From contig JAHBTL010000044.1 of NCBI GenBank assembly GCA_019638615.1, forward strand, positions 1-57,437: a DNA stretch of 57,437 bases, written 5' to 3'. Source of the stretch: Chitinophagaceae bacterium. GTDB lineage: Bacteria; Bacteroidota; Bacteroidia; Chitinophagales; Chitinophagaceae. The number at the start of each line of letters is the position of its first letter. Position 1 is the stretch's first letter. Both the position numbers and the translations under genes were made by a program. Positions 1 through 57,437 of this stretch are shown here, one piece after another. Below the pieces are notes generated by a model. The model did no database searches. It saw only the letters and a program-made list of their open reading frames with translations, and had not been told where the DNA came from.

Positions 1-2
1 AT

Positions 3-176
3 GACGGAAAAGCAACCATTTATTCCGAACCCGAACGATCGACATTACCTTTGGAGCATAACATTACTTTAAAAGCGAAATCCCTGGGGAATCCGTATCT
101 TGCGGCAAATTCAGATCATTATCTTAATAAAGGCGCATATATTATCTTTTCTCGATCGCAATCTCGATTTTCTTGA
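3..176 (+). CDS. Possible C-terminal end of a truncated gene
   Basis: An open frame enters from the left edge in frame 3 and runs 57 codons to a TGA at 174-176. The residues around 30-50 of the fragment (ITLKAKSLGNPYLAANSDHY) resemble the last strands of chitobiase-C/Fn3-associated beta-sandwich modules, where a TLKAKA-like strand is followed by a short terminal strand. That would make it the tail of a secreted carbohydrate- or phosphoester-active protein. The fragment is short and no start is visible, so this is weak. The rest of the stretch up to 269 holds no gene that I can support. Confidence 0.35.
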   Translation, partial: DGKATIYSEPERSTLPLEHNITLKAKSLGNPYLAANSDHYLNKGAYIIFSRSQSRFS

Positions 177-269
177 TCACAACAGTATCCGCTGATCTTT
201 CGTCCACGCCTGCTTGTAATTGCTGTATTATACCAGCATTTTCTTAATCATTTTATAAACATTCCTTTC

Positions 270-1505
270 ATGTCGTTAACTATTCCTGCAGAGGATAAAA
301 CCTCTTACTATTTATCATTGGAAGACAAATATGGCGCGCACAATTATCATCCCCTCCCGGTAGTGCTGGAACGGGGTAAGGGTGTATTTGTATGGGATGT
401 GGAAGGAAACAGGTATTACGATTTTTTAAGTGGCTATTCGGCCATTAACCAGGGGCATTGTCATCCACGCCTGGTACAGGCAATGATACAACAGGCGCAG
501 CAGCTTACGCTTACTTCCAGGGCTTTTCACAGCAGCCTGCTGGGCGAATACGAGCAGCTTATTACGGGTTACTTCGGGTATGACAAAGTACTACCCATGA
601 ATACGGGTGTAGAAGCCGTGGAAACCGCCTTGAAGCTGTGCAGGAAATGGGCATATCAAATAAAAAATATACCAACCGGGAAAGCGAAAATAATAGTATG
701 TGCGCATAATTTTCACGGCAGAACATTGGCTGTTATTTCTTTCAGCACCGATCCGGATTCCACCTCCGGATTTGGTCCCTTCACACCCGGTTTTGAAATC
801 ATTCCCTACAATGATACCGAAGCATTGGCAGTCGCCATACAGGATCCATATGTAGCCGGTTTCCTGGCAGAGCCCATACAGGGCGAAGCCGGAGTAGTTG
901 TTCCTGACAAAGGTTATTTATCGGCCGCCAGGAAGCTTTGCACACAACACAATGTTTTAATGATTGCCGATGAAATACAGACGGGTTTGTGCAGGACCGG
1001 GAAAATGTTGTGCTGCGATCATGAAAATGTTCGCCCGGATATACTCATACTGGGCAAAGCCTTAAGCGGAGGCATGCTGCCCGTAAGCGCGGTACTGGCA
1101 GATAACGCGATCATGCTCACTTTACAACCTGGTGAACATGGTTCTACCTATGGCGGCAATCCCCTGGCCTGCAAAATTGCTATGGAAGCGCTGACCCTGT
1201 TAAAAGAAGAAAAAATGGCGGAGAACGCTGAAAAAATGGGCGTACTGCTGCGGGAAGGCATACAAAAAATCCAATCGCCCCACATCGCTCTTATAAGAGG
1301 CAAAGGTTTATTAAATGCCATTGTGATCCGGCATGCAGACAAAAACGCGGCATGGAAATTATGCCTGGAGCTAAAGAAAAACGGGCTGCTGGCCAAACCA
1401 ACGCATGGCGACAAAATACGATTTGCCCCTCCATTGATTATTACGGAAGAGCAGATCGTGGAAAGCATTTCAATGATAGAAAAAAGCCTCCGGGCACTGG
1501 ATTAA
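270..1505 (+). CDS. rocD: Ornithine--oxo-acid aminotransferase
   Basis: A 411-residue class III PLP-dependent aminotransferase of normal length for the family. It would convert L-ornithine and 2-oxoglutarate to glutamate-5-semialdehyde and glutamate in the cytoplasm (arginine and ornithine catabolism, proline supply). The phosphate-binding TGVEA is at about 112-116, HNFHGRT at 146-152, the cofactor-ring DEIQTG at 234-239, and the Schiff-base lysine is K263 in GKALSGG. The substrate-proximal N-terminal segment is present, and TGVEA rather than SGSEA favours ornithine aminotransferase over acetylornithine transaminase. ATG at 270 is used; no strong Shine-Dalgarno is seen, as is usual in Bacteroidota. 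The next gene points the other way, so it is probably monocistronic. Confidence 0.92.
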
Positions 1506-1577
1506 GCCGGTTGCATTATTGAAAACAGGTGCAGTTCAGCAGGAACCGGCTCAAGCCCCGGAGCATGTATATCTCCC

Positions 1578-2180
1578 CTACCCCTTTCTTTTTATGCCGC
1601 AACCAACGCTGCGGGTTTCTTTGGTCGCCACATCTTTGCCCGCCACTACGGCGTCAATAGCGTCACTAAGATATTTCGTCTTTACCGCACCGGCTTCTTC
1701 AGGATTGTCATCGATTGCTCCTTTATAAACCAGCTTTCCGTTCTTATCAAACAGGTAACATTCGGGGGTGCGGCTTGCTCCAAAGGCATCCGCCAGCACG
1801 TTATCCTTATCTACAGCGTAATACCATTTATAATTTTGATTGCTTCCGTATGTTTTCATGGCTTCAAATGAATCGCCGCCTTCTCTTCCTCCTTCATTAG
1901 CGTTTAGCAAGATCACTCCTACCTTTTTACCCAGGGCATAATTGCATACTTCGTTTGTGCGTGCCTGGTAGCCTTTAACTACAGGGCAGGTATTGCAGCT
2001 GAACATTACCAGCAATCCGTTTTCCTTCATAGCCTTTTTCAGGGTTATTTCTTTGCCGGAAACATCTTTAAGAGACAGATCAGGATTGGGAATTGCGGCG
2101 CCGATGGGAAGCGCTGTATTTACCATGCTAAATGCTGTAAGCAAAACTGCGGCCGGAAGTGCAAATAGAATGAATTTCAT
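1578..2180 (-). CDS. Exported thioredoxin-family (AhpC/TSA-like) protein
   Basis: A 200-residue protein when started at the ATG at 2180. The open frame extends upstream, but this internal Met begins a clear signal peptide (MKFILFALPAAVLLTAF), so I prefer it. The mature part is a redoxin fold with the redox motif CNTCP near residue 60, a cis-Pro-like TPECY segment and a strand reading YLFDKNGKLVYKG. A GCGIKRK tail closes the protein, and tails of this kind are common in the Bacteroidota members. It probably acts as a thiol oxidoreductase in the periplasm or lipid-anchored; the substrate is unknown. It is convergent with rocD and stands alone. Confidence 0.75.
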   Translation of the reverse strand: MKFILFALPAAVLLTAFSMVNTALPIGAAIPNPDLSLKDVSGKEITLKKAMKENGLLVMFSCNTCPVVKGYQARTNEVCNYALGKKVGVILLNANEGGREGGDSFEAMKTYGSNQNYKWYYAVDKDNVLADAFGASRTPECYLFDKNGKLVYKGAIDDNPEEAGAVKTKYLSDAIDAVVAGKDVATKETRSVGCGIKRKG

Positions 2181-2306
2181 ACCCGTATATTTAAAAGATG
2201 AAGAAATCAGCTTTTCCTGCAGGTACGGTAGAAAATGAATATACAAACAAAATGCCGTTTTAAAACGGCAACAGGAGCAATTTTACACAAATAAAACATT
2301 TACCGG

Positions 2307-2867
2307 TTATTCGCCCCAGCGATACGTTTGGATATTGAAGTTGCACAGGTCCAATACCCTGTCCGTAACCGTGGCGGCTACTTCCTCTACAGTGTGGGGA
2401 CGGCTGTAAAAAGACGGTGTGGCCGGGCATATAATGCCACCGGCAAGCGTAACCGTTTCCATGTTTTTAATATGAACCAGGTTATAGGGAGTATCTCTGA
2501 TAATACAAACCAGCTTACGGCGCTCCTTTAAAATAACATCGGCGGCACGGGTTATAAGATCGTTTGAAATACCTCCTGCGATCCTGCCCAGCGTACCCAT
2601 TGAACAGGGAACAATGATCATGGTATCAAACTGTCCCGATCCGGATGCAAAAGGAGCGTTAAAATCTGTTTTTTCGTAAATCTTAACATTATAATGATCG
2701 ATGCCGGTTTCGCCCAGCTCAGTTTTCCATACCTCCCTTGCATTGTCTGAAATAACAACGCACAGCTCATCCCATTGATCAGGCATTTGCAGTAATTTTT
2801 CAATTACCTGCTTTGCATATATGGAACCGCTTGCACCCGTAATGGCTACTACAATTTTTCGCTTCAA
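2307..2867 (-). CDS. ubiX: Flavin prenyltransferase UbiX, TTG start
   Basis: UbiX attaches a dimethylallyl unit to FMN to make prenyl-FMN, the cofactor of UbiD-type decarboxylases. The N-terminal KIVVAITGASGSIYAKQ is the FMN/phosphate-binding signature, and VVISDNAREV, IIVPCSMGTLGRIAGGISND and the RDTPYNLVHIKNM segment follow in family order. The frame is open to 2966 without a convincing start there. The TTG at 2867 gives 186 residues and begins LKRKIVVAI, just where homologues begin with MKRKIVVAI, so TTG initiation is inferred. The upstream gene is divergent with only 35 bp between the two starts. No UbiD is present in the window. Confidence 0.85.
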   Translation of the reverse strand: MKRKIVVAITGASGSIYAKQVIEKLLQMPDQWDELCVVISDNAREVWKTELGETGIDHYNVKIYEKTDFNAPFASGSGQFDTMIIVPCSMGTLGRIAGGISNDLITRAADVILKERRKLVCIIRDTPYNLVHIKNMETVTLAGGIICPATPSFYSRPHTVEEVAATVTDRVLDLCNFNIQTYRWGE

Positions 2868-2875
2868 TTGTGAGT

Positions 2876-2883
2876 TATATTTG
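2876..2883 (+). promoter_or_regulatory. Candidate -7 promoter element
   Basis: TATATTTG matches the Bacteroidota TAnnTTTG -7 consensus and lies 20 bp ahead of the preferred ATG (2903) of the thioredoxin-like gene, in the 35-bp gap to divergent ubiX. No good -33 TTTG is seen at normal spacing. Confidence 0.35.
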
Positions 2884-2902
2884 TGTAAATAAACGAAATC
2901 AA

Positions 2903-3466
2903 ATGCAAAGATCCGGCATTTTACTCTGTTTTTGGCTGGCAGCTTTTGCGCTGCCTGCACCGGCAAAGCAAACTGTTTATATTACAACCGACACTTCCAT
3001 TGCAGGCGCTGATAAAATGAACTGGCTTACCCTGGAGGAAGCCGCTGCCAAATTAAGCGAAAAGAAAAAGCCTGTACTGATAGACCTTTATACCGACTGG
3101 TGCGGATGGTGTAAGGTAATGGACCGGAACACTTATTCCAACAAAAATGTGATCCAATATATTGAAGAGCACTTTTACCCGGTAAAACTAAATGCCGAAA
3201 CGAAGGATACGCTTACATGGCGGGGCAGGCAGTTCACCTATAACAGCGCTTATAAAGTGAATGAATATGCCGTGGCGCTCACGGGAGGAAATCTATCCTT
3301 TCCTACTACTGTTATTCTGCCCGCGGACGGTTCTGCCCCACAGGCAATTCCCGGTTACCTGAAAACACCGGATATGGAACTGATCCTTACCTATTTTGGA
3401 GAAGGACATTACGGTAAAACGCCATTTGATGCTTACTACAAAGCATTCGCAGCAAAATGGAAATAA
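2903..3466 (+). CDS. Exported thioredoxin-like protein, WCGWC motif
   Basis: A 187-residue protein from the ATG at 2903. The open frame reaches back to 2870, but the Met at 2903 starts a signal peptide (MQRSGILLCFWLAAFALPAPA). After it comes a Thioredoxin_7/DUF255-like domain: the helix WLTLEEAAAKLSEKKKP, the strand VLIDLYTDWCGWC with both redox cysteines, and a late SFPTTVIL cis-Pro motif. Length fits the family. It is probably a periplasmic thiol-disulfide protein. It overlaps the unneeded upstream extension of ubiX but not the ubiX gene as called here. Confidence 0.8.
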   Translation: MQRSGILLCFWLAAFALPAPAKQTVYITTDTSIAGADKMNWLTLEEAAAKLSEKKKPVLIDLYTDWCGWCKVMDRNTYSNKNVIQYIEEHFYPVKLNAETKDTLTWRGRQFTYNSAYKVNEYAVALTGGNLSFPTTVILPADGSAPQAIPGYLKTPDMELILTYFGEGHYGKTPFDAYYKAFAAKWK

Positions 3467-3514
3467 ATTTCAGTAGTATTACAATATGAAAATCAAAGGC
3501 CTCGTTATATATCC

Positions 3515-3576
3515 GGTTTTTCATAGGATATTGGATTTAAAACGGGGCAGGATTTCTATCCAGCCCTTTTTTATTG
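3515..3576 (+). repeat. Copy 1 of a 62-bp repeat with terminator-like hairpin
   Basis: This copy and the one at 3700-3762 share nearly all bases, starting GGTTTTTCATAGGATATTGG. Each ends in a stem of GGGC-A-GGAT paired with ATCC-A-GCCC followed by TTTTTTATT. It may terminate the thioredoxin-like gene that stops at 3466. The 522-bp stretch 3467-3988 has no gene I can support. Confidence 0.7.
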
Positions 3577-3699
3577 AATTTACTTACCAGTCCCACTCAA
3601 ATAATATTTTTATAATATGCGTCGCCCTGCCTAAGTTTATCTTAAAAAAATTCATTTTACCCGATGCAACGTTTCTATCCAGTGTATAGTCTAATATTT

Positions 3700-3762
3700 G
3701 GTTTTTCATAGGATATTGGATTTAGAAACGGGGCAGGATATCTATCCAGCCCTTTTTTATTG
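3700..3762 (+). repeat. Copy 2 of the 62-bp repeat with terminator-like hairpin
   Basis: Second copy, 185 bp downstream of the first, with the hairpin GGGCAGGATA/TATCCAGCCC and a T-tract. A third partial copy, CTTTTCATAGGATA, lies at 3854-3867. Another fragment, TTTCTATCCAG, lies at 3671-3681, so the space seems to contain several decayed copies. Confidence 0.7.
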
Positions 3763-3892
3763 CTTATTCACACCGCTATTCCACTTGTACTTCACCCCGG
3801 CTTTAAAAATTTTATTTTATTATACTGAAGTTGAAAAAAGATTTTATTTTCGGCTTTTCATAGGATAAGGTTTATGGTTAAAAGATTAGTGC

Positions 3893-3913
3893 CCCCGCGC
3901 AATCGGGGTTTTT
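3893..3913 (+). terminator. Short terminator-like hairpin
   Basis: The stem CCCCG (3893-3897) pairs perfectly with CGGGG (3904-3908) across a six-base loop and is followed by TTTTT. It lies about 80 bp ahead of dprA and would stop read-through into it. Confidence 0.5.
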
Positions 3914-3988
3914 ATTGCAGTGCATAGAATATAAAAATAATATATTAACTTTTCTACCTTTACCAGCACCAAGCTACCATGAAATTAC

Positions 3989-5089
3989 ATGCCTGAAGAT
4001 CTATTATACCTGCTGTCATTAACACTTGTGCCCAATATTGGTGAAGTAAACGCCAGCGAACTGCTGAGTCATTACGGTTCCGCCAAATCAATATTTACTG
4101 CACGAAGATCTGAACTGGACAAGCTGCCGGGCATTGGCACAGTGCGGTCACAATCCATCAAAACTTTTAAAGACTTTGCCAAAGCGGAAGCCGAATTAAA
4201 ATTCATCGAGAAATATAAAATCACCGTACTGACCAGGCAGGATGAGCGGTACCCGCGGAAGCTCCTGGGATGCTACGATGCACCGGTAGTTCTTTATTAC
4301 AAAGGCAGTGCAAACCTGAACGCTTCGCGCATCCTGTCTGTAATAGGTACGCGGAATAATACCGAGTATGGCAGGGAAATGACCAACCGACTGATTGAAG
4401 AGCTGGAAAACGAACAGGTTTTGATAGTAAGCGGATTGGCCTATGGGATAGATACATTTGCGCATAAAACAGCGCTTAAAAAAGGAAACCCTACCATAGG
4501 AGTGCTGGCTCACGGGCTGGATCGTATTTACCCGGCATCCAACAAATCGCTCGCCAAAGAAATGTTAGGCAATGGCGGCCTTTTAACAGATTTTATGTCG
4601 GGATGCAAGCCCGATAAACAAAACTTCCCCAAGCGTAACCGCATTGTGGCCGGTATTGCCGATGCAACCATAGTGATTGAAACAGATATCAACGGGGGCA
4701 GCATGATTACAGCAGAACTGGCAAACAGCTATAACCGGGATGTATTTGCCTTTCCCGGCAAAGCCATTGATGTAAAAAGCAGTGGTTGCAATTATCTGAT
4801 CCGTTCTAACAAAGCCGCATTGATCACATCTGCAAAGGATGTTCTTGAATTCATGAACTGGACGCCTCCTTCTACCCGAAAAGCAGCGTTACAAAAAAAG
4901 CTGTTCGCCGATTTATCGCCCAATGAAAATTATATTGTAACAATGATAAAAGAAAAACAGCCAATCCATATTGATGAGATCAATCACAATTGTAACATCA
5001 GCAGCAGCGCAATTGCAGCTGCCATCCTCAATCTTGAGCTACAGGGCATTGTTATAAGCATGCCCGGCAAAATGTATAAACTAAGCTGA
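3989..5089 (+). CDS. dprA: DNA-processing protein DprA
   Basis: A 366-residue DprA, which binds incoming single-stranded DNA in natural transformation and loads RecA. An N-terminal helix-hairpin-helix/SAM-like part (about 1-75, KLPGIGTVRSQSI) precedes the extended Rossmann domain. That domain starts at about residue 115 (LSVIGTRNNTEYG), with SGLAYGIDTFAH, GVLAHGLDRIYP, FPKRNRIVAGIAD and ETDINGGSMITAELA. The C-terminal 60-70 residues form a winged helix (ENYIVTMIKEKQPIHIDEI to GKMYKLS), as in longer DprA proteins. ATG at 3989 is the first usable start: the ATG at 3979 hits a stop after five codons. A near-consensus -7 (TACCTTTA, 3955-3962) precedes it. guaB follows 47 bp later with its own promoter. 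Confidence 0.93.
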   Translation: MPEDLLYLLSLTLVPNIGEVNASELLSHYGSAKSIFTARRSELDKLPGIGTVRSQSIKTFKDFAKAEAELKFIEKYKITVLTRQDERYPRKLLGCYDAPVVLYYKGSANLNASRILSVIGTRNNTEYGREMTNRLIEELENEQVLIVSGLAYGIDTFAHKTALKKGNPTIGVLAHGLDRIYPASNKSLAKEMLGNGGLLTDFMSGCKPDKQNFPKRNRIVAGIADATIVIETDINGGSMITAELANSYNRDVFAFPGKAIDVKSSGCNYLIRSNKAALITSAKDVLEFMNWTPPSTRKAALQKKLFADLSPNENYIVTMIKEKQPIHIDEINHNCNISSSAIAAAILNLELQGIVISMPGKMYKLS

Positions 5090-5100
5090 TCTCAACAAAA

Positions 5101-5133
5101 TTTGGAAGCTATTTGTCCGCTCCCCTATCTTTG
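5101..5133 (+). promoter_or_regulatory. guaB promoter, TTTG/TATCTTTG
   Basis: TTTG at 5101-5104 and TATCTTTG at 5126-5133 are separated by 21 bp and match the Bacteroidota -33/-7 consensus. The guaB ATG follows three bases after the -7 element, so the transcript would be leaderless or nearly so. Confidence 0.6.
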
Positions 5134-5136
5134 CAC

Positions 5137-6630
5137 ATGGCAACAATCAATACCCCTCCTAATAGCAAATTCCCATCAAAATTTTTTGGCGAAGGCTTAA
5201 CATTCGACGATGTACTATTGGTTCCTGCTTATTCGCAGGTATTACCCCGCGAGGTAAATATTACAACCAGGCTTACCAAAAACATTACACTAAATATACC
5301 TATGCTGTCTGCGGCAATGGATACCGTAACAGAAGCCAACCTGGCCATTGCATTGGCCCGTGAAGGAGGGTTGGGTATCCTGCACAAGAATATGTCCATA
5401 GAAAAACAAGCCGAGCAGGTAAGAAAAGTAAAAAGAAGCGAAAGCGGCCTGATACTCGACCCCGTAACACTTCATGAAAATGCAACAATCGGAGACGCGT
5501 TGCAACTGATGAGAGAAAACAAAATAGGTGGGATACCGGTAATAGACAACAATAAAAAGCTGGTTGGCATTCTTACCAACCGCGATCTGCGTTTTGAAAC
5601 TTCCGTTACAAAAAAGATCAGCGAGGTTATGACCAAAAATAACCTTATTACAGCGCCGGAAGGAACAGATCTTAAAAAAGCAAAAAAAATACTGAGCCAG
5701 TATAAAATAGAAAAGTTGCCTGTTGTTGACAAACAGGGTTACCTGGTGGGGCTGATTACGTATCGCGACATTTTACAATTGCAAAGTCATCCAAACGCGG
5801 TAAAAGATGCTTTCGGAAGACTGCTCACCGGCGCTGCGCTGGGAATTACTGCCGACCTCATGGACCGCGCATCGGCCTTACAACAAATTGGTGTGGATAT
5901 TGTATGCCTGGACAGTGCGCATGGCCATACGAAAGGAGTGATCGAGTCTTTAAAACGACTTAAAAAAAGTTTTAAACGCTTACAGGTAATAGCCGGCAAT
6001 ATAGGAACTGCGGCAGGCGCCAAAGCATTGGCCGAAGCAGGTGCAGATGCGGTGAAAGTAGGCATTGGCCCGGGTTCCATTTGTACTACGCGCATTGTTG
6101 CCGGGGCAGGCGTTCCTCAGATTACAGCTGTAATGGAAGCGGCCTCGGTATTACATAAACAGGGAATCCCGCTGATAGCGGACGGGGGCATTCGTTACAC
6201 CGGTGATATGGTAAAAGCGCTGGCCGCCGGCGCCAATGCGGTAATGATGGGGGGCGTATTTGCAGGAACAGAAGAAAGCCCCGGCGAAACCATTATATAT
6301 GAAGGCAGGAAATTTAAACAATACAGGGGCATGGGCTCATTAGGCGCCATGAGCCAGGGAAGCGGCGATCGTTATTTCCAGGATGTGGAAGACGATGTTA
6401 AAAAGTTTGTGCCCGAAGGCATCGAAGGCCGGGTAGCTTTTAAAGGAAGCCTGAGTGAAATTATATATCAATATACCGGGGGACTGCGGTCAGGTATGGG
6501 ATACTGCGGAGCTGCCGATATTGCCGCGCTTCAAAAAGCCCAGTTCATAAAAATTACCAATGCGGGCATGAAGGAAAGTCATGCCCACGATATAGACATC
6601 ACCCGGGAAGCGCCGAACTATACAAGGTGA
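5137..6630 (+). CDS. guaB: Inosine-5'-monophosphate dehydrogenase
   Basis: A 497-residue IMP dehydrogenase (IMP + NAD+ to XMP + NADH), the committed step of GMP synthesis in the cytoplasm. The TIM barrel is split by two CBS domains (about residues 100-215) as in most IMPDHs. [30 protein letters not shown], the phosphate loop [11 protein letters not shown] with the catalytic cysteine at about 316, and the flap [11 protein letters not shown] are all intact. The frame stays open to a TTG at 5113, but the ATG at 5137 lies in the position homologues use, and 5113 would lie upstream of the predicted transcription start. Confidence 0.95.
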
Positions 6631-6639
6631 GTAGATTTT

Positions 6640-6870
6640 TTGATTGCTGATTTGAAATTTGAGATTAGATGGCTGATCGCTCATAGCCGGAAAGCTCTTT
6701 GTGCACCTTTGTGCCTCAGCGGCTTTGTGGTTCAAAAAAGCTCATGGTTGACACCTGGTTGCCGGTTCGGGGGAGATTTCTGATTGCTGATTTGGAGATT
6801 TCTGATTTTGAGTTCTATAAACTACAAACCATAAACATCAAACCTGAAACCTGCGACCTGAAACTTGCCA
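6640..6870. repeat. Degenerate intergenic phrase repeats
   Basis: The 309-bp space between guaB and the FecR gene is made largely of short phrases that recur elsewhere in the window. Examples are GATTGCTGATTTG (twice here), AAATTTGAGATT, CTATAAACTACAAACCATAAAC, CCTGAAACCTGC and CTTTGTGCACCTTTGTGCC. No gene or hairpin terminator is convincing in it. Confidence 0.6.
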
Positions 6871-6939
6871 TCAGTTTACGAAAAATTATTTCACAGCCCC
6901 TGAGTATTCCCGATAACCTGGCCCTCTCCTGTTTCTTTA

Positions 6940-7983
6940 ATGAAAAGTTATTGGGACAAGTTTGCCGGCTTTACTGAAGAAGAATTTGCTGCAGATGAAT
7001 ATTTTCAGCAATGGGTACTGATGCCCGATAACGAAAACGAAAAATTCTGGCAGACGTACCTTGAAAATCACCCCTTGCAGCGTATTGCTGTCATAAACGC
7101 CCGGAAGCTGGTAGAGCACCTGGCAGACACAGGCTTTCATGTTCCCAATTTAACAAACATAGAAAAACAGGCGCTGAAGGAGCATATTTTTAAAAGGCTT
7201 TATCTTTCCGGAGATACCGATACCGGCACAAAAAAAATTCATTCATCAAAGTGGCTTTGGATGATTGCGGCATCCGTTACCGGTATACTGATGATGATAT
7301 TCTATTTTGTTCAAACACCCAATAATAGTGAAGCGCCCCTGCTTGCCATACAAAAAACCGCTGCTAAACAAATCAAAGAAGTTTTATTACCCGACAACTC
7401 AATCGTCATTCTCAATGGCAACTCTTCTATTGCTTATAGCAATCATTTTAATGAATCCCCGGTAAGAGAAGTTTTCCTTAAAGGAAATGCTTATTTCAAA
7501 ATACAAAAAAAGGAGGATTTAAAGCCCTTCGTTGTGCATGCCAATCAAATCAATATTAATGTAACGGGTACCGAGTTCAATGTAGATGCCCGCACCCAGG
7601 CAACCGACGTGGTACTTACCAGTGGGAGTGTAAATGTAACACTGGCAAAAGACAGCATGCACAAAACACATCTTAACCCGGGAGAAAAGTTAATGCTCGA
7701 TACAATCAAACAACAGCTTATTACCGAAAAAACAGATACGCAGCTATATACTGCCGCCTGGAAAGAAGGCGAATGGCATTTTGAGGAAACCACGCTCGAA
7801 ACGGTTGCCTCGCTGATAGAGCAGTTTTATGGAATGGAGGTAGTATTTGAAAGCAGGAAATCAAAGAAGCTGCAGATCACGGCAGTCGTATCCGTCAAAG
7901 ATTTTTCAACACTGGTTCATGTAATCGAAAAAACATTAAACATACAAACCCGTGAAACGCCCAACCAATTATTCATCAATTAA
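6940..7983 (+). CDS. FecR-family anti-sigma factor
   Basis: A 347-residue inner-membrane FecR-type regulator. The N-terminal 90 residues form the cytoplasmic sigma-binding part, a single membrane helix lies at about 105-125, and the periplasmic part holds a FecR domain (KEVLLPDNSIVILNGNSSIAY to NVTGTEFNVDA, LTSGSVNV, LNPGEKL). A secretin-like DUF4974 tail follows (FEETTLETVASLIEQFYGMEVVF). In known systems FecR senses a loaded TonB-dependent transducer and releases an ECF sigma factor. The downstream SusC carries the matching STN domain. No sigma-70 ECF gene lies next to it; guaB is upstream. The SusC start follows 34 bp later, so co-transcription is likely. Confidence 0.9.
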   Translation: MKSYWDKFAGFTEEEFAADEYFQQWVLMPDNENEKFWQTYLENHPLQRIAVINARKLVEHLADTGFHVPNLTNIEKQALKEHIFKRLYLSGDTDTGTKKIHSSKWLWMIAASVTGILMMIFYFVQTPNNSEAPLLAIQKTAAKQIKEVLLPDNSIVILNGNSSIAYSNHFNESPVREVFLKGNAYFKIQKKEDLKPFVVHANQININVTGTEFNVDARTQATDVVLTSGSVNVTLAKDSMHKTHLNPGEKLMLDTIKQQLITEKTDTQLYTAAWKEGEWHFEETTLETVASLIEQFYGMEVVFESRKSKKLQITAVVSVKDFSTLVHVIEKTLNIQTRETPNQLFIN

Positions 7984-8017
7984 CGCTCTAATTATTAACC
8001 CCTCAATCAAAACAGTT

Positions 8018-11000
8018 ATGAAAAGAAGCCGATCTTTTTCAAAACGCTGCTTAGGGATTTTGTTGCTGCCCGTTTGGATTTTAACGGTCGCAACAGGAGC
8101 AATGGCGCAGGATGCCGCGTCGCTGTCTCCATCCTCATTTAACAAAACCATTCCGGAAAGCAAACTAAAATCAGCTTTACTGGAAAATTTCATGAAAGAA
8201 TTTAAAAAAACGTATGAGAACATCTATTACAGCTATCAGTCTAATACCATAAAAACCGTTAAGGTTTGGTATGAAGACCTGAATGCAAGCCAGCAAACAA
8301 ATCCTGATATTGTACTTCAAAACGTATTGTTACCTGCGGGATTACAGTTTGAAAAAGTAAATGAAGTATATGTAATCAAACATTCCGGCAACAGAAAAGC
8401 AGAAGAGAATTATGTAATTCCCGCCGCGGTGGTCAGCACCGCTGCAACTGCTGCAGACTTTACGGTAAGAGGCAGGATAACGGATGAGAACGGCGCGGTT
8501 GCCGGTGCAACAGTAACGGAAAAAGGAACAGGCAATGTTACTACAACCAATAGCAATGGCGAGTTCACAATAACAGTAAACAATTCCAGTGCAGTGCTGG
8601 TAATAAGCCATATAAGCTACGATGCAATGGAAGTTGCCGTATCCGGAAGGGAGACAATAAACATTACCCTTAAGGAAGTAAGCAAAGAGTTAGAGCAGGT
8701 GGTAGTAACCTCGCTCGGTATGAAGAGAGAGAAAAGAGCGTTGGGGTACAGCATTTCTTCCGTTGATGCAAAAGATATGGAAACCGGGGGTGCTTCCAAC
8801 GTATTAAAATCGGTGGAAGGCAAGGTTACCGGCGTACAAATGAACAGTGTCACTTCCTCTCCCACTTCTTCCGTGATGTTTAACATCCGTGGCGCTACCT
8901 CATTAAAAGGTATAATGGGGGCAAGTAATATTAACAACGAAACCCAGCCCCTGATCGTGCTGAATGGTGTACAACTGGGTTCCAACACCGTAGGGGCAAC
9001 CGCGGGTATTGATGCGGGCAACTTCATTTCCACCCTTAACCCTAACGATATAGAAAGCATCTCTGTACTGAAAGGCGCCAGCGCTGCCGCGCTCTATGGA
9101 TCCGCCGCAGGCAATGGTGTGATCCTGATCACTACCAAATCAGGCGCAGGCGCCAAAAAAGGGCTCGGCGTTTCGGTAAGCAGCGCCACTTCTTTCGACC
9201 AGGCCTACAGTGCTCCGCCTGTTCAGCGTATCTTTTTCCAGGGCGATGAAGACGGTAGTGCTTTGACAGAAGATAAAAAGGGACTCGGCTGGCATATAGA
9301 CGATAAGGTAAATAACAACACGCCGGAGTGGAGGTGGAATATCCTGACACAGGAATGGGAAAAATCTGTTCTCGAAGCTCGTGGCGACCAAAATCCGCTG
9401 CTTGCCTTCCTGAAAACCGGCATTATGACCGACAATAACGTGGCCGTAACCGGCAACTACGAAAAGGGTAACTACCGGCTCAACCTCGGTAATATGGTAC
9501 ACAATGCCGTAATCCCCAGTAACAAAACATCCCGGAACAGTGTTTCCTTTGACGGTAAATACAATATAAACAATAAGCTTTCAGTTACTTCCCAGGCATC
9601 CTATTCCCATACGTTTGTACCTAACCAGTCGCACGTTCAGGATAAAAGAGAAGATAACCCATTGGCCCACGCCATGTCTATGCCGATCAATATGCCTAAA
9701 ATGTCGGAATGGGAAAAGGCCGACCCCTGGATCGCCGGCTGGGAAGGGCAATACCAGAACACACCTTACCTGAAGGGGCCGGGACAAGATCGCTTCAGGT
9801 ATAATGCAGTTGGCAAAAACGGACCTTACTTTGCCGCTGAAAACATCATCAGGACCTATACCAAGGACGTATTTTTTGGAAAAGTACAATTAGATTATAA
9901 AATAGGTCAGCCTTTCCTGCTCACCCTTCGCTCAGGCATCAGCCATGAAAACTTTGCGTTTGAAAGGAAAAGCCCGTGGGATGCAGAACGTAAACCGCAG
10001 GGGATATACGACCAACAACACAGCAATAATCTCAACGTAAGAAATGACCTGTTGCTTGCCTACACCAAACGCTTTTTAAGCAATAAGCTGTCACTCGACG
10101 CTTTGGGAGGATTTTCGTTTAACTACAGCGAAAGCAACAGTTCCGGATTTGGCGGTGAGATACTGGCAACTCCTAACTCCTTTACCTTTAGTTCATTGCC
10201 TGCTGCGGTAAGACAGGCTGCCTATTTCAACAGGGGTTATCCCAGTCGCAACTACGGCGCCTATGCCACTGCCAGCATCGGATGGGAAAATATGATTTAC
10301 CTGGAGCTGTCGGGTCGTAACGACTGGGTAGGGATATTACCCCATGAAAAGGATCACCATTTCTACCCCGGTGCATCCTTAAGCTGGATAGCGTCTGAAA
10401 CCTTTGATATGGGTAATGTATTTAACTTCCTCAAGCTGAGAGGTGGGTATGCGGAAACCGGGTATGGTATAGGACGGCCTGTTAATCAGGACAGCTACGG
10501 TATATCAGGAAATACCTGGAACGGTGTTGCCATGGGAACCATCGGTGGTGACCCTGTTGACGCGAATATCAAGCCCGAGCTGAACGTAACTAAAGAAGCG
10601 GGTATAGATTTCAGAGCGTTTGACAGTCGCATATCGGGAGAATTTACCGTTTATTCTAAAGATCATATCAACCAGATCCAGACCCTGCCGGTGGTAACCT
10701 CTTCAGGATTCGGCTCGATACTTACCAATATGGGTGCAGTGAAATCGACCGGTATTGAAGCGGCATTAACGGTAACGCCTGTACGCACCAAAAACTGGCA
10801 GGTAAACCTCACCGGTAATATCAGCACTTTCAAATCTGTTATTGATGATCTGGATCCCCGCTTTTCAGAGAGATTTTATAACTACGACGGGGCGTCCAGC
10901 CTGGCTTTGTTCAAAGGTTCCCGTGTAGGAGACATGTATGCACGGCAACCGATTGGTTATATCCAGACCGGGAAATATGCAGGCATGATGCTGACCGGTA

Positions 11001-11818
11001 TTGACGGTATCATCGAAGAAGCCGTTACCACTACAGACTATATCAGGAAGAACGGGTACTTAGGCAATATGAACCCCAAAGCCATCTACGGGTTTGTGGC
11101 GGATGCCAGGTACAAGAACTTCCGGCTCAATGTGGTTGCCAGCCTGAGGGTAGGTGGTGTGTTTATTTCCGAAACCCAGAAGATCATGATTGACGATGGT
11201 ATGGCGGATATCATGGCGCTTTATGGCGATAAATACAACCAGTACTGGACAGGGGGACGCTTTGCGGGTGGTTTGCCGAGCATGCCTAACCCCGATGATA
11301 TGTTCAACGATCCGGGCTTCGAAACCTATAAAGAAAAAATGCAGGAGCTCATGACCATGTACAATGGCGACCCGCGTTATTTTGGGTACTGGAACGCGGT
11401 TTATATTGATCCTACGTTTGACATGTCCGATCTGACACCGGAAGAAAAGCTAAAGCTTTCGGACGATAAATACATCAGGAATGGTGATGACCCTCTCAAA
11501 ACCATTTACATGAACCCCTATAACATGGAAGGACAGGAATTATGGTCGGGCGCCCAGTTCAGAACGCACGATGCTACTTCCTTCAAGATAAAAGAGATCA
11601 ACCTGACTTACTCACTTAACAGGTCTCTCGCACAGAGGCTGCGTTGCCAGGATATTTCCATCACTGCTTTTGCCAAAAACGTGATGTTCTGGGCAAAAAA
11701 CAAAATGAATGAAGATCCGGAAACAGCTTTCTACGATGGTGTGAGAGGAATGGGTGTAGCGGATTTCGGGTTACCCCCCATCCGCACCATGGGCGTAAGA
11801 TTGAATGTTAGTTTTTAG
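8018..11818 (+). CDS. SusC/RagA-family TonB-dependent transporter with STN domain
   Basis: A 1266-residue outer-membrane transporter from the ATG at 8018 (the open frame begins at a GTG at 7952, inside fecR). The order is: signal peptide ending GAMAQ, an STN signalling domain (about 35-115) that would touch FecR, a carboxypeptidase-regulatory-like beta-sandwich (VRGRITDENGAVAGATV), a TonB-box region (LEQVVVTSLGMKREKRALGY), the plug (SVEGKVTGVQMNS, NPNDIESISVLKGASAAALYGS) and a 22-strand barrel ending in an aromatic C-terminus (VRLNVSF). The substrate cannot be read from sequence. With SusD it would import an oligomer trapped at the surface. It forms an operon-like run with fecR and susD (39 bp gap). 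Confidence 0.93.
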   Translation: MKRSRSFSKRCLGILLLPVWILTVATGAMAQDAASLSPSSFNKTIPESKLKSALLENFMKEFKKTYENIYYSYQSNTIKTVKVWYEDLNASQQTNPDIVLQNVLLPAGLQFEKVNEVYVIKHSGNRKAEENYVIPAAVVSTAATAADFTVRGRITDENGAVAGATVTEKGTGNVTTTNSNGEFTITVNNSSAVLVISHISYDAMEVAVSGRETINITLKEVSKELEQVVVTSLGMKREKRALGYSISSVDAKDMETGGASNVLKSVEGKVTGVQMNSVTSSPTSSVMFNIRGATSLKGIMGASNINNETQPLIVLNGVQLGSNTVGATAGIDAGNFISTLNPNDIESISVLKGASAAALYGSAAGNGVILITTKSGAGAKKGLGVSVSSATSFDQAYSAPPVQRIFFQGDEDGSALTEDKKGLGWHIDDKVNNNTPEWRWNILTQEWEKSVLEARGDQNPLLAFLKTGIMTDNNVAVTGNYEKGNYRLNLGNMVHNAVIPSNKTSRNSVSFDGKYNINNKLSVTSQASYSHTFVPNQSHVQDKREDNPLAHAMSMPINMPKMSEWEKADPWIAGWEGQYQNTPYLKGPGQDRFRYNAVGKNGPYFAAENIIRTYTKDVFFGKVQLDYKIGQPFLLTLRSGISHENFAFERKSPWDAERKPQGIYDQQHSNNLNVRNDLLLAYTKRFLSNKLSLDALGGFSFNYSESNSSGFGGEILATPNSFTFSSLPAAVRQAAYFNRGYPSRNYGAYATASIGWENMIYLELSGRNDWVGILPHEKDHHFYPGASLSWIASETFDMGNVFNFLKLRGGYAETGYGIGRPVNQDSYGISGNTWNGVAMGTIGGDPVDANIKPELNVTKEAGIDFRAFDSRISGEFTVYSKDHINQIQTLPVVTSSGFGSILTNMGAVKSTGIEAALTVTPVRTKNWQVNLTGNISTFKSVIDDLDPRFSERFYNYDGASSLALFKGSRVGDMYARQPIGYIQTGKYAGMMLTGIDGIIEEAVTTTDYIRKNGYLGNMNPKAIYGFVADARYKNFRLNVVASLRVGGVFISETQKIMIDDGMADIMALYGDKYNQYWTGGRFAGGLPSMPNPDDMFNDPGFETYKEKMQELMTMYNGDPRYFGYWNAVYIDPTFDMSDLTPEEKLKLSDDKYIRNGDDPLKTIYMNPYNMEGQELWSGAQFRTHDATSFKIKEINLTYSLNRSLAQRLRCQDISITAFAKNVMFWAKNKMNEDPETAFYDGVRGMGVADFGLPPIRTMGVRLNVSF

Positions 11819-11857
11819 GAGTAATCAAATAAAATTTGTAAAACGAATATTATAACG

Positions 11858-13594
11858 ATGAAAACAATACAATATATCCTGCTCGGATCGCTGGTGCTTG
11901 CCGGTATATCCTGTAGCAAGAGCCAACTGCGAATGGACGAACGGGAAACGTCATTCAACGTTAATTACTTTACTTACTCGCGATACCAGCTTACTACAGC
12001 TATTGTAGATGTTGCATACCAATATGGCAAAGGAGTAATTGATGAGCCCATAGAAGAAGCGAACCTGTACTTTTTAGAATGTTATAACGGTGGTTCGCAG
12101 GCAGCTACGCTCTATACCAATGCCGCTCAGAACTGGGACTATCAGGGTACCAATCCTTATACACAGCAGTTAAGAACCCTGGCAGCGGTTACAAAGCTGG
12201 CAACCGAGGAAGATAATATGGCGAATGTGGCAGCCGCTAATATCCTGAAATGTGTTGTAGGCGCGGCTCTTACCGAAAAATACGGAGATATCCCTTTCAG
12301 CGAAGCCATGCAGGGAAGAACCGGTGACCTGTTTCCCAAATTCGATACGCAGAAAGAAGTATACGAGCAGATGTTCACCCTGCTGGATGAAGCGGTTTCT
12401 ATTTTGTCGAATTCCGGCAGCAAAGGTTTGCCCGCCGATCATGATGTACTTTTCAAGGGAGACAGGAGCAAATGGATAAAATTTGCCAATTCCCTGAAGT
12501 TCAGGCTGATGGTACATTCCTACGAAGCATTCAAAAAAGCCGGTAAAGACCTGAGCAGTGAAATGCAGGCGATAGCCAGCGGCAATAACTATATGTCAGG
12601 CGTTGCCGATAATGCCGGGCTTGAGTTTTCGGGCGTTAGTGAACGGGAGTCGTGGTACCTGCAAACAAACTGGGGAACCGGGAATAATTTTACCGAGCAG
12701 AAGCCTTCCAAGTACCTGATAGACCAGATGACAGCCCTTGATGATCCGCGTATGTATGTGATCTTCGCACCGGCGCTTTCCCCCATTTCGGCCAAATCCA
12801 CGGAGTCCAGCGAAGACATCAAGATCAATGGCTATACTTATAACATCACCTATTATCCTTCTACGATGTATGAACCCTCGGAAATAATAGCATCCGGAAG
12901 AGACCTCAATGGCGCTGTTATATCGGTGCCTTACCCCCTGGATGCCAAATGGGTGGGAACTCCGAACCCTATAAACGTTCAAACACAGTATGCAAGCTCC
13001 ACCAGCCTGCCCGGAACCAACAGCTTTTATGATAACCGCCGTATTACAGGGCTTTCAAGGCTGATAGCAGGCACAGGCGCCAGCGAATCCCGTCTTAAAG
13101 GCGTAATAATGGAGGCAAGCGAAATGGCGTTCCTGCTTGCCGAAGCACGTCAGAAAGGATGGATATCGGCCGGGACTGTTAAGGATCACTACGAAAATGG
13201 CATCAGGTTGTCGTTCGAAAGATGGAAGATCGAAGATGGAACCAAGCCGGTAACACATATTGGCTCGGATAAGATAGTGGATAATTTTGCTGCTTATTAT
13301 GCTAAACCTGAGGTAGCGCTGGATGGCAGTGCTGCTGACCTGGATAAAATCGCTATCCAGAAATGGCTGTCTATGCTTATGACCAATCACACAGAAGCCT
13401 ATACTGACTATAGGAGAACAGGCAAGCCTGCCTTCATCGGTACAATAGTTAAATCATTTTCCACATACGAATACCCGATGCGGTATCTGTATCCGTTAGA
13501 TGAATCAAGCAATAATAAAGAACAGTACGATGCTGCTGTATCCGCAATGGGAGGTAAAGATCTGGCCTCTGTTAAGATGTGGATACTGCAATAA
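11858..13594 (+). CDS. SusD/RagB-like surface lipoprotein
   Basis: A 578-residue SusD-like nutrient-binding lipoprotein, the lid of the SusC transporter. It has a lipobox (LVLAGISC, lipidated Cys19), then a helical TPR scaffold (LRTLAAVTKLATEEDN; AANILKCVVGAALTEKYGDIPFSEA) typical of the SusD-like_2 subgroup, and a C-terminal part with VIMEASEMAFLLAEAR and the IQKWLSMLMTNHTEAYTDYRR helix. YGDIPFSEA and the WLS-N-EAYTDYRR helix are good family marks. Its ligand is not evident. It lies directly after susC and 87 bp ahead of the phosphatase. Confidence 0.92.
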   Translation: MKTIQYILLGSLVLAGISCSKSQLRMDERETSFNVNYFTYSRYQLTTAIVDVAYQYGKGVIDEPIEEANLYFLECYNGGSQAATLYTNAAQNWDYQGTNPYTQQLRTLAAVTKLATEEDNMANVAAANILKCVVGAALTEKYGDIPFSEAMQGRTGDLFPKFDTQKEVYEQMFTLLDEAVSILSNSGSKGLPADHDVLFKGDRSKWIKFANSLKFRLMVHSYEAFKKAGKDLSSEMQAIASGNNYMSGVADNAGLEFSGVSERESWYLQTNWGTGNNFTEQKPSKYLIDQMTALDDPRMYVIFAPALSPISAKSTESSEDIKINGYTYNITYYPSTMYEPSEIIASGRDLNGAVISVPYPLDAKWVGTPNPINVQTQYASSTSLPGTNSFYDNRRITGLSRLIAGTGASESRLKGVIMEASEMAFLLAEARQKGWISAGTVKDHYENGIRLSFERWKIEDGTKPVTHIGSDKIVDNFAAYYAKPEVALDGSAADLDKIAIQKWLSMLMTNHTEAYTDYRRTGKPAFIGTIVKSFSTYEYPMRYLYPLDESSNNKEQYDAAVSAMGGKDLASVKMWILQ

Positions 13595-13681
13595 TTGTTT
13601 CATTTTATCATACAACCTGTAAGGCTTGCTGGAATATATTCAGTAACCTTGCAGGTTTCTTTTTTTGAATTACCGTATTAT

Positions 13682-15571
13682 ATGCAACGCGTTATCTTCT
13701 TCCTGTTTACTGTAAGCCTTTCATTGGCAGGTTCGGCGCAGGATGCCGGTTCCCGCTTTATCGTACATCCCTATCTCCAGCACAGCACGCAAAGCAGCAT
13801 CCGCGTTCATTGGGAAACTTCAGACTCCTGCACTACGCAGGTACAGTATGGCGCGGCAAAATTAAATGCAGGAAAACCCGTTTGGGATAAAGTGTTCAGC
13901 ATTCCCGGTAAAAGAACCATGCACCACGCGTTACTGGAAAAATTAAACCCGGAAACAGTTTATTTTTACCGAGTCATTTCTATCCTGCCCGGAGGCGATT
14001 CACTGGTTTCAGATGTCAATACTTTTCAAACTTCCGTAAAAGACAGCTCCGCTTTCGCTTTCGCTGTTTTCAGCGACTCCCAGAACGACTGGAAAGACCC
14101 GGAGGCCTGGAAAAGAGTAAGTACGCAGGCCTATAAGCAAAGACCCAATTTCGCGGTACATGCCGGCGACCTGGTTGATTTAGGCTACATGAAAGACGAC
14201 TGGGTGAATGAATTTCTGGGGCAGGGCAATCTATTCATGAAAACCATCCCTGTTTTCTCTATACCGGGAAATCATGAGCACGATGCCGCATACTATTATC
14301 AATACATGTACGTGCCCCAGCCCTACTTTTATAGCTTCAAGTACGGCAATGCTGAATTTTTTATGATAGATACCGATCAGTACCAGGAAGAAGGAACCGA
14401 TATGTACAACGCTGTTGAAATGGCGTTGGCAAGATCAACCGCTTACTGGAAATTCGTGGTGCATCATCACCCTCCTTTTTCTTCGGATGATGATGATTTT
14501 GGCGATACACGCTACGAAGCATCTGAGCGGGGAGACACAGAGGCTCAATCGCTGGTGCCTTTATACGAAAAATACGGCGTGGACATTGTTTTTTACGGAC
14601 ATATACACAGCTATGAAAGAACCTGGCCCATTTTACATAACCGTACTGTAAACGAAAATGGCGTAATATACCTTACTATGGGCGGTTCAGGCGGAAGCCT
14701 GGAAAACCCCGCTCCAACGCGCTCGTGGTTCACCAATACCCTGCGGACAGTGCATCATTTCGGTTATGTAACCATCAACGAAAATGTTTTACAATTCCAG
14801 GCAATAGATGAGAACGGCAGCCTCTTTGACCAGTTCGTGCTGAATAAAAGCAGGAAGGAGCATATTAAAAACCTCTCCCCTGCCGCGCCTGTTGTCAATA
14901 CCTCAAGACGTTTGTTTACAGATACGATGCAGGTGAAACTGCTGGCGGCAAATAGCGACGATGTTATTTATTATACAACGGATAATACCGAGCCTGCTCA
15001 GAACAGCCTGCAATATTCTGGCAATATTTTACTTAACCGTTCTGCCACAGTAAAAGCCGCCGCATTCAATGCTTCAGGCAAAAGCCGTGTAAATACTTAT
15101 TACTTTAAGAAAGAAAAATTGTTCAGAGCTGTTAAAACAAAAAAATTATCCGGCGGATTGCAGTATGGTTATTTTACCGGAAAAATAGCAGATGAGGACA
15201 GCACTTATTTCAACAAGATCCGTTTCGAAAAAAGCGGAACAACGCCTGGTATTGATCCCCTGAATATTCCGCACCAGGAACAATACTGGGGCGCTGTTTT
15301 TACCGGCTATATATATGCTCCTGTTACAGGCTATTACCTCTTCGATGGTCATGCAGATCATCGCTTACGGTTACATATACACGATAAACTATTGTTTGAC
15401 GAGAAAAACAGGGATATCAATTATTCAGGAGAGATTTACCTGGAGAAAGGATATCATCCTGTAAAGATTGAATATTATAACAGCCGCCAAAACAGGGCAT
15501 TTATTGAGTTGTATTACACTGTACCCGGTATGGAACGGAAAGCGGTACCGGATGAGGCGTGGTGGAGGTAG
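13682..15571 (+). CDS. Exported purple-acid-phosphatase-like metallophosphoesterase with Fn3-assoc and PA14 domains
   Basis: A 629-residue exported enzyme from the ATG at 13682, which opens a signal peptide ending AGSAQ; the open frame upstream (TTG at 13595) adds nothing recognisable. Domains: an N-terminal Fn3-like purple acid phosphatase module (about 25-115), then a calcineurin-type metallophosphoesterase with FAVFSDSQ, HAGDLVDLGY, GNHEHD, VHHHPP and YGHIHSYERTWP as metal-ligand blocks. A chitobiase-C/Fn3-assoc sandwich (YYTTDNTEPAQNS) and a C-terminal PA14-like domain (YWGAVFTGYIYAPVTGYYLF) follow. It probably hydrolyses phosphoesters at the cell surface or periplasm, with the C-terminal modules binding glycan. 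Proximity to SusCD suggests it works on the same substrate. Confidence 0.85.
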   Translation: MQRVIFFLFTVSLSLAGSAQDAGSRFIVHPYLQHSTQSSIRVHWETSDSCTTQVQYGAAKLNAGKPVWDKVFSIPGKRTMHHALLEKLNPETVYFYRVISILPGGDSLVSDVNTFQTSVKDSSAFAFAVFSDSQNDWKDPEAWKRVSTQAYKQRPNFAVHAGDLVDLGYMKDDWVNEFLGQGNLFMKTIPVFSIPGNHEHDAAYYYQYMYVPQPYFYSFKYGNAEFFMIDTDQYQEEGTDMYNAVEMALARSTAYWKFVVHHHPPFSSDDDDFGDTRYEASERGDTEAQSLVPLYEKYGVDIVFYGHIHSYERTWPILHNRTVNENGVIYLTMGGSGGSLENPAPTRSWFTNTLRTVHHFGYVTINENVLQFQAIDENGSLFDQFVLNKSRKEHIKNLSPAAPVVNTSRRLFTDTMQVKLLAANSDDVIYYTTDNTEPAQNSLQYSGNILLNRSATVKAAAFNASGKSRVNTYYFKKEKLFRAVKTKKLSGGLQYGYFTGKIADEDSTYFNKIRFEKSGTTPGIDPLNIPHQEQYWGAVFTGYIYAPVTGYYLFDGHADHRLRLHIHDKLLFDEKNRDINYSGEIYLEKGYHPVKIEYYNSRQNRAFIELYYTVPGMERKAVPDEAWWR

Positions 15572-15574
15572 CTG

Positions 15575-15740
15575 TCGGCTATCAGCGGTTAGCCGTCAGC
15601 CGTCAGCTATCAGTAATTTATAGTTTATGGTTTGTAGTTTATAGTTGAAAAAACCACAAACTATAAACCCGAAACTACAAACCCGTAACCTGCAACAGCA
15701 ATCAAATCTCAAATTTTAAATCTCAAATTTCAAATTCCCT
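15575..15740. repeat. Intergenic phrase repeats with a large imperfect inverted repeat
   Basis: The gap holds GTCAGCCGTCAGCTATCAG-type phrases, then GGTTTGTAGTTTATAGTT (15629-15646) and its near reverse complement (15657-15683), then AACCTGCAAC and runs of CAAATCTCAAAT. The repeat touches the start codon of the next gene at 15742. The inverted part could extrude a cruciform or form an RNA hairpin. Confidence 0.65.
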
Positions 15741-15741
15741 C

Positions 15742-17970
15742 ATGTTACGATCTTCACTATTCATTTGTTTTGTGTGTTTGCTTGCTGCAAACAGCAACGC
15801 GCAACTGGTATATACACCCGCAAATATTACCGATATTCCTTTCAGCCAGGAATACCATGTTCCCCATTTTCCGAAAGGATTGAATGACGCAAACATCCGG
15901 AGTATTGCGGCAGATGATCAATCCAATATATGGATCGCCACTTCGGAAGGGGTTTTCAAAAAGAACAGCAGTGATGACAACTGGCAAAAAGTGGGAAGCG
16001 GCCTGGAAGACGGTCCAGCTTATTCGGTATTATACCATCCTGCATCGGGTATTTGGGCAGGAACCTGGAGAGGTGTTTTCCGTTATATAAATAACACTTT
16101 CAAAAAAATGGCAGATACGCAAGGCCCCATTTCTGTATTGTGTGCTGCCAAAGAAGGGGTATATGCATTCGGGCCGAAAGATGCCTGGCTTTGCCATCCA
16201 TCGGGATCGGTAAAAAAAGAGATGCGTATTGCGAGATCTGTGCGTTCAGCAATATCCGATGAAAATTCAGGTATATGGATCGGCACCGATGTAGGGCTAT
16301 ATCATTACACCACGGATTCGGTAAAATATTTTTTTGATACTTCGCATTTGATCAGTGCATATATAAAAGGAGTAGTGGTAAAAAATGGAGATGTATGGGC
16401 AGGCGGTTTAGGCGGCGTATCGGTTTTGAACAATGGTATTAAAAAGAAAACAATCCAAACCGCAGACGGACTATCTTCCCAATATGTGAATTGTATGGCC
16501 GCAGCGCCGGACGGATCGGTATGGGTGGGTACGGACATGGGCATTGTTCGCTTTCACAACGACGGCAGCCATTCGCTCCGGTTCAGCCGAAGATGGTTAT
16601 TGAATGATAAAATAAACCAGGTTGTATTTGACAAAAACGGAACCGCCTGGATTGCCACACAGGGTGGAGTAAGCGCTATACACACCCAACAAATGACGCT
16701 TGCCGGTAAAGAAAAATATTTTTATGACATCACCATGCAGCGCCATGTCCGGGACCCCTGGATAGTGGGTCAATGCAGGTTGCCCGACCCCAATGATGTA
16801 ACCAGGTGGGAACCCGAAGACGATGACAATGACGGGGAATACGGCGGTAATTATCTCGCTATGGAATGCTTCCGCTATGCGGTTACCAGGAACGCCGATG
16901 CGAAGGAAAAAGCCAAAAAGATGTTTGACTTTTTGAAATTACTGCAGGAGATAACGGAGACTGACGGCTTTTTCGCACGAACCATTGTGCCGGTATCGTG
17001 GGGTGATAATGTGCATGACAGGAATGTAAAATATACGGAGAAAGAATTAGCAGAAGAGCTGGTGAAGGAGCCGCGTTTTAAACCGGTAGAAAAACGCTGG
17101 CATCTATCAAAAGATGGCAAATGGCTATGGAAAGGCGATACCAGCAGCGATGAATGGTGCGGGCACATGATTGGCTATTTTCTATATTATGAGCTGGTAG
17201 CAGATAAAAAAGAAAAGCGGGTGGTGGCCAGGCATGTCGCAAAGCTCGTAGATCATCTTATACGAAACAAGTTTAACATGATTGATGTGGATGGAACACA
17301 TACGCGCTGGAGCGTATGGAGCCCGGATAAGCTGAACAGGGATCCGGAATGGATGCCCGACAGGAACCAGAATTCAATGGAAATACTCGGTTTTTTAAAG
17401 CTGGCTCATTACATGACCGGTGATAATAAATACCAGCAACATTACCTGCACCTGATCAATGAAGAACATTACCTGGAGAACATGCAAAAAATACAGCGGC
17501 AAAATCCTGCCTGGTTCATATATTTTGATGTAGTGTTGCAAATGTATGTATACCCCATTTTACTGCGTTGCGAAAAAGATCCGGAGCTGTTACAATTTTA
17601 TCAATCACATTTTGACAACTGGATGCTGGCAAGAAAGAACGATAAAAACCCGCTGATCAATTTCTTTTACAGCTACGCTACCAACAAAAAAACAGAACTA
17701 CCTGCATCTATTGAATTTTTGAGGGATGCACCGCTTGACCTGGTTAACTGGGGAATAGATCATACCAAAAGAGAAGATGTGCAAATGGTTCGCACCCCTG
17801 TAATGGATGACCTGCAGGTAAGCGAGCTGCCGCCCGCCAGTATCAGGGCAACTGTTCGCTGGGATAAAAATCCCTGGACAGCCGTTAACGGGCAAACCAG
17901 TACGGAACGCGAGCCTGTTTTCTGGCTCCTGCCTTACTGGATGGGAAAGTATTTGAAGATGATAGAGTGA
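15742..17970 (+). CDS. Secreted Reg_prop beta-propeller fused to an alpha-toroid-like domain
   Basis: A 742-residue protein with a signal peptide (residues 1-20, ending NSNAQ). Residues about 30-340 carry at least six Reg_prop blades (NIWIATSEGVFKK, GIWAGTWRGVFRY, GIWIGTDVGLYHY, DVWAGGLGGVSVL, SVWVGTDMGIVRF, TAWIATQGGVSAI). The C-terminal half (about 350-740) is helical, with DDDNDGEYGGNYLAMECF and WMPDRNQNSMEILGFLKLA reminiscent of six-hairpin glycosidase or lyase toroids. There is no membrane helix, kinase or DNA-binding domain, so it is not a two-component sensor. It may bind or cleave a polysaccharide. It sits after the SusCD-phosphatase genes and is convergent with the sensor kinase operon. 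The function is unknown. Confidence 0.65.
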   Translation: MLRSSLFICFVCLLAANSNAQLVYTPANITDIPFSQEYHVPHFPKGLNDANIRSIAADDQSNIWIATSEGVFKKNSSDDNWQKVGSGLEDGPAYSVLYHPASGIWAGTWRGVFRYINNTFKKMADTQGPISVLCAAKEGVYAFGPKDAWLCHPSGSVKKEMRIARSVRSAISDENSGIWIGTDVGLYHYTTDSVKYFFDTSHLISAYIKGVVVKNGDVWAGGLGGVSVLNNGIKKKTIQTADGLSSQYVNCMAAAPDGSVWVGTDMGIVRFHNDGSHSLRFSRRWLLNDKINQVVFDKNGTAWIATQGGVSAIHTQQMTLAGKEKYFYDITMQRHVRDPWIVGQCRLPDPNDVTRWEPEDDDNDGEYGGNYLAMECFRYAVTRNADAKEKAKKMFDFLKLLQEITETDGFFARTIVPVSWGDNVHDRNVKYTEKELAEELVKEPRFKPVEKRWHLSKDGKWLWKGDTSSDEWCGHMIGYFLYYELVADKKEKRVVARHVAKLVDHLIRNKFNMIDVDGTHTRWSVWSPDKLNRDPEWMPDRNQNSMEILGFLKLAHYMTGDNKYQQHYLHLINEEHYLENMQKIQRQNPAWFIYFDVVLQMYVYPILLRCEKDPELLQFYQSHFDNWMLARKNDKNPLINFFYSYATNKKTELPASIEFLRDAPLDLVNWGIDHTKREDVQMVRTPVMDDLQVSELPPASIRATVRWDKNPWTAVNGQTSTEREPVFWLLPYWMGKYLKMIE

Positions 17971-17971
17971 G

Positions 17972-18060
17972 GCTGAGGGGTTGCGGTTAGGAGTTTATAG
18001 TTTGTGGTTTCGGATTACAGGTTACAGGTTGCAGGGATCTGAAATTTGAGATTTGATGGC
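17972..18060. repeat. Intergenic phrase repeats
   Basis: The space holds GAGTTTATAGTTTGTGGTTTC, ACAGGTTACAGGTTGCAGG and GAAATTTGAGATTTGATGGCTG, the same phrases as at 6640-6870, 15575-15740 and 39289-39630. Confidence 0.55.
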
Positions 18061-18128
18061 TGTCGCAAGTCGTAGGGCAGGCAGTGTATCATTTGCTTTA
18101 CTTTCTGGAATTATTTTCTCTTCTTTTA

Positions 18129-18773
18129 TTATACAATCCTTTGGTTGATCGCCTTTGCTACCATTTCGGTTAATGAAGCCACATGCAGCTTTTCATATAT
18201 CTTTTTAACATGGCTTCTTACGGTTTCATAGCTTATATCCAAGTCGGCCCCGATCATTTTATAGCTTAACCCGTTTACCAGGCAGGTGAGCACTTCTTTT
18301 TCCCTTGGCGTGAGCTGGTAATCAGGAACAGGAGCCGGCCTTATGGACGGTGTTTGCTGCAGCTTATTCAAAACCTTCCTGGCTATAGAAGGGCTCATGG
18401 GTGAGCCGCCGAACTGCAGCTCTTTTATGGCTTCAATAAGCTTTGTATTGAGATGGTTCTTTAAGATATAACCGGAAGCGCCGGCGCATATAGAATCAAA
18501 AACACGGTCATCATCTTCAAAAACCGTTTGCATTAAAATGACTACCTGCGGAAACGCTTTTTTAATAAGCTGCACGGCTTCAATGCCCGTCATACCAGGC
18601 ATTTCAATGTCCATTAAAATGATATCAGGCTTACAGTCAATTACATCATTTACACAATCAAATACATTGCTGAATGTGCCTGCAACATCAAATGAAGGCT
18701 CGGTTTGCAGCAGCATGGTAATGCTGTCGCAAACATTTTTATTGTCATCAAATATTGCTATGCGTAAGCTCAT
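18129..18773 (-). CDS. NarL/LuxR-type response regulator
   Basis: A 214-residue regulator from the ATG at 18773 (MSLRIAIFDDN). The receiver domain has the acidic pair D9/D10, phospho-acceptor D55 (LMDIEMPG), a conserved Thr position (MQTVF) and the K of YILKNH. The C-terminal HTH LuxR domain (LTPREKEVLTCLVNGLSYKMIG, VRSHVKKIYEKL) binds DNA. It starts 42 bp after the histidine kinase gene on the same strand and is surely its partner. Target genes are not visible; the adjacent lipoprotein genes and the SusCD block are candidates by position only. Confidence 0.9.
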   Translation of the reverse strand: MSLRIAIFDDNKNVCDSITMLLQTEPSFDVAGTFSNVFDCVNDVIDCKPDIILMDIEMPGMTGIEAVQLIKKAFPQVVILMQTVFEDDDRVFDSICAGASGYILKNHLNTKLIEAIKELQFGGSPMSPSIARKVLNKLQQTPSIRPAPVPDYQLTPREKEVLTCLVNGLSYKMIGADLDISYETVRSHVKKIYEKLHVASLTEMVAKAINQRIV

Positions 18774-18815
18774 ATTACAAAGTTCAAACAAATAAGCCAC
18801 ATTCCTATCACCAAA

Positions 18816-21800
18816 TCAGGGGATATCAAATGCAAGAAAAAGGTGTGTGCCCTCACCAGGTTTACTTTTCATATTGAAAACGGCTTTCATTTCTGCCGCA
18901 CGCATCTGCATATTTTTCAGGCCGTTGCCCGAAAGCGACTTCAGGTTGCGCAGTTCGATATTGCTTGTTTCAAATCCCTTTCCATCGTCTTCTATTGCCA
19001 GCTCAATCCTGTGATGGTGCTGGCGGACTGAAACATTTAATGATTTGCAATCAGCATATTTAACGGCATTATTCACCGCTTCTTTAAAGATGAGATAGAA
19101 ATTTTTTCTTTTATTCATTTCAAGGTTCAATGCAGGAATAGATTCATCATATGTAAAATTGAAATAAATATTTTTTGATTGCAGCAGGGGAGCGGCATAG
19201 GTTTCCATACGCTGAAGAATTGTACCTACATGATCGTTTCTCGGGTTGATGGCCCAAACGATATCTGCCATTTCGTTGATCATTTCGCCGGATGTTTCGC
19301 CGATCTTATCGAGCGTTTCCGCTAATTTTTCCTGTTTGTTTTGCTGGCTGTGAATTTTTGCAACCTCGCTGTATACAGCAATGCTTCCAAGCGTTGAACC
19401 CACATTGTCATGAAGATCCTGTGCAATTTTATTGCGTATGGCCTGCCGCTTCAACAGCTCATTGATCCTGTACCGATAAAACAAATATGCTGTTGCCGAA
19501 ATAACGGCTGCACACAGCGCAAAAAACCATCCTCTTTGCCAGAATGGAGGTATAACGGTAATATTGACTGAAGCAATTTCACTGCTCCAACTGCCCTTGC
19601 TGTTGCTTGCCCTTACCTTGAAGATATAATTGCCGTCCCGCAAATTGGAATAGTTCACGGAATTCCTGTTGCCCGCATCAAGCCAGTTTTTATCCATACC
19701 CTGCAGCATATAGGCATATTTAACACGCTCACCGGTGAATACAGGCGCTGAAAACTCAATGGAAAAATAGTTTTGATAATAGCGCAATTCAATGGCTTTC
19801 TGCCCGATCAGGCCAGGATAAGACGTGTTGAAGATTTTAAAATCAGTAAACCAGGTTTTGGGTGAAGTGGTTGCTTCCTTTACAAACAATGGATTGAACC
19901 TGATAAAGTAGTTAACACCTGCTGCGTATAAGTTGCCTTCATTGTCTTTATATAAAGTCCCTTTTACACCACCGGTTTTTTCAACATCGGGTAAATTGAA
20001 TATTGTATAAGATTTTGTTACAGGATTGTATTCATTAAGGTTGCCATTACTGACTATCCATACATTACCATTAATGTCTGTTTGAATGCCTTCCAGCAAA
20101 TTGTTTGAAGTAGTAATATGTGTGAATTGCTGCGTTTTCGTGTTATAATAGTTCAGCCCCCCGCCGTATGTGCTTACCCATAAATTGCCTGCTGCATCTT
20201 CCGAAATATCATATACATTATCATTGCTTATGGTCGTTTTAACAGTTGGATTATTACATAAGTGATTCACTTTCGGCACGTCAAGCCTTTGCCAGTAGCC
20301 CAGTCCGTATTTTGCTGTAGCCAGGTATAAATCGCCTTTTTTTGTTTTGTAAAGCTTACGGATAAGGTTATCCCTAAAATTGGATCTCACAAAAAAAGAT
20401 TTTGTGGAGCCTGTACGCGATACCCATTTTTTTTCAACAAGATCATAGTAAGCTATATAATGGCCATAGGGCGCTGTCAGTAATGCAGGATGCTGTTCAA
20501 TGGTGTCGCGCACTACCGACACTACCCTTGAGCTGATTATTTTATTCATAACCGAATCCTTTTCCGTATTCGGAAGCATTGCCACTGTATTTTTTTCAGC
20601 ATCATACACAAATAATGAGTATTGTGTTCCTATGTAAAAAGTTCCGTCTATGTCTTTAAAAAAACTGCTTGCAATCAGCGATTCCCCTTTATACTGTATT
20701 TTTTTTAATTGAAAGCTGCCGTCTTTAGACTGAATAAAAATACCCTCGCTGGTGCCGATCCATAATTGATCACCATACTGGTAAAAATCATAGATGCTGA
20801 TGTCCTTATCCTGCTTTGGCAAAAAGGTTTGAACGAATGATTGCCGGGATGGATTGCAAATGCTGATGCCATTGTTCGTTCCAAGCCACACAGAACCGGT
20901 TTTATCAATGAATATGCAATTAACCCGGTTGTCCGCAATGGAGCCTTCCACTGCACGATCGTAGCGGTAGTTAAAGAATTTTCCCTGGTACTTATCGTAA
21001 ATGGTCAAACCAAAATATTTTCCTCCCATCCATATACGCTGTTTATCATCCTTTGCAAAAGACGACACTTCATCGTTGGGAAATGAAACTGCAGCTTTAT
21101 CCTGCCTGAACGCTTCTTCTTTCCGGGTTATGCGGTTATAACGATACAATACGTTGTCCCAGGATCCGAACCAGATATCTTCATCATCCTGCAATATGGA
21201 AGTAATGGTCTGGTGCAGGAGCCTGGTATCATATAAACTATTATAGTCGGTCTGGTATTGCAGTGTGTTGATGTTGATTTTGAGAAAGCTACCGCCAACC
21301 CTTCCCACCCATAGCGTATCATTGTTGTCTAAAGCAAGCGAAGCAACAGAGTGCGGGCCGGAACGAACAGGATTGATAAAAGTTTCAGTATGCCTGTCGA
21401 AACGCAATATAAAAGCGCCGCTGGTGGCAAGCCATAAATAACCATGCCTGTCTTTAACTATTTTATTAATGATGTTTACCGGTATAGTGGAAGAATCGCC
21501 CTGTATATGTTTGAATTGCTTGAACTGCCTGTCAGCCGGCAGGCGATAGTCATATTTTGTAAAGCCGCCATCGGCAGTGGTTATCCAAATCACATCGTTT
21601 TCATCTTCAAGCAGGTCGGTAATAATATTCCCCGATATGGTTGTTGTATCATTTGGCTTATTTCTGAACACAGTAAAATATTGCCCGTCGTAGCGGTTCA
21701 GCCCATCCTCTGTACCTATCCATATAAACCCGCGTTTATCCTGCAAAATACAATTCACTTTATTGTGCGAGAGCCCGTTATCAACATTTATTTTGCTGAA

Positions 21801-21872
21801 ATAGAGATAAGGCTGCTGTGCAAAGGCCCCCATTGCAGGCGTAAGGAGCAGCAATGTAAAAAATACTCGCAT
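18816..21872 (-). CDS. Reg_prop/Y_Y_Y sensor histidine kinase (HisKA_3 type)
   Basis: A 1018-residue membrane sensor. It has a signal peptide (1-19, ending GAFAQ), two seven-bladed Reg_prop propellers (blades such as GFIWIGTEDGLNRYDG and NLWVSTYGGGLNYYN), a Y_Y_Y immunoglobulin-like domain (about 690-775) and one membrane helix (about 782-799). The HisKA_3 dimerisation helix carries the phospho-acceptor H821 in AQDLHDNVGSTL, and the HATPase_c domain has an N-box EAVNNAVKYA and DDGKGF. No receiver or AraC domain is fused, unlike the hybrid two-component systems of Bacteroides; the regulator is separate. In characterised relatives the propellers bind glycan fragments in the periplasm. A six-residue LPADRQ insert at 111-116 is encoded by a palindromic repeat. 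Confidence 0.9.
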   Translation of the reverse strand: MRVFFTLLLLTPAMGAFAQQPYLYFSKINVDNGLSHNKVNCILQDKRGFIWIGTEDGLNRYDGQYFTVFRNKPNDTTTISGNIITDLLEDENDVIWITTADGGFTKYDYRLPADRQFKQFKHIQGDSSTIPVNIINKIVKDRHGYLWLATSGAFILRFDRHTETFINPVRSGPHSVASLALDNNDTLWVGRVGGSFLKININTLQYQTDYNSLYDTRLLHQTITSILQDDEDIWFGSWDNVLYRYNRITRKEEAFRQDKAAVSFPNDEVSSFAKDDKQRIWMGGKYFGLTIYDKYQGKFFNYRYDRAVEGSIADNRVNCIFIDKTGSVWLGTNNGISICNPSRQSFVQTFLPKQDKDISIYDFYQYGDQLWIGTSEGIFIQSKDGSFQLKKIQYKGESLIASSFFKDIDGTFYIGTQYSLFVYDAEKNTVAMLPNTEKDSVMNKIISSRVVSVVRDTIEQHPALLTAPYGHYIAYYDLVEKKWVSRTGSTKSFFVRSNFRDNLIRKLYKTKKGDLYLATAKYGLGYWQRLDVPKVNHLCNNPTVKTTISNDNVYDISEDAAGNLWVSTYGGGLNYYNTKTQQFTHITTSNNLLEGIQTDINGNVWIVSNGNLNEYNPVTKSYTIFNLPDVEKTGGVKGTLYKDNEGNLYAAGVNYFIRFNPLFVKEATTSPKTWFTDFKIFNTSYPGLIGQKAIELRYYQNYFSIEFSAPVFTGERVKYAYMLQGMDKNWLDAGNRNSVNYSNLRDGNYIFKVRASNSKGSWSSEIASVNITVIPPFWQRGWFFALCAAVISATAYLFYRYRINELLKRQAIRNKIAQDLHDNVGSTLGSIAVYSEVAKIHSQQNKQEKLAETLDKIGETSGEMINEMADIVWAINPRNDHVGTILQRMETYAAPLLQSKNIYFNFTYDESIPALNLEMNKRKNFYLIFKEAVNNAVKYADCKSLNVSVRQHHHRIELAIEDDGKGFETSNIELRNLKSLSGNGLKNMQMRAAEMKAVFNMKSKPGEGTHLFLAFDIP
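21525..21543 (-). repeat. CCTGCCGG-family palindrome inserted in the kinase gene
   Basis: On the coding strand this reads CCTGCCGGCTGACAGGCAG. Six in-frame codons (21542-21525) encode LPADRQ between the otherwise ordinary propeller text KYDYR and FKQFKH. It matches the 21-bp insert in aspS (38280-38300) and the intergenic palindrome at 35521-35532. Confidence 0.6.
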
Positions 21873-21965
21873 TGCAACTGGCGCTGATAATGAATGTAAG
21901 TTACATTATCGCAGTGTTCAAATGAAAATAATGCTGCTTAATTGAGTAAGCTGCAGTTTTTTTTA

Positions 21966-22742
21966 TTATCCGGGAAGAACAGGTTGCTGTGCAAGCGGTT
22001 CGCTGTAAATAAAATCATCCAGTATAATGAGATCCTGTGTTCCGCCATCGGAAATGTCTTTGCTGCCTTCTGCTAAAAAACCATCATGTGCTACTACGAT
22101 CCTTGTAATGCGCTCCCCGTTATTGAATCTCACTCCAAGAAAAGAAAAATTACTGTTGTCATTATGTGGGGGCACAAAGTATCGTCCAATAGATTTATCA
22201 TTGTTAAAAAATTCGAGCGATGTTGAATTTTTCTTGTCCACATCAATAAATACAGCTCCAAACGCATTAACCGAAGCGGCATTTGTTGTACCTGCTTTTT
22301 GAAATGTAATCCCCCATTCTCTTGCCGCTATATTGGCAAAAGCCTTGTCGCCACTGAATGATGAAAAGGCTGAGGCCGCCTTACTGTTAATACTTTCAAA
22401 ACCATTATTGCTTATCATGAATGTGCCGGAATCGTACAGCAAGCCACGCTGGTTAGCAGCAACAGCATTACTGCCTGTCTGGTTAAAAAAATCTCCCGGT
22501 AAAGCTTTATCGAGTAAGTTCTCAGGAACGCCATCCCAGTTTATTTCACGGCGGCCGCTTACAGCGCCGGGCGATACATTCAATGTGCCAAGTGTGTTTT
22601 TGAAAGCTTCTACAGTGCTGCTTATATCACCCGGGCTTTCAAAAACAACCACAGCATCTTTTGGCGGAGTATCATTTTTTTTACACCCGGTCATTACAAA
22701 TAGTATTACCGCAGGCAGCATACATGATAACTTATTCTTCAT
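21966..22742 (-). CDS. Lipoprotein with GRREINWDGVP motif (paralogue A)
   Basis: A 258-residue probable lipoprotein: MKNKLSCMLPAVILFVMTGC puts the lipobox cysteine at residue 20, followed by a KKND linker. The body has SGRREINWDGVPE, DFFNQTG, NQRGLLY, AFGAVFIDVD, SLEFFNNDKSIG, FSFLGVRFNNGERITRI and SDGGTQDLIILDDFIY. I recognise the GRREINWDGVP block from an uncharacterised family of secreted bacterial proteins but know no function. It is homologous along its length to the next gene upstream. The C-terminal half looks like an all-beta sandwich. The two genes may have separate transcripts, since a hairpin lies between them. Confidence 0.7.
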   Translation of the reverse strand: MKNKLSCMLPAVILFVMTGCKKNDTPPKDAVVVFESPGDISSTVEAFKNTLGTLNVSPGAVSGRREINWDGVPENLLDKALPGDFFNQTGSNAVAANQRGLLYDSGTFMISNNGFESINSKAASAFSSFSGDKAFANIAAREWGITFQKAGTTNAASVNAFGAVFIDVDKKNSTSLEFFNNDKSIGRYFVPPHNDNSNFSFLGVRFNNGERITRIVVAHDGFLAEGSKDISDGGTQDLIILDDFIYSEPLAQQPVLPG

Positions 22743-22836
22743 CTTCTAAAATTTGCTCTCAAAATTGAATATTTAGCGGAAGAGAGGAAATACCCAAAAT
22801 ACCTGGTTTCCATCCCCGGATTCGGGGAGATATCAC

Positions 22837-22876
22837 AAAAGAGGCTGTATCATACTTTTGACACAGTCTCTTTTAT
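22837..22876 (-). terminator. Hairpin terminator after paralogue B
   Basis: Read on the minus strand, AAAAGAGACTGT pairs with ACAGCCTCTTTT (one G-T pair) just after the stop codon at 22887. The stem ends in T-runs on both strands, so it may work in either direction. Confidence 0.65.
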
Positions 22877-22886
22877 TATTGTTGCT

Positions 22887-23684
22887 TTATAATGCAACAG
22901 GTTCATCATAGAAGAAATCATCCAGTACCACGAGATCTTTCGATCCGCCATCGCTTATATCCTTCAATCCTTCACCCAGCACGCCATTGCCGGTAGTGAA
23001 CTTTACACGAGTAATTTTTTCATCATCAAAATGCACTCCAAGAAAGGAAAAGCTTTGCGGGGAGGTTTTTACTTTAAATACACCAAGGCTTTTATTACCG
23101 TCAAAAAATTCAAGCGTGGTTGAACCGGCAATGTCTACGTCAGAAAATATAGCGCCAAAGCCATGGATGGAGGCGTCTGTACTGGTACCCGGCACTTTAA
23201 AAACGGCTTCATATACATAATTGCCCATTTGCGTGAACAGCCTTTTTTTGCTGAATACCGGGAACTGGCCGGCATAAGACGGATCAACCTGCGAGAACGA
23301 AGAGCTGTCAACACGAAAACCGTTACCTGCATCAATATATACTAACCCTCTTTTCCTTCCGTTAGGATCTGCAGGATTGGTGCTGTTGAAAAAATCTACC
23401 GGGAAATTGTTGTTGTTGGTAAGCGCTGCTGGCACACCATCCCAGTTTACCTCGCGTCGCCCGCTTGTTTTTCCCGGCGCAACGTTTAATGAATCGCCCA
23501 GTATGCTTCTGAACTGGTTGATGGTTCCGATAATAGCAGCGCTGTCGCCGGCAGCGCTCAATACTGTTGCCTGTGGCTCATTCACCGGCGGCTTGTAATC
23601 GGGGTCATCATGATTTTTTTTGCAACTGACCATCATTGCAATGGATGAAATGAGTAATGTTGTTTTGAGATAATTCTTTTTCAT
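22887..23684 (-). CDS. Lipoprotein with GRREVNWDGVP motif (paralogue B)
   Basis: A 265-residue probable lipoprotein from the ATG at 23684 (an in-frame upstream Met at 23708 precedes no signal peptide, so it was not used). The lipobox is MMVSC at about 17-21. It shares with the neighbouring gene SGRREVNWDGVPAA, DFFNST, RKRGLVY, GFGAIFSDVD, TLEFFDGNKSLG, FSFLGVHFDDEKITRV and SDGGSKDLVVLDDFFYDEP. The order and spacing of blocks are the same, so the pair arose by tandem duplication and then diverged. The function is unknown. The 360 bp upstream contain only repeat-like sequence. Confidence 0.7.
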   Translation of the reverse strand: MKKNYLKTTLLISSIAMMVSCKKNHDDPDYKPPVNEPQATVLSAAGDSAAIIGTINQFRSILGDSLNVAPGKTSGRREVNWDGVPAALTNNNNFPVDFFNSTNPADPNGRKRGLVYIDAGNGFRVDSSSFSQVDPSYAGQFPVFSKKRLFTQMGNYVYEAVFKVPGTSTDASIHGFGAIFSDVDIAGSTTLEFFDGNKSLGVFKVKTSPQSFSFLGVHFDDEKITRVKFTTGNGVLGEGLKDISDGGSKDLVVLDDFFYDEPVAL

Positions 23685-23788
23685 AACTGTTGTTTTTTGC
23701 TGGTACAAAATTGTTGCAGCATAAAAATTCTATCAATCGCCGAAAGTTGTATACAGGGTCACTAAAAGCGGGGAGTATGTATTGCGTT

Positions 23789-23986
23789 GCAAATGTTGAG
23801 CTTTAGTACGGATGCTTAGCAGATTTCTCCCTCGCGTAAGAACAATCAAAATATAGTCCTCGCATTGGCTCAGTCGAAAGGACGAATCCCCCCAACGTAT
23901 GGATTTAAACGCATATGGTCGCGGGAGAGAACTTTTCTCACCAAAGGTAAATCTGTCGGGCAGTAGTGCAAATGTTGAGCTTTAGT
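23789..23986. repeat. Repeat-derived spacer bounded by a 19-bp direct repeat
   Basis: GCAAATGTTGAGCTTTAGT occurs exactly at 23789-23807 and 23968-23986. Between the copies lie AGATTTCTCCCTCGCG and GGCTCAGTCGAAAGGACG, which look like parts of a dispersed bacterial repeat. No gene is supported in 23685-24044. Confidence 0.55.
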
Positions 23987-24044
23987 GCTAAAGACTGGCA
24001 ATTGATTGATACAACAACCTATAGGATTTGCAGCACAGCAGTCT

Positions 24045-25091
24045 CTATAGGTTCCTCAACGATGATTCACGTACAACCAGCCTGCTTTGGATTACTTCAC
24101 AAACCGGCTGCGCAGGATTGCCGGCAGGTTTCTTTTTAAGAATATGATTAAAATACAGGTCCGCTGCATGCCTGCCCAGCATTTTACTCTGCTGGTCAAT
24201 AGTAGACAATGTTGGCGAAGTGACGGCTGTAAAAGTTTCATTGGCAAAACCCACGATACCTACCTGCTGAGGTACTTTTATTTTCAATGCCGAGGTTGCT
24301 TTCAGCACTCCCAGCGCTGCATGATCGGTTACTGTAAAAAAAGCATCAGGCGGATTTCTGTATTTCAGAAGCGTTGTTGCTTTTTCCATAGCAATTTCCG
24401 CATTGCGTGAATCGTCCACTATATACTGATACGGTATATCCAGGTCGGCTTCGTTTACAGCCTGCAGGTAACCTTCTTTCCGGTCTCTGTAGATCTGTAA
24501 ATGCATAGCCCCACCTAAAAAAGCAATTCGCCGGTATCCCTGGTCTGCCAGGTGCTTAACGGCCTCGTAAGCAGCCGCTTTATTGTCGTTAACGATCACA
24601 TGACCGCCAAAATGATGATCTACCCTGTCAAACTGAACAACCTGTATATGATGGGCCAGCGCTTGTTTAAGATGTTCAGCAGACCTTGTTTGCTGTGAAA
24701 GAGAGATCAGTATGCAATCTACATTTTGCTCAATGAATGTTTCCACAGCCTGTATTTCTTTATCAAGCTCTTCATGCGACTGGCAGATGATAAGCCGGTA
24801 ATCATTTTCGAAACAGACTTCTTCCATCCCGGCAATTACATCAGCAAAAAAGGCTACATTAATTTTAGGTACTATAACTCCTATGGTCCGGGAACTACCC
24901 CGCCTCAGGTTAGCGGCACTGGAATTATGCCTGTAGTTCATTTCTTCAGCCTTTGCCTTCACCAGCGCTTTGATTCGTTTGCTCACGGAGGGCAAATCAT
25001 TCAATGCTTTTGATACAGAAGAAGGAGCCAGCCCGGTTGCCCTGGCTATATCGTGAATGGTGACCCGCTTATCTGGTTTTTGTAATAACAT
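24045..25091 (-). CDS. LacI-family transcriptional regulator
   Basis: A 348-residue LacI/GalR repressor. The N-terminal HTH reads VTIHDIARATGLAPSSVSKALND, the hinge is around NSSAANLRRGSSRTIGVIVP, and the rest is a periplasmic-binding-protein-like sensor (FFADVIAGMEEVCFENDYRLIIC, VDCILISLSQQT, VQFDRVDHHFGGHVIVND, RIAFLGGAMHLQIYRDRKEGY, DAFFTVTDHAALGVL, VGIVGFANE). The ligand, probably a sugar, cannot be read. ATG at 25091 is used. It is transcribed away from the AraC-type gene. A palindrome with a central CG lies in its own promoter, suggesting self-repression. Confidence 0.93.
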   Translation of the reverse strand: MLLQKPDKRVTIHDIARATGLAPSSVSKALNDLPSVSKRIKALVKAKAEEMNYRHNSSAANLRRGSSRTIGVIVPKINVAFFADVIAGMEEVCFENDYRLIICQSHEELDKEIQAVETFIEQNVDCILISLSQQTRSAEHLKQALAHHIQVVQFDRVDHHFGGHVIVNDNKAAAYEAVKHLADQGYRRIAFLGGAMHLQIYRDRKEGYLQAVNEADLDIPYQYIVDDSRNAEIAMEKATTLLKYRNPPDAFFTVTDHAALGVLKATSALKIKVPQQVGIVGFANETFTAVTSPTLSTIDQQSKMLGRHAADLYFNHILKKKPAGNPAQPVCEVIQSRLVVRESSLRNL

Positions 25092-25148
25092 CCTGCAAAT
25101 ACTGTTTTATACGTTCATCCTTAAAAATTTCCCGTAACAAAAGCGGCT

Positions 25149-25183
25149 CAAATATAGCAATTGAAAATCGATTTTTTATTCAA
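25149..25183 (-). promoter_or_regulatory. lacI-type gene promoter with operator O1
   Basis: On the minus strand the -7 element TATATTTG occupies 25156-25149 and a TTG lies at 25183-25181. Between them is the perfect 12-bp palindrome AAAATCGATTTT (25164-25175), with the central CG step common in LacI-family operators. Confidence 0.55.
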
Positions 25184-25508
25184 TTTCCCGGTCGGTGAGA
25201 CGCCATAGCTGTCAACTTAAGAAATAAGCGTAATAAAATGTGCCGAAAGGGCAATACCATTTAGTTAAGGAATATACATGTTAAGCGGGTCTGTGACTTT
25301 GATTGTTTTATTCAAAGACTCCTTCGGGTTCGTCATTCTTTATATAATCAGGGTAGCGCCGATGGCACATAATGAAAATTTCCCCCAGGGCACCAACCGG
25401 CAGCGGGAATTCACAGGTCAAATCTGCGGATCTGCGGCGATAGGCCGGCACGCCTGCTCCCGCATATTTAAAGTGCCCGACAATAGGAAAATAGAAGTTT
25501 TTTTAGTT

Positions 25509-25532
25509 ATTTTGGAAATCGATTTCCAAAAT
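25509..25532. promoter_or_regulatory. 24-bp perfect palindrome, LacI-type operator O2
   Basis: The half-site ATTTTGGAAATC is followed by its exact reverse complement. The core AAATCGATTT resembles the O1 palindrome at 25164-25175, 340 bp away. It lies 11 bp ahead of the AraC-type start and overlaps a weak -7-like TATTTTGG, so a bound repressor would block that gene. I see no gene in 25092-25543. Confidence 0.65.
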
Positions 25533-25543
25533 AGCATACTGAT

Positions 25544-26434
25544 ATGTTGCACGCACAAATACCGGGGCCAATACCTGCAAAAAGCAGGAATGGTTGTCTA
25601 AGCGTCAGGAGCGATAAAGGAATTACCCTTTCCAATGCCTGGCATTATCATTCCGAACTGGAATTAACCTGGCTGCAGCATACACAAGGCACACGGATCG
25701 TAGGCAGTAGTATAGAACCTTTCAGCCACAATGACCTTGTCCTTATTGGAAAAAACACTCCCCATGCATTTTTACATGAAAAACAATCAATGCATTCATC
25801 CCAAGCATGCCCGGAAGCAATAACGATCTTATTCCGGGACAATTTCCTGGGAAGAGAGTTTTTTAACCTGCCGGAACTCAACGACATCCATCAGCTATTT
25901 TATAAAGCGCGCCAGGGATTGTGTATTACCGATGCAGGAAAAATGAAAGTAATTCCGCTGATGAATAAATTTTTAACTGCAGATCCTTTCGCCAGGATAT
26001 TGCTGTTGCTGGAGATATTAAAAATATTAACCAGGGAAGACGCACATCGCTTACTGATAACCAGCAACTTGAATTGGGAGACTGACGATGTTCCGGAAGA
26101 AAGATTTAACAGTGTGCTCGAATATACTTACCGGAATTTCGATCGCCCTATCAGCCTTGATGTGATATCAAAAGTTGCCCATCTTACGAAAGAATCCTTC
26201 TGCCGTTATTTTAAAAGTAAAGCACGTAAAACATATGTAGCATTCTTAACAGAATACCGCATCAGCAAAGCCTGCAGCATGATAGGAAACAATAATAAAA
26301 CCATTAAAGAGATCGGCTATACCTGTGGCTTTGACAGCCTTTCAAACTTTTATCATCAGTTTAAAAAAATAACAACCCTCAGCCCGCTTGAGTACAGGCA
26401 ATTGTACGAAAATTCATTTTTTTCCTGTCCATGA
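25544..26434 (+). CDS. AraC-family transcriptional regulator with cupin domain
   Basis: A 296-residue AraC regulator. The N-terminal cupin is recognisable from AWHYHSELELTWL, GTRIVGSSIEPFSHNDLVLIGKNTPHAF, a pattern typical of Bacteroidota sugar-utilisation AraC proteins. The C-terminal HTH_18 has PISLDVISKVAHLTKESFCRYFKSKARKT as the first helix pair and KTIKEIGYTCGFDSLSNFYHQFKK as the second, ending SPLEYRQLY. The first 25 residues are less well conserved, so the start at 25544 is only probable. The strong operator-like palindrome just ahead suggests control by the divergent LacI protein. Confidence 0.88.
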   Translation: MLHAQIPGPIPAKSRNGCLSVRSDKGITLSNAWHYHSELELTWLQHTQGTRIVGSSIEPFSHNDLVLIGKNTPHAFLHEKQSMHSSQACPEAITILFRDNFLGREFFNLPELNDIHQLFYKARQGLCITDAGKMKVIPLMNKFLTADPFARILLLLEILKILTREDAHRLLITSNLNWETDDVPEERFNSVLEYTYRNFDRPISLDVISKVAHLTKESFCRYFKSKARKTYVAFLTEYRISKACSMIGNNNKTIKEIGYTCGFDSLSNFYHQFKKITTLSPLEYRQLYENSFFSCP

Positions 26435-26467
26435 AAAATTCATTTTGCAGTAAATACCGATCATTGA

Positions 26468-27457
26468 TCAATTATTGAAATATAGTTCTTGCAGCGATTT
26501 TCTCCATTTCCCACTTTGCCGTATCCGTTTAAAATATGCAACACTTATATAATGAACGTTCCGGTATAACTGCCGGAAATACTCCAGGTATTCATTCACG
26601 CTTTTTTGAATATCAAGTCGTTTTTCCGCAAACGCTCTGAAAAATTTTCCGTCATCAGCATTGTACTTTTTCAGTTCTTCCCGCAATTGTCCTCCGTCAT
26701 AAGTACGGTTGCTGTATCTTCCGGAGCAATTGTTCAGTATGCTTTTTTCAATTATTTCTTTCACATAGCCATCGCCGCAAGAAGGATAATATCCCCTGTG
26801 ATCAAATACAACCACAGGTCTTCCGCAAGCCATTGCTTCATAAGCCGAGCGACCCACCCCTACTACCAGGTCGGCCTGGTTAATTTTTTCCTCCACCTTC
26901 CATATGGGATTGTTGTATTTATCCTGCACCATCAACCTGACACCCAGTCCGTCACATGCTTCTTCCAGCAGTGCATTCGCCATCCCGGAATGACACAGGC
27001 TTAGCACGCACCTGAGTTGCGGTTGAACGGGGTGTATTACACAATACCGCTTGAGATTGATACCATTTAAAATGATGCGGCTATCGTATCCCAGTGTTTT
27101 TAAATGATCTTTAACTTCTTCCGATATGGCAACATAGGCGTCAGCATGGGGCGAAGGCTGTTCCAGTTCGGGAAATATACCATGACAGGTTTGTATGGTA
27201 AATCCTTTTCCAAAAAGATAATTGACACAGGTATTATGATTCGCCAGTATCAAATCATATTTTGACCGGGACATATATGGTACGAAAAAATCATTTTCCA
27301 GCCTGTCGGCAACCTCTCCCTTAAAAAAAGTGAAGTATTCCACATTATAGCCTTTTTTAACAAGTTCTCCGGTTAAAGCATAGGTATATGACTCTGTTCC
27401 GCCGACTTTTTCCAAATGATGATTGGCAACCAGGATGTTTTTTATTCTCTTTTGCAT
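26468..27457 (-). CDS. GT-B-fold glycosyltransferase (GT4-like)
   Basis: A 329-residue protein with the two-domain GT-B layout. The N-terminal part has ILVANHHLEKVGGTESYTYALTGELVKKGYNVEYFT (glycine-rich acceptor loop), and the C-terminal part has ADLVVGVGRSAYEAMACGRPVVVFDHRGYY, where a nucleotide-sugar-binding E and an AxACGRPVVV strand are typical. The E-x7-E motif is not canonical. It is probably cytoplasmic and uses an NDP-sugar donor; the acceptor is unknown. It faces the AraC gene tail to tail and is divergent from the following glycan genes. A 200-bp space separates it from them. Confidence 0.7.
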   Translation of the reverse strand: MQKRIKNILVANHHLEKVGGTESYTYALTGELVKKGYNVEYFTFFKGEVADRLENDFFVPYMSRSKYDLILANHNTCVNYLFGKGFTIQTCHGIFPELEQPSPHADAYVAISEEVKDHLKTLGYDSRIILNGINLKRYCVIHPVQPQLRCVLSLCHSGMANALLEEACDGLGVRLMVQDKYNNPIWKVEEKINQADLVVGVGRSAYEAMACGRPVVVFDHRGYYPSCGDGYVKEIIEKSILNNCSGRYSNRTYDGGQLREELKKYNADDGKFFRAFAEKRLDIQKSVNEYLEYFRQLYRNVHYISVAYFKRIRQSGKWRKSLQELYFNN

Positions 27458-27657
27458 AAAGCTGGCATGAAAATTTATTGTATAAGCTTTAAGATCAAAT
27501 TAAAAGCCAAAAGCAGGCATTTGGTGAAGTTTGCAAATCATTTAATCCTATTCAAGCAACGAAATGATAACTGTTCGTGTCAGGAGTGTTTTTAGCCCAT
27601 GTTCAGATGGATGAGCGCGTCATTTACTTTACTGTTTTAAACAAGTAGATAAGCAGG

Positions 27658-28563
27658 ATGAATGTATTTAAAAAACTATGGTTTAAGGCGAAAGCCGAGA
27701 CCCCGGCAGAGTATAAGTTTTTAAAATATACGGAAAAATATCTGGAGAAGTTAAAAAAAATCAGTCCTCCGGATCTTGATTTTCCGGGAGGCCGGGGGAT
27801 ACATTTCAAGCACAGTGGCAATTGCGGCGACATTATATATGCCATACCCGTTATGAAAGCTATTGCTGGGGAGCAGGATATCCACCTGCATCTGTACCTG
27901 AACCGCCCGGCAGACTATGCCAAACATTTCAAACACCCTTTAGGCAATGTAACGCTTAATCAAAAAATGTTTGAGATGCTGCAACCGCTTATACTTTCCC
28001 AGCCGCAGTTTAAGGAATGCTCTATACTGCAGGAACAAAAAATAGATGTTGATCTTGATATCATGCGCGACTACCCGCTGCTGCTCGACAGGGGAAATAT
28101 TGCCAGGTGGTATTTCCTGATCTTTCCCTGCAATTACGATTTAAATAAAGCGTGGCTGCGCGTGGAGCCGGATAACAGCATGCAGGATTCCATTGTGATG
28201 GCCAGGAGCTTACGATACCAGGCACCCAATATAGATTATCGTGTCCTGAAAAGGTACCCGAAAATTTATTTTATCGGCATTGAAGAAGAATTCAGGACCA
28301 TGAAAAAAAATATCCCCCATCTTATTTACCGACCGGTGAAAGATTTCCTGGAAATGGCATCAGTTATAGCCGGGGCAAAACTTTTTATAGGCAACCAGTC
28401 ATTCCCTTTCTCCCTGGCCGAAGCACTGAAAGTAAACAGGATGCTGGAAGTATACTTTGAGTGCCCCAATGTAACAGTATACGGGGAAAACGGGTTCGAC
28501 TTTTCCTTTCAGCCACAGTTTGAAAAATTAATCAGGATGAGATATGACAACTGTAAAAGATAG
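27658..28563 (+). CDS. GT9/heptosyltransferase-like protein
   Basis: A 301-residue protein that I place near the GT9 (ADP-heptose:LPS heptosyltransferase) fold. HFKHSGNCGDIIYAIPVMKAI at about 50-69 matches the N-terminal glycine-rich loop, and SVIAGAKLFIGNQSFPFSLAEALKV near 240-264 matches the C-terminal segment that meets the donor in GT9 enzymes (usually GxDSGPxHLA). The canonical D-S-G is changed to NQSFP, so donor use may differ. An assignment beyond that fold is not secure. It lies 15 bp ahead of the DUF5672 gene and is clearly co-transcribed with it. Confidence 0.55.
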   Translation: MNVFKKLWFKAKAETPAEYKFLKYTEKYLEKLKKISPPDLDFPGGRGIHFKHSGNCGDIIYAIPVMKAIAGEQDIHLHLYLNRPADYAKHFKHPLGNVTLNQKMFEMLQPLILSQPQFKECSILQEQKIDVDLDIMRDYPLLLDRGNIARWYFLIFPCNYDLNKAWLRVEPDNSMQDSIVMARSLRYQAPNIDYRVLKRYPKIYFIGIEEEFRTMKKNIPHLIYRPVKDFLEMASVIAGAKLFIGNQSFPFSLAEALKVNRMLEVYFECPNVTVYGENGFDFSFQPQFEKLIRMRYDNCKR

Positions 28564-28578
28564 CGTTAAATTGCAGGA

Positions 28579-29382
28579 ATGGTTACAGTGGTCATACCTA
28601 TATATAAATCCACTATCTCACACACAGAGGATATTTCCCTGCGCCAGTGTGCTAAAGTATTAGGGAAATATACCATTACGATCATCAAGCCTGCCCATCT
28701 TGAGATCGATGGTCTTCTATCCTATTTTTGCGATGTGCACGTGGAAAATTTCCCTCAGCATTATTTTGAGGGCATTGAAGGTTATAATAAATTAATGCTT
28801 TCCCCAGAATTTTATGAAAGATTCCTGAAATACGAGTTTATACTTATTTATCAACTGGATGCTTTTGTGTTCAGTGATCAGCTACTGTATTGGTGCCGTC
28901 AAAAATACGACTATATCGGTGCGCCCTGGTTATTCAAAGAGAATGTTAAAATATCCTGGAAAGAGAAAATCAAACGGTTTATCGCCAGAAGAACAGCATA
29001 CAGGAATAATACACAACAACCAGGCTCTAATCTTCCTGTAGAACAGCAGTTTCACAACAAAGTTGGGAACGGAGGGTTTTCATTACGCAGAGTAAAAAAA
29101 TTTTATTGTCTCAGTAAAAAAATGAAGGAGGAAATAAAGTATTACAACGGTCAACATCATCATTTATACAACGAAGATGTATTCTGGTCGCTGGAAGTGA
29201 ACAGGAAAAAGAAACAATTGCGCATCCCACATTATAAAAAAGCGCTTCAGTTTTCAGTTGAGCTCTATCCTGAATATGCATTTCATATCAATCACCACCG
29301 TCTACCCTTTGGCTGTCATGCGTGGAATCTGTTCCCCGGATTCTGGAAACCTTTTATGAAAGAAGCAGGATATATTATTTAA
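28579..29382 (+). CDS. DUF5672-family glycosyltransferase-like protein
   Basis: A 267-residue DUF5672 protein, a GT-A-like family found in glycan clusters. Features: VTVVIPIYKSTI at the N-terminus, ILIYQLDAFVF at 88-98 with a D in the DxD-like position, YIGAPWLF at 112-119, the hallmark VGNGGFSLRRVKK at 162-174 and NEDVFWS. The C-terminus has FGCHAWNLF, also typical (C-H-W). It probably transfers a sugar in surface polysaccharide or lipooligosaccharide synthesis. It is the second gene of a pair with the GT9-like gene. Confidence 0.75.
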   Translation: MVTVVIPIYKSTISHTEDISLRQCAKVLGKYTITIIKPAHLEIDGLLSYFCDVHVENFPQHYFEGIEGYNKLMLSPEFYERFLKYEFILIYQLDAFVFSDQLLYWCRQKYDYIGAPWLFKENVKISWKEKIKRFIARRTAYRNNTQQPGSNLPVEQQFHNKVGNGGFSLRRVKKFYCLSKKMKEEIKYYNGQHHHLYNEDVFWSLEVNRKKKQLRIPHYKKALQFSVELYPEYAFHINHHRLPFGCHAWNLFPGFWKPFMKEAGYII

Positions 29383-29684
29383 TAATCACCACATTTATCC
29401 ACAAAACATAATCAGGGGAATGTGGACTCCGTCATAAATTATTTATTCTACCCTTTAACATTTTATTTGCAACGTTCGCTTCAGCAACCATGTCAGCTGC
29501 GATGTTTAATTATTGTGGCTATAAAAAATGAGGGATTGCATCATTCACAATGTATATGAAAACAGTATTCGGGTATGAAATTTGTACCTAAACACATTAT
29601 TCCATATCGAACATTGCTTCTGCTATAAAACAACTTTACTCAGTAACACCAGGAATTGATTTTTAAATATAGCAATTGAAATGT
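29383..29684. other. 302-bp intergenic stretch, no gene
   Basis: AT-rich and without a coding frame of note. A weak stem (CCACATT at 29389-29395 with AATGTGG at 29419-29425) lies right after the DUF5672 stop, with no T-tract. I see no clear promoter. Confidence 0.4.
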
Positions 29685-30746
29685 ATGAGGCGTATTGTTT
29701 TTGATTGTGAGCGGATGAAATATTCCAATACAGGTTTGTATCATTATTGTTTAAACCTGGGGCAGCACATTCAACAAAAATTAGGGAATTCGCAGGAAGA
29801 ACAAATTACTTTTTTTTCTCCGTCGGAAACACGACAGGCATTTGGCGATGATGCACCGTATATTGCACAGCATTCGCTGCAGAAATTTTTTATGCCCTCG
29901 CTCAGGGAATACGATATATGGCACTGTACGTATCAAAACTCTTATTATGTTCCTAAAAGGAACAGGAAAATAAAAGTAGTATTAACCATACACGATTTAA
30001 ATTTTTTGTACGAGGATAAAACGGAGTCCAGGAAAAATAGATATTTAGAGCACCTGCAGCATAATATTAACAGAAGCGATGCCATCGTTTGCATTTCTGA
30101 CTTTTGCAGAAAAGACGTGCTGCAGTTTTGTAAAACAGGAAACAAGCCGGTGCATGTAATATTGAATGGCGCCAATAACCTGTCTGCGCCGGATTTAATG
30201 TCCAGCTCATACAAACCCAAAAGGCCGTTTTTGTTTTCGCTTGGTGTTATCTGTCCAAAAAAAAATTTTCATGTATTGCTTCCGTTGTTAAAATTAAACA
30301 GGCACCTGGAATTATTAATTGCCGGCAGAACAAACGACCGGGAATACCTGAAGTTCATTTATTCGGCAGCCCGGAAACTAAGAGTAGATGAAAACCTGAG
30401 AATGCTGGGATGTATATCAGAAGGAGAAAAATCGTGGTATTACCGTAATTGCTATGCATTTGCATTGCCGTCTGTTGCCGAGGGATTTGGATTGCCGGTA
30501 GCCGAAGCCATGTCGGTAGGCAAGCCTGTATTTCTTTCCAACCGTACCGCACTCCCCGAGGTGGGAAGCAATATGGCATTTTATTTCCAGGATTTTTCTG
30601 AAACGCATATGCAAAGAGTATTCACAAAAGGAATGCAAACTTACCGCGACAATAAAATGGAGCAGGCCATAGTAAAACACAGCGAAAACTTTAATTGGGA
30701 TAAAGCAGTTGAGCAATATTTAGCTGTTTACCGGTCTCTCTATTAG
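29685..30746 (+). CDS. Family 4 glycosyltransferase
   Basis: A 353-residue GT4 enzyme from the ATG at 29685; a TTG nine bases upstream would add three residues. Marks: an N-terminal MKYSNTGLYHYCLNL acceptor loop, DIWHCTYQNSY, VLTIHDLNFL, SDAIVCISDFCRKDVL (the usual SxxxxxD strand), FSLGVICPKKNFHVLL (the usual G-x5-KN loop) and the catalytic E-x7-E in PSVAEGFGLPVAEAM. It would transfer a hexose from a nucleotide sugar to a lipid-linked or LPS-type acceptor at the inner membrane. The ABC exporter begins 23 bp downstream, so the pair is likely an operon. Confidence 0.87.
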   Translation: MRRIVFDCERMKYSNTGLYHYCLNLGQHIQQKLGNSQEEQITFFSPSETRQAFGDDAPYIAQHSLQKFFMPSLREYDIWHCTYQNSYYVPKRNRKIKVVLTIHDLNFLYEDKTESRKNRYLEHLQHNINRSDAIVCISDFCRKDVLQFCKTGNKPVHVILNGANNLSAPDLMSSSYKPKRPFLFSLGVICPKKNFHVLLPLLKLNRHLELLIAGRTNDREYLKFIYSAARKLRVDENLRMLGCISEGEKSWYYRNCYAFALPSVAEGFGLPVAEAMSVGKPVFLSNRTALPEVGSNMAFYFQDFSETHMQRVFTKGMQTYRDNKMEQAIVKHSENFNWDKAVEQYLAVYRSLY

Positions 30747-30769
30747 CTTTAACCAGATTTAAAATATTT

Positions 30770-32605
30770 ATGAATACATACAGAAGGTTATTCAGTTATG
30801 TTAAGCCATTGGGGAAGTTCATTATACCATTTTCCTTTTTTACGTTTGCTGCGTCTTTATTCAGCCTTTTTCAATTCGCATTAATCATTCCACTGCTGAA
30901 GTTCCTGTTTGACCCGGTCAGTACAGCCGATGCTATGCGATATGCCTCGCCACCTGCATTCAGCTTTTCTACCGGTTTTTTTAAAGATTATTTTTATTAC
31001 CTGGTTTCGAATTTTAAACAGGCAAATCCTGTTTATGCACTCTACTTTTTGGCTGCTACTATAGTATTATCAGTAATATTAACCAATATATGCCGCTATA
31101 TAGCACAACGTTTCCTGGTAAATACCCGCACACTTCTGGTAAAACGACTGCGGGAAGCATTATTCGACAAAATCAACCGCCTGCAACTGGGATATTTTAC
31201 AAGAGAACATAAAGGTGATTTAATATCCCGGCTTAATACAGATGTATATGGAGTTGAAAGCGCCGCTTCAAGTTCTCTTGAGGTCATATTTAAAGAACCG
31301 GTATCGCTCATCCTTTACTTTATAGGGTTGTTTGCCATTTCAGCAAAGCTTACATTATTTACTTTAATCATCATACCCATCTCAGCTTTTGCTATCGCTG
31401 CTATCACTAAAAAATTAAAGAAAGAAGCCAAAGACGTCCAGGCGTCCGCGGGCAGGCTGCTTACCATTATTGATGAAACATTAATGGGGATGCGCATTAT
31501 ACGCTCCTTTAATGCTACCAGGTTTATGCTAAAAAGGTTCAGCCAGGAAAATGATTTTTACCGGAAGGCCAGCCTGGCAAGCTTTAAGAAAAGGGAATTA
31601 GCCCCTTCATTTTCAGAAGCCGCAGGAGTAATAGTTGTGGCTTGTATACTGGTATATGGAGGAGGGTTGGTTTTATCTGCCAACAGCGGCTTGGAAGCCA
31701 GCTCATTCATTGCATTCATAGCCATATTTTCACAAGTGATACGCCCTGCCAAGGCCATTGTTACTGCAATGTCTAACATTCAACTGGGACAGGCTGCCGG
31801 CGAAAGAATACTGGAGATACTGGATAAGCCTGTTGAAATTGCTGATCGCCCCAATGCGGTTGAGCTGGAAAAATTCAGCCATTCCATTGAGCTGCAGGAT
31901 GTTTCATTTGCATACCATGAACGCCAGGTGCTCAACAATATCAACCTTGTAATTAAAAAAGGAAAGACCATTGCGTTGGTAGGTCCCTCGGGCGTTGGTA
32001 AATCCACCATTGCGGATCTCATTCCCCGCTTTTACGAAGCTACCGGCGGGCGGATATTAATAGACGGTGTTGATGTATGCGATTACAAAATGGAATCGCT
32101 GCGTAGCCAGATGAGCTTCGTGACCCAGGAAATTATTTTATTCAATGATACCATATTTAATAATATAGCATTAGGCAATCCAAATGCAAGTATGGAAGAT
32201 GTGATAGCTGCCGCGAGGGTAGCCAACGCGCATGATTTTATTATGGAGACTGAAAAAGGATATGATACCGTTATAGGCGACAGGGGCATAAGATTGTCAG
32301 GCGGTCAACGCCAGCGGTTGAGCATTGCCCGTGCAGTTTTTAAAAACCCGGCTATACTGATCCTGGACGAAGCCACTTCTGCTTTGGACACAGAATCTGA
32401 AAAAGCAGTGCAGGAAGCATTGAACAACCTCATGGCCGGCAGAACCACGCTTGTAATTGCGCATAGGCTCAGCACCATTAAAGAAGCAGATGAAATAATT
32501 GTTATGCAAAACGGGCAGATCGTTGAACGGGGAACGCATTATGACCTGGTTGAAGCAGAGGAAGGAATTTATTACAGGCTGACCCAAATGCAAAAAATTG
32601 CCTGA
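30770..32605 (+). CDS. MsbA-type ABC exporter, fused membrane and ATPase domains
   Basis: A 611-residue half-transporter that would work as a homodimer. Residues 1-335 hold six membrane helices (first at about 16-42), and the ATPase domain has Walker A GPSGVGKST at 405-413, Q-loop TQEIILFND, signature LSGGQRQR, Walker B ILILDEATSALD and the H-loop IAHRLST. Family and context suggest export of lipid A core, a lipid-linked oligosaccharide or a similar lipid; the multidrug reading cannot be excluded. It lies 23 bp after the GT4 gene. It is convergent with the ElyC-like gene, with only 30 bp between stops. Confidence 0.88.
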   Translation: MNTYRRLFSYVKPLGKFIIPFSFFTFAASLFSLFQFALIIPLLKFLFDPVSTADAMRYASPPAFSFSTGFFKDYFYYLVSNFKQANPVYALYFLAATIVLSVILTNICRYIAQRFLVNTRTLLVKRLREALFDKINRLQLGYFTREHKGDLISRLNTDVYGVESAASSSLEVIFKEPVSLILYFIGLFAISAKLTLFTLIIIPISAFAIAAITKKLKKEAKDVQASAGRLLTIIDETLMGMRIIRSFNATRFMLKRFSQENDFYRKASLASFKKRELAPSFSEAAGVIVVACILVYGGGLVLSANSGLEASSFIAFIAIFSQVIRPAKAIVTAMSNIQLGQAAGERILEILDKPVEIADRPNAVELEKFSHSIELQDVSFAYHERQVLNNINLVIKKGKTIALVGPSGVGKSTIADLIPRFYEATGGRILIDGVDVCDYKMESLRSQMSFVTQEIILFNDTIFNNIALGNPNASMEDVIAAARVANAHDFIMETEKGYDTVIGDRGIRLSGGQRQRLSIARAVFKNPAILILDEATSALDTESEKAVQEALNNLMAGRTTLVIAHRLSTIKEADEIIVMQNGQIVERGTHYDLVEAEEGIYYRLTQMQKIA

Positions 32606-32635
32606 TGACTGCGGCAATAATGCCGGAACGTTGCT

Positions 32636-33292
32636 TTATTGTTTGATAAGATGCCGATCGAACCCCAGCGCTACCAGCTTTTCATAGGCATTCCATATTT
32701 CACCGGGAATTTCCTGGTAAACCTGGAAGCCCTTTTCAGGGTACAGTTTGATACGTTGCAGATCGCCGGTCATAATATGAATCACCTTTTCAAGCGGAAT
32801 TTCCGGGGTGGGATAATCTGCAAAACTTATTTGCGGGGAGGTTACAATCAGCTCCTTTTCATGCCAATGCTTTTTAAAAGTAGCATAACTCCTGCGCTCC
32901 ATATACGGTTTTTGAACCACGATAAACCGTTGGGGAGACAAATTCCTTTCTTCAAGGAGCTTTTGTGTAAACAAAATATTTTCTCCCGTATTGGTTGATT
33001 GATTTTCAACCAGTATAGCGTCTTCCGGCACGCCCATCTTTACTGCGATCGCTGCAAACTGATCAGCCTCGGGTATGCTCCACACTTCTTTTGTCAGGTT
33101 CCCCAATCCTCCCGAAAAAATTACCAGTGGCGCCCATCCCTGCAGGTACAGCTCGGCGGCGCGGTAGGCCACCCTTAAATCATGGCTGCCCAGAGCAAAA
33201 ATGCAGTCGGCATGCTCTATTGTATGATTGAGGTGATGATAATCCCATAGCTGTTGTGCCAAAGAAAGCACTTCGGAAGTAATTGCCGGCAT
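32636..33292 (-). CDS. YdcF/ElyC-like DUF218 protein
   Basis: A 218-residue DUF218 protein. The domain reads ADCIFALGSHDLRVAYRAAELYLQGWAPLVIFSGG, then EADQFAAIAVKMGVPEDAILVENQSTNTGENILFT and RFIVVQKPYMERRS, the usual three blocks. No signal peptide or membrane helix is seen, so it is a soluble YdcF-like form and not the membrane ElyC/SanA form. YdcF binds S-adenosylmethionine in vitro; the cell role is unknown. Its stop is 30 bp from that of the ABC exporter, and the S10 peptidase gene ends 32 bp upstream of its start, so these two may be co-transcribed. Confidence 0.8.
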   Translation of the reverse strand: MPAITSEVLSLAQQLWDYHHLNHTIEHADCIFALGSHDLRVAYRAAELYLQGWAPLVIFSGGLGNLTKEVWSIPEADQFAAIAVKMGVPEDAILVENQSTNTGENILFTQKLLEERNLSPQRFIVVQKPYMERRSYATFKKHWHEKELIVTSPQISFADYPTPEIPLEKVIHIMTGDLQRIKLYPEKGFQVYQEIPGEIWNAYEKLVALGFDRHLIKQ

Positions 33293-33324
33293 ATCGTATT
33301 TTTTATAAAGATAGGAATGGCAGG

Positions 33325-34866
33325 TTAATACATGGCGCCGGCTCCCGGCTGGGGAATGCTTTTTAAAATAAACTCACGCAAATGCTGATTGCTGGTGGCC
33401 AGGTCTTCTTTGCGGAGGTACATCATATGCCCGCTGCGATAGCCTTCCCAACTGATACGGTTTTTCATTTTCCCGGCAGGGTCTATTTGCCACAAATTAT
33501 ATTTTGCATTGAAATAATCGCAGGCGCCATCATAATAGCCGCTTTGCACCAGTAAATGCAGGTTGGGGTTTTGAGCCATTGCCTGGCGGAGGTTTTCACC
33601 GGTGTTATTGTTCTTATTGTCCCACGGAAATACATTGCCGAACATCAGGTATTGCAGATCGGTTTTATAATTCAGCTCATCCCGCACATACATATTAATG
33701 GCAGGTGTAAACGAATGCAACCACGAAGTAAGCTCAGCATTGTAGTCTGGGCGCTCACCTGCGTCTTTTTTATCTATTCCCCTGTACCTCGAATCCAGCC
33801 TGCCTACCGTGAATCCCTTGTCGCGGAGCAGCTCTTTCCAGAACAGGTTGGTATTGATATCAAGATTGTTATTTAGCACTACTTTTTCAGGAAGTCCTGA
33901 ATAACGGGCAACCTTATCCGCAATATCTTTTCTTGCAGATGCTTCCAGCGAGCCGCCTTTGGTTAATGCCGGCAAATACTCATTAACGGTAAAAGCTTCT
34001 ACTTCGGGCAGCATGGCAGTGAGATCTTTTTGTTGCAGGTCGGGCGGCAGCATTTTATGATACCACGCGGTAGCCGAATAATAGGGCAGCAGCAAAGCCG
34101 CGTCCATTACCGTACCTCTTTCAATTCCCAGGTCAGTAGGCGAAACAAGGATCACCCCGTTCAGGTACATCCATTGCGCGTTTTGCAGTTCCAGCGCAAG
34201 TCCCGATACACGGGTGGTTCCATAGCTTTCGCCGATCAGGTATTTAGGAGACGACCACCGTTTATACCTGCTTACAAAAGTACTTATCCATTCTGCCAGG
34301 TACTTGATATCGGCAGCAACTCCAAAAAATTTTGACCCAGGTACCTCCTTATTCAGCGGCCTGGAAAATCCCGTATTTACAGGATCAACATATACGATAT
34401 CCGCCACATCCAGTATAGAATGCGGATTGTCTTTTAACCCGTAGGGCTGTACGGGATACCCCTCGTCATCTATTTCAAGGATACGCGGACCGGTGTACCC
34501 GATCTGCATCCACACCGATGAAGTGCCCGGGCCGCCATTGAACGAAATCACCAGCGGGCGGGAAGAACGGTCATTGATATCTGATCTTTCAAAATAAGTA
34601 TAGAAAACGCCCGCGATTGGTTTTCCTTCTTCATCCCAAACCGGTATGGTACCGGCTGTGGCTTTGTAGGGAACCCGCTGCCCTTTGATGGTTACAATAT
34701 GGGTTGTAGTAACGGCATAGTCGGGCTTCAGCACACGCAATGGTTCTCCGGCAGGTGCATTCACCGGCATTGGCGACGCAGCGGCAGGCGAAGCTTCTTT
34801 TTTCTGAGCCATACCGCTTGCTGACAGTATAGCCAACCCTAGCCACAATAAAAAAATCTTTTTCAT
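33325..34866 (-). CDS. Exported S10-family serine carboxypeptidase
   Basis: A 513-residue peptidase from the ATG at 34866, which begins a signal peptide (MKKIFLLWLGLAILSASGMAQ). The frame upstream adds nine residues without a role. It has the oxyanion segment SFNGGPGTSS (about 108-117), the nucleophile S214 in IGESYGTTR and the C-terminal histidine H480 in GYRSGHMMYL; the aspartate is probably in the YYDGACDYF segment. Length matches bacterial S10 proteins. It removes C-terminal residues from peptides in the periplasm. It is upstream of the ElyC-like gene on the same strand. Confidence 0.88.
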   Translation of the reverse strand: MKKIFLLWLGLAILSASGMAQKKEASPAAASPMPVNAPAGEPLRVLKPDYAVTTTHIVTIKGQRVPYKATAGTIPVWDEEGKPIAGVFYTYFERSDINDRSSRPLVISFNGGPGTSSVWMQIGYTGPRILEIDDEGYPVQPYGLKDNPHSILDVADIVYVDPVNTGFSRPLNKEVPGSKFFGVAADIKYLAEWISTFVSRYKRWSSPKYLIGESYGTTRVSGLALELQNAQWMYLNGVILVSPTDLGIERGTVMDAALLLPYYSATAWYHKMLPPDLQQKDLTAMLPEVEAFTVNEYLPALTKGGSLEASARKDIADKVARYSGLPEKVVLNNNLDINTNLFWKELLRDKGFTVGRLDSRYRGIDKKDAGERPDYNAELTSWLHSFTPAINMYVRDELNYKTDLQYLMFGNVFPWDNKNNNTGENLRQAMAQNPNLHLLVQSGYYDGACDYFNAKYNLWQIDPAGKMKNRISWEGYRSGHMMYLRKEDLATSNQHLREFILKSIPQPGAGAMY

Positions 34867-35041
34867 GCAATAAAGTTTAGAGGGACAATCCATATTTCAA
34901 AGAGTGCATTTCAGATTTTCGCAGCCTCACCGGAGGTAAATACGCCCATTTCAAAGGTCATTTGCCTAAGCTAAGAAATAAAAATTATTTTTGAACGGTG
35001 AAGTTATCTTTCCACATGCACTTACCTTTCCATTTTTAACA

Positions 35042-35485
35042 ATGAACAACAATCAAATCTACAGCATTCCCACGCGTTTCAGACGAATTGAAAATCTGCA
35101 TATCCTCCTCTGGCTGTTAAAAGATGTTTGCTGGGCCCTTAATTTTCACATCATGGGCATGATCATGATCATTCCCACTGTAACCGTGGCGGTTGTGATT
35201 ACCTGGCAAACCCGCAGGCTGACGGCGGAACTGCTGCATAACCTGGCAGTAGTTTGCTGGATCATTGCCAATTGCCTGTGGATGACAGGTGAATTTTACG
35301 GCTGGGATGAGGGAAAGTGGGGCGCCCGGCACCTCGCATTGATCCCCTTTAGCACAGGGTTGCTCATACTGGCTTATTTTTATATTTTCCTGGCACCCGG
35401 TAAACGCTTCCGGCAAAAAATGCAGGAACAAACCGATGCAATGCTCAGGCAGGAGCAAAAAGCAGGAAACTATAATAAGGTGTAG
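35042..35485 (+). CDS. Small membrane protein, unknown function
   Basis: A 147-residue protein from the ATG at 35042. The open frame reaches a TTG at 34991, but the Met at 35042 is the first good start (MNNNQIYSIPTRFRRIENL). It has four hydrophobic segments (about 22-36, 38-54, 68-84 and 98-118) and a charged C-terminal tail that is probably a short coiled coil (RFRQKMQEQTDAMLRQEQK). NFHIMGMIMIIPTVTVAV and WIIANCLWMTGEFYG look like membrane helices. I have seen similar proteins in Bacteroidota but do not know a role. Confidence 0.6.
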   Translation: MNNNQIYSIPTRFRRIENLHILLWLLKDVCWALNFHIMGMIMIIPTVTVAVVITWQTRRLTAELLHNLAVVCWIIANCLWMTGEFYGWDEGKWGARHLALIPFSTGLLILAYFYIFLAPGKRFRQKMQEQTDAMLRQEQKAGNYNKV

Positions 35486-35520
35486 GATTGTTTTTTGTAC
35501 CTGGCTGTTGTGCTGCCCAG

Positions 35521-35701
35521 CCTGCCGGCAGGCAAGTATCGGCTTCCGTTGCGCCTGTCCGCCGGGGAGGATCGCACTCTTATGCCACGCCACAATATTC
35601 AGCATTATATTCGTGGCACCCCGATTTGTCGGCGGTACTATAACAATACTACGCAGCTTTCCTTTCCTACGCTTCGGTTGTTGGTGAAAACACTCAACAA
35701 C
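35521..35701. repeat. Dispersed-repeat region with two palindromes
   Basis: CCTGCCGGCAGG at 35521-35532 is a perfect 12-bp palindrome of the family inserted in aspS and the histidine kinase. GTTGTTGGTG-AAAA-CACTCAACAAC at 35677-35701 is a near-perfect hairpin. The translated text in between has no protein character I trust. The rest of 35486-35951 has no gene I can support. Confidence 0.5.
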
Positions 35702-35951
35702 GGCACGGCGGCAGGAACATCAACATCTAAAAAACATTCAATTTCCAATCTTTCCCACAACTGAAATTTACCAGGGTTGTGGTTGCCGGTTATTTATGAA
35801 CTGAAGTGCTGCCAATTTCCACATATTAAGTTAAACTATAAAATTGTTAACCCAAAGCATCAGGCTGCAAACTTCCTATTGCCATTAGGTATATGGGAAA
35901 CTAATTTGTATAAAGACTAAGATTCCTGTCTATTATCAAAACTATTAAATC

Positions 35952-36467
35952 ATGAAAGTGCTTAGTTTCACCCTGAATGCCAGAATTTGGCTGGCACTTA
36001 CTTTCTCGGTATTAACCAGCTATTCGGCAGCAGCCCGGAGTATTTCCCCCAGCGTTAAAGCCCCCCTCCAATTTACTGATATTTCGGGCATGAACAGGGC
36101 AGATACCTTACCCTTATCAGATTCTGCTGCTGTTGGCCTAATGTATAGAAAAAAAGCAAGAACAGAGAGAACAATGGGCATAGTTTTAAGCAGTGCCGGT
36201 GTAATAGCGGCGGTAGTAGGCGCAGGGCTTACATTAGTAAGCCTCGGCCATTTATTTGAGCCGGGGTATAAAGGTTACGGAAATCTTCCTGATATATTGG
36301 GATATGGAGGACTGGCTTTGGTAGCAGTAAGTATTCCTTTTTACATAGTTTCGGGAAGTCATGCACACAAGGCAAAATTGTATTTGAAATATCAAAGGCC
36401 GGCTGTTCATCTACCTGTTAGTATGGTAAAAGGGCAAATATCTGCCACGGTAGCCATTTGCTTTTGA
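35952..36467 (+). CDS. Exported protein of unknown function, two hydrophobic segments
   Basis: A 171-residue protein with a signal peptide at about residues 1-27 (LSFTLNARIWLALTFSVLTSYSAAA). A long hydrophobic helix (TMGIVLSSAGVIAAVVGAGLTLVSLG, about 75-98) and a second one (ILGYGGLALVAVSIPFYIV, about 115-133) follow, and a basic tail holds KLYLKYQRP. The overall pattern is like small Bacteroidota envelope proteins with a DSAAVGLMYRKKARTERT linker. I do not recognise a function. It stands alone, followed by 345 bp without a gene. Confidence 0.6.
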   Translation: MKVLSFTLNARIWLALTFSVLTSYSAAARSISPSVKAPLQFTDISGMNRADTLPLSDSAAVGLMYRKKARTERTMGIVLSSAGVIAAVVGAGLTLVSLGHLFEPGYKGYGNLPDILGYGGLALVAVSIPFYIVSGSHAHKAKLYLKYQRPAVHLPVSMVKGQISATVAICF

Positions 36468-36812
36468 AAGTTAACTGCCCCGATCAATAACTGTAAAAAA
36501 TTAATTATGAAGCAAATGATATTTGTCCTTTTTATTGGCATTTGCCGATCAGTTCATTAAAAATAAAAAAGAAGTTTAAGAATTGCATAAATCCCAAATT
36601 TCGCAAACTACCGTATCGAGAAAAGGGCATCAGCCCTGAAGGCATTTATAACCTTTAGGTGGGCGGCTACAGTATCAGCAAACGAATGCCTTTTCAAATA
36701 ATCATTTATAAAATTTACCCCCCGAATGATTGGATATGTGTAGTCTTTTGTTGTATTTGTATAGCGGATGCGGTAAGAGACATCCAGGTTTACCTATTGG
36801 GGTGAAATTAAC
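36468..36812. other. Intergenic stretch, no gene; possible untranslated transcript
   Basis: No credible protein frame. GGGCATCAGCCC (36627-36638) and GGATG/CATCC (36766-36784) could form small hairpins just ahead of the terminator at 36813. A short RNA or a long 3' leader is possible, but I cannot match it to a known RNA family. Confidence 0.3.
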
Positions 36813-36854
36813 AAGAGCCTGAAATCCACTACCTGGGATATCTCAGGCTCTTTT
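36813..36854 (+). terminator. Strong hairpin terminator ahead of aspS
   Basis: AAGAGCCTGA (36813-36822) pairs exactly with TCAGGCTCTT (36843-36852), loop 20 bp, and T-run at 36849-36854. It would end any transcript from upstream. Confidence 0.75.
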
Positions 36855-36900
36855 AAAATCTTATACTGCGAAATCGGGGGCCTTTGTTCCCGCATTTATT

Positions 36901-36908
36901 TACCTTTG
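36901..36908 (+). promoter_or_regulatory. aspS -7 promoter element
   Basis: TACCTTTG matches TAnnTTTG and lies 22 bp before the aspS ATG at 36930. A TTTG at 36883-36886 is closer than the usual spacing, so the -33 element is uncertain. Confidence 0.5.
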
Positions 36909-36929
36909 CAGTCCTTTAAAAATACAAGA

Positions 36930-38777
36930 ATGTACAGGACACATACATGCGGAGCATTGAGATTACAGGATGCAGGCAGGGAAGTTACGTTGGCCGGGTG
37001 GGTGCAGACCATTCGGAAATTCGGATCCATTACGTTTATAGACCTGCGCGACAGGTATGGCATTACTCAATTGTTTTTTGATGAAGCATTGAACCGCGAG
37101 CTGGAAGACAATCCCTTGGGGCGTGAGTATGTGCTGCAGGTAAAAGGTACCGTGGCTGAACGCAGCAATAAAAACCCCAATATAGCTACAGGAGACATTG
37201 AAATACACGTAACCGGTTTCAGCATTCTCAATAAATCCGTTACCCCCCCTTTTACCATACAGGATGATACCGATGGCGGAGATGATCTGCGTATGAAATT
37301 CAGGTATCTCGACCTGCGTAGAAATGCGGTAAAGCGCAACCTTGAGCTGCGTTATGCCGTAAACCGTTCAGCCAGGAACTACCTGCACGAGCATGGGTTC
37401 ATGGATATAGAAACACCTTTCCTGATCAAATCGACCCCCGAAGGCGCCCGCGATTTTGTAGTGCCCTCGCGCATGAATGCCGGTCAGTTTTACGCCCTGC
37501 CTCAAAGTCCGCAGACTTTTAAACAGTTGCTGATGGTAAGTGGTTACGACTGCTATTACCAGGTAGTGAAATGTTTCCGGGATGAAGATCTGCGCGCAGA
37601 CCGCCAGCCGGAATTTACACAGATAGACTGTGAAATGAGCTTCGTGGAACAGGAGGATATCCTGGAAATGTTTGAAGGGCTGATAAAAAGAATTTTTAAA
37701 GACGTAAAGAATATTGATTATACCGGGGCTGTAGAACGCATGACCTGGGAAGATGCCATGTGGCGGTACGGCAACGACAAACCGGATACACGTTTTGGGA
37801 TGCATATTGCCAACCTGAAATTTCCTGCGTATGCTTTTCCCGGAAAAAATACCGTGCTGGCAGGAGGATTACCTACCGGGTTTAAAGTGTTTGACGAAGC
37901 GGAAACCGTGCTGGCCATTGCCGTACCGGGTTACAGCGAATACAGCAGGAAACAAACGGATGAACTAACGGAATGGGTTAAACGCCCTCAGATCGGCATG
38001 AAGGGACTTGCCTTTATCAAGTGCAATAATGACGGCAGCATTAAAAGCAGCTTCGATAAATTTTACAACGAACAACAGTTAAAGGAACTCGCGGGTGCTG
38101 CCAACGCGCAGGCGGGCGACCTGGTACTGATCCTTGCCGGCACCGAAGAAAGAACCCGCAAAGCCATCAGCGAATTAAGGCTGGAGATGGGAAAACGGCT
38201 GGGGCTCAGGAAAGAGGATGAATTCAAACTTCTGTGGGTACTTGACTTTCCTTTGTTTGAATACGCGGAGGAAGAGAACCTCCCTGCCGGACAGGCAGGC
38301 CGTTGGGTAGCAAGGCACCATCCTTTCACATCACCCAAACCCGAAGATATAGACACCATGATCTCGCATTCGCCGGTCATCACCGATGCTTCTAAATACC
38401 TCGAACATCCGTATGCACGTATAAAAGCCAATGCTTACGATATGGTGCTAAACGGAAATGAAATAGGCGGGGGATCTATAAGAATATTCCAGCGCAAGCT
38501 CCAGGAAAAAATGTTTGCAGCGCTGGGTATGACTCATGAAGAAGCCTTACACAAATTCGGTTTTTTGCTGGGTGCTTTTGAGTACGGCGCGCCTCCGCAC
38601 GGCGGCATCGCTTTCGGTTTCGACAGGCTGTGCGCTATACTGGGCGGCAGTGAAAGCATCCGCGATTTTATCGCTTTCCCTAAAAACAACAGCGGCAGGG
38701 ATACCATGCTGGACGCACCGTCAGCAATAGATGAAAAGCAACTGGAAGAGCTTTCCATTGCATTGAGGAAGATTTAA
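36930..38777 (+). CDS. aspS: Aspartyl-tRNA synthetase
   Basis: A 615-residue class IIb synthetase that charges tRNA-Asp in the cytoplasm. The N-terminal OB fold is at 1-110 ([21 protein letters not shown]). Motif 2 reads [18 protein letters not shown], an inserted bacterial-type GAD domain lies at about 290-425, and motif 3 is [23 protein letters not shown]. The ATG at 36930 gives [11 protein letters not shown], the usual N-terminus; the open frame starts earlier at a TTG inside the -7 element. A seven-residue insert LPAGQAG at 451-457, just after the GAD domain, is coded by a palindromic repeat and interrupts the usual [20 protein letters not shown] text. Since the gene is essential, the insert must be tolerated. 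Confidence 0.95.
38280..38300 (+). repeat. In-frame palindromic repeat inside aspS
   Basis: Twenty-one bases coding LPAGQAG, with CCTGCCGGACAGGCAGG at 38283-38299. The arms CCTGCC and GGCAGG are complementary. The same core occurs at 21525-21543 and at 35521-35532. Confidence 0.65.
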
Positions 38778-38802
38778 ATCAATTTTATTTAAAGACCGGC
38801 TT

Positions 38803-39288
38803 ATGAAGCATGTTTTAAAAACCGCAACGATTTTATCGTGGATCAATATTGTAATTGGTGGCTTTTTAGTATTGGCCGGACTGCTGGGTGTAGCAATGAC
38901 CGGAGGAGCATTGATGATGCTGATATCTGTAGTATTAACCGGCTCCATTGTGTTGCACAGCTACGCTACTTTGCAATTACGCAGAAGCATTGTCAACCCT
39001 GATGTTCCCCTGGGCAACCAAACGCCGGTGGGTATACGCATGGTGGGATTCATCGCTTTATTCTTTGCCATCCTTAATATTGGCAATGCCGTAGTGATCA
39101 TACAAAACGCGCCGGAAGTGGCCCGCCAGGCTTTGCTGAATATGCCGTTAAAGCCGGAAGGTATTGATTTTGTGACCGCTGTAAAAGCCGCCGGCATTTT
39201 TTCATTGATCTTCAGCATCGGCATTGCCGTAAATGTTTTCCTGAGTACCAGGCTGCTGCGCTGGTATCTGAGCAGTAAGCAGGAATAA
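38803..39288 (+). CDS. Four-helix membrane protein, unknown function
   Basis: A 161-residue protein with four membrane helices: about 8-28 (ATILSWINIVIGGFLVLAGLL), 30-52, 77-98 (VGFIALFFAILNIGNAVVII) and 127-150. A short hydrophilic piece links helices three and four (NAPEVARQALLNMPLKPEG). The start follows aspS by 25 bp on the same strand, so it is probably in the aspS transcript. I do not recognise the family; DUF4064-like small membrane proteins are a possible relation. The tail ends at 39288 and repeats begin at once. Confidence 0.6.
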   Translation: MKHVLKTATILSWINIVIGGFLVLAGLLGVAMTGGALMMLISVVLTGSIVLHSYATLQLRRSIVNPDVPLGNQTPVGIRMVGFIALFFAILNIGNAVVIIQNAPEVARQALLNMPLKPEGIDFVTAVKAAGIFSLIFSIGIAVNVFLSTRLLRWYLSSKQE

Positions 39289-39630
39289 GGTGTCAGGTAT
39301 GAGGTATCAGAACAATGGACAATGGGCAGTGGAGAGTGGACAAGGAAAATCACTATCAATTATCAATCGTCCATTGTCAACTGCTTTTTTCTTGTCATTC
39401 AGAGCGAACAAATAACTGTTGGACAATAGAAGCATTTTCGTGAGCGAAGAATCTGCTTTGAGGTATCAGGTGTCAGGTTTGAGGTTTTTTGTTTGAAGTT
39501 TCTTGTTTATAGTTTGAATGGGACAACTATAAACCATAAACTATGGACTACAAACATCTCAAATTTCAAATCTCAAATCAAAAATTCCCCCAATCAGAAA
39601 TCAGAAATCTTCCTTGCAACTTTAGTAACT
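39289..39630. repeat. Long run of intergenic phrase repeats
   Basis: The 350-bp space is nearly all repeated text: GGTATGAGGTATCAG, AATGGACAATGGGCAGTGG, TTATCAATCGTCCATTGTC, GTCATTCAGAGCGAA ... GAGCGAAGAATCTGC, GAGGTATCAGGTGTCAGG, CAACTATAAACCATAAACTATGG and TCTCAAATTTCAAATCTC. The phrases recur on both strands. No gene is seen. Confidence 0.7.
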
Positions 39631-39638
39631 TGCACTGC

Positions 39639-40502
39639 ATGACCGATGATACAACTGTAAAACTGATCGAATGCCCGCGTGATGCTATGCAGGGATGGAC
39701 GCGTTTGATTCCTACTGAACAAAAAGTACAGTACCTGAACGCGCTGCTGACCGTTGGTTTTGATACGCTGGATTTCGGCAGCTTCGTTTCAGCCAAAGCC
39801 ATTCCTCAAATGGCAGATACTGCCGCTGTGATACCGCAGCTGGATCTTTCAAAAACCCAAACAAAGCTCCTGGCGATCATTGCAAATGTAAGAGGTGCGG
39901 AAGAAGCCGTACAATATGACGAAATCACCTACCTGGGTTTTCCTTTTTCAGTATCGCCGACATTCCAGCAGCGCAATACCAACAGCACGATAGAAGAATC
40001 GTTAGCCCGGGTGGAAACCATACAGCAGCTTTGTATTCGCAAGAACAAAAGCCTGGTTATTTATATTTCGATGGCATTTGGCAATCCTTATGGCGACGCA
40101 TACAATAAAGAAGTCGTTTATTCGTGGATAAAAAAAATGAGTGAGCTGGGCATTACAATTGTATCCCTGGCAGATACGGTAGGCGTGGCCACTCCCCAAC
40201 AGGTATTGGATATGACCCAACAGGTGATACAACATTTGCCCGGTATTGAAACAGGCGTTCATCTTCATTCAACTCCTTTTAACCGGGAGGCCAAAACAGA
40301 AGCCGCTCTGCAGGCAGGTTGCAGAAGGTTTGACGGGGCGCTGAACGGTATAGGCGGATGTCCGATGGCCAACGATGAGCTGGTCGGTAATATGGACACC
40401 GTTGAAATGATCCGTTATTTCAACAGCAAAAATCTGACAACGGGTATTGATGAAGCTGCCCTGAAAAAGTGTGCAGACATTGCTCATTCAATTTTTATTT
40501 AA
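39639..40502 (+). CDS. Hydroxymethylglutaryl-CoA-lyase-like enzyme
   Basis: A 287-residue TIM-barrel enzyme of the HMGL-like family. Marks: ECPRDAMQGW (catalytic R-D pair), KSLVIYISMAFGNPYGD, SLADTVGVATPQQV, the metal-binding HLHSTPFNREAK and GCRRFDGALNGIGGCPMA with the reactive cysteine near residue 232. The family splits HMG-CoA to acetoacetate and acetyl-CoA in leucine breakdown; some members use related acyl-CoAs. The ATG at 39639 is preferred: 96 bases of open frame upstream translate intergenic repeats (SNQKFPQSEI) and are not coding. The next gene starts two bases after the stop (40502/40504), suggesting translational coupling. Confidence 0.85.
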   Translation: MTDDTTVKLIECPRDAMQGWTRLIPTEQKVQYLNALLTVGFDTLDFGSFVSAKAIPQMADTAAVIPQLDLSKTQTKLLAIIANVRGAEEAVQYDEITYLGFPFSVSPTFQQRNTNSTIEESLARVETIQQLCIRKNKSLVIYISMAFGNPYGDAYNKEVVYSWIKKMSELGITIVSLADTVGVATPQQVLDMTQQVIQHLPGIETGVHLHSTPFNREAKTEAALQAGCRRFDGALNGIGGCPMANDELVGNMDTVEMIRYFNSKNLTTGIDEAALKKCADIAHSIFI

Positions 40503-40503
40503 A

Positions 40504-41496
40504 ATGGATTTCAGACTGCCATTTAAAGTAGCTCCTTTCAGCAAAACCATCTCGCACAAACATTCCATATTTTTAACCGGCTCCTGTTTTACGGAACACA
40601 TGAGCAATTACCTTGCGGAAGCAAAATTTTCTGTGCTGGAAAACCTGCATGGTATTTTATTTAACCCGCACAGCATTGCCTCTTCATTGTTGGCTTACAT
40701 TGAAAATAAAACCTACACCCGAAATGATCTGTTTCACTACAACGAAAGCTGGCATAGCTGGGAGCATCACAGCCGTTTCTCTCATCCTGACCCTGAAGAA
40801 GCTTTGCATACGATCAATCAATCGCAACGTGCGGCGCATCTTTTTTTGCAGAAAGCCGGCTGGCTTATCATAACGCTTGGTTCGGCATGGATATATGAGC
40901 TTAAAAAGGATGATCCTGACGGAGCTGAACACACGATCGTTGCCAATTGTCATAAAGTACCTGCCGGTCGCTTTCTCAAGCGTTTGATGAGCACCGAGGA
41001 TGTATTGTCGGGGCTCGGCAACATGCTGTACCGGCTTTTTATTTTTAACCCGTCTATCAGGATTATATTTACGATCAGTCCCGTGCGGCATTTGCGGGAT
41101 GGCTTTGTAGAGAACAACAAAAGCAAAGCCGTACTGATACAGGCGGTACATCGCCTGGTGGAAAAATTTGAGCAGCTTTTTTATTTTCCCGCGTATGAGC
41201 TGGTAATAGACGACCTGCGCGATTACAGATTTTACGCTGAAGACATGGTGCATCCTAATTATCTTGCAACAGATTATGTATGGGAACAGTTCCGGTCGGC
41301 ATGTATTGATCCTTCATCGCTGCCGCTGATCAAAGAAATGGAAAAGATCAACCTGGCGCTCAGGCATCGCCCTTTCAATCACTCCTCGCAGGCGCATCAA
41401 AAATTTTTGCAGGCAAACCTTAAAAAAGTAAAAGAGCTGCAGACCGAATACCCTTATCTGGACTTTACAAAAGAGCGCATGTATTTTGAAAAATAG
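40504..41496 (+). CDS. GSCFA-family protein
   Basis: A 330-residue GSCFA domain protein from the ATG at 40504; the open frame reaches back over the HMGL-like gene, but the start next to its stop fits better. The name-giving motif appears as FLTGSCFTEHM near 30-40, NLHGILFNPHSIA follows, WLIITLGSAWIYE lies near 120, and IIFTISPVRHLRDGF and the C-terminal DDLRDYRFYAEDMVHPNYLATDYVWEQF end the domain. GSCFA proteins are SGNH-hydrolase-like and appear in Bacteroidota with unknown substrates. It may act on the same pathway as its neighbour or be simply co-transcribed. Confidence 0.8.
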   Translation: MDFRLPFKVAPFSKTISHKHSIFLTGSCFTEHMSNYLAEAKFSVLENLHGILFNPHSIASSLLAYIENKTYTRNDLFHYNESWHSWEHHSRFSHPDPEEALHTINQSQRAAHLFLQKAGWLIITLGSAWIYELKKDDPDGAEHTIVANCHKVPAGRFLKRLMSTEDVLSGLGNMLYRLFIFNPSIRIIFTISPVRHLRDGFVENNKSKAVLIQAVHRLVEKFEQLFYFPAYELVIDDLRDYRFYAEDMVHPNYLATDYVWEQFRSACIDPSSLPLIKEMEKINLALRHRPFNHSSQAHQKFLQANLKKVKELQTEYPYLDFTKERMYFEK

Positions 41497-41559
41497 ATGC
41501 TGCCCGGGAACCTTTGCTGGTAAAGAGGTCTATTTCAACAAAATTTATACATAGCGCAT

Positions 41560-41594
41560 AAAAAACAAAAGACTTTCGATTGAAAGCCCTTTTA
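41560..41594 (-). terminator. Terminator of the tRNA-Arg transcript
   Basis: On the minus strand, directly after the tRNA, AAAAGGGCTTTC pairs with GAAAGTCTTTT (one mismatch or wobble region) and is followed by GTTTTTTA. Confidence 0.65.
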
Positions 41595-41595
41595 G

Positions 41596-41669
41596 TGACC
41601 CCGTCAGGATTCAAACCTGAAACCTTCTGATCCGTAGTCAGATGCTCTATTCAATTGAGCTACGGGGCC
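41596..41669 (-). tRNA. tRNA-Arg (ACG)
   Basis: A 74-nt cloverleaf without encoded CCA. Acceptor stem GGCCCCG pairs with CGGGGTC (one G-T pair), discriminator A. The D-arm is GCTC/GAGC, the anticodon stem TCTGA/TCAGA flanks loop CTACGGA with anticodon ACG, and the T-arm is CAGG-TTTGAAT-CCTG. ACG is read after A34-to-inosine editing, covering CGU, CGC and CGA. A terminator follows at once. Confidence 0.93.
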
Positions 41670-41696
41670 GTTGTTCTATTCAAAAACTTTTATTCC

Positions 41697-41742
41697 AAAC
41701 TATAAGCTTTCTGATCTATAGTCAGATGCTTTTAGTTAGGGC
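41697..41742 (-). pseudogene. Degenerate partial copy of the tRNA-Arg anticodon region
   Basis: TTCTGATCTATAGTCAGATGCT (41709-41730) matches the anticodon arm of the neighbouring tRNA, TTCTGATCCGTAGTCAGATGCT, at 20 of 22 bases. Flanking text (TCCAAAC, AGGGC) also recalls the tRNA, but the D-arm is lost and the anticodon would be changed, so it is a remnant and not a working tRNA. Confidence 0.55.
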
Positions 41743-41780
41743 GGCAAAGATAAGGCAGGAAGCCAATAATGCCAAAAGAA

Positions 41781-41805
41781 AATGCCGAAGAATACCTTCG
41801 GCATT
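41781..41805 (-). terminator. Terminator after nagB-PIG-L
   Basis: AATGCCGAAG (41781-41790) pairs perfectly with CTTCGGCATT (41796-41805) across AATAC. On the minus strand the hairpin is followed by TTCTTTTGG, fitting termination of the gene that stops at 41926. Confidence 0.65.
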
Positions 41806-41869
41806 GTAGTATATTTTATCGCGAAATGTGAGAGGCGAAACAATAAAAGTTAGCCGCTTATCATCTCTT

Positions 41870-41925
41870 ACCTGGTATTCATCTTTCACCTTCTACCACT
41901 TACCCTTCACCTTTTACCTCCCCCT
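41870..41925. repeat. Short intergenic phrase repeat
   Basis: CTGGTATTCATCTTTCACC, CTACCACTTACCCTTCACC and TTTTACC are variants of one phrase family; ACCTTATCCC, CCCTGTTCC and CTTTCC at 48085-48125 look related. Confidence 0.4.
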
Positions 41926-43836
41926 TCAATAATGCCATCTTACAAACGCTTCCATGGCTGCATAGCGGGTTAAACCAAGTTTTGCATATAAATCTGCTGT
42001 ATTGGCATTGCGCTCTTCTGCCCTTTGCCAAAACTCACGTGAGTCGGTTCCCTGGAAAGGTACAGAATCTTTTTGCGACTGGTGAATGAATATACCAAAG
42101 CGTTTTTTCAATACCTGCTCAGGGCTCATGGGTATTGCCATTTCTATTTCCGTAATGTCCCACTCCTGCCAGGCACCTTTGTATAACCACACCCAGCAAT
42201 CTTTTATCCATTCATCGCCTTCTGCTTTTATTCTTTTTAAAGATTCAAATACAATTTCAAGACAAACCTTGTGGGTGCCATGCGGATCGGCGAGGTCGCC
42301 GGCGCAATACACCTGCTGCGGCTTAATTTCGCGAAGCAATTGCATGGTCAGCTTCACATCCTCCTCTCCCATCGGCTTTTTCTCAATGGTCCCGGTTTCG
42401 TAGAATGGCAGGTTCTGAAAATGGGCGCGATCATCTGTAAGCCCCACATAGCGACAGGTGGCTTTGGCTTCGCATCTCCGAATCAATCCTTTAATGTTTC
42501 TTATTTCAGCGGTATCCGATTGCCGCGATTTTTTCTGTGCGAAATACCCGCGCGCCTCTTTGGATATCTTTTTCGATGTGGAATCATCCACACCAAACAT
42601 CTCATCAAAGCCAACAGCGAAATCCAAAAAGCGGGTTACAAATTCATCGGTAACGGCAATATTGCCGGATGTTTGATAAGCCACATGCACTTCATGCCCC
42701 TGATCGTGCAGACGTTGAAAAGTTCCACCCATTGATATAATATCATCATCAGGATGTGGAGAGAAAATGATCACACGTTTCGGAAATGGCGTTGACCTTT
42801 CAGGATGATTCGGCACAGGAACGGGGCCTGGTTTACCGCCCGGCCATCCTGTTATGCTATCGCGAAGCATGTAATATACACGCAGGTTTATTTCATAAGA
42901 GTCGCCATGTTCAACCAGCAAGTCGCCAATGCCGTTATCCATGTAATCGCTGTTGGTAAGACTTAATACCGGTTTGTTCAATTTCAATGCAGTATTAATT
43001 ACAGCCCGGCGTATCATTTGGGGTGTCCATTCCGCTTCGCCTGTAAGCCAGGGTGATTTAAAACGGGTAAGCTCTGAAGCCGCCAGTTCATCCAGGATAA
43101 AAACGCAATCATCGTGATTTTGCAGCACGGATGCAGGAATGGATTCTGTAATATTATCTTCCACCGAAGCTTTAACAACAGGAGCCTTAATTTGTCCCCA
43201 TGCAAGTAAAACAATTTTTTTAGCTTTCATTATAGTACCAATTCCTGCCGTTATAGCAAGCCTGGGTACCTGGGCTATATTCGCAAACTCGTATGAGTTG
43301 GCAAGGCGTGTAGAATTTTCAAGTGTTACAAGCCTTGTTTTTGAATAAATACTTGAGCCGGGTTCATTAAAACCAATATGCCCGTTAGTACCAATACCCA
43401 ATACCTGGAGATCAATGCCGCCCGCTTCATCTATCATTTGCTCATAACGGGCAGCATGTGCTTTTACTTCTTCTTTTTTCCACTCCCCGCTTGGTATATG
43501 GCAGTTCGCCTGGTCGATGTCAATTTTATCAAACAGGTTCACCTTCATAAAACGGTGATAGCTTTGGATGGCATTTTTATCGATCGGGTAATACTCGTCA
43601 AGATTAAAAGCAATTACATTTTTAAAGCTCAACCCCTCTTCTTTATGCATTCTTGCTAATTCGGCATAAAGTGTTTTGGGAGTTGACCCGGTCGCAAGCC
43701 CCAGTACACAATGCTGCCCTGCGGCTTGTTTTTGCCTGATCAATTTTGCTATTTCCTGTGCTGCGAATTTCGAACCTGCTTTAAAATCGGGAAAAATATT
43801 ACAGGGAATTTTTTCAAAAGAATCAACCATGTTCAT
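41926..43836 (-). CDS. nagB: Glucosamine-6-phosphate deaminase fused to a PIG-L deacetylase
   Basis: A 636-residue two-domain protein from the ATG at 43836. N-terminal NagB (about 1-265): GLATGSTPK, NLDEYYPI, GIGTNGHIGFNEPGS and SVEDNITESIPAS, the full active-site set converting glucosamine-6-phosphate to fructose-6-phosphate plus ammonia. C-terminal PIG-L/LmbE-like zinc deacetylase (about 370-580) with FSPHPDDDIISMGG and DPHGTHKVC as metal ligands. The fusion would let one protein remove an acetyl group from an amino sugar and then deaminate it, though the deacetylase substrate is not established. An upstream Met at 43896 lies beyond a -7-like element, so I do not use it. It stands alone with its own terminator. 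Confidence 0.88.
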   Translation of the reverse strand: MNMVDSFEKIPCNIFPDFKAGSKFAAQEIAKLIRQKQAAGQHCVLGLATGSTPKTLYAELARMHKEEGLSFKNVIAFNLDEYYPIDKNAIQSYHRFMKVNLFDKIDIDQANCHIPSGEWKKEEVKAHAARYEQMIDEAGGIDLQVLGIGTNGHIGFNEPGSSIYSKTRLVTLENSTRLANSYEFANIAQVPRLAITAGIGTIMKAKKIVLLAWGQIKAPVVKASVEDNITESIPASVLQNHDDCVFILDELAASELTRFKSPWLTGEAEWTPQMIRRAVINTALKLNKPVLSLTNSDYMDNGIGDLLVEHGDSYEINLRVYYMLRDSITGWPGGKPGPVPVPNHPERSTPFPKRVIIFSPHPDDDIISMGGTFQRLHDQGHEVHVAYQTSGNIAVTDEFVTRFLDFAVGFDEMFGVDDSTSKKISKEARGYFAQKKSRQSDTAEIRNIKGLIRRCEAKATCRYVGLTDDRAHFQNLPFYETGTIEKKPMGEEDVKLTMQLLREIKPQQVYCAGDLADPHGTHKVCLEIVFESLKRIKAEGDEWIKDCWVWLYKGAWQEWDITEIEMAIPMSPEQVLKKRFGIFIHQSQKDSVPFQGTDSREFWQRAEERNANTADLYAKLGLTRYAAMEAFVRWHY

Positions 43837-43873
43837 GTGGTAATTGTTTGAAGTTAGTTTAGTATAGTGTGTG

Positions 43874-43881
43874 CTAAGATA
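43874..43881 (-). promoter_or_regulatory. Candidate -7 element of nagB
   Basis: TATCTTAG on the minus strand differs from TAnnTTTG at one base and lies 38 bp ahead of the preferred ATG. A TTG about 20 bp further upstream (in CTTGTTTAATG) fits as the -33 element. Confidence 0.35.
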
Positions 43882-43978
43882 ATTTCTATTTTTCATTAAA
43901 CAAGAAGCTATCCCCTGTAAAACACTCTTTTTTCTATGGTTTTATAAGGCAAACGATTGCAGAAGCGTCAATCCGTGC

Positions 43979-44665
43979 TTATAAAGTAATAGCAGCGTTA
44001 TCTATTACCTGTCCGCGTTCTGTCCGGATGGTTCTTGCAGGGAATTTACTGATAACACGGTAATCGTGTGTAGCCATTACTATTGCTGTGCCAAAGTTTT
44101 TGCATATCTGAAAAAGCAACTGCATGATCTCATCTGAAGTTTCCGGATCGAGGTTGCCGGTAGGTTCATCTGCCAAAATAAGTTTGGGTGAATTGAGTAA
44201 AGCACGGCCTACATCTACGCGCTGCTGCTCGCCGCCCGACAGTTCAAATGGGAATTTGAACCCTTTTGTTTTTAATCCTACTTTTTCCAGCACGTCATTG
44301 ATCTTATCTTCAATCAGCTTTTCATCCTTCCAGCCGGTAGCGCGCAGCACAAATTTTAAATTATCATGTACATTCCGGTCTGTAAGCAATTGAAAATCCT
44401 GGAACACAATACCCAGGTTCCTCCTTAAAAAGGGGATTTTCTTCCAGTCCATATCCCTGAGTTTGTAGCCTACCACCGTACCTTCTCCTTCCCTCAGTTT
44501 CAGTTCGCCGTACAGCGTTTTCAGCAGGCTTGATTTACCGGCACCTGTTTTACCCACCAGGTAAACAAACTCCCCTTTGTTCACTTTAATATTTACGTCT
44601 TCCAGTATAAGCGAATTGCCCTGGTATATATTGGCATGCTCTAATTCAAGAATAACTTCAGCCAT
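43979..44665 (-). CDS. ftsE: Cell division ATP-binding protein FtsE
   Basis: A 228-residue ABC ATPase that pairs with FtsX to regulate septal peptidoglycan hydrolases at the division site. Walker A is [12 protein letters not shown] (near 38-49), the Q-loop is [10 protein letters not shown], the signature is [17 protein letters not shown], Walker [14 protein letters not shown] and the H-loop [23 protein letters not shown] is the FtsE-type spacing between Walker A and the Q-loop. No ftsX is nearby, which is common in Bacteroidota. LolD and MacB ATPases are alternatives; the lack of a permease gene beside it and the sequence favour FtsE. Confidence 0.85.
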
Positions 44666-44693
44666 TTGTACACACTAGATTATTCAAAAAATT

Positions 44694-44701
44694 CAAAGGT
44701 A
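44694..44701 (-). promoter_or_regulatory. ftsE -7 promoter element
   Basis: TACCTTTG on the minus strand, 28 bp ahead of the ftsE start codon. A TTTG upstream (44720-44717) is closer than normal spacing. Confidence 0.4.
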
Positions 44702-44782
44702 AGATTTACATCCCAGCAAATAACGCATTCTTTAGTTTAGTATTGAGACAAATGACTTTTTTTATTAAAACTAAGCAAATAG

Positions 44783-44812
44783 TTGTAAAACTAATTAATT
44801 AGTTTATATTTG
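44783..44812 (+). promoter_or_regulatory. blaI promoter with 18-bp operator palindrome
   Basis: TTG (44783-44785) and TATATTTG (44805-44812) are 19 bp apart, a very good Bacteroidota promoter. The space between is almost wholly the perfect palindrome AAACTAATTAATTAGTTT (44788-44805), the likely site at which the BlaI-type repressor shuts off its own operon. Confidence 0.7.
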
Positions 44813-44830
44813 TTGAATAAATATGTTGAT

Positions 44831-45202
44831 ATGACCCCAGGAAAAAATCTTACCAAAGCCGAAGAACAGATCATGCAGGCTTTATGGAAGCTGGAAAAAG
44901 CTTTTTTGAGGGAATTGGTAGAGGCCCTGCCTGTTCCCAAACCGCATCAAAATACAGTAGCGACCATTTTAAAAATATTGGTTGAAAAGGAGTTTGTGGG
45001 AATAGAAGTATTTGGCAGAATGCACCGGTATTACCCGCTAATCAGTAAAGAAGCGTATTCAAAATCGACCATGAAAAGCATTGTAAAAAGCTATTTTGAA
45101 GGCTCGTTCAGCAATGCCGTTTCTTTCATGGTAAAAGAAAACAGCCTGAGCATTGAAGACCTTGAGCTTTTGCTAAAAGAACTGAAAAAGCAAGGAAAAT
45201 AG
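44831..45202 (+). CDS. BlaI/MecI-family transcriptional repressor
   Basis: A 123-residue BlaI/MecI/CopY-type winged-helix repressor from the ATG at 44831 (the open frame begins at a TTG inside the -7 element, so it is not used). LTKAEEQIMQALWKLEKAFLRELVEALP is the first helix pair, HQNTVATILKILVEKEFVGIE the recognition helix and wing, and the C-terminal helix (about 85-123) is the dimerisation arm cut in BlaI on induction. The M56 protease gene follows 52 bp downstream, the standard BlaI-BlaR1 order. Confidence 0.92.
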   Translation: MTPGKNLTKAEEQIMQALWKLEKAFLRELVEALPVPKPHQNTVATILKILVEKEFVGIEVFGRMHRYYPLISKEAYSKSTMKSIVKSYFEGSFSNAVSFMVKENSLSIEDLELLLKELKKQGK

Positions 45203-45254
45203 AAGCATCCGCCTCTGTTTATCCCTATTTGAAACCAGACAAAAAATCCCCCGC

Positions 45255-47882
45255 ATGCTTGCAGTTGCATATTATTTACTGAAGGTCATTATTTGTTCAG
45301 GCATCCTGTACGGCTACTACCGCCTGGCGCTTCATAACAAAATATTTCACCGGTGGAACAGGTTTTACCTGCTGGGAGCAGTGATAATGAGCCTCAGCTT
45401 CCCGTTAATTACGATCAGCATATTTCATACGCCGGCAGCAGACGATGGGCAGGTAATACGTTTGCTGAACGTGGTTACTACCGGCGATGCATACATACAG
45501 GATGCCAACAGCAGCGCTCCATTTAAATTGACAGACGAAGCGCTTGTCTCTTTTGCTTACATCGCAGTTTCCCTGGTCTTTCTGCTCGTATTGCTTCAAA
45601 CACTTGTGCGTTTGAGAAATATTGTAAAGCACCATCCTACTCAAAAAGTTGAGGGAATTTATTTTGTTGACACCGATGCAAAAGGAACGCCTTTCTCATT
45701 TTTCAGCTACATTTTCTGGAACAGGAATATCAGCATCGACTCCGAAACCGGGCGTAAGGTTTTTTTGCATGAATTAGCGCATGTAAAAGAAAAACACAGC
45801 GCCGACAGGCTGTTCATGAATATTACGATGGTCTTTTTTTGGAGCAATCCTTTCTTCTGGCTTATAAGACGTGAAATGAATATGATCCACGAATTTATTG
45901 CCGACAGCGAATCGGTAGACAACAACGATACGGCGGGATTTGCAGCCATGATCCTGCAGGTAGCTTACCCCCAGCGCAGTTTTGGACTTACCAGTAATTT
46001 TTTCTCGTCATCTATTAAACGCCGGATCCTGATGTTAAAGAAAATGCAGACACCCCGCACCAGCTATATCAGCAGGGTACTTGTATTGCCCTTACTGGCC
46101 ATTGTTTTTGTGGCATTTACCATACGCACGAAACAACTGGCCGCTGCTGAAAACCTGCCTCTTGCATTAGAGAAGAAGATCAATATAATAATTGACGCGG
46201 GACATGGAGGAACAGATCCTGGCGCTAAAGGCAAAAACGGGATTGCCGAAAAAGATATTACGCTCTCGCTTGCAAAAAAAATACAGGCGCTCAATAGCAA
46301 CAGCCGCGTTAATATTATTCTTACCAGGTCAGAAGACGTTTTTCAGCCGGTTAAAGAAAAAGTAGATTTTTCAGTAAAGCAAAAAGCCGATGCTTTTATT
46401 TCCATTCATGTGGCGGCCACGCCACGTCCGTCCAATACCGGGAAAGGCTTTGAGATCTACCTGTCAAGGAAAATGGATACCCTTTCCACACATGCTCAAA
46501 AAGCCCGCCTGCTGGCAAGTATAATAACCGAAGAGATCGCAAAGACATATACCATTGCAACGGAAATTAAACGGCGGATACCACAGGGAATATGGGTGCT
46601 GGATGCCGACCAGATCAACTACCCTGCGTTACTGATAGAATGCGGGTATATTACGGATAGCAAAGATTTGGGATTCCTGCTGAACGAAAAAAACCAGGAA
46701 ACCGTGGCGGGAGACATCCTGAAGGCCATTGAAAGATATGCGAAAGCAGTAGAAGAAAATACCGGGGCTTTTATCGAACAACCCAACCAGGAACACGTTG
46801 TGGAAATTGAAGCGTCAGGGCTTGACATCTCAAGCTTTATTAAAAATCAGTCTGATGGTACAACCCCGTTACTGGTAGTGAATGGCAAGGAAACCAAACA
46901 ACTTCCGCAAGGAGGCATACTGCTGGCAAGCTCACCCAAAGCCACATTCAAAGGAACCATCTATCCAAAAAACAATGCAAAAGCGCTGGCAAAATATGGC
47001 GAAGCCGCCAGGTTTGGAGCTTTGATAATTGAAGAAATAGCTAAAGAACCAACCGCCGGGAAAACCGGGGGGAGTGTAACCCCCAAATTAGAAACTGGTA
47101 ACAGAGCCATCCTGTTTGATGCAAAAGACAAAAGCGATGCCACCCCTCCGGTAACAGACAGCGTTTCTCCCAAAATAAAATCGATAGATGTAACGAACGA
47201 TGGCAATGTAATTATTATTTATAAAAACGATAAGGCAGAAAAGATCAGCAGGCAGGAAGCTGTAAAAAGAAAGCTGCTCAATAACGAACCATCCCCGCCA
47301 ACGGCTCAGGAAGGTATACGATTAAGAGGTATATCTCCGGGAAATGAACCCGTTTATTTCATAGATGGCAAAGAAGCCACCAAGGCAGAGGTTGATCAAC
47401 TGAATCCCCGCGACATTGAAGAAATAAGTGTATGGAAAGACCTGAACGCTATTGAAAAATACGGTTTAAAGGCGAGGAATGGAGCTATTGACATTCGAAC
47501 AAAAAATTTAGAAGGTAAATTTTTGCCAGAGGTATCGGTAGTTGCTTACGGTAACAAGATATTCACTAAGGCGGAACAGGCACCGACCTTCCCTGGCGGC
47601 GATCTTGCATGGGCAAGGCATATATCAAGGGCAATTAACAAGGACCTATCGAAATTAACAGAAGAGAATAAGCAGGGAACCTGCATAGTGCGATTTGTTG
47701 TAAGCACCGATGGAACCGTTTCGGATGTTGAGGCATTAACTATGAAAGGAACCCAACTGGCAAAATCAGCTGTTGCAGCAGTTGAAAACGGACCAAAATG
47801 GAACCCTGCGGTACAAAATGGCAAAGTAGTAAAAGCGTACCACTCTCAACCGGTAAGCTTTACTTTTTCTACTGAGCATTAG
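45255..47882 (+). CDS. M56 sensor-type metalloprotease fused to N-acetylmuramoyl-L-alanine amidase and TonB_C
   Basis: An 875-residue membrane protein. Residues 1-120 hold three or four membrane helices. The M56/BlaR1-type zinc protease has the HELAH motif at 172-176 and NMIHEFIADSES near 209-220, with another helix at 273-290. Then a complete amidase_3 domain (308-495) follows: metal ligand H317 in IIIDAGHGGTDPGA, E332, H385 in FISIHVA, and catalytic E462 in LIECGY. After about 505 come two segments resembling TonB-receptor plug text (AKYGEAARFGALIIEE; IEEISVWKDLNAIEKYG...RNGAIDIRTK), then a TonB_C domain (805-873, IVRFVVSTDGTVSDVEAL). In BlaR1 a penicillin-binding sensor sits where the amidase is here. 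It is co-transcribed with blaI; it would cleave the repressor upon a cell-wall signal. Confidence 0.85.
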   Translation: MLAVAYYLLKVIICSGILYGYYRLALHNKIFHRWNRFYLLGAVIMSLSFPLITISIFHTPAADDGQVIRLLNVVTTGDAYIQDANSSAPFKLTDEALVSFAYIAVSLVFLLVLLQTLVRLRNIVKHHPTQKVEGIYFVDTDAKGTPFSFFSYIFWNRNISIDSETGRKVFLHELAHVKEKHSADRLFMNITMVFFWSNPFFWLIRREMNMIHEFIADSESVDNNDTAGFAAMILQVAYPQRSFGLTSNFFSSSIKRRILMLKKMQTPRTSYISRVLVLPLLAIVFVAFTIRTKQLAAAENLPLALEKKINIIIDAGHGGTDPGAKGKNGIAEKDITLSLAKKIQALNSNSRVNIILTRSEDVFQPVKEKVDFSVKQKADAFISIHVAATPRPSNTGKGFEIYLSRKMDTLSTHAQKARLLASIITEEIAKTYTIATEIKRRIPQGIWVLDADQINYPALLIECGYITDSKDLGFLLNEKNQETVAGDILKAIERYAKAVEENTGAFIEQPNQEHVVEIEASGLDISSFIKNQSDGTTPLLVVNGKETKQLPQGGILLASSPKATFKGTIYPKNNAKALAKYGEAARFGALIIEEIAKEPTAGKTGGSVTPKLETGNRAILFDAKDKSDATPPVTDSVSPKIKSIDVTNDGNVIIIYKNDKAEKISRQEAVKRKLLNNEPSPPTAQEGIRLRGISPGNEPVYFIDGKEATKAEVDQLNPRDIEEISVWKDLNAIEKYGLKARNGAIDIRTKNLEGKFLPEVSVVAYGNKIFTKAEQAPTFPGGDLAWARHISRAINKDLSKLTEENKQGTCIVRFVVSTDGTVSDVEALTMKGTQLAKSAVAAVENGPKWNPAVQNGKVVKAYHSQPVSFTFSTEH

Positions 47883-47898
47883 TAATGAGCATTAGTAA
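47873..47898 (+). repeat. Tandem 13-bp duplication over the M56 gene stop codon
   Basis: TGAGCATTAGTAA is present twice end to end (47873-47885, 47886-47898); the first copy holds the stop TAG at 47880-47882. The rest of 47883-48125 has no gene that I can support. Confidence 0.6.
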
Positions 47899-48125
47899 AT
47901 GGAAAGCCCGGGATACGAAACATTCATCCTGCCGCATGTTTTTCGTTATTCGCCGGTATTGCCGGTGCCAATTGACGACCACCTGCATTCATCCGGACGG
48001 ACAACAAATGTAGATTTAGCGAAACACGAACCCTGGCTTATATCAGCCAATAACAAACCAATTTACACCAGGGCTACCAACCTTCCATCTTATTCCCTGT
48101 TCCTCACACCTTATCCCTTTCTTTC

Positions 48126-50267
48126 CTATCCCACCAGTTCTTCCTTACCTGTTTTGCTATAAGCTTCTGTAAGCTTTTTCTGTAGCTCAAACGGCACTAC
48201 TGCATATTCCTGGAAATGCATTTTAAATTTTGCCCTGCCCTGCGTAAGCGACCGGAGGGAGGAGGAATAATCATCCATTTCAGCCAGGGGAACTTTAGCA
48301 ATAATCCTGGTAAAATTTCCTTCCGCGTCAATGCCTTCCACCAATGCGCGCCGTGTTTGCAGGTCGCCCATTACGGAACCCGTAATGTCATCAGGACATA
48401 ATACCTCTACCCGCTGAATGGGTTCAAGTAATTGCGGTGCGGCTAACTGAAATGCATTTTTAAATGCCATTAATCCTGCTATCTTAAAGGAAATATCATT
48501 GCTGTCTACAGGATGCATCCGCCCGTCAAATACACTTACCCTTACGTCACGTACATACGAGCCGGTCAAAGGACCATTCTGCATTTTTTCCATAACGCCT
48601 TTCAGTATCGAAGGCAAAAAGCGCAAATCAATGGCCCCCCCTACAATGCAATTGTAAAAAACAAGCTTGCCGCCCCAGGGCAGGTCGTGCACATCCCTGT
48701 TACGCACGTTTAAACCGGCAGGGTCAGGCATGCCTTCGTACCAGGGCTCTATACGCATGTGCACTTCTCCAAACTGTCCTGCCCCTCCCGATTGTTTTTT
48801 ATGCCGGTATACTGCTTCAGCAACAGACCTGATGGTTTCACGGTAAGGAATCTTGGGAGTAGAAAACGTTACATCTACTTTATGCTGATGCTGGAGCTTC
48901 CATTTAATTACGGCCAAATGCATATCGCCCTGGCAATGCAGCAGGGTTTGTTTCAGTTCCTGCGATACTTCCACAACAATAGTAGGATCTTCTTCCTTCA
49001 ACTGGTGCAGCGCCGATGCAAGCTTTTCTTCTTCTCCCTTTTTTTGACTGGCAATAGCTATGCTCATGTTGGGAGCAGGAAATACAATGGGCATTAATTC
49101 GCATTCCGCGCTTCTTTCATGTAAAGTGTTATTTACGTGTGTATTCTTTAATTTCAGGGTCGCTCCTATATCGCCTGCAGTCAGCTCATTCACCCCAATA
49201 CGTTTGTTTCCCTCCATTACAAACAACTGGTTGATCCGTTCCGACACACCCGTATTTTCATTCACCAGCTCCATACCGGTTTTCAGTGAACCGGAAAAAA
49301 CTTTCATGAAAGACAATTCGCCAACATGTGGCTCGGAAACGGCTTTGTATATAAAAGCGCAAACCGGGGCTTTGGCGTCGCAGTGAACCAGCTGTTTCTT
49401 TACCGGTTCCTGTGGTGGCATTTCGTTGGCGCTCGGACAAACATTGTCAATAAATCCCATCAGCCTGCCGGCGCCCATATTACGTTCTGCAGACAAGCAA
49501 AATAAGGGGAACAGATCATGGTTGATCATCGCCTTTTTCATCCCGTTCTTAATTTCATCTTCGTCCAGCTCTCCCTTATCAAAATATTTTTCCATTAATG
49601 TTTCGTCATTGCCGGCTACCGCTTCTATCAGCTCCTTATGAAGCCTGTCCGCTTTTTCCCGCTCGCTGTCGGGTATATCCAGCTTTTCCGGCTTTCCGCC
49701 CGCATCTTTAAACTTATACATCGTCATACGCAGCACATCAACAATGCAATGAAATCCTTCTCCCTGCTGTAAAGGATATTGTACAACGGTGAGCTTATTT
49801 CCGAAATGGTCCTTAGCCTGCCGGACGGTATGGTCAAAATCTGCTTTTTCATTGTCGAGATGATTTACAACAAATATCATCGGCGTTTTAAACTGCTCTG
49901 TATATTGCCAGATGATGTCTGTCCCCACTTCCACCCCCATTGCAGCATTCAATAGCATGATACCCGTATCGGCTACCCGCAAAGCCGATAAAACTTCCCC
50001 GACAAAATCATCGTACCCGGGTGTATCAATAATATTGATCTTATATCCCCGCCATTTGGTATGCATCAATGTAGAAAAAATAGAATTACCGCGTTCCTGC
50101 TCTAACTCGTGATAGTCGCTCGTAGTATTTTTTTCCGTTACAGTTCCACGCCTGGAAATTAAGCCGGCTTCGTAAAGCAAACATTCGGCAAGCGCCGTTT
50201 TACCGGAGCCTGCATGTCCGAGAAGAACTATGTTCTTCACATGGGAAGTATCAAATTCGGCAGCCAT
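48126..50267 (-). CDS. EF-G2-type elongation factor G paralogue
   Basis: A 713-residue translational GTPase-like protein from the ATG at 50267. All EF-G domains (G, II, III, IV, V) are present. The P-loop GHAGSGKT (17-24) is intact, but switch I has RGNSIFS where EF-G has RGITI, switch II has DTPGYDDF (EF-G: DTPGHVDF, His catalytic) and G4 is NHLD, not NKMD. It matches the Bacteroides EF-G2 text that I recall (NDETLMEKYFDKGELDEDE). EF-G2 of Bacteroides has been described as lacking GTPase activity and supporting translation under starvation; that role here is an inference. It stands alone on its strand. Confidence 0.85.
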   Translation of the reverse strand: MAAEFDTSHVKNIVLLGHAGSGKTALAECLLYEAGLISRRGTVTEKNTTSDYHELEQERGNSIFSTLMHTKWRGYKINIIDTPGYDDFVGEVLSALRVADTGIMLLNAAMGVEVGTDIIWQYTEQFKTPMIFVVNHLDNEKADFDHTVRQAKDHFGNKLTVVQYPLQQGEGFHCIVDVLRMTMYKFKDAGGKPEKLDIPDSEREKADRLHKELIEAVAGNDETLMEKYFDKGELDEDEIKNGMKKAMINHDLFPLFCLSAERNMGAGRLMGFIDNVCPSANEMPPQEPVKKQLVHCDAKAPVCAFIYKAVSEPHVGELSFMKVFSGSLKTGMELVNENTGVSERINQLFVMEGNKRIGVNELTAGDIGATLKLKNTHVNNTLHERSAECELMPIVFPAPNMSIAIASQKKGEEEKLASALHQLKEEDPTIVVEVSQELKQTLLHCQGDMHLAVIKWKLQHQHKVDVTFSTPKIPYRETIRSVAEAVYRHKKQSGGAGQFGEVHMRIEPWYEGMPDPAGLNVRNRDVHDLPWGGKLVFYNCIVGGAIDLRFLPSILKGVMEKMQNGPLTGSYVRDVRVSVFDGRMHPVDSNDISFKIAGLMAFKNAFQLAAPQLLEPIQRVEVLCPDDITGSVMGDLQTRRALVEGIDAEGNFTRIIAKVPLAEMDDYSSSLRSLTQGRAKFKMHFQEYAVVPFELQKKLTEAYSKTGKEELVG

Positions 50268-50372
50268 GGCAAACAATTTTAAAGTTGAAAAAGATGAGTA
50301 TATGCAAATCAGCAGCCTTCACCTCTGAAACAGGTCAAAGGCGTTATCCGCTGTGTATTTATATTCAGAAAA

Positions 50373-50759
50373 TCAAACGAAACTGGTAATGAAGTGCTGA
50401 AAATCCCCTTTCAGTTCACCCAACCTGCCCCGCAGGTCTCTATATTCTTCAGCAAGCTTTTCATGATCATCTGCCACGTCAGGTGGTGGCGAACCTTCGG
50501 AAGTAAAGGGCTGATAAAGCGAAAAGCCGGAGTGTACTTTAATGGCCTTTTTAAGGTCGTGGATGTTGATAAGCTGGATGTCGAACTGATTTTCGTAATG
50601 TTCAACTTCTATCAGCGCATCTTTGTCGGTAATATGAGCTGAGATCTCCTGCAGCTCTTTTTTCATACGGGTAAATTCTTCCCGTTGTGAACGCAATGCC
50701 TCCCTCCAGGTATTACATTCTTTCGAAAACTGTGAGATTTCTGTAGTAACCATGGGCAT
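50373..50759 (-). CDS. Small coiled-coil protein, unknown function
   Basis: A 128-residue cytoplasmic protein with heptad-like helices at both ends (FSKECNTWREALRSQREEFTRMKKELQEISAH and EKLAEEYRDLRGRLGELKGDFQHFI) and a short middle with GFSLYQPFTSEGSPPPD. It has no signal peptide or membrane helix. It lies about 105 bp upstream of the EF-G2 gene on the same strand and could share its transcript. A second ATG at 50753 would shorten it by two residues. I do not recognise the family. Confidence 0.6.
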   Translation of the reverse strand: MPMVTTEISQFSKECNTWREALRSQREEFTRMKKELQEISAHITDKDALIEVEHYENQFDIQLINIHDLKKAIKVHSGFSLYQPFTSEGSPPPDVADDHEKLAEEYRDLRGRLGELKGDFQHFITSFV

Positions 50760-50867
50760 ACAATTTTAAGTGAAGAAATGTAGAATTGTCACAAGGCCAT
50801 GGGGCGGATGCTGTACTGTAACAGCTAACTAAAAATAGCGAAAATTTTATACAAATGAACGAATGTG

Positions 50868-50914
50868 TAAAAAAAATAACCCATCACGCGGCCTCAGCCG
50901 GCGGATGGGCTATT
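50868..50914 (-). terminator. Terminator of the PKD/T9SS gene
   Basis: On the minus strand AATAGCCCATC pairs with GATGGGTTATT (one G-T pair) around a GC-rich inner hairpin, followed by TTTTTTT. It lies just past the stop at 50935. Confidence 0.8.
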
Positions 50915-50934
50915 GTCTATCAGCTTTCGAAAAA

Positions 50935-53900
50935 CTACTGGGTTATTACCGGAATGATTACTCTCTTATCATCTGCTGCAAGCTCTACAAAATATTCTCC
51001 TTTGGCAAACGGCATCAGGTTCAGATCGTTCACCGTATTCACAATGGTGTTGACCAGCACCCTTCTTCCAATCCTGTCGTATACCGTTACTTTAATGGGT
51101 TTTGAAGGCAATTTGGACAGAATGAGCTTAGCCAGGCCGTTACCGGGGTTGGGGGTTACTTTCACCCTGATATCACCTATATAAATATCGCCTGCCGGAA
51201 CAAAGAAGTAGGAGGCTTCGCCTATACATCCTGAACTTCCTGATGTTACTCTTACTGTGTAAGTTCCGTATCCGCGGGGCTTGTATTTTTTATTGGTAGC
51301 ACCGGATATCAGCACTCCTCCTTTGTACCACTGGTAAGTATCTGCATTGGCAGATACCAGCTCATTGCCCTGCTGGGTAATGGATGGCGTGGGAGCTGAG
51401 CCCATGATTACCACAATTTCATCGTATATATCTGCACCGCAACCGCTTACTGTTACATGATAAGTGCCTGAAGCAGACACAGCGATTGTTTGCGTGGTGG
51501 CGCCGGTGCTCCACAAATAGCCGGCACCGGGGTTGCCTGCATCCAGCACCAGTGCCGAAGAAGAGCAAACAGTAGTATCATTGCCCAGATTAACAGTTGT
51601 GGGCACTTCCATCACTGTTAATTCCAGTTCATCGCTGCCTGTACATCCGTTATGGTTAACGGTTACACCATAAGTGCCCGCTGTAAGCGCATTGATGGTT
51701 TGTGAAACCGCGCCGGTAGTCCATGTATAGGTAGCACCCGGATAACCGGCATCCAATACCAGGCTACTGCCCGAACAAATAGTGGTATCGTTGCCCAGTG
51801 AAACAGGGATGGTTGATATAACATTTACATCAATTTCACCATTGCCGCTGCAACCGCCTTGCGTAACGGCTACTGTATAAGTTGTTTGCCCTTCGCTTAA
51901 ATCCGGCTGTATCGTACGGGAGGTTTCGCCCGTGCTCCACAGGTAAGAAGCGCCGGGGTGGCCTGCATCCAGTATTAAATTACCACCTGTACATACCGTG
52001 GTATCATTACCCAGGTGTACCGTAAGATCAGATGAATAACTTATTACAATATTGTCAACATCTGTACAAATGCCGTTTGATACCGTTACACTGTAAGAAC
52101 CGGGAGCAGTCACTTCAATGGTTTGCGAAGTTTCGCCGGTGCTCCATGAATAGGTGGCACCCGGGTGCGCTCCCGCATCCAGTATCATACTCGTGCCATT
52201 ACAAAGCGTTGTATCGTTGCCCAGGTTTATGTCAATGCCCGATCCTGTTACAGTTACCGGTATTGTTACGGTATCAGCTTTATTATTGCTGTTGGTAACT
52301 ATCAATGTAACATTATAGGTACCTGCAGCAGCATAATCGTGTACAGGATTTCTTTGCAGCGCCCCTGCCGCAGGAGGGTATGCGTAGGTAACTACAGTGC
52401 CATCGCCAAAATCCCAGGTAAAGTTTCTGCGTGTGCCGCAGGCAAAAGTCGTATACCCGTCTGAAGTGAATTTAACCGAATAGGGCGGGCAGTTGGTTGT
52501 TTGTGAGTATACAAAATTCGCGTTTACCTGCTGCCTGGCACTGATCACAATCGTATCTCTTGCCGTACAGCCGTCTTTTACAACCGTTACCCAATAGGTA
52601 GCAGGATCTTTTATTAAAATAGAAGATCTGGGAGGGATAGCTGTATTATATCCTTCCAGCTCAGCAATAACAGGGTTGCTTTCCCATATAATACTGCTGG
52701 CTCCTGATATGCCTGTATTTAATGTATATACCCCGCAAGCGATCTCGTCGTCTGGACCCAGGTCTACCACAAGCGGAGTTGTATTGATCGTTACATTAAT
52801 AGTATCCCTGTCAAAGCAGCTTCCATTGCTTACTTCCACCCAATAGCTGTTGGTGGAGGATGCAACAATGGTTTGAGCAGTTTCACCTGTGCTCCACAAA
52901 TAGGTTGCTCCTGCATTGCCCGCGTCCAGCGTGAGCGATCCGCCCGAACATACGGTTGTATCATTTCCAAGGTTCACTGAAAGTGTGGAAGTATTCACCG
53001 TGATATTGATCTCATCATCGGCAGTACATGCCCCGTTGGTTACTGTAACCGAATAGGTACCGGCGGTTGTTACATTGATCGTTTGTGTAGTTGCACCCGT
53101 GTTCCACAAATACGTTGATCCCGTATTGCCGGCATCCAGTGTGGCGGAGCCACCTGTACAGATGGATCTGTCGGCGCCAAGATTTACTACCGGCGGGGTA
53201 CCGCTTACGGTTATATTAATGTCATCGCTGCCTGAACAGGAACCATCACCTACTATTACAGAATAATTACCGCCGGTGCTCACCGAAATGGTCCGGGTGG
53301 TTTCACCGGTACTCCACAAATAGGTTGAACCTTCATTACCTGCATCCAATACAGTGCCGGTACCTGTGCATATATTCCTGTCGGGACCCAGGTTTACTAC
53401 TACCGGCCCTGCATTCACAGTTACTGCAATGGTATCCCTGTCACTGCATGCGCCATTGGTTACTGTAACATGATACACACCTGATGTAGTTACATCGATC
53501 GTTTGAGTAATTTCTCCGGTACTCCACAGGTAAGTTGCACCCGTGTTACCCGCATCAAGGGTAGTAGTGCCGCCGCTGCAGATCGTCCTGTCGGGTCCCA
53601 GGTCAACCGATGGCCCGCCGCCTGTTACATTTATTACAACCGAAAAAGTATCTGATTTGGCAGAATTGGTTGTCACAATCAACTTCGCTGTATAGCTGCC
53701 TGTTGCTGCATAATCATGCGTAGGATTTTTTTGAGCATTCGTGGGTGGATCATATGTTACAACCGTTCCATCGCCGAAATCCCATATATATTTATCCAGG
53801 CTTCCGCAATTAATGGCAGACATATCGGTGAATTTTACTGAATATGGTCCACACGAAGTTGTTTGTGCATAACTAAATTCTGCATGAACAGCAGGTTTGG

Positions 53901-55200
53901 GATGCACAACAATGGTATCTCTTGCCTCACACCCGTTTTTAACCACTGAAACCCAATAAGTGCCAGAGTAGGGAGTAGAAGCTGTGGGGTTATTGGTAGG
54001 ACCGCCGAAGCCATCCACTGTGCCTCCCCAGGTAATGCTGGTGGCCCCGGTTACACCGGTATTAAATGTTACTATGCCGCCACAGGTTTCCCGGTCTGGT
54101 CCCAGGTCTACAGTGAACGCGGGGTTTACTGTAATATTTATACTTGCAACCGCATCAATGCCACACCTGGTTTTGGTTACGGTATAGGTAGTGGTAGAGG
54201 TTGGGGTAGCTACCGGGTTGTAAATATTGGGATTGCTCAGCCCGGCTGCAGGCGACCAGCTATAAGTAACTCCTGCTTCGTATCCCGCGTCTAACTGAAC
54301 ACTGTTGCCGGCGCAAATGGTTCTGTCTTCACCAAGATCGGGTGCAGCAGGACCGGAAGCAAAGGTTATGGTAATGGGTATCGTAATACCACCACCATCC
54401 CCTGTATTGGGATCTGAAACATTTAATTCAACGTCATAATCACCTTCTTCCGTAAAAGTATGAACGGGATTTTCAACATCGTACCAATCATAACTCGACG
54501 GACCATATATACTCCATGAATAATCAAGCGGATTGCCGTTACAATGTTTGGACAGGTTGTTAAACTGTACCTCCATGTTACCGCAGTTATTTAATACCGT
54601 ATACGTAAAATTTACAGCCAGCGCGGCGGTCACAATAATATTTACTTCATCTCTTGCCGTACAGGTTCCATTGCCTACTTCTACCCAATAGGTGCCGGTA
54701 GTGTTTACGTACCGGGAAGGATCCCCATTGCTGGAGGGATCATCCCATGTATAAGTTACTCCTCCGGGCACATTGGCCTGAAGCAAATAGCCTAAGCCCA
54801 GGGCTCCTGCGCAAAGTGTGGTATCCGGTCCTAAATCGGGAGTAAATTTTTCAAATGTTTTTATATACTTGGATTCGATTTTCGTACTCGTAGCGCCTCC
54901 CTGCGTGAGAATAGTAAGCACTACAGTAAAAGAGTCTTGCGAGTAATAAGTATGCTGGGGAGTGGGATTTGTATTGGTAATAACAGTGCCATCGCCAAAG
55001 TTCCATGTATAACTCACGATAGGGTCTCCCCCATCGCTTGTGGAAGTGCTGGTAAATTGCACGGCCAAAGGCGCACAGCCTGTGGTAACAGAGGCGGTGA
55101 AACCTGCAACCGCCGCAAGCGCATTTTTTTCTTTACCATCCGCAAATGAATTGATATACATCAACAAACTCACGGTCAGAAACAGTATAATTCTCTTCAT
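50935..55200 (-). CDS. Giant secreted PKD-repeat protein with T9SS sorting domain
   Basis: A 1421-residue surface or secreted protein. A signal peptide (1-20) is followed by four PKD domains, recognised by YTWNFGDGTVITN, VENPVHTFTEEGDYDVELNV, YIWDFGDGTVV and FTWDFGDGTVV. About twelve modules of 75-80 residues are of the type VNLGNDTTVCSGGSLTLDAGNAGATYLWSTGETAQTI, and the C-terminal type 9 secretion sorting domain (from KVTPNPGNG, about 1346) ends KRVIIPVITQ. The pattern is that of gliding or adhesion proteins carried by the Por system. Module copies differ by a few residues, so the array has probably grown by duplication. No partner genes are adjacent. The exact role (adhesin or filament) is not readable. 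Confidence 0.85.
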   Translation of the reverse strand: MKRIILFLTVSLLMYINSFADGKEKNALAAVAGFTASVTTGCAPLAVQFTSTSTSDGGDPIVSYTWNFGDGTVITNTNPTPQHTYYSQDSFTVVLTILTQGGATSTKIESKYIKTFEKFTPDLGPDTTLCAGALGLGYLLQANVPGGVTYTWDDPSSNGDPSRYVNTTGTYWVEVGNGTCTARDEVNIIVTAALAVNFTYTVLNNCGNMEVQFNNLSKHCNGNPLDYSWSIYGPSSYDWYDVENPVHTFTEEGDYDVELNVSDPNTGDGGGITIPITITFASGPAAPDLGEDRTICAGNSVQLDAGYEAGVTYSWSPAAGLSNPNIYNPVATPTSTTTYTVTKTRCGIDAVASINITVNPAFTVDLGPDRETCGGIVTFNTGVTGATSITWGGTVDGFGGPTNNPTASTPYSGTYWVSVVKNGCEARDTIVVHPKPAVHAEFSYAQTTSCGPYSVKFTDMSAINCGSLDKYIWDFGDGTVVTYDPPTNAQKNPTHDYAATGSYTAKLIVTTNSAKSDTFSVVINVTGGGPSVDLGPDRTICSGGTTTLDAGNTGATYLWSTGEITQTIDVTTSGVYHVTVTNGACSDRDTIAVTVNAGPVVVNLGPDRNICTGTGTVLDAGNEGSTYLWSTGETTRTISVSTGGNYSVIVGDGSCSGSDDINITVSGTPPVVNLGADRSICTGGSATLDAGNTGSTYLWNTGATTQTINVTTAGTYSVTVTNGACTADDEINITVNTSTLSVNLGNDTTVCSGGSLTLDAGNAGATYLWSTGETAQTIVASSTNSYWVEVSNGSCFDRDTINVTINTTPLVVDLGPDDEIACGVYTLNTGISGASSIIWESNPVIAELEGYNTAIPPRSSILIKDPATYWVTVVKDGCTARDTIVISARQQVNANFVYSQTTNCPPYSVKFTSDGYTTFACGTRRNFTWDFGDGTVVTYAYPPAAGALQRNPVHDYAAAGTYNVTLIVTNSNNKADTVTIPVTVTGSGIDINLGNDTTLCNGTSMILDAGAHPGATYSWSTGETSQTIEVTAPGSYSVTVSNGICTDVDNIVISYSSDLTVHLGNDTTVCTGGNLILDAGHPGASYLWSTGETSRTIQPDLSEGQTTYTVAVTQGGCSGNGEIDVNVISTIPVSLGNDTTICSGSSLVLDAGYPGATYTWTTGAVSQTINALTAGTYGVTVNHNGCTGSDELELTVMEVPTTVNLGNDTTVCSSSALVLDAGNPGAGYLWSTGATTQTIAVSASGTYHVTVSGCGADIYDEIVVIMGSAPTPSITQQGNELVSANADTYQWYKGGVLISGATNKKYKPRGYGTYTVRVTSGSSGCIGEASYFFVPAGDIYIGDIRVKVTPNPGNGLAKLILSKLPSKPIKVTVYDRIGRRVLVNTIVNTVNDLNLMPFAKGEYFVELAADDKRVIIPVITQ

Positions 55201-55351
55201 AGGAGTTATTATAGTTATTCGAGGATATAGACAACAGGGTGTATAACGTATAACAGATTTTTAAATTGTTGCAAACCACGCTATTAAAAAAAAATTCATG
55301 GATACTTTGATACACACTAACTTGTAGCGCTTAAATTAACCTGTTTCAGAT

Positions 55352-57298
55352 TTGATTTCACAGCACACGATACAGCAGATTTTGTCGAGGATAGACGTGG
55401 TAGATATTGTTGGCAGCTTTGTAAAATTGAAGAAAAGAGGAACCAACTACCTGGGGCTTTGTCCTTTTCACAACGAAAAAACACCTTCCTTTACCGTTTC
55501 TCCCGTAAAAGAAATTTATAAGTGTTTTGGCTGCGGCCGCAGCGGCAACAGCATCAGCTTTTTAATGGAGCATGAAAAATACAGTTATGCGGAAGCGCTG
55601 CGCTGGCTGGCCAACAGGTACAATGTAGAGGTGGAAGAAACAGAAACCAGCCCGGCCTATAAAGAAGCGCAACAGAAAGCCGATAGTCTCTATATCATCA
55701 ACAGTTTTGCTCAGAAATATTTTTCGGATCTGCTGCTTAACAGTGAAGAAGGCAGGGACATAGCGCTTAGCTATTTAAAGGAACGTGGCTTTAACGACAC
55801 CATCATAGAAAAATTTCAACTGGGCTATTGCAGCCAGCAACGGGAGGCTTTTGCCAAAGCTGCGGTAGCCGCACAATACAATACGGAATTTTTACTGAAA
55901 TCGGGACTGGTTGTCAACAGGGATGAACAACTGGTGGACAATTACCGGGGCAGGATCATTTTCCCGGTTCACAATCAAACAGGTAAAATTATCGGCTTTG
56001 GCGCCCGTATTATAGGCAAAAATGACCGTGCGCCCAAATACATCAACACACCCGAAAATGAAATTTACATTAAAAGCAAAATACTGTATGGCTCCTATTT
56101 TGCAAGACAGGCAATAGACAGGGCGGACGAGTGTCTTTTAGTAGAGGGTTATACAGACGTTATATCGCTGCACCAGGCCGGTATAGAAAATGTAGTTGCC
56201 AGCGGGGGCACTTCTTTAACGTCTGACCAGTTACGCCTCGTAAAAAAATATACCAATAATCTCACGATTATCTATGATGGCGACTCCGCCGGCATTAAAG
56301 CTGCCCTGCGTGGACTGGACCTGGCATTAGAAGAAGGATTGAATGTTCAATTGGTATTGATACCGGACAATGAAGACCCCGACAGCTATGTGAACAAAGT
56401 AGGCAAAGAGGTTTTCAGGGACTTCATAGCCCAAAACAAAAAAGACTTTGTATTGTTTCAACTGGAAGTATCACTGAAAGACGCTGGCAGCGATTCCAAC
56501 AAAAAATCGGCTGTTGTAAACCGTATTGCTGAAACAATATCAAAGCTTAATAAAACAGAAGATTTTACCAAACAGCAGGACTATATAAGGCAATGCGCCG
56601 GGTTGCTCCATATTGATGAAGCCGGTTTAAATGCATTGGTGAACAAGTTCATACGCGAGCGCGTAACGAAACAGGAGAACAAGGCACAGGCAGCAGAGGC
56701 AAATGCACAGTCAGAAAATGAAAAAGTGATCCCTGACCTTGCGGATGATGAAACGTTCAGCTTATTGAATAAAGATGAGCTGGTAGAACGGAACATTACA
56801 AGAGCCCTGCTTGAATTTGGCGCTTACGAATGGAACGAGCAGCAAAAAGTATATGACTTTATTTTTGGAGAGCTTGAAGAAAACGGACTGGATGAACTGA
56901 TTGATAACAAACAGATGCTGCGGATCATTGAAACCTACAAAACATGGGTTCAGAACGGTATAGACCCTTCGCCCAAGAATTTTTTATACCACGAAGACAT
57001 TGAGCTGAGCACGCTGGCAGTGGGCTTGATGGATACCCAATATGAACTGAGCCATAACTGGAAGGAACATTATGACGGACCGATGCCTACCCGCGAAGAG
57101 TTGTACAAAGAAGAAGTAGCCTCCACCTTAAATTACCTCAAGCTCAGGAAAATTAAGCGTTTGATCGATGAGAACCAACGCGATCTTGAGAAGATCCATT
57201 CGCCTGAAGAGCAGCTTACTTTGTTACAAACGCACCAGCATCTTAAACAGCTGGAAATAGAGCTCATTCGCAATAATGGTACGGTTATATTCAGGTAA
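55352..57298 (+). CDS. dnaG: DNA primase DnaG, TTG start
   Basis: A 648-residue primase that makes RNA primers at the replication fork with DnaB. The N-terminal CHC2 zinc domain uses C37, H40, C58 and C61 (CPFHNEKTPSF, YKCFGCG). The core has FGARIIG and APKYINTPEN, then the Toprim ECLLVEGYTDVISL with catalytic E near 261 and IIYDGDSAG. The C-terminal helical DnaB-binding part is at about 480-648. The first codon is TTG at 55352 (ISQHTIQQILSRIDVVDIV), exactly where homologues start with MISQ; no in-frame ATG precedes it. TTG initiation is inferred. Confidence 0.93.
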   Translation: MISQHTIQQILSRIDVVDIVGSFVKLKKRGTNYLGLCPFHNEKTPSFTVSPVKEIYKCFGCGRSGNSISFLMEHEKYSYAEALRWLANRYNVEVEETETSPAYKEAQQKADSLYIINSFAQKYFSDLLLNSEEGRDIALSYLKERGFNDTIIEKFQLGYCSQQREAFAKAAVAAQYNTEFLLKSGLVVNRDEQLVDNYRGRIIFPVHNQTGKIIGFGARIIGKNDRAPKYINTPENEIYIKSKILYGSYFARQAIDRADECLLVEGYTDVISLHQAGIENVVASGGTSLTSDQLRLVKKYTNNLTIIYDGDSAGIKAALRGLDLALEEGLNVQLVLIPDNEDPDSYVNKVGKEVFRDFIAQNKKDFVLFQLEVSLKDAGSDSNKKSAVVNRIAETISKLNKTEDFTKQQDYIRQCAGLLHIDEAGLNALVNKFIRERVTKQENKAQAAEANAQSENEKVIPDLADDETFSLLNKDELVERNITRALLEFGAYEWNEQQKVYDFIFGELEENGLDELIDNKQMLRIIETYKTWVQNGIDPSPKNFLYHEDIELSTLAVGLMDTQYELSHNWKEHYDGPMPTREELYKEEVASTLNYLKLRKIKRLIDENQRDLEKIHSPEEQLTLLQTHQHLKQLEIELIRNNGTVIFR

Positions 57299-57437
57299 CG
57301 TAAGGTATAAGGTGTGGGGTTGCCGGCTATGGGCTTTGAGCGTAAGGAGTAAGGTTGTGATCTGTACTGAAATCGGTCACTGCGAGTTACTAATTAGGCG
57401 GCGCCTCCATCATTGCGCCGTGACAGGTTGCATTTGT
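57299..57437. repeat. Intergenic phrase repeats at the right edge
   Basis: GTAAGGTATAAGGTGTGGGGTTGCCGGC and GCGTAAGGAGTAAGGTTGTG are short tandem-like variants of the phrase family seen elsewhere. No coding frame is supported before the window ends. Confidence 0.4.

Follow-up and report, generated by a model that had tools for sequence, protein, structure and literature searches.

A BlaI–M56 gene switch of Chitinophagaceae with a peptidoglycan-amidase domain as its candidate sensor

Our analysis of a BlaI–M56 locus on contig C39 of a 7,180,285-base Chitinophagaceae genome (57,437 nucleotides in all, hereafter the window) reveals an M56 membrane protease that carries an Amidase_3 domain in place of the penicillin sensor of the BlaR1-type gene switch, which senses penicillin in staphylococci. 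The architecture, the predicted topology, both zinc sites, the operon, the operators, the conservation, and the repeated loss of the Glu of the amidase active site are read directly from sequence. On balance, we favor the reading that the locus is an autoregulated BlaR1-like switch, in which a CwlD-like Amidase_3 sensor in the periplasm would bind peptidoglycan and might, in most members, also cut it.

Table 1. Features of the BlaI–M56–amidase locus (positions in the window; residues of the fusion protein)
Feature	Coordinates	Strand	Basis or remark
FtsE-like ABC ATPase, divergent neighbor	43979..44665	-	best NCBIfam model FtsE TIGR02673, 236 bits, cut-off of 264.85 not reached
Operator 1, AACTAAGCAAATAGTT	44769..44784	+	tandem pattern, 0 mismatches, 0 expected in shuffles
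Operator 2, perfect palindrome AACTAATTAATTAGTT	44789..44804	+	
Putative -7 box, TATATTTG	44805..44812	+	read from sequence
BlaI-type repressor	44831..45202	+	Penicillinase_R 102.7 bits; MecI 1okr E 2.4e-8
M56 – Amidase_3 – plug-like – TonB_C fusion, 875 aa	45255..47882	+	
HELAH, residues 172-176	45768..45782	+	kept in 117/117 fusions
Second M56 motif, E213xxxD217	45891-45905	+	kept in 117/117 fusions
Last membrane segment, residues 272-290	46068..46124	+	hydropathy peak; helix in model
Amidase_3 domain, residues 311-493	46185..46733	+	zinc ligands H317, E332, H385
Glu E462 of Amidase_3 domain	46638-46640	+	present in window fusion
First plug-like segment, about residues 515-595	46797..47039	+	model secondary structure and reading of letters; matches no family by itself
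Second plug-like segment, residues 680-754	47292..47516	+	SusC/RagA chains by phmmer; Pfam Plug below cut-off
TonB_C domain, residues 803-870	47661..47864	+	52.4 bits, cut-off 24.6

The operon comprises the gene for the BlaI-type repressor, for which TTG at 44810 is an alternative start, and, after a gap of 52 bases, the gene for the fusion; it contains no beta-lactamase or PBP gene. The window also encodes, on the minus strand, a protein resembling glucosamine-6-phosphate deaminase but extended by an additional C-terminal domain (41926-43896; NF002557, 976.8 bits) and a 1421-residue repetitive surface-protein-like ORF (50935-55200), in which PKD-like repeats and a sorting-domain-like end were read from the letters.

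The promoter of the operon is covered by tandem operators of the form AACTAN6TAGTT-N4-AACTAN6TAGTT (44769-44804; two 16-base units, 4 bases apart). Both the operator-like palindrome and the BlaI-type repressor described in an earlier note on this DNA are confirmed. The sequence TATATTTG fits TAnnTTTG, which we take to be the consensus of the Bacteroidota -7 box, and TTG at 44783-44785, inside and next to operator 1 and 19 bases before TATATTTG, is the would-be -33 box. Upstream regions of 111 BlaI genes contain the tandem with 0-1 mismatch in 62 cases and with 3-9 mismatches in 49, and none of 555 shuffles has fewer than five mismatches to it. The genome of the window, in which there are six M56 matches, contains the tandem (two mismatches or fewer) twice, only before two BlaI–M56 operons. 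Among family genomes, the exact tandem is present 44 times in 42 of 117, and its reversed control 0 times; 28 of these exact-tandem loci were examined, and they contain BlaI in 27 cases, M56 in 26, and an amidase in 15.

The fusion protein has the domains that the earlier note had listed: an M56 protease with HELAH (Pfam Peptidase_M56, 37.8 bits; cut-off 31), a complete Amidase_3 domain (H317, E332, H385, E462), plug-like segments, and TonB_C. The alignment shows H172, E173, H176, E213, and D217 to be invariant in 117/117 fusions, with 41 residues from HExxH to ExxxD. The amidase domain has the Amidase_3 fold and aligns with solved amidase enzymes, including at the Glu position; Pfam gives no match in the window fusion to a penicillin-binding (class D beta-lactamase-like) sensor domain, the Amidase_3 domain being present instead. 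The proposal that an amidase takes the place of the BlaR1 penicillin sensor thus holds, with the domain located after the last membrane helix and accompanied by BlaI and operators. In particular, hydropathy and loop charge predict the M56 protease inside and the amidase sensor outside, consistent with the extra-membrane location first suggested, although the stretch just past the last membrane segment is slightly basic (K+R 3.6, D+E 1.3), a weak mark against an outside location. In structural comparisons, amidases filled the match lists and the M56 part of the model is weak, so the absence of BlaR1 from these lists carries no weight. A plug loop in the style of BlaR1 (EL1), which would lie between the second and third membrane segments, was considered and rejected: its conservation is nothing special relative to 16 non-fused relatives, and the model is not confident there.

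BlaI lies directly upstream in 112 of 117 fusions. In 114/114 BlaI sequences, the residue that aligns with MecI Phe102 is M, L, or F, as judged by alignment, and in the M56 part F249/F250 stand before a conserved KRR. GSF was rejected as a candidate BlaI cleavage site; the position aligned to the MecI site is six to seven residues further.

The M56–amidase architecture is common in one family, the Chitinophagaceae. Searching 394 family genomes with a profile built from 12 intact fusions (A1) gave some match in 285, a number that is high because M56 alone scores, and gave 113 rows spanning both domains among the matches listed. We confirmed 117 distinct fusions, of which at least 110 are in the 394 family genomes. 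Specifically, the 110 comprise 30 loci and 80 more that were fetched, each with both domains in one open frame; the remainder come from further genus members (three) and from named contigs (four, L090-L093). Duplicates, namely ten loci and one identical sequence, are excluded from these counts, and three genomes with fusion-like coverage (G183, G112, G155) were left out. Because profile A1 was built from intact members, a fusion whose zinc motif is destroyed could score lower and escape detection. A search of 395 phylum genomes at a strict threshold gave, among the matches listed, five rows with both domains, four in the family (including the genome of the window) and one outside (G637); a named fusion outside the family, again among the matches listed, is from Flavobacterium denitrificans (L093). 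Three apparent fusions from Firmicutes (L094, L102, L124) were rejected: the matches began before the amidase, yet the proteins are stand-alone and CwlD-like. Of the earlier note's refuting condition, an architecture both common and already characterised, only the first half applies: the architecture is widespread in its family, but the open-access PMC literature yielded no description of it.

The residues of the amidase zinc site are kept without exception, whereas the Glu at position 462, which we take to be the catalytic residue of the Amidase_3 family, is lost repeatedly. The zinc ligands H317, E332, and H385 are present in 117/117 fusions. Position 462 is E in 103 rows, Q in 5, A in 2, H, G, and N in 1 each, and unaligned in 4; by eye, Glu is present in two of the unaligned rows (L241, L242) and Ile in a third (L234), and the fourth (L210) was dropped from the count because its amidase is cut off. 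The Glu is thus kept in 105/116 fusions and replaced in 11/116. (The L210 frame, 2291-3715, reads as M56 followed by a half-amidase and then a LytTR-like end, and could be an assembly chimera.) Stand-alone amidases, 25 from the family and 75 from genome-contig loci, keep the Glu in 100/100 cases (92 by pattern, 8 by eye; Fisher's p = 0.001 for the difference, the rows being related), including one control, L124, that lacks one zinc ligand. The 11 Glu-less rows, among 118, correspond to 10 changes on the M56 tree, and are spread over 9 of the 48 genera or single loci; L254 and L264 count as Glu-keeping in this tally, and their sequences confirm Glu. Loss of catalysis with retention of the zinc pocket is the pattern expected of a binding sensor, and suggests an amidase domain that reads the cell wall instead of only cutting it. 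Of the two triggers first envisaged, binding or cutting of stem peptides, binding gains, since the cutting residue is missing in these 11 fusions.

Phylogenies indicate how the domain was joined and lost. The M56 tree (FastTree; several long branches) contains 168 rows, 119 with an amidase in the same frame, and requires 15 gains or losses of the amidase, at least 10 of them forced by well-supported branches. M56 proteins without an amidase occur inside the fusion clade, as in G011, a member of the window's genus that has lost the domain, indicating that the switch can do without it. On the amidase tree, 24 stand-alone amidases of the family fall outside a group (support 94) that unites the 116 fusions of the family with two further stand-alone genes, both of which adjoin BlaI–M56 genes. 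The first (L052, 7550-8365, genome G024; also one of the 100 controls) encodes a membrane-anchored Amidase_3 protein between ftsE and the BlaI–M56 operators and, because the tree places it in the fused group, may be a split-off sensor. The second (L243, 4048-4695; outside the 100 controls) is an amidase-like gene right after a fusion, with Gln in place of H317 and, by reading, a lipoprotein-like start. The fused amidases of Flavobacterium and G637 lie beyond the family group, where they cluster with a Chryseobacterium amidase that stands alone; on the M56 tree, the Flavobacterium protein clusters with its own tandem neighbor, which has no amidase. The Flavobacterium fusion is likely, with modest support, a separate join.

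We consider it unlikely, though worth weighing, that the fusion is instead an active hydrolase fixed to the inner membrane, with BlaI–M56 setting only its amount. All four active-site residues are present in the 105 Glu-keeping fusions, the amidase of G024 is a separate membrane-anchored gene beside BlaI–M56, and a divergent FtsE-like gene is present in at least 40/117 fusion loci from 19 genera (a lower bound, because some loci are short). In Escherichia coli, FtsEX-EnvC is reported to activate division amidases (PMC10268282, PMC12505981), a control that this adjacency recalls; the adjacency is no more than a hint. However, ftsE also adjoins three loci (G015, G024, G026) that have no amidase fusion and hence marks the locus rather than the domain, and the 11 members in which the Glu is missing but all zinc ligands are retained speak against a tethered enzyme. 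The favored sensor reading accounts for a zinc site that outlasts catalysis, for where the domain sits, and for the operon; an enzymatic role accounts for the intact majority. Both may hold, with an enzyme reporting its own substrate.

Less probable still is a role of the amidase solely as a wall anchor, with the plug-like and TonB_C part signaling through contact with an outer-membrane receptor. Local profiles detect TonB_C in 46/117 fusions and plug-like segments in 50/117, M56-TonB_C proteins without an amidase exist, and in some genus members the same operator precedes outer-membrane barrel ORFs. Specifically, 12 genus members contain 20 tandem sites (one mismatch or fewer), 13 of them at BlaI genes, and six of the other seven were examined: three (L315, L320, L322) precede, by about 12 bases, ORFs that encode CarboxypepD_reg-like and OMP_b-brl_3 domains, one (L321) lies 202 bases before a CarboxypepD_reg ORF, and two (L311, L325) lie 136-137 bases before redoxin/AhpC-TSA-like ORFs. 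In the genome of the window, a single operator (L308 1501; C15:34803) lies 9 bases before a CarboxypepD_reg ORF. The operators before outer-membrane barrel and CarboxypepD_reg ORFs (L308, L315, L320, L322, L321) possibly mark further targets. Against the anchor role, 33/117 fusions end within 40 residues after the amidase, so TonB_C is dispensable where the amidase is not, indicating that TonB_C is not essential to the fusion design. That the amidase is a decaying passenger without a role, as its 15 gains and losses, the repeated Glu loss, and one truncated chimera (L210) might suggest, is very improbable given zinc ligands in 117/117 and ten losses all at Glu, for which the chance would be about 4^-10 (assuming independence and equal mutability of four residues).

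The switch resembles known systems part by part. With BlaR1/MecR1–BlaI/MecI of Staphylococcus aureus and Bacillus licheniformis it shares a BlaI-family repressor, an M56 HExxH with ExxxD 41 residues on, and, as described for BlaR1 (PMC9834060), the domain order, a predicted cytoplasmic active site, and an extracytoplasmic domain after the last membrane helix; it differs in having Amidase_3 rather than a penicillin-binding domain, often followed by plug-like and TonB_C parts. With CwlD, CwlV, and AmiA/B/C the fused amidase shares the fold, the zinc triad, and, in most members, the Glu, but it is joined to a membrane protease. At about 190 residues, the fused domains are short and, judging from alignment lengths, lack the long insert in which AmiA/B/C are reported to carry an autoinhibitory helix (PMC10268282). 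Bacteroidota M56-TonB_C proteins (the paralog G000 C16 and G011) share the M56 core, the plug-like parts, and TonB_C, but not the amidase. A peptidoglycan dipeptide is reported to release BlaI/MecI by binding BlaI in the cytoplasm (PMC3305447); wall fragments are likewise the signal proposed here, but in the fusion the wall-binding fold belongs to a membrane protein.

By analogy with BlaR1, we infer a ligand, a signal direction, and a cleavage of BlaI; the role in the cell and the target genes proposed below are inferences as well. At rest, BlaI would occupy the two tandem operators over its own promoter, and the amidase, held by the last membrane helix, would use its zinc pocket to bind stem peptides of peptidoglycan, which most members could probably also cut. 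Septal wall hydrolysis or wall damage, for instance, would alter pocket occupancy, and the membrane helices would relay this change to the M56 site in the cytoplasm, where BlaI would be inactivated. With BlaI inactive, the operon would be expressed, as would, in some genomes, additional envelope genes preceded by the same operator. More tentatively, the protein could serve gene control as a direct peptidoglycan receptor: an amidase that has become a zinc-dependent binding sensor, in some lineages a catalytically dead substrate trap, would read the state of the wall next to ftsE and signal across the membrane, with M56 removing BlaI and the envelope, including outer-membrane barrels, being remodeled.

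To our knowledge, the signal sensed by many M56 receptors without a penicillin-binding domain remains open. A sensor with the fold of a wall enzyme, widespread in one family, with an invariant zinc site and a catalytic function that has repeatedly been given up, would provide one directly testable answer, namely, that BlaI allows bacteria to monitor their own wall polymer from the periplasm, and would be an example of one protease-repressor core fitted with different sensors.
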